Made by a program: the position numbers and the translations under genes. Below are positions 1-35,651 of a stretch of DNA of 35,651 nucleotides, one piece after another. Position 1 is the stretch's first letter. Each line of letters opens with the position of its first letter. A model generated the notes under the pieces. That model was given only the letters and a program-made list of their open reading frames with translations, was not told the origin of the DNA and did no database searches. The stretch lies in the NCBI GenBank assembly GCA_025435555.1, contig JAIWWG010000168.1, forward strand, positions 1 to 35,651. Reading direction: 5' to 3'. Source of the stretch: Chytriomyces cf. hyalinus JEL632. Its lineage: Eukaryota; Chytridiomycota; Chytridiomycetes; Chytridiales; Chytriomycetaceae.

Positions 1-1151
1 TCAGAATATCCACACACTCCCAGTGCCCGTTTCTCTCGGCCAACACGCGCGCATACCCATCCCTACACCCTACATCGACCCCATCCACGCTCTTTAACCA
101 TTCTAAAATATCAACCCACCCATCCCTCGCTGCTACCAGCACAAGAAACCCATCAAAGAAATCCATCCGCACTCCAAACTCTGCAAACACTTTCAACCCT
201 TCCAAATCTCCACCGTGAACACATAAATACGCACACGCAATCCCTGCACTAATAATCCCTCCAACTCCAACCTCCTCCTCAGTAACACGAAACACGCCGG
301 CTTCGTGCAGTGCAGCCGTGTACCGATGATGTTCATTGATTAACCATGCAAACCTTGCAGTCGACGCGTCTGCGCTTAAACTTCCAAAGAGGAGGCTTTT
401 GAGGTATAAACTCATGTCCATGTCGAGGCCTGCTCCCGCCTGGATTAAGGAGCGTAGGAGCCGTGGGAAATTGGATTCATTTGATGCGTGTTTATGTGAG
501 GGGACGTGTGTGCCTGTGGGTGGGATTTGGTCTGGGTCGATGGATGCTGGGTTAAGGAGGATCGTTTGTGTGGTGTAGGGTGTGGTTGATTTGGTGGGTT
601 GTGGATGCGCGCTGTTTCCAGTACCGATTTCCAAGAGTAATTCGGCGAGGCTTTCATCAGTGTCCAAGAATGCATGGTTGGGTTGTTCGCGTTCGGGAAA
701 GGATTGGGTTTTGGGTGCTTTTGTCCGGCACGCGTCAATCAGGACGTGTGTGAGCCATAACGGTCTGAACCCAAAGTCTTGCGCAGTGTGTCGATCGAGG
801 ATGTTGATTACGATTGCGTAGTCGCAAAAGTAGACGAGCTGTTGTTGAGTTGTGTAAGTGGGCAGCTGGTCCTTACATGTATAATTAACACCGTTTTCAA
901 AACTCAACAGCAAGATCAAGGGCCTGGCTCTTTGACGAACAGCATCGCAGTAACCAATTGGCGCGGACGCTTGGTATCTGCCACAGTTGGTACAGTTTCT
1001 GACACGTATGCGCCAGCCGCGTCACGCCTGGAACAGTTTCCAGCAGAGTGATCAGGATGTTATCGGGTAATTGAAGCAGGTTCATCAGCCGCTGGATACG
1101 CCTTGTACGATGGTTGTGAGTGTGGAAATTTAGGAAGGAATGGAAACCCAC
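1..1151 (-). CDS. F-box protein with ankyrin-type repeats (5' part; runs off the left edge)
   Basis: Exon 1 is 909-1151 and exon 2 runs from 838 to the window edge. The 70-nt intron 839-908 begins GTTGAG and ends CAACAG, and it bypasses an in-frame stop near 897. Residues about 23-65 read as an F-box (LLQLPDNILITLLETVPGV, then a conserved TCQKLYQLW stretch). Exon 2 has helix-turn-helix segments such as LLRSLIQAGADMD and HGGDLEGLKVFAEFGV that look like divergent ankyrin repeats. F-box proteins are adaptors that present substrates to SCF ubiquitin ligases, and ankyrin repeats would be the substrate-binding part. ATG 1151 was chosen as the first in-frame ATG; ATG 1085 (MNLLQ) is an alternative. 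The 3' end is outside the window. The substrate is unknown. Confidence 0.6.
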
Positions 1152-1188
1152 GTTTGCATAAAAAAGGGTCGTTTCATCTTAAAAAGTC

Positions 1189-1631
1189 ATGTTTGGCCGA
1201 TTGATCAGCCTTGCCTTTGAGGCATCACTTGCAAGTGCAGCCTTTGCGGGAGCGAGCCAGGCGTCTGGGCTCAGTGAGTACCATCTGTTTCATTTTGCTG
1301 TATTGATATGTTCTGGCCGTGTTGAGTCGGGGAATGCCAGGCGGTCGTTGGAACGAGCGGGGTGGACCGACAAGGAACACGCTCCCCTCGCAAAACGCTT
1401 TGGAATCCTCGCTTCAAAATGCTGCTGGGGAGATGAAACAGGGCAATGATCGAGCAAAGAATGCGAAAGTCTAAAAAACCCAATCTTCAATGCCAGAATT
1501 CAACGAAAAAAACGATCGAAAACGACCAGCTCCGAGCCGCAGTGTCTGCATATTTCGGGATCGGAGAATGGGTCGTGAGCTTTGGAGCGTCGCAGATGAA
1601 AGCGCATCCTGACTATTTCGTGCGAAAGTAA
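1189..1631 (+). CDS. Mitofissin-like protein (DUF1748/Atg44 family), one frameshift
   Basis: Exon 1 is 1189-1273 (MFGRLISLAFEASLASAAFA, then GASQASGL) and exon 2 is 1497-1631 (GIGEWVVSFGASQ, ending PDYFVRK). The intron is 1274-1496, with donor GTGAGT. Mitofissins are about 70-residue fungal proteins of the mitochondrial intermembrane space that drive mitochondrial fission for mitophagy. The MFG start, the small-residue helix, the G-L junction, the GEW motif and the YF-R-K end fit that family. The phases of the two exons do not match. Removing one A from the A7 run 1506-1512 gives a continuous 72-residue protein in which the spacing between the GL and the END-Q-LR motif agrees with the family as I recall it. 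The extra A is either a sequencing or assembly error or a real null mutation. No GT-AG alternative restores the frame. Confidence 0.7.
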
Positions 1632-1794
1632 ACATCCGTTTCTTGGATTTGATCCCCAATGAGAGTGTCTAAAGTTGGATGGCCGCCACGGAGTGGTTTG
1701 ACCCACTGGTCGCTGTGAATAAAAGGATTTACAAACGGCCTTTTGAAGATTTGCCTTTCGCGAGATTACGCGCGTTAAACGCAAACCAACCAAA

Positions 1795-2597
1795 ATGGAT
1801 CCGGTTCTATACATTGTACTGCACTGCTCGCTGTTCTGGCTGTCGCTGTTTGTGGAGCTCCATGTCGCCCAAGTCTACAGCAGCGAGGCGCAGAGAAGCC
1901 CGATCCGGTTCATTGTCCATCTCCACAACTCCGCGTATATACTGCAGATGGTCCTCACGCTGCGTCAGTGCACGCTGGCGACTCATCCGATCTCCTGCGA
2001 CGTGCTTGCGTATAGCAACGTTCTCTGCCATGTCCTTCAAATCTACTTTTCGAATGTTTACATTGTCCAGGCGCTGTCTCTGCTGCGAGCACGCGTACAA
2101 AAATTACAATCAGCAGAGCGTGTATCATCTGTGTGCCGTCGCTGGCAGCAGCGCTGCGCGTATACGATGTGCGCATTGTTTCAGATCCATCATCGCCGTT
2201 CAACGTGTGCGATCACACTCTTTCAAACACGGGTGCACTGATTTCGACGGCAATTTGGGGCTCATACGGCCTCTTCTTCATGGTCTTTCTTGCGTTTGCG
2301 CGGCACGAACTTGCGAAGCTGCCGCTTCAAGCATCGCGGGACACCAACCAGAGCGCCCGGCTGTCACTGTTTCTGTTTATTTTCAAGTACAGAATCGTGA
2401 TTTTGGTGTTGACAAATGTTGGGAAGGCTCTTGCGGATGTGCTAAGTCGGCCGTGGCCCAGCGTGCGTATGCTGCTGATTAACGCGTTTCTGTTTGTCGA
2501 CTTTTTGTTGCTCAACGCGGAAGTGTTTATGGTCAAGACGGCAAGAGCGGCGAATGCGGGGAATATGAAAGCTGTCAAACGCGGCACGAGTTTTTGA
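1795..2597 (+). CDS. Multi-pass membrane protein, tandem copy 1 (frameshifted)
   Basis: The first frame runs from ATG 1795 and starts MDPVLYIVLHCSLFWLSLF. The second frame carries VPSLAAALRVYDV to the stop at 2597. The protein aligns along its length with the next gene (2665-3648), which is uninterrupted. The 34 residues from QAL to RVYD match the paralogue in length only if one base is missing in the A5 run 2099-2103. The gap is too short for an intron. About seven hydrophobic segments are visible, including a FKYRIVILVL helix and a last helix near LLINAFLFVDFLLLNAEVF. The long cytosolic-looking tail of copy 2 is absent here. I do not recognise the family. It could be a pseudogene or a sequencing indel. 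Confidence 0.6.
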
Positions 2598-2664
2598 TTT
2601 CAAGTTGAAGTAACTGGACAAAGTAAAAAAATTACTGATCACTTTTCTAAGATTTACACTGACA

Positions 2665-3648
2665 ATGATGGATCCCTTCTCGTACGTTCTCCTGCACTGC
2701 TCCCTGTTCTGGGTGTCGCTGTGGGTCCACTACCACGTCGTGCGCGTGTACAGCCGCGCAAACAAGAAGGGTCAGACGCCCATTCGAACCATGGTCTGCC
2801 TCCACAACTACTCGTACCTTCTCCAGATGGTCGTCACGCTCCTCCAATGCACCGCGTTAATCGGCCCAATCACTTGCGCTATAGCCGCGTATCTCAACGT
2901 GGAGGGACATGTCCTTCAAATGTACTTCTCAAACGTGTACATTACTCAAGCGCTTTTAATGATGGGCTTCCCGTCAAAGAAAGCGGCGCTTTGGAAATCC
3001 TGGGCGATAAACATCCCAGCCCTCGCTAGCGCAGTACGTGTTTATAACATCAGTATCACCGCTGATGCAAGCCAGGCGGCCATCTTCAACGTCTGCGACT
3101 ACTCGCTCTCCCAAGAGGGAGTGTACATCTCCACAAGCATCTGGGGCGCTTACGGTCTTGCCTTCCTGGCCATCCTCGCAATGTCTCCTGGCGCTCGCAA
3201 ACTGGAATCTCTTTCGCAGGGGGAAACCACTGAAACCGTACGTCTTGGCTTGTTCCGCATTATGTTCAAGTACCGCATTGTTTTCCTGATTGCCACCAGC
3301 ACGGCCAAAGCTGTCACTGACGCGTTATGTCGGCCATGGCCAGTGACGCGGCTTGCACTCGTGAACACGTGCTTGTTTCTCGAGTTTGGGCTGTTGAATG
3401 TTGAAGTTCTTGCTGTGAAAACGAAACGCGCTTCGTCAGTGACTTCTCTGCCTGCAAATTGGTCAGGGAAACAGAAAAAGTCAAAGCTGCTGGGGAATGA
3501 TATGTGGTCAATGGTTGCGTCTCCCGACACGAGGTCTTTTGATGGGCCATCCGTGATTGCGACTGGAGAAACACGGTCGATGATGACCAATGTGGAGACA
3601 AAGTCGGCGATGTTTCCGGCGGAGAGAGAGTCCGTTTCGTTTAAATGA
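2665..3648 (+). CDS. Seven-helix-like membrane protein, tandem copy 2
   Basis: This is a single-exon gene of 327 residues. ATG 2668 (MDPFSYV) matches the start of copy 1 and may be the true start rather than ATG 2665. Seven hydrophobic segments can be counted: residues about 5-27, 45-62, 72-95, 115-135, 150-172, 200-220 and 230-252. They are followed by a hydrophilic Ser/Thr/Lys-rich tail of about 70 residues. Shared landmarks with copy 1 are LHCSLFW, LQMV-TL-QCT, YFSNVYI-QAL, FNVCD, FKYRIV and CRPWP/SRPWP. The topology resembles receptors or transporters, but no diagnostic motif was seen and no function is assigned. It lies 67 bp downstream of copy 1 on the same strand, as expected for a tandem duplication. 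Confidence 0.75.
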   Translation: MMDPFSYVLLHCSLFWVSLWVHYHVVRVYSRANKKGQTPIRTMVCLHNYSYLLQMVVTLLQCTALIGPITCAIAAYLNVEGHVLQMYFSNVYITQALLMMGFPSKKAALWKSWAINIPALASAVRVYNISITADASQAAIFNVCDYSLSQEGVYISTSIWGAYGLAFLAILAMSPGARKLESLSQGETTETVRLGLFRIMFKYRIVFLIATSTAKAVTDALCRPWPVTRLALVNTCLFLEFGLLNVEVLAVKTKRASSVTSLPANWSGKQKKSKLLGNDMWSMVASPDTRSFDGPSVIATGETRSMMTNVETKSAMFPAERESVSFK

Positions 3649-3816
3649 CTCCTGTTTCTTTTTTTAAAAGCTTTCAGAGTTTTCACGGAAACCGTTACCA
3701 GGGATTTATGGAATATTTAAACTTTTTAAATTCATAAGGTACAACAAAGAAATTACAAAAAAAAAGTATCATAAAATGAGGCATCATGCTGGCTTGTTTG
3801 CTTGCTTGCTCGTTGG

Positions 3817-6800
3817 TCACTGCAAGCGTCGTGGGTAAACTGTCGAGTTGACAATGTGTCCTGCCGCGTCCTTGACCACCAACACACTCGCAACAACAAG
3901 GTCTCCAGGCGGCCCGTCGCAGTGCTCGTCCCAGTGAAACTCTTCTTCAGAATACGCTGTCGCCAATCTTGCCGCGATAGAAGCAACTTTTCCCTTCTTG
4001 TTTGAAGAAGAAGAAGTAGACACGCTTGCAATCCGTTTCAAAAACGCACCGAGCCCAGCAACACTTTCTTCCTCTTCAACAACATGGTCACCGCCAAAAG
4101 GACCAGCGCCGACACCAACTTCCTGTCTTGAAAAGGAATCTGTACTGTCTTGACGCGTTTCTTGAAGGTCTGAGGGAGACGCGAGGGGCATTGGGTTGTT
4201 GTTGGTTTCGGGAGTGGGAGTGAGTTCGAGGTATGAGTTTTTAAGGCGCTTTACTTGCTGTTTCCAGCAGTTGAATTCAAATACGGCCACGTCGAGTAAA
4301 GAAGGCTCGGCAGCAACAGCAGGTGGAGCGTGGAAGGGTTGATGTTCTGAATCGGATGCATACAAGTACGAATCGAAAAAGCCGCTCTTTGTGTGATCAT
4401 TTGCTGAAAACGCTTGACTTTCGATTCTTGCTCTTTGATGAGGAAACAAGGCCGTAGCAATGGTGCTTGTCATGGATAAATGGCTTGTAGCCACGCTTGC
4501 GATTGATATGCGGCGGCGCTGTGGGTTCATGATGGTGGACTTGTACTTGTTGTTGAGTCGGGGAATGACAAGGCCATAAACATCGTCATCGTTTTCAGTC
4601 GTTGTGCTAATGTCTCTGTTGCCGTTTGTGGGAAAGGACATCGACTCGTGCTGGTTACTGGAGTTTCCTCGCAACATTGCGCGCGGGAGCGTCAGGTCTG
4701 CGGCTTCAAAGAATGAGGAAGGCGGCGGGGGAGGAGGGCTTGAACTTGGAGCTTGAATCATATCGTCCAATCCATCAGTGGATGTCGGTGAATCCAAGAC
4801 AGTATGTGCTGGTGTCGTTTGCTCTTCAGCGCCAGACTCTTCTTCATCGTCCGAGGTTAACAAGGCAGCGCATTCATAGTTGGCAGCACGCGCTTCTCTC
4901 AACTGCTCAACCCTATCTCTTCGCATGAGTTCTTCCAAAGCTGCAAAGTCGCCTAACTGCGAGTCATTCAAATCATCTTCCGACTCCTTCAACTGTGCCA
5001 TTGCCTCTGCCGCTTGAGCCTCCAGTTCCAATACACTGCCTCCAAAGGAACTCATTTTACGTTCCAATTCGGCTACAGCTCGGAACATTGCCGCAAGTAC
5101 TTCCATGGAAGCTCCGTCTCCGCCAAAATTGGAACCAACATCTGCTACACGGTGTGCCAAGGCTTTCATGCGTACCAAGTTGCTGCCACACCAGTTTTGA
5201 AGAACGCTCACGGATAAATCGAGCTGTCTGCGTTGCTGGAAGAGCATTGCAATGTAAACGACAAAACTCTCGTCGATGCAGTTCACGTTCCAAAAGCGTC
5301 CGTACATGTCACTAGAAAATACAGAGTGTTCCCAGTTTTGAGCAAGCTGGGGAAATTTAAAAAAAAAAAAAAAAAGTATTTGTGAGTAAGATGTGCCCCG
5401 TTGATCTCAAGGCAGACACGATAAACAACTTACCCAATGGCCCAACGGTTTGTACACAGGGTACCAAACCTGCGACTCCTCAAGCGTGAAATACATGCTC
5501 TCGGGTCTCGTGTTTCTCGCAATCGTGTTCAACGTGGCCGCGTCCGTCATGCCAAGTCGGTTCGCAGTTTCCACAAGTTGTAAGAACCGTAGCTCCAATT
5601 CTCCCTTTCTTGCTCCCTGGCAAGATCCCATCTCTTCCACGAGATTAACGCTTGCATGGCTCAGGGGGGTCTCTGGCCGATCCAAATGTGCAGGCATGTC
5701 GTGTTCCAGCATCCATTTAATGAGGATTCCCGCGTCCGCGCCATTAGGCAAGGCTAGGTGGATGGTAGGAGGTAGGTACGTTCTCAAAGTCGGTGCTGTT
5801 GGGTGTTGAGTTTTCAAATTGTGTTTGGTAATATGCGTCCAGCCTTGCACATCTTGCGCCGTGGAGAATGTTTCAGAATTGCTGGGAATTTGGAGGACAC
5901 CGTACTCGCTGTGCATCGTGTTCCAAGCGTGTAGTACATACGCGTGCTGGATTTCAAGAAAGTGGAACAAGGATCCGTGCCGGCCGAGCGAATTCACGGC
6001 TCCAGTGGAGATTGCAGCGGGTTCTGTAGAGGTAAAAGTGTCCAGGGATGCTTTGAGATGGTACGCTACACGTTTGTCAGTCGGGCTTGAAGATTTGGGA
6101 CTGCGTTTGCGTGGTGTCATTTGGCTTGGTTTTGGTGTGTTGGATGTTTCAAGAGCGCTTGAAGTGTTTTCGGCGCTGTCGGTGCTGTCTTTTCTTGCAG
6201 AAATGTCGATGGAAATGTTGATTGCGCCGCTCTTTCGGCGGGATCGGAGACTCTCGGAAGGTGCTGTTTGGATGAGGCCTGGGATGATGAGGGGTACTTG
6301 CAAGGATCTTTGAGGTACTCCATTAGACGGGATTTGAGGAAGTGGTGGTCTGAGCACTGTGGGAGTGGCGGCAAGAAGAGGTGCTGACAATGGACTATTT
6401 CCAGTGAAAACTGTTTCAGTTGAAGGATAAGTGTGAATAACGTGTATAAAGTATAAGTTCTAAAGTACTTACCACTTTTTGATGAAGATGTGGACCGTTG
6501 AAGGGATGGCTTGGCAGGTGTTGGGCTTAATGAGGATGAGGAATACAATGAAACGTCCGAAGAAGATCGATTCGATGACGAAGTAGACGATTTCTTGGAC
6601 TTGATTGAATGGGACTTTGATTTCCCAGAAGGAGAAGCAAGGGATGCGTAAGATGAGTGCATATTGTAAAGAGCGAGGTCTCCAGCTCTTGGAGTTTTGG
6701 GGGATTTTGTAGTTGTGGCAGTGGACTTTTTCCGTTGAACGCGAAGATCCTTAGTTGGTGAAATCTGGTCAAATGAGCGAGACTGGAGGGGTGGTGGTGG

Positions 6801-7259
6801 CGGTGGGAGGACGGGCGGCCCTAAGTCATCAACAAAAGTTCCATTGGACGAGCAAGTTGAAGATGATGTCTCCATTGGATTATTCGCAGGGGAAGACAAC
6901 ATGAGAGACCGTTGCGCAGTGGTGGCTGTGGGTGAGTACCGCCTGCGTCCGTTGTTTGAAGACACGTCAGCCTCCGTGGCGAGGGAAGGAGTAGACGGCG
7001 CATCTACAGTTGCTACGGGATGCTGTACCCACTCGAACGACTGTTTAGAGTGGCGGATGAGTGTGTATAGATGAAGTGTGTGGTGGCCGCTGGAGGCTGC
7101 GACGGTTTGGGTGGTGTGGTGTTCATCTGGCTCCCAGGAAGAGCGTGGCGGGAGCTGGTGCTGGCTGGTGCAGAGTGGTTCAGGCATACTTTCTTTTTTT
7201 GTAGAATGTTTGAAGGAAACCGGTTGAAAACAGAGTATTTCTTTTGGAGGGGGGCCCAT
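3817..7259 (-). CDS. Large protein of unknown function with a conserved-looking central domain
   Basis: Three exons (6473-7259, 5434-6410, 3817-5346) join in frame to about 1097 residues. The introns are 6411-6472 and 5347-5433, both with GTAAGT donors, and the second contains a long T-run before its acceptor. Residues about 1-330 are Ser/Thr/Pro-rich and disordered-looking with a poly-Pro patch. Residues about 380-720 are globular-looking, rich in aromatic and hydrophobic residues (FHFLEIQHAYVLHAWNTM; SVFSSDMYGRFWNVN; YIAMLFQQRRQLDLS), and end in a helical segment (MFRAVAELERKMSSF). An acidic, low-complexity C-terminus follows. The start is uncertain. ATG 7259 fits the reading frame. An ATG at about 7289 would need a one-base change in an A7 run near 7194-7200. 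I do not recognise a family; the central domain is the part worth searching. Confidence 0.7.
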
Positions 7260-7802
7260 TGATGGATGTTGATTGGCAACTCATGGTCGTTTTAACAGGT
7301 GTCAACGTTGATGCGGATGCAAAGGAACGCATGGAAGAGTGCGGGGCATGAGGCTTGCGATGATCAGGTGTGTGGGGGGAAGAGTAGGTGCTGCCAGCAC
7401 AGGCGTACGTGGCCTGCGTGCTGCGTGGCCCTTGAATTGGGTCTCGATTCTGATTGGTCCGTGACCAGATTGCCCTGAAATGCAAATCCCGAACAAAAAG
7501 AAATGGAAAACGTTGGAAAATGGATCTCGCATTCTGATTGGCTGATGCAATCCTTACTTTTCTAGGCAAAAGAAACCCTGATAGATTGGACGTCCAAAGC
7601 GGCAGGGTGCCTGATTCAACGATGGGTGACGTGCACCAACTGACACGTACACATGAACAAGACGTGTCGTTTGAATCGCAGTCGTAGCTACCATTTTGTG
7701 AAATCACAACTTCATAATGCCAACAAGAGGGATACTGGCAAGGTAATTGCACTCCGCAACACTTTATCGCAACCGACAATTTAAATTTTGGTCCGTCAAT
7801 AC
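7260..7802. promoter_or_regulatory. Divergent intergenic region with two identical CCAAT-type sites
   Basis: This 543-bp region separates the divergent large unknown gene and the Sel1/F-box gene. It carries two direct copies of ATTCTGATTGG at 7447-7457 and 7531-7541. Each contains an inverted CCAAT pentamer, the core bound by the HAP/NF-Y complex in fungi. A TGACGTG motif, CRE-like, lies near 7626. Shared control of both genes is an inference from position only. No other gene was seen here. Confidence 0.35.
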
Positions 7803-9601
7803 ATGGCGGACTCGCCCAACAACAACGAAGATGGCACTGACTTCATCCACTTCCCCTCTTACGACAACTGGCGCTATTGGCAAGGGACCGGAGCAACCAT
7901 CGACACCTATCACGACGCCCTCCACCGGCACAACGACGAGATCAAGTTTAAGCGGCAGTATCCTGAGGACGCCTTCGCAGTCTTTAAATACCTGGCACAT
8001 CTCGGACACGCAGCCGGAATGCTCAGTTACGGCGTCAGCATCATGTTTGGCCAAGGGACGGGTGAGTGGCACGACAAAAAAAAACAAAAAAACATCGTAA
8101 ACGTTCTAAAAAACAAAAACTATCACCAGCTGTTGATCGCAACGGAGGATATGCATGGGTTGAAAAGTCAGCAACGCTCGGTTTTGCCAAAGCGCAACGC
8201 CAGTTGACTGTATACTTGTCAAAAGGTATTGGATGTGAACGAAGCGGAACTGAAGCATTGCGCTGGGCGCAAGCTGCAATAGATCAAGGCTTCGTGGATG
8301 CGCACAGTATAGTTGGAGCCATGTATCTTAAGGGAGACGGTGTTCCTGTGAACCACGCAAAAGGAAGTCAACATTTCTACCAAGGGATAAAGGCTGGGAG
8401 CATCGAATGCATCAGCCAAGTAGGTCGACTGTATCAAACCGGCACTTTGGTGCAAAAGGACATCAAAAAGGCAGTCGAGTTTTATGAAAAAGCAGTAAGC
8501 GTCGACAGTGCCTTGGCATGCTACTATCTTGGGGATGTTTATGAGGCTGGGGATAACGAGAACGGCATTCCAAAAGATCCGACCAAAGCAGCAGCATATT
8601 ACAATCAATCAATCCTACTGGACAATGATTCTTCCGCCGCAATGCAGAGCCTGGCGTACTTGTATGATAATGGGATCGGCGTTGAGCAGAGCGACAAACT
8701 AGCTTTACAATATTATCTGGATGCTGCTAAATTCGACGAAGCAAATGCGTTATACTTCTTGGGTCTCAAATATGCGAATGGAAAGGGCGTCGAACAAGAT
8801 TACACTAAAGCAATCGAATTCTATGAACGGGCCATCAAACAGAACAGCCCAGCAGCAATGAGTAACCTTGGTAACTTGTTAAGTGAGGGTAAAGGATGCG
8901 CCAAAGATTTGGTTCGTTCAGCAGACTTGTACCAGCAGTCGGCAGCCTGTGGCGATGCAGTTGGCGCATTCTACTGTGGCATTGTGTTTCAGTACGGGCA
9001 AGGTGTACCAGTCAACCTGTTCAAGGCAGTTCACTATTATCGAATGTCGGTTCGCTTGAAATTCGACTATTCCAATGAACAGTTGGGACCAAACTCAAGC
9101 ATCAGTCACGATTTATATCAAGCTGCACAAGACCTGCAAACAGAAAAGAAGGATAAAGAGGCCCTTGATCATTTCTACGCTGCTGCAGTCCTGGGCCATG
9201 CAGCAGCCATTACATCGGTTGCTTCAATGTATCGCGACGCTGCTGGACTTGGATCTGTGTTCTATGAGAAGGAAATGCGATACTTTCAGCCTCCAGAAGC
9301 ACCAGACACTACTCTTTCAGTCACGCCAAATGAGCTTCTCCTTCAAATTTTTCAATGGCTTCATCCAAAGGAATGCATTCTTTTGCGACCCGTTTCACGC
9401 AGAATCTGGACGCTGTTTGAAGATGACTCTGCCGCGCGCCATTTATTTAAATTCAACTTTTCCTTGATGCCGCCCCACGAAGCAAGTCGTCAGCTCTGGT
9501 TCGATCAGATGTTGGTTCACGGACCACGCGCGTTTCAAACAAGCTATGTGGAAATGATAGTGAATGCAAGTGTGGATCAGCAACACAGCTCAATAAAATA
9601 A
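7803..9601 (+). CDS. Sel1-repeat protein with C-terminal F-box
   Basis: Exon 1 is 7803-8061, the intron 8062-8129 (68 nt, GTGAGT...CACCAG), and exon 2 is 8130-9601; the protein is 576 residues. Residues about 55-440 hold a run of Sel1-like TPR repeats with the usual A..LG..Y..G.GV..D...A..(Y/F)Y..A pattern, for example LGLKYANGKGVEQDYTKAIE. Near residue 490 is an F-box-like segment (LSVTPNELLLQIFQWLHPKE, then C-I-L-L-R-P-V-S-R). Sel1 repeats are protein-binding scaffolds, and an F-box would recruit Skp1 of an SCF ubiquitin ligase. The inferred role is therefore a substrate receptor. ATG 7803 is the first in-frame ATG. Confidence 0.75.
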
Positions 9602-9613
9602 AAATGCTCCTTT

Positions 9614-12304
9614 TTAAAAGAAGAAGCCCTTCTTCTTCTGAGGTCCTCCGTCGCTGTCCGGCAGCTTGGATTGCATTTGCTCCAGCTTGGAGACAAGGAT
9701 TTCGTTTTGTTCCTGCAAAACATCCCTCTGCTCACTCAATTTGGCAATCTTTTCGTAAAGTGCAGCAACATCTCCTGGAGTTGCTTCAACATTTGCACCG
9801 GGTATATCCACATCGCCTCCCACCACCCCACCAACTCCAGATCCTTTCACAGATTCCAGTTTCGCTTCCGATTCTTTAAGTTTGGCAAACAAGGAATCTT
9901 TGGCCTCTTTCAACCCTTTCACTTGTCCAGTCAGGGAAGCAACCTTCTCCTGTAATACCCCATCGCGCTCTTCATCACTATCTGACAGCTTGGCATCCAG
10001 CTCTTCAGTCTGTTGCCGACTTTTCGCCAACGCAGCCTCCAGTATGGACACTTGATCCTGTAAACCCTGACCAGCGCTCAAGTACGTTTGAACTTGCATT
10101 TTCAATTCCTCGTTTTGATCTTCCGAATCCTCCGCCTTCTCCAACAAGGATTGAATGCGTTCGTCCTTTTGTCGAAGTGCATCCACGTCGAGACTGGATC
10201 GCTCGGAATTTGCTGTAGACATTCGGCGTAACTGGGTAACAGCGTCATCGAGGTCTTGTTGCGCGTATATTAAATTTTCTTGTAGATTGGATGCGATGGC
10301 GGTAAGTTTTGTCTCGGATCGGAGGCAAGATTCTAGTGAGATTCCTCGAGTGAGATATCGCGCTTCTAACGCTCGCAATTGAGCCTTGGTTGAATCCAGA
10401 TGGGTATTCAGCACTTCAACGTCCTTTTCAAGGCTCTTGATGCGGGTGTTTGATTCGGGTCCAACTTCAACGACGCTTGAAGTGTCCTTCTCATTGTCAA
10501 TCGACGTGGGCATTCTCCGGAGCTGGTCCAAAGCGTCTTGCAAGTGTGCTTCGACAATCGCCAGTTCTTCTTGAAGACTGGCAATCACAGTAGCTTGCGC
10601 AACATCGGCCTTCACAGCAGCGTTAGTATCTTTGCCTCCAAAACTCGAGTCTGCGCTCTGAAAGAATCAAACTGCTCATTCACAAGCGCCAAAGTTATTT
10701 CGGAATCCACTGAAGAACTTTGACTTGCGTTGTCCTTGCCATCGGGAGAGGATGGGAATTGCGCTTGTCGCATCATAAGACTTTTGCAAGGTTTCAAATT
10801 GCACACTCAAGGCTTGATATTTCCATTCCAATGCGTTCGTCTCGGCTTTACTTGCATCAAGCGCGTACTGAAGTGCTTCGTTTTGATCTGAACGGTTATC
10901 ATTCCGATCTTCATTTTCACGGATATCGCCCAATGGGGCATCTCTAGACTGACTCATTGATCTGATCAACGATTCGTTCAAAGTTGCAGCCGACGCCCAT
11001 AACTGCTTCTCCGTTTCAAGCAAGGCGATTTCAAGCCGCTCAACTGCCAATCCTCGCGTCAAGAACTTTGATTCCAGCGCACGCAGTTGCGCCTGACTAA
11101 AGTCCACAACTTTACGAAGCTGCAGAACTTCCTTTTCAAGCTGCTCAATTTCAGCAGTATCAAACGGCGGTGAAATCGAAGCGATCCTCTGGCCCGCTGA
11201 TATATTTGCAGCCGCGGTTGCTGCATCGCGTTCATCCAACGCATCTTCAAGATCTCCTTAGGGTTTAACTTGCATGAATTGAGTTTGCAGGTCTGCGATT
11301 TTAACTCTCATGGTGCGACTTGACAGTCCGCGCCCACACCTTCATTTGCTGCTGTTGCGCCGTTTCAACTGAATTGTCCATGGATGGATTCATCATATTT
11401 GTTATGCCTGTGTGCGATTGATCCGTTTTCGGTGGAACAGCACTCGCACGGGATCGTTGTGGGATATTGATGATTGGGTTTTGGGGTGCAATTGGATATT
11501 GGTTTTGCTGTTGCTGCCGTTGCTGTTGCTGGGGTTGTCGCTGGAAGCGGTCGACCAAAGGAACCCTTGGTTGGGGTCGTGTTTCCTCCAGAGTCTGTTT
11601 CTGTTCTTCGAGGTGGTATCGGGAGCGGGTTGCTGTTTTCAGTGAGGGGGCGAGATGTATTGTTTTCGCCTAGTGGGCGTGTGATGCTGGAGGGAGGTGA
11701 CTGGATAAATAGAAAGTCGGTATTTCTGTTTGTGTGCTGTTATCGATTTGTGCAACTGTCATTTTCCCCACTCACCCTTCGCTGCTGTGCTTGTTGAGGA
11801 GTGCCCGAAATCCCTCGTGGAGGTGCTTTCCCGTACGGTTTCGCTAGAGGAGAACTCGTCGGCGGCATCGAAGGAGACGCTGATCGAGCTGGAATCACGA
11901 AGAGATCGTTTGAGGAAGTGGATGCCGATGTTGAGTTCCTGGGCAGCGAGTCTGCGTATTTGCGAATGTATTCATCCAGAGAGTCGATCGCGGAATTCGA
12001 TAATGGATCCGTGTCCTGCGACGGAGAACTGATTGCGTCAACAGGTTGCTGTTGCGTTGCGAATGGGGGGCCGCTGCCGGATGCTGAGATTGTTCGTGGA
12101 GGAGGTGCTTTGGATCGGGTTCGTTGCGGGACATATGGGCGGCCAGAGTTCTTGGTGTTTGCAAGGTTGTTGTAGTCCTGTGATGCATAGGGTGAAGAAG
12201 ACGCTGTGGATATGAAGGGGGTGAGTGTTGGAGAGAAGGGCGTAAGATGGGATGACAGCACCTGATGGAACAGGCGGAGGGGCGTCGGAGGAGACACGGC
12301 TCAT
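9614..12304 (-). CDS. Q/P-rich coiled-coil protein with internal repeats (reading frame ambiguous in the middle)
   Basis: Exons 12262-12304, 11776-12203, 11306-11669 and 11256 to 9614 join by introns 12204-12261, 11670-11775 and 11257-11305. The last is only 49 nt and starts GTTAAA. The N-terminal 290 residues are rich in Pro, Ser and Gln with a Q-run. The rest is coiled coil. A repeated block has the core AQLRALE(S/A)(K/R)(F/Y)LTRG, seen clearly at about 11050-11120 and 10345-10400. A third, weaker copy (FRAQTRVLEAKILT) sits near 10620-10680 in another frame. Between about 10790 and 10630 the frame changes and then returns. Two small introns could explain this, or two compensating single-base indels; the repeat similarity favours indels. 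The C-terminus ends in a short Lys/Phe tail. A structural or scaffold role is guessed only. ATG 12304 is preferred, although the frame stays open upstream to 12589, where the divergent promoter should lie. Confidence 0.6.
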
Positions 12305-12594
12305 TTGCGGTTGGTTGTCTGTCTTTGTCTTTATCGGGCCAGTAAATAAAGAGTAAACTGAGTTTTTTATAATTCCGAGTTTAAACCTTGGACGTACGTG
12401 GATGAATGAAAGCTGGATCCCATGCTCGTAACTTGCGACTGGGAGATATACGAAAGCAGTATCTGAAAGGCCAATGGTTCTGGAGCGTGTTTTCTCACTC
12501 AACACATGACCCATTTTTTGAAAGTGTTCAACGGCTGAACTTACTCTCCGGACATCAACTGCTACCCGCCATCGGTTGATAAAAAACATAAGAA

Positions 12595-13302
12595 ATGGCT
12601 GTCATTGTAGGTGCTGGACCAGCTGCTGCAGCTGCCGGCGCAATCGGAGCTGGGTCTGAACTTTTGGCGGCCGGTGCCCTGGCCGGAGCTGGGTTAAGCG
12701 CCACCACAGCAGCCACAGCTGCTGGCGCTGTTGGAGGAGCAGTGGGTGCAGTTGCATCAGGCACTGGTGTTGTGGCGGGTGCTGGGATTGGTGCCGTGGC
12801 TGCAGGGGCTGGTGGTGCCACTATGGGTGTTGTTGGAGGGGCAGCTGGCCTGGTTGGTGGTGCCGCCACTGCTGCAAGTATCACTGCAGCTGGGTCTGCT
12901 GCATCGGCTGTCGCTGTTGGCACTGTCGGTGGTTCTCTCTCGACGGGACTTGGAGCTGCTCTTGTGGCCGCTGGGCCAGCTGGATGGGTTGCTGGAGCGG
13001 CTCTAGTCGCATGCGGAAGTCTTATTGTAGGTGCATCCACGGATGAGGAAGTTTTAGTTGACTGGTCATGCTGGCAAAAGTGTCTGTGCTGTCCAGGCGT
13101 TGTCGAAGGCCTCGCAGCTCAAGAACACCAGGGGATCCCACTAGCACAGCTCCTCCAAGCCAGCTGCATTCAATGCAATTCCTGCGATTCCGACATCAGG
13201 GCTGTCATTCGCAACCATTCTGGCCAAATGTTTGGATTGAAATACGTTGGCAACCCGTTGAATGGATCGCTTATTGGACTGCATCTTGAAGAGATATTCT
13301 GA
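12595..13302 (+). CDS. Gly/Ala-rich glycine-zipper membrane-type protein
   Basis: This is a single exon of 235 residues. Residues 3-150 are almost entirely Gly, Ala, Val, Ser and Thr with dense GxxxG/AxxxG spacing, for example GAVGGAVGAVASGTGVVAGA, typical of tightly packing glycine-zipper membrane helices. The last 85 residues are different: an acidic turn, VDWSCWQKCLCCPG with several Cys, and a small globular tail ending GLHLEEIF. I recall fungal proteins with a Gly-zipper N-terminus and a W-x-C-W tail, but none has a function I can name. No signal peptide is evident. The start lies 290 bp from the divergent coiled-coil gene. Confidence 0.65.
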   Translation: MAVIVGAGPAAAAAGAIGAGSELLAAGALAGAGLSATTAATAAGAVGGAVGAVASGTGVVAGAGIGAVAAGAGGATMGVVGGAAGLVGGAATAASITAAGSAASAVAVGTVGGSLSTGLGAALVAAGPAGWVAGAALVACGSLIVGASTDEEVLVDWSCWQKCLCCPGVVEGLAAQEHQGIPLAQLLQASCIQCNSCDSDIRAVIRNHSGQMFGLKYVGNPLNGSLIGLHLEEIF

Positions 13303-13568
13303 TGAAGCTTTTTCTAAGCTCGCGAGAGGGACATTCGAATAAATGTTGGAGTTGCCCTTGTTCTCGCTGTTACGCGTCTCTGCGATGATCCTATTCTCCG
13401 ATGGGATCAATCCATCTGTCGAAGGGGTCAAAGCTCTGATGGAAGAAGTGCACCTCAGACAGCGTTGTCTGCTGTTGGTTAAAATACCCACACTTTTTCT
13501 TCACCAGCAATTCTTTCTCGAAGCAGACTTTCCCAGTTTCAGCTTCACAAGACAAACGGCACAGAGAA
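13303..13568. other. Intergenic stretch upstream of SEC61
   Basis: This 266-bp region lies between the Gly/Ala-rich gene and the first coding exon of SEC61. Short open frames exist on both strands but none has a recognisable product or splice partners. It must hold the SEC61 promoter, but no clear TATA box was seen. Confidence 0.4.
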
Positions 13569-15599
13569 TGAGTGGTGAGTACGCCCGTATAAACATCAAG
13601 CGGCCTCGGCGAATCTTCTCCGCGTCAAATCCGGCGCTTTGCAGCTTGGACCGGGCGTTCTTGAATCTTACCCCCTCTTGCGAACACCACAAACTCACGA
13701 CACAAACCACCGTCTATTCTCGCAGTGCATGTTAAATCAATCAAGGCCATCGCAGGTCTGCTACCCGCCATAAAGATGCCAGACTACAAGGTGAGACTGA
13801 GGACCAACATCGCACGCAAGACCCAATTTAACAATATATGCCAATTTAAAAAAACCCGCACGATCATTCGGGGATGCAAACCAGGTTCCCTTTGGAGAAA
13901 AGATTGTATGGACCTTCAGCGCGGGAGTCGTTCTTGTCCTAGGCTCGCAGATGCCGTTGTTTGGTGTGCAGAATGTGGGCGCGAGTGACGCTGGTTTCGC
14001 ACTTCGAAGCGTCTTTGCCGGAAACAGAGGATCGCTGTTTGATCTTGGTGTCGCTCCTTTGCTTGCATCGGGACTTCTTCTTCAGACTCTGGCGGCTTCG
14101 AAGCAGTTGAGAAACGCTTATTTTTTTGGGGGGGGAGATTTGAGTTTTGACGTGTGCTCCGCTCTAACTCATTTCGTTTCATGCCACTTCTCGCTGCATT
14201 ATTCTATTTCTCTCATTTATTCCGATTTCTCCTTCAGCATCGCTTTGGACTGGGACCGTCGCGAGGACAGGGCCCTCTTTTCTGCGGCACAAAAATTGAC
14301 TGCAATCTTGCTTGCCGTGGCTCTCTCCGTGTTTTCCGTCTTTATCGGTGTGTACGGGGCCGTCTCGGGCATCACTGCGATCCTGTTGGTGGCTCAGTTA
14401 GTTGTGGGACAGATTCTTGTGATCTTGATTGATGAGGCCATGCAGCAAGGGTACGGATTTGGATCTGGATACGGGCTCTTCATTGCCTCCCATTTGGCAG
14501 AGAATATGTTTTGGAGCGTGTTTTCCCTCTCCTCCTTCAAGACGGGCAAGGGTGAGATTTTTTCGAATCTACCTATTTCTTTGCGGAGAGATGGCTGAAA
14601 CCTATTCTCTGTAATCGCACCCCAGGAACCGAATACGAAGGATCCATTATTGCGCTCGTCCAACTCGTCCTCACCCGTCGCGACAAGTTCCGTGCCCTCA
14701 AGGAAGCCTTTTACCGCAAAAACTTGCCCAACCTCAGCACCGCGATCGTCCAAACCGCAGTTCTCGGCGCAGTTTCATACCTGAATGGAATTCGAATGGA
14801 AGTTCCACTGCAGCACAGCAAAATGCGTGGCGCCCAAACTCACAAGTTCCCCGTCAAGCTGTTGTACAGCAGCAATTACCCGCTCTTGATTGTGTCGGTT
14901 GCTTTGGGATTGTATTCGTATGTGAGCCATGCTTTGTTTAACCGGTTCCCGGAGAACATGGTTGTGCGCATTTTTGGAGTGTGGAAGGTGAGAGTTCAAA
15001 ATATATTTCCCCCCTTCAAGGCATTAAAGTGTTCAATCTTTTTCTTTATTATTTGCGCGAACTTGCAGGCATACGACAACATTGCCCAACAATTCCCACA
15101 CGGAGGTCTCGCATACTACCTCTCCCCACCACGCACTCTCTTCTCCTGCCTCCGCGACCCCATCCAATTCGCCATCTTCTCCACCCTCTTCATCTGGAGC
15201 GCAACCAAGCTTTCTGAGCTCTGGACCGAAGCTGCTGGAACAAACGCCAAAGACGTGAGCAAGACGCTTGAATCGCAGAGTTTGGTGTTGCCTGGTCGTC
15301 GTGAGGGAAGCATTTACAAGGAGCTCAAGAAATTGGTGCCGGAATTGAATTTGGCGGGAGCTGCTGTTCTTGCGGGTGTTGCTTTGATTGGTGATTTGAT
15401 TGGTAAGTTTTGGAGAGTTTTTTTTTTTTTTTTCCGTCCGATGTGTGGCATGTGTGTTTATATGTCTCATGGTTGATCTGCAAAAGGCCCGCACGGAACT
15501 GGAACTGGATGTGCTGTCTTGATTACATTCTTGTACCAGTTCTTTGAAATTACTATTCGGGAGAACATGGAACGACCAGCAGGCGACCAGCTCTTTTAA
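13569..15599 (+). CDS. SEC61: Sec61 alpha, ER translocon channel subunit
   Basis: Seven exons are seen: 13569-13575, 13726-13790, 13885-14105, 14238-14551, 14626-14987, 15069-15402 and 15487-15599. Together they encode 471 residues, close to the usual 470-480. Sec61 alpha forms the protein-conducting channel of the ER membrane with Sec61 beta and gamma. Diagnostic blocks are VPFGEKIVWT, SQMPLFGV, the NRGSLFDLGV segment, REDRALF, GYGFGSGYGLF, RKNLPNL, GGLAYYLSPP, and the late loop RREGSIYKELKKLVPELNLAG, which together mark a complete SecY-family core. The first coding exon is only 7 nt (ATGAGTG) and splices at a strong GTGAGT donor. The third intron uses the weaker donor GTTGAG. No frameshift is needed. 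This is the best-supported gene in the window. Confidence 0.93.
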
Positions 15600-16077
15600 G
15601 AAGAAGTTTCACGCGGTGTGCGTTGACAAATCATGGCTCGTGCTCGTCAGATGGGATTTATAATGTGTAGACCGTTTTTTTTTTTTTTTGTTTTCTTTTT
15701 ATTTTCCGTGAGGAGGGCGTTATTGCAGCCTCTGATTCGTTGATTTTTAATGTTTTTCTTTTTGTTGTCTCACTGCACCACTTCCTTTTTTTTATATTGC
15801 ATCCTTGACAAGTTGGGACTCATTCTCGGGTCTGCGTGTGAGTGTGTGCGCGTGTGAGGGGTTATACTCGTAGGGGTGACTGGGGCAGTGGGGATGCGGA
15901 CGGAAAGTGGTTGCGCAGACCCCGGGCGCGTTCTCAGGCACTCAAGCGATGCAGCAGTTGTGTCGATGAAAAAGTCGATAAAAAAAGGCGATGAAATAAA
16001 AAGCTCAGTTTGAAACAAACGACGTCCGAAAGTAGGTTTATTGACTTCATGGCGACCAATTCAAAAAATGAAACGCG
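15600..16077. other. Convergent intergenic stretch, T-rich
   Basis: This 478-bp region lies between the 3' ends of SEC61 and the low-complexity gene. It holds T-runs (near 15676-15689 and 15787-15794) and presumably both 3' untranslated regions. No gene was seen. Confidence 0.5.
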
Positions 16078-17353
16078 TCACTTCCCACGCGGCCGCCGAT
16101 TCCTCTTTACGGCCGTCGTATCTGCAGTTCCAACAGCAGCAGCAGCAGTGGCAACATGAGCCTCTCCAATCGCATCTGCAACCTCACTCTTCCATTTACG
16201 CGAATGCACCCCAATCATGCCGCCCACCTTGACTCGCACAACAGCACTGGCACCGTCTCGAAGTACTCCAACACCCAAAACGTCTTCCTCCCCGATCTCT
16301 GAATCATCCGTGTGTTGCATCGATGAACAAGCCTCGGAAGGCGAGCACACGGTTGTTGTAGTGCTTGAAGTACTTGTAGACGGCCGCACGACGCACGAGA
16401 CGCCGTCACGAATGATTCCGAGTCCTAGTACGGGCATGTCCGCGGGAGTTTTACTTGGATGTGTGGCAACGGCGGATTTTGGCGCACGTTGATGTTGCTG
16501 TAGTTGTTGTTGTTGCTGCCTTTGGATGTTGGTAGGGAGCGTGTTACTGGTACGTCTAAAGTGTCCTCGCGGGTGCACGAGCATCATGGGTGCTGTTTGT
16601 GGTGGTGCCTGTGCGAAGCGGTACGGGTATTGCATGGCATGTGGGGCCCAGTACATGGGCTGTTGCGGGTGGTGGTATGCTGGAATGGCTGCTTGCAAGT
16701 GGACGGGGTTTATTCGTTGCAGTGAAGGATGTTGCTGCTGGGGTGGCATATAAAACGGCAACATTTGCATGGCCGGGTTGCTGAAAGGGGCAAGTCCTCC
16801 TGGGTGTTGAAAGAATGCTTGTCCCGGATTTGGATAGTGCGTGTACATGGGATGTGTGGGTTGTGGGGTTGTGAACCAGGATTGTGGGTTTAGTAGAGAG
16901 GATGAAATTGGCGTGGGAGTGTCGATGCTGACGAGTTGAGGCGTTCTTGATGGTTTAGGGGATGATGCTGTTGATGAGAATGCCACGCGCTTTGCGGCGG
17001 GTTCCTCAGAACTCTAAAATAAAGAAGAGGCGCGCTTTGAGTGTGAATGTTTTGAATTTGGAGGGGAAAGAAATTCAAAAGAGACCGACCTCTGAACTCG
17101 GTCTCATTTTAGGGTTCAGAGAGAGAAGTGTGGACGCAACAGATTCATCGTCTTCCGAGCGCTGAGATACATACTCGTCGCTGCTGGCAAATAATGCCTG
17201 CTCAGCCGCGGCGGCAACGTGTCCAGATTTAAAGTGGTCATTCAAAGACTCGGCGTCGAGGCTCCGATCAGCCACGGCTGTGCCGGGAATGTACTCCATG
17301 CTCGCTTTTCCGTCGTGTTTATCGTGGCTATACGCCAACTGTGGAGATGTCAT
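16078..17353 (-). CDS. Low-complexity protein with duplicated LG-G-RDG-VVR motif
   Basis: Exons 17090-17353 and 16078-17013 join across intron 17014-17089 (76 nt, weak donor GTCGGT, acceptor TTTTAG) to give 399 residues. Exon 1 is acidic and starts MTSPQLAYSHDKHDG. The middle is rich in Pro, Gln, His and Met (NPAMQMLPFYMPPQQQH; a Q-run near 16510). Two related motifs occur in the C-terminal half: VLGLGIIRDGVSCVVR and VLGVGVLRDGASAVVRV, about 55 residues apart. The C-terminus is basic (KRNRRPRGK), possibly a nuclear localisation signal. I do not recognise the family. A regulatory or RNA-binding scaffold is possible from composition alone. Confidence 0.6.
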
Positions 17354-17677
17354 TGTGTGGCAGACAGTAGCTTGTCTTAGGTGTTAGCTTGAGAAAGACG
17401 CGTGTAAGTGATGCCGCTTGTTCCCGCCCAAAAAAGTGGGGTTGTTGTTTTGCTTGTTTTTTTTCTTTCTTTTTCGCTCAGCAGAAATCTGACAATTGTT
17501 TGCGTAAATCTTCTCAGACTCACACATGGATCACCCGATGCATTTCATTGTATTTATGCGTATTCTGTGGATACATGTCATTGTAGCTATTATCCGAGCG
17601 GTATGTGTGTGCTCTGAGGATCCATGCCATTGTTTTTTCCAGTCATCATACCCAGCACTTCAAAAAGGGAAGTCCAT
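17354..17677. other. Intergenic stretch between tandem minus-strand genes
   Basis: This 324-bp region should hold the promoter of the low-complexity gene and the 3' untranslated region of XAP5. Three loosely similar GGAT...CATTGT segments occur near 17525-17555, 17568-17586 and 17617-17635. Their meaning is unclear. No gene was seen. Confidence 0.4.
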
Positions 17678-19233
17678 TCATTTGACCCCCTTCGTCAAGT
17701 CTTTGATGGTGTATTTGGTGAACTCTTTCGAAGGATCAAACACTTCCCAACGCGACGCTGGGAAAATGTGCTTGTTTTTTTCGTACCAAGATCGCTGCAC
17801 GACTTTTCCCGCGTGTGACTGTGAAAAGTTGAGAAGTTATTTCAACAGCACTGCACAGGAAGTTAAACCCAAGCCACGTCACCTCCTCAGTCTCAATGCT
17901 TGCATCATTCACCAACCGCACATCATCATGCACGTCAAATGCAAACAAGGGTCCAGATTTCCCTCGAACTTTGTTGACGATAAAGTCATAAAACGTGTAG
18001 TGGTGCGGTATAATCAAGTCTTCTTTGATGTACACAAGGTTTTCAGCGTTGACACCGCGTAGTTCGTCCCATTGCGCTTTCACGGCTTCCAAGAATTGCC
18101 CAACTGTGTTGCCCTTTTTCACCTATTTTGGTTTCGGCGGTTATTTGAATACGACTCTGCGGACTTGAAAAACACGATCAAAACATACCTCGACTTGCGT
18201 TCGGTGACCAGATCCATCCCAATAACTATAGGTGATACTCATTTTCTCCTCTGAACGAACCATCGATTTCAGTAAAAACGCTGAAAACACTGCACTGAGA
18301 TGTGCAGTCCCCAATCACCTTTAATTTTATCCTGTTGCTTCAGCCACTCCAGTTTAAGTTGCTCACGTTCCCGTCGCTCCTTCTCTTCTCGCTCTTTATC
18401 TGGTAGAAAGCTCGTGTCGACGTTGGGATTCTTTTTCGTTTTAACCTTTTTTTCTGCGTTGGATTTGAAGATACGAATGAGTTTTGAGATTGATTTGTAA
18501 TGCTGAGGAGCTGATTCGGATGGGCAGGATGATGGACCCTCAGTGAGAAGATTATGGTGAATCATTGTATTGGCGACGGAGCTTTTCACTCCGCACAGCG
18601 GCAATACTCCTCCAATATACAGCATAATACGTTTGTTGGCATCATCAGGTTGTAAAAGGCGGCGGGTGATTCGGGTTGACCAAAAAGCAAGCATCCTCAC
18701 CCAACGGTTCCACTGGAGAATTTCCATCTGCGCCTTCTTCTTCATCGTCCAATCCAAAAGATAGTTTTGCCTTATTCGTCTTGTCCTTCCGCTTCTTTAC
18801 AGTCTTGGTACCCGTGTTCAAGAGTCCGCGTTCGATATCTTCTTGTTGCTTCTTGTGTAGCGATTCTTTGATTTTCTGGAAATCTTCGAGCCGGACGAGT
18901 CCGACTTAGAGTGCCGAAGTGCGATATGGATCAGGTCAGGATTTTTGTGTGTGCATGTGAGTGTTTTCGAGTCGTTTCCGCACCTGTATGTTTGACGAGC
19001 TCTGATTGCATAGAGTCCGTCTGAGCAACGAACTTGTCTGCTCCAATTCGAACATCTGAGTCCTTTGTTGTTGTTGCGGAGTGTGGTTGGTTGTTGGCTG
19101 ACTGAGACCAACCAAGCTGTTACAAAGTCACCTTCTTGATCTGCTCCTTCTGTTTTTTGAACGAATCCATCATTTTGGTGCGCTCCTTTTCAAGCGCGAG
19201 CGCCCGGAGTCCCTCAGCTTGGTTCTGCGCCAT
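17678..19233 (-). CDS. XAP5/FAM50 family nuclear protein
   Basis: Seven exons are seen: 19132-19233, 18984-19062, 18701-18904, 18319-18453, 18189-18250, 17883-18122 and 17678-17818. They give 320 residues, near the roughly 340 of animal FAM50A. XAP5 proteins are conserved nuclear proteins linked to splicing and transcription; in Chlamydomonas a member controls ciliary genes. Visible landmarks are the Lys/Glu-rich N-terminal helix, [26 protein letters not shown], the SYWDGSGHR motif, [62 protein letters not shown] and ASRWEVFDP. All splice phases agree and no lesion is seen. The start lies only 30 bp downstream of the end of the kinesin relic, so its promoter must lie inside that relic. Confidence 0.92.
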
Positions 19234-19263
19234 TTATTTTTTATTTAAATTTCCATTGTATTT

Positions 19264-21838
19264 TTATGGTCCAAACAGCTCCTTCACAGTCCGCACTGTC
19301 TTCAACAGAAACTGGTACCGTTCAACCAGTTCCGATTCATGCAAGTCATCACTCGAAGCAGCCTTTTTGAGGAGTTTGGGGTCCCATGTAAAAGGTTCAC
19401 CGCGTGTTTTGAGTTGGCTGTGCGGCGTTGCGCCAGGCTTGCGCTGCTTATGCTTTTGCGCATTTCAAAGATGGTGGGTTTGTGGGATGAGGGTAGGTTG
19501 GATTGTGGTGTTGGAGGAAAGTCGTGGCCTTCAGCGGCAGGTGCAGCGTGTTGGGTTCCATGAGGGTAGTGTGATCAGGCTCGTTCTTGATCATTGAGGG
19601 CATTCGAAGACTTCGAATTTCTTCCGTCAGTTGATCCACGCGGTGTTTCAGATTCACTGCGTTATCTTTCTCCAGTTGGAACTTGGATTTCTCTGACTCA
19701 AATTCCTACAGCTGACTATTCATCTGAATCAGTGCCTCAAAAGTTTCGTGAATCAGTTTAGAGCTCTTTGAATGATCCCTCTCCATTCAGATTTTTAAGA
19801 ACCCAAGAGATCTGACAACGCGTGTTTCTCGGCGATTATTTTTTGCAGCTCCGTCGATTGGATTTCAAGAATGCGATGAAGTTCCACGAATTCGGCTTCC
19901 AAGTGACTTATGCGTCTTCTGAGTCGAGCAATTTCAGGCGGAGGCAATGTGACACGGATTCGTCGTTTTGCATCGTTTGAGTGAGTTTGGCGGTTTCTAG
20001 TGTAGCGGTTTCTGTTGCTTTCGTTTAATGGAGAAGTTTTTTCGAGGTCCTTGATCAGCTCCCTGCTTTCAAGCGTTGCTGGTTCCGCTTCTGACTGTTT
20101 CCTCGTAAGTTGCGCGTTTTCAATCTCAAGATTCCGCATTTTCTCCTCAGCAACAGACCCCGCAACAGCCACATCAGGATCACTTTGCAAACTCACAATC
20201 GCCATTTCATCTGCCGCGTGCGCCAAATTCGCTTCAGCCAAAAGAGATTTCAACTGCGCAATTTCAGCCAAAAGTGGAGCAACTTGTGAATTTGCGCCGC
20301 AAGTGTCGATTGTGATTCGGGATTTGTTTTGGGTGCCTCGAGCGCGGGAGGCGTACTGTATTTCTTTGTTGTGAGTAGACTTTTTTTTTTTTTTTTTCGA
20401 AATCAACAGTTTAATACTCACGCGCAGAGTGTTGATGGATTCGGATAGATCGGATTCAAGTGAACTGACACATGCGAGCATTACTGTTTTGCTTTGAAAA
20501 CAAACCAATTCAGGATATGTTCATTTGCGAAACAATATGAAAGAGAAACCTGTTTCCGCCGAGACTATGTTGCAAATACTTCGTGAGTTTACTGTCTCCG
20601 TATGGCACAACAGCGTCCGGGTTGTTGGGTTTCGACTCGGACAGACAGTTGATGACGCGTCCGAGAACGAGCAGCCCTTGGTTGATGCATATACCCTCTG
20701 TCTTTCGATCGCCCGTGTTTTGAGTTCGTTTAAACTGTCGAGCGTAGCTTGGATCCCTTTGCAAGAAGGTTATGCATTCATGGTCAGTGCGCTTCCAAGG
20801 GCACAGCTCACCGTACGGCTGCTTCTGAGCTGTCGACAATGACGGTGGTCGCACCACAAATCGCGATCCCGCCCTCCTTGTCTTCCCTGATGGAGACATC
20901 CTCCCCCAGCTTCGCTTTCGTCTTGAACGCGCTTGGTGTCTGCGGCTTCTTTGCCGTGTTTGCTAGTTTTGACTCCTTCAACAAATCCACCCATTAATCA
21001 TTATGCAGCTCGAGAAAAGATACCGACACGCTGTATGATTTCAGCGTTTCATTGTGCGTCGTTGATGGTTCGCAGGCTCGAAGTGTCCCCAACTCGTTGA
21101 AGATTGCATGTACCGCACGTGGGATCATTCCACTGGAAGCATTTAAATCGTGTTAAGATATAGCGCTGTCGCTTGGAGACATGGCTGGCTTTGCCCGTCT
21201 TGCCAACGAAACAAAACTCGATGGACGCGGTTTCGATGGCATGCTTGGCTTGATGTGGTTGTCAAGCGACCCGACGTTTTGGCAGCGTGTGTTTCTTTGG
21301 GTTTCGAAGGAGTTGCGGATCTCCTGGGCGTGGGATCAGCGACAGCGGTGCCCATGGTGAATGTTTTTCCGCTTCCAGTTTGACCATACGCAAACAGCGT
21401 CGTATTGAATCCTCGATAAACGCGGATACCAACCTGCGACTTCCGATTCGAAAATGGATTCCTTTCAATTTTTTGAGTCATACCTTTTTTGAGCATCAGC
21501 TTTCTATAAAAAAGAGGAACATTATACCTGGTTCGAATCTTCCGCGCATACCGAATCGTATTCTCAGTCGCTGCGGCAACTACTGCCGACGAGGACACAT
21601 CCGTGCCAGTAGCAAGCAAAGTAGACGCGTTTGAGGGACATAGAATGCGGATTGACTGATTCGAATTTGGTACAATGAAGGAAGAACACGTATCCGTTGC
21701 AGATTTCGAAGGAGCAGTCTTGCTGTCTGTGATGCACGCGTCGTTTGTTGATGTGGGTCGGATTCTTACGGCCACACGCACAGAGGAGGAGTGTGTGCGG
21801 GTGGGTTGAGTAGTTGTGGGTTCTGGGTTGGGGTCCAT
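19264..21838 (-). pseudogene. Kinesin (kinesin-4-like) relic
   Basis: Kinesin motor pieces occur in correct order: VRVAVRIRP at the start, RGFNTTLFAYGQTGSGKTF (P-loop 21362-21385), SVSFLELHND, VSIREDKEGGIAICGATT, INQGLLVLG, SKLTKYLQHSLGGN and INTLR/YASRAR. A coiled-coil tail follows, ending with YQFLLKTVRTVKELFGP. Several lesions are visible. A TAA stop lies at 20994-20996 inside the motor and a TAG at 19706-19708 in the tail. Frames change after the P-loop and near 19510. The family Arg of PYRDSKLT is Gly. No SSRSH (switch I) or DLAGSE (switch II) motif remains between SSEAAVR and RQFKRT, although a good intron (20757-20811) sits there. Without both switches a motor could not cycle ATP. Some introns are still recognisable, so this is a decayed ordinary copy, not a retrocopy. 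Confidence 0.8.
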
Positions 21839-22036
21839 TTTGGGGGCTCCTGTTAGTTTGTTGGATGCGTTGACAAATCTTTATTTTCTCCAAACTCTTT
21901 TCTCGTGGCCTGGCAGCCTGGTATCAGAAACACGTCAAGATTACATACTTGGAAAGCATTTCAGAAATCTGAGGACAGAGTTGGTCTTTATTTTATTGAA
22001 TCAAGTTAAAATCTCATTTTTGTGTCTCGTTTTCCT

Positions 22037-23106
22037 TCATAAATTGGAGTAGTACCAGAGACCTTTCAAATTCCCGCCCCACCATTTCGTGGACCATGCT
22101 CCAGCGGCACCTGCAGCGGTGGAGAGTTTGCAAGCTGGGTAAATGGACTTGATGGCATTTACCATGTCAGCAACGATGGCAGAGTACTTGTACACTGTCT
22201 GATCCAACTGGAACGGCCCAGTCCCGTTTCCAGAACGGAACGCGTCTGCATGCCACATTTCTTCATAGTCCAAGTCAACACCGTCAAGTCCAAGATCCTT
22301 GGCAAGATGAATAAAATCAGTGTACGGGTCCCGCTTGACGGTCACAAAGTAATCGCTTCCTGGCACCGTTGTTGCAGATCCGCCTTGAGGATCCGCAAAC
22401 TGAGCACCGGGCGTGATTTCAGAGTGCCATTGGACGGGCATTCCTTTAACCCCACTTTCAATCACGGCTTGGGCGGCTCTCCAAGTGTCGGTGTTGCCTG
22501 GCTCGGGGAAGATTGTAAAGTCCTTGAGCGACGTGTTTTGAGATTGCGGCTCGCACACATAACACCACATATTGAACTCATTGCATCCAGACGCGGATCC
22601 TGCCCCGTACTGCGTGATTTTCCAAAAGTTGGGGCCTTTGCCAAACGATGCGATCGAGTATTTCTGTAAAACCAAGATTCAGAGCTTGACAATCAATAAA
22701 AAGCCCAGATTTCACTCACTGCGTAAAAGTAAGGATAACAGTTGTAGTTCCATCCTCCCATCGAAAGAAACACTTCAACGCCTCCCGCTTGAAGGTCCAC
22801 AACATGTTTCATGACTTCTGCGAATCCATAGTCTCCTTCTGAAGCGTACCCAATATCCGCATGTTCAAGCGTGTTGCTCCAAGGAAGGTACACCATGTCC
22901 GGTCTCACGAACGAAAGGTAGATTCGGTTGATGGGAATGGTTGCGGCATTGCTGGCAAGCGCTTTGAGTTTTGATGGGCCTTCGCTTGGGTTTAGGAGTA
23001 GGTAGCCTGCTGCGACTTTGTCTGCGTCGATTGGTGGATTTGCCAACGCATTCACGACGTTGGTGTATGAGAGGAGGGCCGCAATGGCAATGCTGGCTGG
23101 ATGCAT
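22037..23106 (-). pseudogene. GH18 chitinase copy 1, N-terminal two-thirds (inverted part)
   Basis: Exons 22720-23106 and 22037-22663 (intron 22664-22719, GTGAGT...TTACAG) encode 337 residues. They include a signal peptide (MHPASIAIAALLSYTNVVNA), the GGWNYNCYPY segment and the GH18 catalytic motif DGVDLDYEE, whose Glu is the proton donor. The sequence follows the intact paralogue at 24351-26257 up to WYYSNL, where homology stops within a codon or two at about 22040 and a TGA ends the frame. The remaining third of the same protein lies on the opposite strand at 23220-24073. An inversion of about 1.18 kb explains this. The ORF and its TATA box are intact, so a truncated secreted product could still be made. 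It would lack the last barrel strands and the C-terminal module. Confidence 0.85.
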
Positions 23107-23164
23107 TATGTGTGTGAGATGATGCTGTATTTCTGCGTTAGACGATGCCTACCGTAAGTTGATG

Positions 23165-23172
23165 TTTATATA
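23165..23172 (-). promoter_or_regulatory. TATA box of chitinase copy 1
   Basis: TATATAAA on the minus strand, 59 bp upstream of ATG 23106. The same octamer precedes the intact paralogue at 24293-24300. The promoter was therefore carried along in the inversion. Confidence 0.55.
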
Positions 23173-23219
23173 TGAGCAGCTGTGTCTGTAGTGTTGATGG
23201 GAAAGATGATTTGTTTTGA

Positions 23220-24073
23220 TTGTGAACCAGTTCATGTTCAAGGGACCCAACGCTGGCGGCATCAATGTCATGACCTACGATCTCTCCAAAAACAACAATT
23301 ACTTTGAATGCCCTGATACCACTGCCAACTGCGATTTGGCTGGACAAGTCAAGTTTTACATGAACACGTATGCTGCTGCGGGGATTCCTGCGCGTGTGGG
23401 GCATGAAATTGGGCAGCCTGCGTATCCGGATGCAGCGAATGACGCTGGTAATCAGATTCCGTTGACTCAATCTGAGTTGACGGGGATTTTGAGTGGTGTT
23501 TCTTCGAGTTCGACGATGGGCGGATTCTTCTGGGAGCTGTACAAGGCCAAAAATAGTGAGCCAACGGGTGCGAAAGGACAACCCAACAATATTGATGTCA
23601 CGTCTGTGGCGCAGCAGGTTTGTGCCAAAGTACTGCCAAACGAGTCGCGATGCAAAGGGTCGATTCCTCAAGTTGGTGGCTCACAACCTGCTCCGGCATC
23701 GCAGTCTTCAGCGACAGGGTCTCCAAAAATTACCACCTCTTCTATTGTAGCAGCAACTGTGACTATACCACCAGCCCCTCCAACGATTGCATCTGCATCA
23801 CAGTCGGTGTCCGAGAAAACAAAAGCGTTACCTTCAGCCACTGCAGATACTCCCTCGAAAACAACAACTGCACAAACGACAGCATCTTGTAGTGATAATG
23901 ACGATGAGGACAGTGCACCTAAAAGCCAAACAGTTGTTGCCGGTGGAGGGGCCATACAAGGATCGCCTTGTTCCGTGCACGGTCAGACAGTCTGCACAGA
24001 AGGCAACACGTACCAGTGCGCATACTACGGGACGCATGCCCTGAGTTGGGGCCAATGGTACACCGGTTGTTGA
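23220..24073 (+). pseudogene. GH18 chitinase copy 1, C-terminal third (left in original orientation)
   Basis: Homology to the intact paralogue begins at about 23220 (VNQFMFKGPNAGG against VTKFMSAGANAGG) and runs to the stop at 24073. It includes the end of the GH18 barrel (NVMTYDLS, GGFFWELYK), a Ser/Thr/Pro-rich linker with an acidic SDNDDEDS patch, and a C-terminal Cys/Trp module (CSVHGQTVC...YQCAYYG...WGQWYTGC) that is probably carbohydrate-binding. The piece has no signal peptide, no catalytic motif and no start codon at its 5' end (the first ATG is at about 23231), so it is a severed gene end. Only about four codons (W-Y-P-E of the paralogue) are missing between the two halves. Confidence 0.85.
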
Positions 24074-24087
24074 GCTTTCATCATGCT

Positions 24088-24113
24088 AATAAATAAAATA
24101 AAATAAAATAAAA
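24088..24113. repeat. AAATA simple repeat
   Basis: About five copies of AAATA directly downstream of the chitinase copy 1 stop codon, within the 277-bp spacer before the intact chitinase. Confidence 0.8.
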
Positions 24114-24254
24114 TAAAAAAATTAAAAAAAAAGACGATCGATCATTTCGGGTTTAAAAATAAATCCGCCAAGCAATCAAGCTCGTAAAATAATTTTTTAT
24201 AACGCCTGACACACTTCGTGACAACGCCCGTGACTTGAGCCGTCCCATGTGACA

Positions 24255-24264
24255 GTCACGTGAC
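24255..24264. promoter_or_regulatory. GTCACGTGAC palindrome (E-box)
   Basis: A perfect 10-bp palindrome with a CACGTG core, 29 bp upstream of the TATA box of the intact chitinase. CACGTG is bound by bHLH factors in fungi. Its use here is inferred from position only. Confidence 0.4.
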
Positions 24265-24292
24265 TCGTCGAGCTTGCCCCGCCTGACCCGCG

Positions 24293-24300
24293 TATATAAA
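24293..24300 (+). promoter_or_regulatory. TATA box of the intact chitinase
   Basis: TATATAAA, 50 bp upstream of ATG 24351, followed by a C- and T-rich stretch that would hold the transcription start. Confidence 0.65.
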
Positions 24301-24350
24301 GAACCCCCCTTTTCCCTCTTCCCTGTCCCTTCAAACAAGTCCTTCCATCT

Positions 24351-26257
24351 ATGAATCCTCTTGCTGTTCTTCTCGCCGTGGCGACCACCGTCGCCGCCCT
24401 CGCTACCCCGCCTGTCGGAAACGCCGTCTCTGCCGGCTACCTCCTCCTGAACCCAACCACCGGTCCAGCCAAGCTCAAGGCCCTCGCCGAGAACGCGGCC
24501 ACCATCCCCGTGAACCGCATCTACTTGTCCTTTGTCGCGCCCACGATGGTGTATGTGCCTGGAAGCAACACGCTTCAATATTCGGACATTGGGTATTCGA
24601 GCTCAGGCGATTACGGCTTCGCTGATGTGAAAAAGTATGTTGCGCAGCTCCAAGCTGGAGGTGTCGAGGTCTTTCTGTCCATGGGTGGCTGGAACTATAA
24701 CTGTTACCCGTACCTGTACATGGTTTGTTCTTTTTTTGCCATTTCTTTCGGACGGGGTGACTTGGCAAGGTAAAAAATTAACAATTTTGTGACAATAGAA
24801 ATACTCGATCGCCTACTTTGGCAAAGGGCCAAACTACTGGAAAATCACTCAGTACGGTGGCGGTTCGGCTGCTGGCTGCAACGAATCCAACATGTGGTGC
24901 TACGTGTGCGAGCCACAGTCCGAAAACACAACTTTGAAAGACTTTATTGTCTTCCCAGAACCCGACAATGCGAGCACTTGGAAGGCTGTGCAGTCGACCA
25001 TTGCTGCCGGCGCCAAAGGAGAAGCCATCAAGTGGCACCCTGAGATTGTCGGAGGAGCCAAGTTCACGGACCCAGTTGACAAACAGACTGTCACGACGGT
25101 TCCGGGAAGCAACTACTTTGTGACTGTCAACAGAGACCCCTACACTGACTTTGTGTACTTGGCTAAAGATTTGGGTCTGGATGGTGTTGACTTGGATTAC
25201 GAGGAAATGTGGCATGGTGAGCATTGTTTTTTCTGCCTGTGCTCTTCTGTGATGTTGACTTTCATCTCTACCAGCCGATACTTTCCGCTCTGGTTCTGGC
25301 ACTGGACCATTCAAGTTGGATCAGACAGTTTACAAGTACACTGCGATTGCTCTTGACATGGTGAACGCCATCAAAGCCATTTACCCCGCGTGCAAGCTTT
25401 CGACTGCAGCTGGTGCTGCCGGTGCTTGGTCAAACAACTGGTGGGGTGGCAATTTAAAAGGGCTCTGGTACTACTCGAACCTGTGGTACCCCGAAGTAAC
25501 CAAGTTCATGTCTGCTGGAGCCAATGCCGGAGGAATCAACGTCATGACGTACGACCTTTCCAACAACAATGTTTACTTTGAATGTCCCGACACCACCTCC
25601 AACTGCGAGCTTGGAGGCCAAGTTAAATTCTACATGAACACTTACGCGACTGCAGGAATCCCTGCCCGGGTCGGATACGAAATCGGACAGCCCGCTTACC
25701 CAGACCCAAGCAACGACCCTACCCACCAAATTCCCCTTACTCAGTCTGCTTTGACAGAGATTTTGAATGGAGTGCCCAACACGGGAAGCGTCGGTGGATT
25801 CTTCTGGGAGTTGTACAAGCCCAAAAACAGTGCTCCAACTGGACCCAGCGGCCAACCAAACAACATTGATGCCACCAGTGTGGCCCAGCAAATGTGTGCC
25901 AAAGTTTTGCCAAACGCAACTCGTTGCAAGGGTGTTATTCCACCCATTGACGGCAGCAGCCCAGTTACTACCGCCAGTCAAGTGCCAACCACAAGCTCTG
26001 CAGTCCCTACCACATCTGCAGTGCCTACCACAAGCTCTGCTGTCCGAACCACCAGTGCCATCAAGTCGAGCACGACATCGTCGAAGAAGACCACCACCAA
26101 GGCCACGACTGCAGGACCAGTAACGACTGGATCCGGCGACCTTTCTGGAACGGCGTGCACAGTCTTTGGCGGAACTGTGTGCTCCAACAAGGTTCTGTAC
26201 CAGTGCGCGTACTACACTGGAAACACCTTGACGTGGGGCAAGTGGACCACCTGTTGA
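24351..26257 (+). CDS. Secreted GH18 chitinase with C-terminal Cys/Trp module
   Basis: Exons 24351-24722, 24799-25216 and 25275-26257 give 590 residues. A signal peptide (MNPLAVLLAVATTVAALA) precedes a GH18 domain with the GGWNYNCYPY segment and the catalytic motif DGVDLDYEE (Glu as acid/base). The enzyme should hydrolyse beta-1,4-linked N-acetylglucosamine in chitin outside the cell. Next come a Thr/Ser-rich linker of about 75 residues (residues 475-550) and a Cys-flanked module (GTVCSNKVLYQCAYYTGN, then WGKWTTC) resembling small chitin-binding modules; I cannot fix its CBM family. The first intron starts GTTTGT. The second (25217-25274) is absent from copy 1. A TATA box lies 50 bp upstream. 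The role could be remodelling the fungus's own wall or feeding on chitin. Confidence 0.88.
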
Positions 26258-26799
26258 TCGATGCTGTATCGGTAGTGAGTATTTTTTTTTTGAGTACCCG
26301 TTTTTGAGTGATTGAGTGAGGGCGCCTAAGTTGAGAGTAAACAGAAATAAAGTAGTAGTACATTTTGGCGCGAAAAGATTGGTAACCTTGCCCTGCCACA
26401 ACACAAGCAACCACATCAAAGACTTGCTCGAAACGTTGAAACTTGGATGGGGTCACGTTGGAATGGTTTTGAAGCGGCAACAGTACAAGAGGCCGTGACA
26501 ATGACGGAATGGACGCGTGGGATTCAAGATGATGTGGTGCACATGGACAATGACGGCGTGGAGAAAGTGGATGCGTTACTGGATGAATTGTACCTTGTGG
26601 ATTGTATTCTGGAGGTGCTTAAATCGCGGGAGGGTGTTATGTGTAAAGACTTTTTGTGGGTGGAACAACCCATCGTGTAATGAGGGAGAAATATACTTTC
26701 TTTGTCTGCGCATGCTTTTTGAGGAAGTCGATGCTTGGTTAAAACTTTTCTTGATGTATAAATATTTTTTATTTTTTGCCCCAACTTGGTTTTTTGTGT
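26258..26799. other. Convergent intergenic stretch with one unassigned open frame
   Basis: This 542-bp region lies between the 3' ends of the chitinase and the Bos1 gene. A plus-strand frame from ATG 26447 to 26680 (77 codons) has a protein-like second half (DGVEKVDALLDELYLVDCIL), but no domain or splice partner was recognised. It may be a gene remnant or chance. Confidence 0.3.
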
Positions 26800-27858
26800 T
26801 TATGCCTGTTTCCGTCCGAGAAAGTGTGCGATAGCCCACATGAGAAGCAGCGTGACGACCATACCACCAAACAAGACCCATCGATCCTGCGATGCCCGTT
26901 TTTCGATATATTTGATGACTGTAGAAGAGAGTCCCAGAGTATTTGCGATATCGTACATGCGGCGTTGGGTTGACTAAAAGAGTGTGAAAATGGGGTTTAC
27001 CCACCAAAACAATGGTAAAACAGTTGGGACGAATTGCTTACTTTCAGTAACTGTCTCTGCTCATACAATTCGTTCAATGCGCCGCGTCCCATTTGAATAA
27101 ATTCGTCCAATCGACCGTCGGAGGCTGTCAAGGATTCGTTTTCCTTCAACATCCCGTCCATCATGAGAATCGCAGATGTATCTGACATGGACGGGCCTTC
27201 GCCGGACTAAAGAGAGAAAAGAAGATCCTTTCTTTGAACTGGAACAGAAGGCTGAAATTGAAAATGTGGACATACATTTTTCGAACCTGCCGTTGCGCGT
27301 CGCCGCCCACCCGGTCCTGCATTATTTGAACCCATCAATTCGGATCGATCTCGCTCCGCTGCCTGACTCGATAAGGGAACAAATACAACTGTTGAACATG
27401 GGCACCCTCCCCAGACGTGGAACTTTGAAACAACGCACCCTTTCGCTTTGAATCTTTCGCAAATGGTCAAACAAATTCTTGAGACGAGAGTAATCTTCCT
27501 GCATTTGATTTGCCCGTCTGCGCGCACACAAGCGTGTGTTTTTTTTTAAGATCCAAATGGCAAGCTTTTGAAGTAAACGACGTACGACAACGCCTTCTCC
27601 CGTTTAAGTGTTGTTATTTCGCGCTTTGCAATGTCCGACATGTCTTTTGCTGCGAGTCGTAGCGTGTCCAGATTCGAGTGTAGTTGTCCTGTTTCGAGTG
27701 ATGGGTTTTGATATTGGGACTTCCGATGGATCGGATAAAACACCTGTGTTGGGGCACTCAACGGCGCCAGCGTCGACGAGTGTTTGCATTGCATCAATGT
27801 CTGTTTGTAGCACTGCGAGCACTTTGCAGGCGTTGTTGAAGATGAGGTTGCCTGACAT
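26800..27858 (-). CDS. BOS1: Bos1/membrin (GOSR2) Golgi SNARE
   Basis: Six exons are seen: 27744-27858, 27586-27688, 27439-27517, 27276-27362, 27042-27206 and 26800-26973. They give 240 residues, as in yeast Bos1 (about 244). Bos1/membrin is a SNARE on ER-to-Golgi vesicles that pairs with the Sed5/syntaxin-5 complex. Visible parts are an N-terminal helical domain (NACKVLAVLQTDIDAMQTL), a SNARE motif (about residues 150-205, with STQRRMYDIANTLGLSSTVI) and a C-terminal membrane anchor (FGGMVVTLLLMWAIAHFLG) followed by a few basic residues. All exon phases agree without correction, and introns are 55-76 nt. The ATG lies 66 bp from the divergent uL22m ATG. Confidence 0.88.
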
Positions 27859-27924
27859 TATTGAAAGATTGAAGTTAAACAGTAAATATTTGCTTTCAGG
27901 TTTAAAAAAGAAAACAACCGGCAA
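27859..27924. promoter_or_regulatory. 66-bp bidirectional promoter between BOS1 and mitochondrial uL22
   Basis: The two divergent ATG codons are separated by 66 bp, which must hold both promoters unless they extend into the coding parts. It is A-rich next to the uL22m start. No TATA or CCAAT box is evident. Confidence 0.5.
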
Positions 27925-29023
27925 ATGAGCAAACGCTTCTTCTCCAGCACGAGCGCTGCACAAGCAATCAAACCCAATGTGGCTCGTGCGCATGGACCCA
28001 CCCGTCCACGAGTTTACGCAAAGATGCAGAACGCTCTCGCCAAGGGCGTGCCCAACAGCTTACCCCTCGATGCCCAGCAGGCCATGGAGCAGGCGAGGGA
28101 GAAGGCTGTCGAAAGGAAAGAGGCCTTGAAAAAGTACTTTGCTTGCTGTTTCGTTTGTGGTTTCAAGGTTTTTTCATGGTGCTCACTTTTCTTCAAACTC
28201 AATTGCTAGATTCGCTCTTGCCCACGATAGGCAGCTTGGTGTTGGTCTTACTCGTGCGTTTGATGCAGCAGAGACTTTGCGCAGAGAGGGCGTTGATCCG
28301 CTTTCTGTCACTCCCAGGCTTAAACATCCCCATGACCGCTTCCTGCAACGATTAAAGAACGATGGTGGAGACAAGGTGACTCGGATCGATAATCTTGAAG
28401 GAAGGACTGACGCTAATGTGCGGCATTTCGCGGGATTAAGATCATTACCACTCGTTCGAATGTACTTCACACAATGCACTCTCGATTCGTTCCCCTGCTC
28501 AACGATATTCGAGGTCTGCCTCTGCAGGACGCGCTCTTGACCTTGGCATGGCACCGTAAACGCATCACTTCGAAAGTATCAAAGCCGCTCGAAAATGCCC
28601 TCGTCAAAGCGAAGCTGGAAGGAAACTTTGATTTGGAAAAGACGTATGTTGGTGAGGATGGTTGAGAAATAGGAAGAGACAAAGAATGGGAAACTAAACT
28701 CTATTTCGATTGATTTGACGATATAAGCCGATGCGTTCATCAAACCGAATGGCGCTGTCTTGTCAACACAATTTCGTAAACGATTCTTGAAGGGACGCGG
28801 TCGCTACGGATCCACGCAGCACGCAATCACGGCCATGCTCGAACTTACTCTGCAGGAACGCGAGAAACCGTTTGCGCGAAAGGTTGCTGACCCTCTCGAA
28901 TGGGTGCGCGCACGGCTGAGGGCACGTGTGGGTGACATGAAGAAGGGAGACGCATCGCTTAAAGTGCAAGACGTGTTTGAGCGTGTCAGCAGCAAAAAGG
29001 TTGTCAAGGAAGTCTTTTGCTAA
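27925..29023 (+). CDS. Mitochondrial large-subunit ribosomal protein uL22
   Basis: Exons 27925-28133, 28210-28375, 28441-28651 and 28728-29023 encode 293 residues. The N-terminus (MSKRFFSSTSAAQAI) looks like a mitochondrial presequence. The uL22 fold is seen from IRGLPLQDALLTLAWHRKRI through the YVADAFI strand, and the basic loop RKRFLKGRGRYGSTQHAI matches the ribosomal L22 hairpin that lines the peptide tunnel. Intron 28376-28440 (GTGACT...TTAAG, with a CTGAC branch-like motif) removes an apparent frameshift. The N-terminal extension of about 120 residues and the 40-residue C-terminal tail are typical of mitochondrial versions. The stop codon is followed at once by a run of 24 A. Confidence 0.85.
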
Positions 29024-29045
29024 AAAAAAAAAAAAAAAAAAAAAA
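29022..29045. repeat. A24 homopolymer directly after the uL22m stop codon
   Basis: The TAA stop at 29021-29023 overlaps the start of an uninterrupted run of 24 A. It lies within the 56-bp spacer before the next gene. Confidence 0.9.
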
Positions 29046-29079
29046 TCCAAAAAGAAAAGTGAAATAAAAACTTGAAAAA

Positions 29080-30036
29080 ATGCTCTTCACTCGTATGGCC
29101 ACGACCCTCCGCAGCGGAGTCCGCTTCGCTTCTACTCGCACTGCTGGGGCAGCTGTACGTGCTGCGCCCATCGGTGTCATGGCCGGTGTTGCTGGACTCG
29201 CTGCCGTCTCGTACGGCGTCGTCAGCTCTGTGTCCAGTTGAGACAGCCTGATACACTCCATCCACCGCCATACTCATCTCTTTCTCGGACATACAGACCC
29301 TATTCACAATGACGCAAAGAAGCCTGCACCTGAGGCTCCGCTCAAGACAGCTGCCGGAGTCAAGGGCGGTGTTGAACGCACGTTTATTGCAGTTTCGTTT
29401 ACTTTGATTTGAACAAAGACGCGCTCTTCTTGAGTCGTCAGTGATTCAACTGACATTTGCTGCAATACAGATCAAACCAGACGGTGTCCAACGTGGAATG
29501 ATTTCTGAAGTTATTCACCGCTTTGAACGCAAGGGATACAAACTCGTGGCCATCAAGGCCATTGTCCCACCAAAGGTGAAATAATCCTCAGCAGTAAACT
29601 GGAGTCCCAAATATATCCTAAAAGCAAACTCAAATCAGGCGCTCGCCGAAGAACACTACGGCGACCTTAAAGCCCGCCCCTTCTACCCCGGCCTCGTGTC
29701 TTACATGACCTCCGGCAAGGCTCCCGTCATTGCCATGGTCTGGGAAGGTGTCGATGTGATTCGTCAAGGCCGCCGCATCATTGGCGCGACCAACCCGCTT
29801 GACGCCGAGCCAGGAAGCATCCGTGGAGACTACACAATCAGTGTCGGAAGAAACGCGATTCACGGGTCAGACAGTTTCGAGAGTGCCACGATTGAGATTG
29901 GACTTTGGTTCAAGGTGTGTAGTGTGTGTTTTGGTTTTTTGCAAATTTTGTTGCTCAACGTTTTTTTTTATGCAAGCCTGAGGAGGTGTACAACTGGCAG
30001 TTTGCGCATGCCGAGTGGATCGAGAGCAAGAACTGA
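29080..30036 (+). CDS. Nucleoside diphosphate kinase, mitochondrial type
   Basis: Exons 29080-29236, 29297-29391, 29471-29575, 29639-29914 and 29977-30036 give 230 residues. NDP kinase moves the gamma phosphate from ATP to other nucleoside diphosphates through a phosphohistidine. The core (about 150 residues) is complete: [15 protein letters not shown], the [12 protein letters not shown] strand, [34 protein letters not shown] and the catalytic NAIHGSDS. An added N-terminal stretch of about 75 residues, rich in Arg, Ala, Ser and Thr ([20 protein letters not shown]) plus a hydrophobic segment, points to mitochondrial import and probably membrane contact, as in NME4-type enzymes. Two introns use unusual donors (GTTGAG, GTTTCG). 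Confidence 0.93.
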
Positions 30037-30594
30037 AAGACACAATGCAGCTTTTTTGGGGGGGAACGAAATAAAAACAGAAATAGTTTTTGTCGTGCTC
30101 TTTGGTCTGGACAATGTCTGCGGTTTCGTTTATTCCATCTTCATTTGCGGCTTCAGCGAACGACGATGTGTGCGTCTCGTTCGCAAGCAACGCATCGAAG
30201 CTGTCAAGATGTCTTCCCAGCACATCTTCATTCTTTGGGACCGCGTTGTCTGGCACTGAGGGGAAAAAATTTCCTCTCAAAAAAAAAGGAAATAAAAACG
30301 GCGAAAAACAAGTATTGGAGACCCTGGGAAAACAGAAGTCGAGAACTTTTCCAAGCTATATCAAATGAATCTCATTTGTCCACCTTAGTCGCGTAATTCT
30401 GTTTTTTTTTTTCATTTGAAATGCTCCCCCGTCACGCCGTCAACAACCACAATTGACTGGCACACATCAATGCTTGGATACTCATCCGCAATTCCCTTGA
30501 GGACTTTATTTGGTGTTTGGATGATCAAGATGAGATTGGGTCTGAACAACTGATCTTCAATGGACGAAATGCGTCTCACACAAAACCTCATTAT
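30037..30594. other. Intergenic stretch with two unassigned minus-strand open segments
   Basis: Downstream of the NDPK gene, minus-strand sequence at about 30070-30260 reads [20 protein letters not shown] and further acidic text after a good acceptor (CCCCTCAG). It has no confirmed start or stop and overlaps antisense to the NDPK 3' end. A second open segment, 30594 to about 30421, continues in the same frame beyond the stop of the F-box gene (ISSIEDQLFRPNLILIIQTP) and may be a read-through or unspliced last part of that gene. Neither can be assigned a function. Confidence 0.3.
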
Positions 30595-31842
30595 TCATAC
30601 ACCTCGGTAAACAAAACACAGTTTCTCATCACCATTACCACCATTATCATCATTACAATCATTACCATCATCACCAGTATCACCAGTATCACCAGTATCA
30701 CCAGTATCACCATCATCATCACTGTCGTCATCATCACCATCACCAGCATCACCATCACCAGCATCACCATCATCACCATCATCTTCATCATGGGTGTCCT
30801 TATGCCAGCCGTGTTTCAGAAAGTCAGAAGTGACTCCTTCCCATGCATCCAATTCCATTTCGCTCGCCCGTGATGATATCTCGCACCACACTTTCCGAAT
30901 ACGCGATCCCTTCATCCGACGCAGAATGCGACCCACCACCAGATCTGGATTGATTTCGAAACTCAGCAGTCGCGAAAACGCAAGCTCTGTCAGATTCAAG
31001 CATTGGGAAAGTTTGTTCCTTTCATGCATGTCTTGAAGACAATCCACTTGAAGGTATTGGAGCCCAGAGATGCGTGGAAGAATGTCCTGAATGTTGCCTG
31101 GCAGTGTATCTATCCAGATGAGTGAGCGGATTGGTAGCCGCGCAAGTTGTTTGGCAACACCAGACCATCTGTCGTACGCCTTGACGAGGCCGACTGTGCA
31201 AGACAAGATTCGCTTGTTCGCATCCGCGAGCCCACGCAGAAATTCGGCCCATCCTGATCCAGTGTAAATGTCGCCAGGACAAACGGACAGCACATCAGGA
31301 AGTATGCCTAGGTAGTTTAAGGCATTTGTGGAACCAGGTATATGGACGTTCCCGCCATGTTTCGAAACGATGCGTGCATACACTCCAGCAGCGTGCATGT
31401 GTTGGATCGGGAACAGGGTTGTTTTTAACTCGGCATTTGTGAACCTTGGCAAATACATGTCCGGCCAAAGCTTGGATGGCGTGTAACGTTCATTGGGGAA
31501 TCGATGAGCAAAGTCAAACATGGCTGTCGAAATATACTTGTAGTATGGCAGCGCATGGCACAGCGGCAGAATTGACTCGGCGCGAACAAACTGAAAAATG
31601 CGATCGAGGATCTCTGGCGGCATCATCTGAAATGCAGCAGAGCGGGTGATGGATCCCAGGCACGGGGCAGGGTTGTCAATTGCATTGCCAGTGGATAATT
31701 CGAATGCATCCATGCTGGTCAAAGGGCCCATCTGGAGCAATTTGCGGTAGAAATTCAGCTCGTCAAGCGCTCTTTGATGCAGCGACTGGACGTGGACAGC
31801 GTGTCGCTGACAGCATGCGCAGTTTAGGTGGCACGGAGTCAT
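30595..31842 (-). CDS. F-box protein with acidic Gly/Asp-repeat tail
   Basis: This is a single exon of 415 residues from ATG 31842. Residues 1-20 contain a Cys/His-rich start (PCHLNCACCQRH). An F-box follows at about residues 70-115 (MMPPEILDRIFQFVRAESIL). The middle has leucine-rich-like segments (LARLPIRSLIWIDTLPGNIQ; LNLTELAFSRLLSFEINPDL) that suggest an LRR-type substrate-binding region. The C-terminus is a low-complexity Asp/Gly/Thr tail encoded by a trinucleotide microsatellite, including four units of GDT. The likely role is an SCF adaptor; the substrate is unknown. The frame stays open after the TGA at 30595-30597, so the true end could be further down if an intron was missed. Confidence 0.65.
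   Translation of the reverse strand: MTPCHLNCACCQRHAVHVQSLHQRALDELNFYRKLLQMGPLTSMDAFELSTGNAIDNPAPCLGSITRSAAFQMMPPEILDRIFQFVRAESILPLCHALPYYKYISTAMFDFAHRFPNERYTPSKLWPDMYLPRFTNAELKTTLFPIQHMHAAGVYARIVSKHGGNVHIPGSTNALNYLGILPDVLSVCPGDIYTGSGWAEFLRGLADANKRILSCTVGLVKAYDRWSGVAKQLARLPIRSLIWIDTLPGNIQDILPRISGLQYLQVDCLQDMHERNKLSQCLNLTELAFSRLLSFEINPDLVVGRILRRMKGSRIRKVWCEISSRASEMELDAWEGVTSDFLKHGWHKDTHDEDDGDDGDAGDGDAGDGDDDDSDDDGDTGDTGDTGDTGDDGNDCNDDNGGNGDEKLCFVYRGV
30627..30795. repeat. ATC/ACC trinucleotide microsatellite coding an Asp/Gly tail
   Basis: Impure repeats of ATC and ACC on the plus strand, including four perfect 9-bp units of CACCAGTAT near 30673-30708. On the minus strand they encode the Asp-Gly/Asp-Thr-Gly tail of the F-box protein. 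Confidence 0.8.
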
Positions 31843-32159
31843 TGTTTTTCACTTTTAAATGGGACACATTACACTTGATTGCTGGCCCGTGTTTTGGGAC
31901 TTATTTACCTGTAAAAGGCATCAAAAAAAGAGGTGGTTTTGAGAATGACCGTGTTTAAGAAACTGCACAAAAGACACGCGCTGTTTGCCTCGACACCTCC
32001 CAGTTCCTAACGCCTCCGCTCATTTGCTTCTTTAATTTGCGGCAGCTGGTCACATGCCAAAACTCATCTGCAATGGATGCAGTTCATTGACCATTTGTGC
32101 GCAAAATAAGCAAGAGGTGACTGCCACATTATTTGAGAGTCAAATTCATGAATGTTGGT
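31843..32159. other. Intergenic stretch upstream of the F-box gene
   Basis: This 317-bp region holds the promoter of the minus-strand F-box gene. Nothing else was recognised: no gene, no TATA box. Confidence 0.4.
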
Positions 32160-32640
32160 ATGCAAAACACACTCTGTCTTTCATCATCATTGGTTTCCCT
32201 TGTACCAGCCGTGTTTGAGAAAGTCAACTTATTTATTTATCAGTGCACCATGAGACTCACAAGTGATGAATGCCCCACAAAGCGAGCTATTCTCCAGTAC
32301 CACACCATCCATACACAGTACGTCAAAGTTTTCGGATCCTTTGAAATCCCAAACCTGCCTGGACTGCCAGTAAATCGAAACAGTCCCTATAGGCTCAATA
32401 AGTCAATTCTAGGGAAACCACCGTCATCTTAAAGCTCAAGTGACTGCAGAATTGATCTGCTGGGTAAAGAATCCGGTTTGAGAGGGATTCGAACACCCTC
32501 AAGATTATCTGCGCCCGAGGAAACTGCTCAATGTCCGAAAATCTCAAGCAAACGGCACCATAGTCCTGTGGGACGTTCGAAAACCATTTCTTGGAGTGAT
32601 TCTCCAAAAGTTGCTCGCCGACATACTTGGAAGCAAACTT
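32160..32640 (-). pseudogene. Degraded relative of the adjacent F-box gene (fragment)
   Basis: Near 32180-32226 the DNA matches 30782-30828 of the F-box gene over about 45 bp. On the minus strand this reads VDFLKHGWYKG against SDFLKHGWHKD, with stops on both sides and a short ATG-rich remnant where the microsatellite should start. Further upstream (32395-32607, minus) an open segment with SDIEQFPRAQIILRVFESL recalls the open segment below the F-box gene stop (SSIEDQLFRPNLILI), though weakly. No complete frame exists. It is probably an old partial duplicate. Confidence 0.4.
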
Positions 32641-32747
32641 AGTATGAGTAGTGATACTGCCCGTCTTTAGTCATACCCAAGTCCGGACTGCCCAATAAAA
32701 AAAAACATTTTGTTTTTTGAAGGGGAAAAAGTTAAAATAAAAAGAAG

Positions 32748-33798
32748 ATGCCAAAACACGTGCGACGCAAGCAACAATCTAAAGCGCGAGAACCAAGCAG
32801 CGAGTCTGACTGCCTGTCCGAATCCGATCCATCCCAACAATCCATCCAACAACAGCGAGGAGCCAAGCCGGCACGGGCGAGGAAACCAAGCGATGCAAGG
32901 ACCGTCACTAAGAAACGCAGCGCGGTAGCAAAGAAGCCTACTGTAAACAAGAGACACGAAGCGAGCGATTCGGATATGGGTGACCAAGCATCGGATGAAG
33001 ACAACGATGATGACGACGGGACAGAGGAGCGCGTTCAACGAAAAAGTGACACTTCCTCCAAACCGCACACTGGAAGCAGCAGTGGTGGTGTTGGTGGCGG
33101 TGGAGGTGAGGGCGGGAACTACAGAGTTCAGTTGGAGAAGAAGATAGCCATGGTGAGTGAGGGTGAACAACGTGCAGACTCTTCAATTTTTATTTCTTTG
33201 CAACCAGGCACGCCAGTTTCTCGAATCGTTCGCGAATGGCAGGTTGTGTTGGACACGCTGGAATGAATTCGGACATGATCTTAATCTTGCTTTGTCCCTG
33301 TCCAGACGCGCCGAGGTTGAAGCGCTCAGCAAATCGAGCGAGGTGTTTGTCAGGACCCAAAGTATGTATTCTTCTATTCCTTTGCTTCCTCTTTTCCTCA
33401 CTCAGACTCATTCTCACTCCTCAGAGAAATCCATCTCCAAGCTGCGTCAAACCCAAGATGAAACCCTCACAACCGTCACAACCCGCGTGCGCGAGTTTCA
33501 AAAAACGGCAGAGTCAAAACGAGTGCGGTTCCGCGAAATGTACTCTCAGATTGAGGATGAGAGTTTCGTGCAACCATTCCTTTTTTTTTTTTTTTTCATC
33601 TGTTCGCGTTATTTCTTTCTCACAAGCATGTTGCCAACCAACCCAGTGTCAGGATACAAGATCCAATCTGAAAATGCGATTCAAGAAATGCAGGCACACG
33701 CAGCGTCTGTGTTCAAGGAGTCTCAAAGTTTGATCAAGAAGGATCTGGGATCTGGGTCTAAGATCAAGAGTGCAATGGAGGCGTTGCTTTGTGTTTGA
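32748..33798 (+). CDS. SYCP3/Cor1-like chromosome-axis protein (candidate)
   Basis: Exons 32748-33152, 33208-33361, 33425-33562 and 33653-33798 encode 280 residues. The donors are GTGAGT, GTATGT and GTTTCG. The third intron contains a T16 run. Residues 1-125 are charged and disordered-looking (basic start, then DSDMGDQASDEDNDDDDG and a Gly run). The rest is helical coiled coil: FGHDLNLALSLSRRAEVEAL, SKLRQTQDETLTTV, RVRFREMYSQIEDE, and a C-terminal KIKSAMEALL. The order acidic tail, then FG-D-N-AL...R...K, then heptads, and the small size resemble the Cor1/XLR/SYCP3 family of meiotic chromosome cores. This is judged from remembered family features, so it is a candidate. A plain coiled-coil protein is the alternative. 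The gene structure itself is well supported. Confidence 0.6.
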
Positions 33799-33945
33799 CT
33801 TTGATGCTGTAATACTGCGTCTGCACGGTTGGGATTTGCTTTAGTTTTCCTGTACTTGTGTCTGCAACAATAATATTGTTTGATCATGAATCCTTGAGCC
33901 AAGCCCAGGGAATGCAAAATGGGAATTGTCACATTGCAAACATAC

Positions 33946-33969
33946 GCACACGCACACACACACACACAC
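33946..33969. repeat. CA dinucleotide repeat
   Basis: A run of CA units between the SYCP3-like gene and the Drc2 relic. Confidence 0.85.
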
Positions 33970-34026
33970 CTACATTCACGCAGCTTACACTGCGCCGCAC
34001 CAAACAAACTTTGAATCAAAGTCCAA

Positions 34027-34783
34027 ATGGCCAAAAAGGGAAAGAAAGAAAACGGCGTCAAAACCGAGGCGCAGCTTCTCAAAGACGAGGAAGTGCGACG
34101 CAAGCTTTTGGAGGAAATGAAGGCAAACGCCAAGGTTCAATTCTATTCTTTTTCTTCTTGAAGTCTTGGTTGTGTATTGAATGTTGGAGTGCTGCAGGAG
34201 AAGCAGCTGAACGAGGAAAAGAACTCGAAACTCAACAACCTCAAAATTCAAGCAAGATGGCGCGAGATTATGAAGACTGGTCGCCCCTCTTATTCATACT
34301 CCCATCAACTGCCTAGAATGCTCACCCTAATCCACTCTTCACAGTAAGGGTCAAGGAGCTCAAAGACCAAGTCAAAGCGCTGCACCAAATCTACGACCAC
34401 CGCATGGACCGCAAACAAGCCGCAACAGCGCTTCTCGAATGGCGATCTCCAGGAAGCTGAGGAGCAGTTATCGACTGCGTTGCAGTCACACTGCATCAAC
34501 ACCTACACGCTGATTGATCAACTTAAACACGTTGCAGACACAGTTTCGAAATGAGTTGGGAATGCTGAAGGCCGAGTTTCATACAGAGCGGTGATTTGGA
34601 TTTATTTGAAAATGAAGGGAAAGCCTTCTGATCATCTCGTTACAGTGCAAAACTGCAAATACAGAGCGCACTCGAAAAACGGAAATCCTTGGAATCATCG
34701 CTCGAATGGAGCTCAAATTCCAGGAAACCTAAGCCGATGCAAAACACGAATATTCCTCACAAAAAGATGAAATCAAAAACAAG
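34027..34783 (+). pseudogene. Drc2/CCDC65 (nexin-dynein regulatory complex) relic, 5' part
   Basis: Exon 1 (34027-34134, MAKKGKKENGVKTEAQLLKD), exon 2 (34198-34279, NNLKIQARWREIMKT) and the start of exon 3 (from 34345, VKELKDQVKALHQIYDHRMD) splice cleanly. They resemble the start of Drc2/CCDC65, a coiled-coil subunit of the axonemal nexin link. Further on, family-like pieces appear in changing frames: GDLQEAEEQLSTALQSH, then LQTQFRNELGMLKAEFHTER, then ILGIIARMELKFQET followed by TAA and ADAKHEYSSQKDEIKNK. At least three single-base shifts and one in-frame stop are seen, and they are not all in homopolymers. The last exon ends at 34783 with a GTACCC donor. An inverted-repeat element begins 12 bp later, and no further Drc2 sequence follows in the window. 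The full family length is about 480 residues; only about 200 are present. Confidence 0.7.
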
Positions 34784-34794
34784 GTACCCCCTTC

Positions 34795-34866
34795 GAAATT
34801 TTGAGCTCTCCTTTATGTTGAGTACATGAGGAGACCACTGGTCCACCTTGACCAGGATCTGCAACA
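34795..34866 (+). repeat. Left inverted repeat arm
   Basis: Begins GAAATTTTGAGCTCTCC and ends GATCTGCAACA. It pairs with the reverse complement of 35057-35128 with substitutions near 34797, 34818, 34833 and 34860. Confidence 0.8.
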
Positions 34867-35056
34867 ACCAAGTGTTCATTCTACAAGCAGCACTTTTGTC
34901 CAGGGTCTCTTGATGCCAACAGAAGAGCTAGTAGAGGCCCCATACCATGCCATTGGCAGCAGGGGGCAAAGGCAAAGAAGAAAACGACCAAGACATGGGC
35001 AAGCCTGCATGTGATTTGAAGTTAAAAAAAAGAATAAAAAAAGAAACAGGCAGACA

Positions 35057-35128
35057 TGTTGCGGATCCTGGTCAAGGTGGACCAGTGGTTTCCTCATGTA
35101 CTCAGCATAAAGGAGAGCTCAAAATCTC
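35057..35128 (-). repeat. Right inverted repeat arm
   Basis: Begins TGTTGCGGATCC on the plus strand and ends AGCTCAAAATCTC. It is the reverse complement of the left arm apart from about four substitutions. Confidence 0.8.
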
Positions 35129-35651
35129 TAGAATGCATGAAGATGTGGGAAACAGGTATTTGAGCACCTGCAGACCCCATACGTAACAAAGATGTGAAAT
35201 CCACACGACTTTGTGTAAGTATAGACAAGCCACGGGGACAGTAACACACCGTCAATCACACACACAGGTCTCTGGCACATCTGTCAAGCCCTATAAGCAC
35301 CCAGGTGCCATCCATGGCTATTTATTGTCAGTAGATGAGAAGTTGTGAAGCATCTCGCCAAGACCCCAATAAATCTTTAATTACACAAAGTTGGGACCTT
35401 AAGCGATCCACCACAATAACATAACATCATCACATGACACCCTCACCAAGTCGTCATAAGGTGTCAGACTCTATTACTCTAGAGAATACCAACAGTACTA
35501 AGCCAAACTACCTGCAACACCAAGCATTTGGAAGAAACACACCAGTACATAGCTTGTGTAGTTGAAACAAAGGTTTGAGCCTGGATAGGCGGCACTTGAG
35601 GACCCAGATCTTGCATAAGCAAAGTTCAAAGTTAGTACACCACAGTCAAAC
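35129..35651. other. Gene-free stretch at the right edge
   Basis: This 523-bp stretch has no open frame above about 60 codons with any recognisable product. Unlike the rest of the window it shows no splice-like or coding texture. It may belong to a larger repeat that also contains the foldback arms. Confidence 0.4.

What the first reader, a model, noticed from the sequence alone, without database searches (positions are those of the whole stretch)
22037..23220. A 1.2-kb micro-inversion cuts a chitinase gene in two
The N-terminal two-thirds of chitinase copy 1, with its TATA box, lies on the minus strand (22037-23172). The last third lies on the plus strand from 23220. Compared with the intact paralogue 24351-26257, only about four codons are missing between the two halves, so the breakpoints can be placed to within roughly 10-50 bp (about 22040 and 23173-23220). 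The truncated N-terminal ORF keeps its promoter, signal peptide and catalytic motif and may still be expressed.
Basis: seen in the sequence. Interest (0 to 1): 0.75.

Follow-up and report, generated by a model that had tools for sequence, protein, structure and literature searches.

The report
Small inversion breaks a chitinase-like gene
In this eukaryotic genome, probably a fungus, one of two neighbouring chitinase-like genes has been cut in two because about 1.2 kb of DNA was flipped, while a diverged second copy of the same region keeps the gene whole; this is a clean but ordinary example of how genes are broken.

Summary
The genome carries a second, diverged copy of the window contig on contig C183, collinear at 80-88% DNA identity apart from some unmatched stretches. 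Inside it, only window 22038-23222 runs backwards (89.4% to C183:130494-131700). The C183 gene is continuous: 624 codons, one intron, no internal stop. Breakpoints are set almost to the base: at 22038-22039 (two-base ambiguity) and 23222/23223. Eleven bases of the C183 gene have no counterpart, and no inverted repeat longer than chance links the sites. That fits two breaks rejoined by end joining.

The halves are 337 and 282 codons (54% and 45%, not two-thirds and one-third). Neither has a frameshift or premature stop, and Ka/Ks is 0.10 and 0.25, so the break is young relative to the C77/C183 split, or the parts are still constrained. The N-half keeps a TATA box and gains an AATAAA 40 nt past its new stop; it lacks the rest of the catalytic domain, so activity is unlikely. 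"Chitinase" is weaker than stated: GH18 scores are below Pfam's cut-off. Whether C183 is allele, homoeologue or segmental copy is open. Ordinary gene loss; low interest.

The parts
22037..23106 (-). N-terminal half of gene A (337 codons, signal-peptide-like start by eye, DGVDLDYEE motif), inverted, ending in a new TGA at 22039-22037
   Evidence: spliced translation; counterpart C183:131573-130494
22664..22719 (-). 56-bp intron of the N-half (GTGAGTGA...TTTTACAG)
   Evidence: 388-443 of the stretch 23106->22037; the C183 gene has a 67-bp intron at the same place
23107..23222 (-). 116 bp upstream of the ATG carried along in the inversion, with a TATA box starting at 23172
22038..22039 (.). left breakpoint: CA that can belong to the flank or to the flipped end
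23222..23223 (.). right breakpoint; 11 bp of the C183 gene (130483-130493) have no counterpart
23223..24073 (+). C-terminal half of gene A (282 aligned codons: end of the catalytic domain, Ser/Thr/Pro-rich linker, Cys-containing tail), in original orientation
   Evidence: C183:130482 downwards
21992..21997 (-). AATAAA 40 nt beyond the N-half's new stop, possible polyadenylation signal
24351..26257 (+). gene B, intact paralogue (590 codons, two introns)
   Evidence: second copy C183:127546-129412 at 90%
21143..21838 (-). left neighbour, open frame with a kinesin motor piece; keeps about 200 bp of its own upstream DNA before the breakpoint
   Evidence: Pfam Kinesin 4e-10

Best explanation
Gene A was broken by one inversion of about 1.185 kb. 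One double-strand break fell in the short space between the divergent kinesin gene and gene A; the other fell inside exon 2, shortly before the residues GGINVMTYDL. The fragment was rejoined backwards by end joining, with loss of 11 bp at the inner site and at most a 2-bp match at the left junction. Shown: the geometry, the breakpoints and the intact counterpart. Inferred: the end-joining route, that the change is in the organism and not in the assembly, and that gene A on this copy no longer makes an active enzyme. The loss is probably tolerated because gene B next door and a whole gene A on C183 remain.
For:: the C77 contig is collinear with C183 from base 1 to about 34,800 (with unmatched stretches) and only 22038-23222 of gene A is reversed; the other opposite-strand matches are gene A against gene B; alignments run cleanly up to the same base on both sides; the C183 gene is open over 624 codons; the longest exact inverted repeat between the 300-bp surroundings of the two sites is 8 bp, reached by 166 of 300 shuffles, so no repeat-mediated flip or repeat-driven misassembly is indicated. 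Identity of the flipped segment (89.4%) is close to that of the downstream flank (87.2%; upstream 81.7%), so it is the local copy and not an import.
Against: No reads, no second strain and no transcript could be examined. The halves are not visibly decayed (0 stops, 0 gaps against C183; Ka/Ks 0.10 and 0.25), which a very recent event, remaining constraint or an assembly error would also give. Window-specific replacements at sites fixed in the three outgroup copies are 5 to 0 in the N-half and 1 to 1 in the catalytic part of the C-half, but the control gene B shows 0 to 4 and 0 to 3 the other way, so relaxed constraint is not shown.
Confidence: 0.88

Rival explanations
1. Assembly or library artefact: the C77 copy is in fact uninverted and the two junctions are false joins (for example chimaeric molecules from whole-genome amplification).
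For: No reads available; C77 is a short contig (35,651 bases) lying inside the range of a longer one; both halves are undecayed.
Against: Two separate false joins with correct outer flanks would be needed; no inverted repeat beyond chance at the sites, no Ns in the window; 11 bp are missing and the junction bases are clean.
Confidence: 0.07
2. Gene fission: both halves are still expressed and kept by selection as two separate proteins.
For: Both frames open, Ka/Ks 0.10 and 0.25; N-half has TATA and AATAAA, C-half keeps its own 3' end with AATAAA signals and has an in-frame ATG at 23234.
Against: The C-half has no signal peptide by eye and has lost its own promoter, and the catalytic domain is cut through (invariant columns on both sides of the cut). 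If both pieces were unconstrained for the whole C77 lineage, 7.6-11.4 stops would be expected, but seeing none is also compatible with a break in roughly the last quarter to two-fifths of that time.
Confidence: 0.04
3. Two unrelated truncations of two different gene copies that happen to lie head to head.
For: The gene family is locally tandem (A and B).
Against: Both halves match one continuous C183 gene best, end within 11 bp of each other on it, and the flanks continue into the same C183 stretch.
Confidence: 0.01

Closest known systems
Microinversions seen between related genomes (human-chimpanzee, PMC8755829, abstract and passages seen; Drosophila, PMC1779558, listing seen)
   Same: A short segment reversed in place within collinear flanks.
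   Different: The human-chimpanzee set is 17-33 bp long and always flanked by inverted repeats of 3-75 nt; this one is about 1.2 kb, has none beyond chance and loses 11 bp.
Inversions from two breaks repaired by non-homologous end joining (PMC6861252, passages seen)
   Same: No repeats at the breakpoints; small loss at one junction, two-base ambiguity at the other.
   Different: Those are chromosomal inversions in Drosophila; here the segment is shorter than a gene.
Glycoside hydrolase family 18 chitinases (Pfam PF00704), numerous in chytrids that live on chitin (PMC12115818, passages seen)
   Same: DxxDxDxE-type motif (recalled as the GH18 signature), partial profile match, and a relative on C170 that follows an ordinary GH18 domain in what reads as one gene.
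   Different: Score below Pfam's cut-off (26.4 and 23.7 against 29.6 bits); the PF00704 genome search lists 30 matches, none in genes A or B; no credible relative in solved structures.

Membership tests
Gene-disrupting microinversion | Segment reversed between collinear flanks relative to an uninverted homologue | tested here: met
Gene-disrupting microinversion | Both junctions inside or beside the same gene, with the reading frame ended at the junction | tested here: met
   N-half ends in TGA at the junction
Gene-disrupting microinversion | Present in the organism, seen in independent reads or other isolates | not testable with these tools
   no reads or related isolates held; the search tool states that G000 has no relatives here
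Inversion by end joining | No inverted repeat at the breakpoints beyond chance | tested here: met
   8 bp longest, 166 of 300 shuffles reach it
Inversion by end joining | Small deletion or fill-in at junctions | tested here: met
   11 bp absent at one site, 2-bp ambiguity at the other
Site-specific or invertible switch | Inverted repeats bounding the segment | tested here: not met
   none beyond chance
Site-specific or invertible switch | A recombinase encoded nearby | tested here: inconclusive
   none among the eight other window ORFs scanned; the rest of the window was not scanned
GH18 chitinase (PF00704) | Pfam score over the curated cut-off | tested here: not met
   26.4 and 23.7 bits against 29.6 for the intact A and B proteins
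GH18 chitinase (PF00704) | DxxDxDxE catalytic motif | tested here: met
   DGVDLDYEE in A and B, DGIDLDYEE in the C170 copy; that this is the GH18 signature is recalled
GH18 chitinase (PF00704) | (beta/alpha)8 barrel and chitinase activity | not testable with these tools
   spliced proteins and C183 loci fall outside the structure predictor's stated rule, so none was submitted; no assay

The most novel reading that the evidence does not exclude
A young gene fission: the inversion left each half with usable start, stop and polyadenylation signals, and the two parts (a secreted N-terminal part and a separate fragment with the linker and tail) are both made and kept, so a microinversion has turned one enzyme gene into two new genes.
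Probability: 0.04. Interest if true: 0.55.

Novelty: new member of a known kind. Interest (0 to 1): 0.2.

Why it matters
It is a small inversion that can be read almost to the base, because an uninverted copy of the locus is in the same assembly. It shows gene loss by a repeat-free inversion in a small tandem gene family. It also shows that the contig is a diverged second copy of part of another, which matters to anyone counting genes in this genome.

Tried and rejected
Considered a repeat-mediated flip or an invertible switch: no inverted repeat beyond chance at the sites. Considered an import from another copy: the flipped segment matches C183's local gene A at 89.4%, against 81.2% (197 bp) and 67.9% (783 bp) for pieces of C183's gene B and 67.4% for C170.

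Genome-wide duplication was tested as the origin of the C183 copy and is not settled. Against uniform duplication: topoisomerase II matches lie on one contig (5 matches on C206), the best HSP90 match (C227) has no close twin, and the C170 copy has none. For other duplicated blocks: the RPB1 pair C51/C199 at 94-96%, the HSP90-family pair C26/C169 at 89.5% over 3.56 kb, and a 4.3-kb match of C183 to C111 at 87%. In one search the 10-kb C170 query returned one 73% match and did not list itself, so I give that call no weight.

Relatives of the protein: none confirmed among prokaryote contigs (7 pattern matches) or viral contigs (62 pattern matches); each scan used two short peptide patterns only. 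Solved structures gave only E 0.29 or worse. NCBIfam gave one match at E 0.54 for the C-half, not credible. Rfam and tRNA scans of the window were empty. Paper searches: microinversion + fungi + intragenic found 0 papers; searches gave nothing used. Species not identified; 'probably a fungus' is my judgement from short introns and gene content, not a test.

Full report
What is there. Gene A in the window is in two pieces. On the minus strand, from ATG 23106, two exons separated by a 56-bp intron give 337 codons ending in TGA at 22039-22037. On the plus strand, a frame open from 23216, with a first ATG at 23234, runs to 24073; 282 codons of it align with the intact counterpart. Gene B, 24351-26257, is an intact paralogue with two introns and 590 codons.

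The uninverted state. Searching the window's own genome (37.8 Mb, 242 contigs) with gene B found close copies on C183 and a more distant one on C170. The window is the whole of contig C77 (35,651 bases). It lies collinear on C183 from base 1 (C183:155,650) to about 34,800 (C183:120,008), at 80-88% identity for the main blocks. Window stretches of about 7582-9611, 12503-13038, 30308-32706 and 34799-35651 had no listed C183 match, and C183 has stretches of its own, so the copies also differ by insertions or losses. Within this, 20735-22039 matches C183 133052-131699, then 22038-23222 matches 130494-131700 in the opposite direction, then 23223-26378 matches 130482-127443. The remaining opposite-direction matches in those calls are gene A against gene B. 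The C183 gene A is continuous, with 624 codons and no internal stop.

The breakpoints. Alignments of each side stop at the same base. The left junction can be moved by two bases (22038-22039) because the flank and the flipped end share CA. The right junction is 23222/23223. Eleven bases of the C183 gene, 130483-130493, are missing. The flipped piece carries 116 bp upstream of the ATG, with a TATA box starting at 23172. The longest exact inverted repeat between the 300-bp surroundings of the two C183 sites is 8 bp, reached by 166 of 300 shuffles. End joining of two breaks is the simplest route; this step is inference. Very short inversions in apes are reported to be always bounded by inverted repeats (PMC8755829, abstract and passages seen), while inversions from two rejoined breaks are ascribed to non-homologous end joining (PMC6861252, passages seen).

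Age and state of the pieces. Against C183 the N-half has Ks 0.299, Ka 0.029, ratio 0.10 (bootstrap 0.06-0.15). The C-half has Ks 0.197, Ka 0.050, ratio 0.25 (0.15-0.41); its catalytic part is at 0.11 and its linker and tail at 0.35. Gene B shows 0.125 overall, with 0.05, 0.16 and 0.52 for the same three parts. There are no gaps in either half of A; gene B has 11 gap positions. If both pieces had been free of constraint for the whole C77 lineage, 7.6 to 11.4 stops would be expected at 0.10-0.15 substitutions per site; none was seen. This limits a neutral period to roughly the last 26-40% of that time (indels not counted, transition weight of 2 assumed).

Lineage test. Over 310 ungapped columns of the N-half, 18 sites differ between the two A copies: 5 changed on the window side at sites fixed in both B copies and C170, 0 on the C183 side, 13 could not be assigned. 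Over 145 columns of the C-half (catalytic part only) 5 differ: 1, 1 and 3. Gene B, with C183 A and C170 as outgroups, gives 0 against 4 (7 unassigned) and 0 against 3 (5 unassigned). This does not show relaxed constraint.

What the pieces could do. The N-half keeps the DGVDLDYEE motif, but the cut falls before GGINVM-YDL and GGFFWEL, which are invariant in C183 A, window B and C170. I recall these as the region of the later barrel strands of GH18; no structure was predicted, because the predictor takes only sequence read directly from the window and from certain loci. An active enzyme from the N-half alone is unlikely. A truncated transcript is possible: an AATAAA lies 40 nt past the new stop. 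The signal peptide was judged by eye.

Is it a chitinase. The name is only partly supported. The intact A and B proteins score 26.4 and 23.7 bits against a Pfam cut-off of 29.6. The N-half alone scores 16.0 bits, the C170 relative 18.4 and the C-half gives no match. A six-frame search of the genome with PF00704 lists 30 matches, none in genes A or B, and solved structures give no credible match. In favour, the C170 relative follows a GH18-matching stretch (C170:149497-148258) and is joined to it by an open Ser/Thr/Pro/Ala-rich frame, so the domain keeps company with an ordinary GH18 domain.

What C183 is. Allele, homoeologue or segmental copy is not settled. C77 lies inside the range of a longer contig, as an unmerged second haplotype would, but 12-20% divergence is high for alleles. 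Topoisomerase II matches lie on one contig and the C227 HSP90 has no close twin, so the genome is not uniformly duplicated; yet RPB1 on C51/C199 (94-96%) and an HSP90-family gene on C26/C169 (89.5%) are paired. The conclusion about the inversion does not depend on this.

Verdict. It is an ordinary kind of event: one gene lost to a small inversion.

Noticed in passing
window 1-35651: The contig is a diverged second copy (80-88%) of C183:120,008-155,650; gene counts from this assembly may count such blocks twice.
   Followed up: partly
window 7582-9611: Stretch without a C183 match, holding a Sel1-repeat/F-box-like ORF (8066-9601) with further copies at 75-78% on C24, C67, C68 and C196: a dispersed gene family inserted here or lost from C183.
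   Followed up: no
L014 7589-7929 (C183:111.6 kb): A repeat of about 325 bp with 36 listed matches at 96-99% elsewhere, nine pairs of them 5.0-5.2 kb apart on one contig, as the long terminal repeats of a retrotransposon would be.
   Followed up: no
L030, L031, L032 (C114, C120, C209): Partial RPB1-like stretches, 80-96% identical to each other and to the fuller copies on C51 and C199: fragments or extra copies of a normally single gene.
   Followed up: partly
L012 (C170:146397-149497, minus strand): The C170 relative follows a GH18-matching stretch through an open Ser/Thr/Pro/Ala-rich linker: a likely two-domain chitinase-like protein with an ordinary and a diverged GH18-like domain.
   Followed up: partly
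window 25217-25274 (gene B intron 2): Gene B has a second intron that gene A lacks, shortly after the catalytic motif; C170 has introns elsewhere: intron gain or loss within a small family.
   Followed up: no
window near 11301, and 12503-13038, 30308-32706: C183 carries about 3.4 kb (142,799-146,225) that is absent here near 11301, while two window stretches have no listed C183 match.
   Followed up: no
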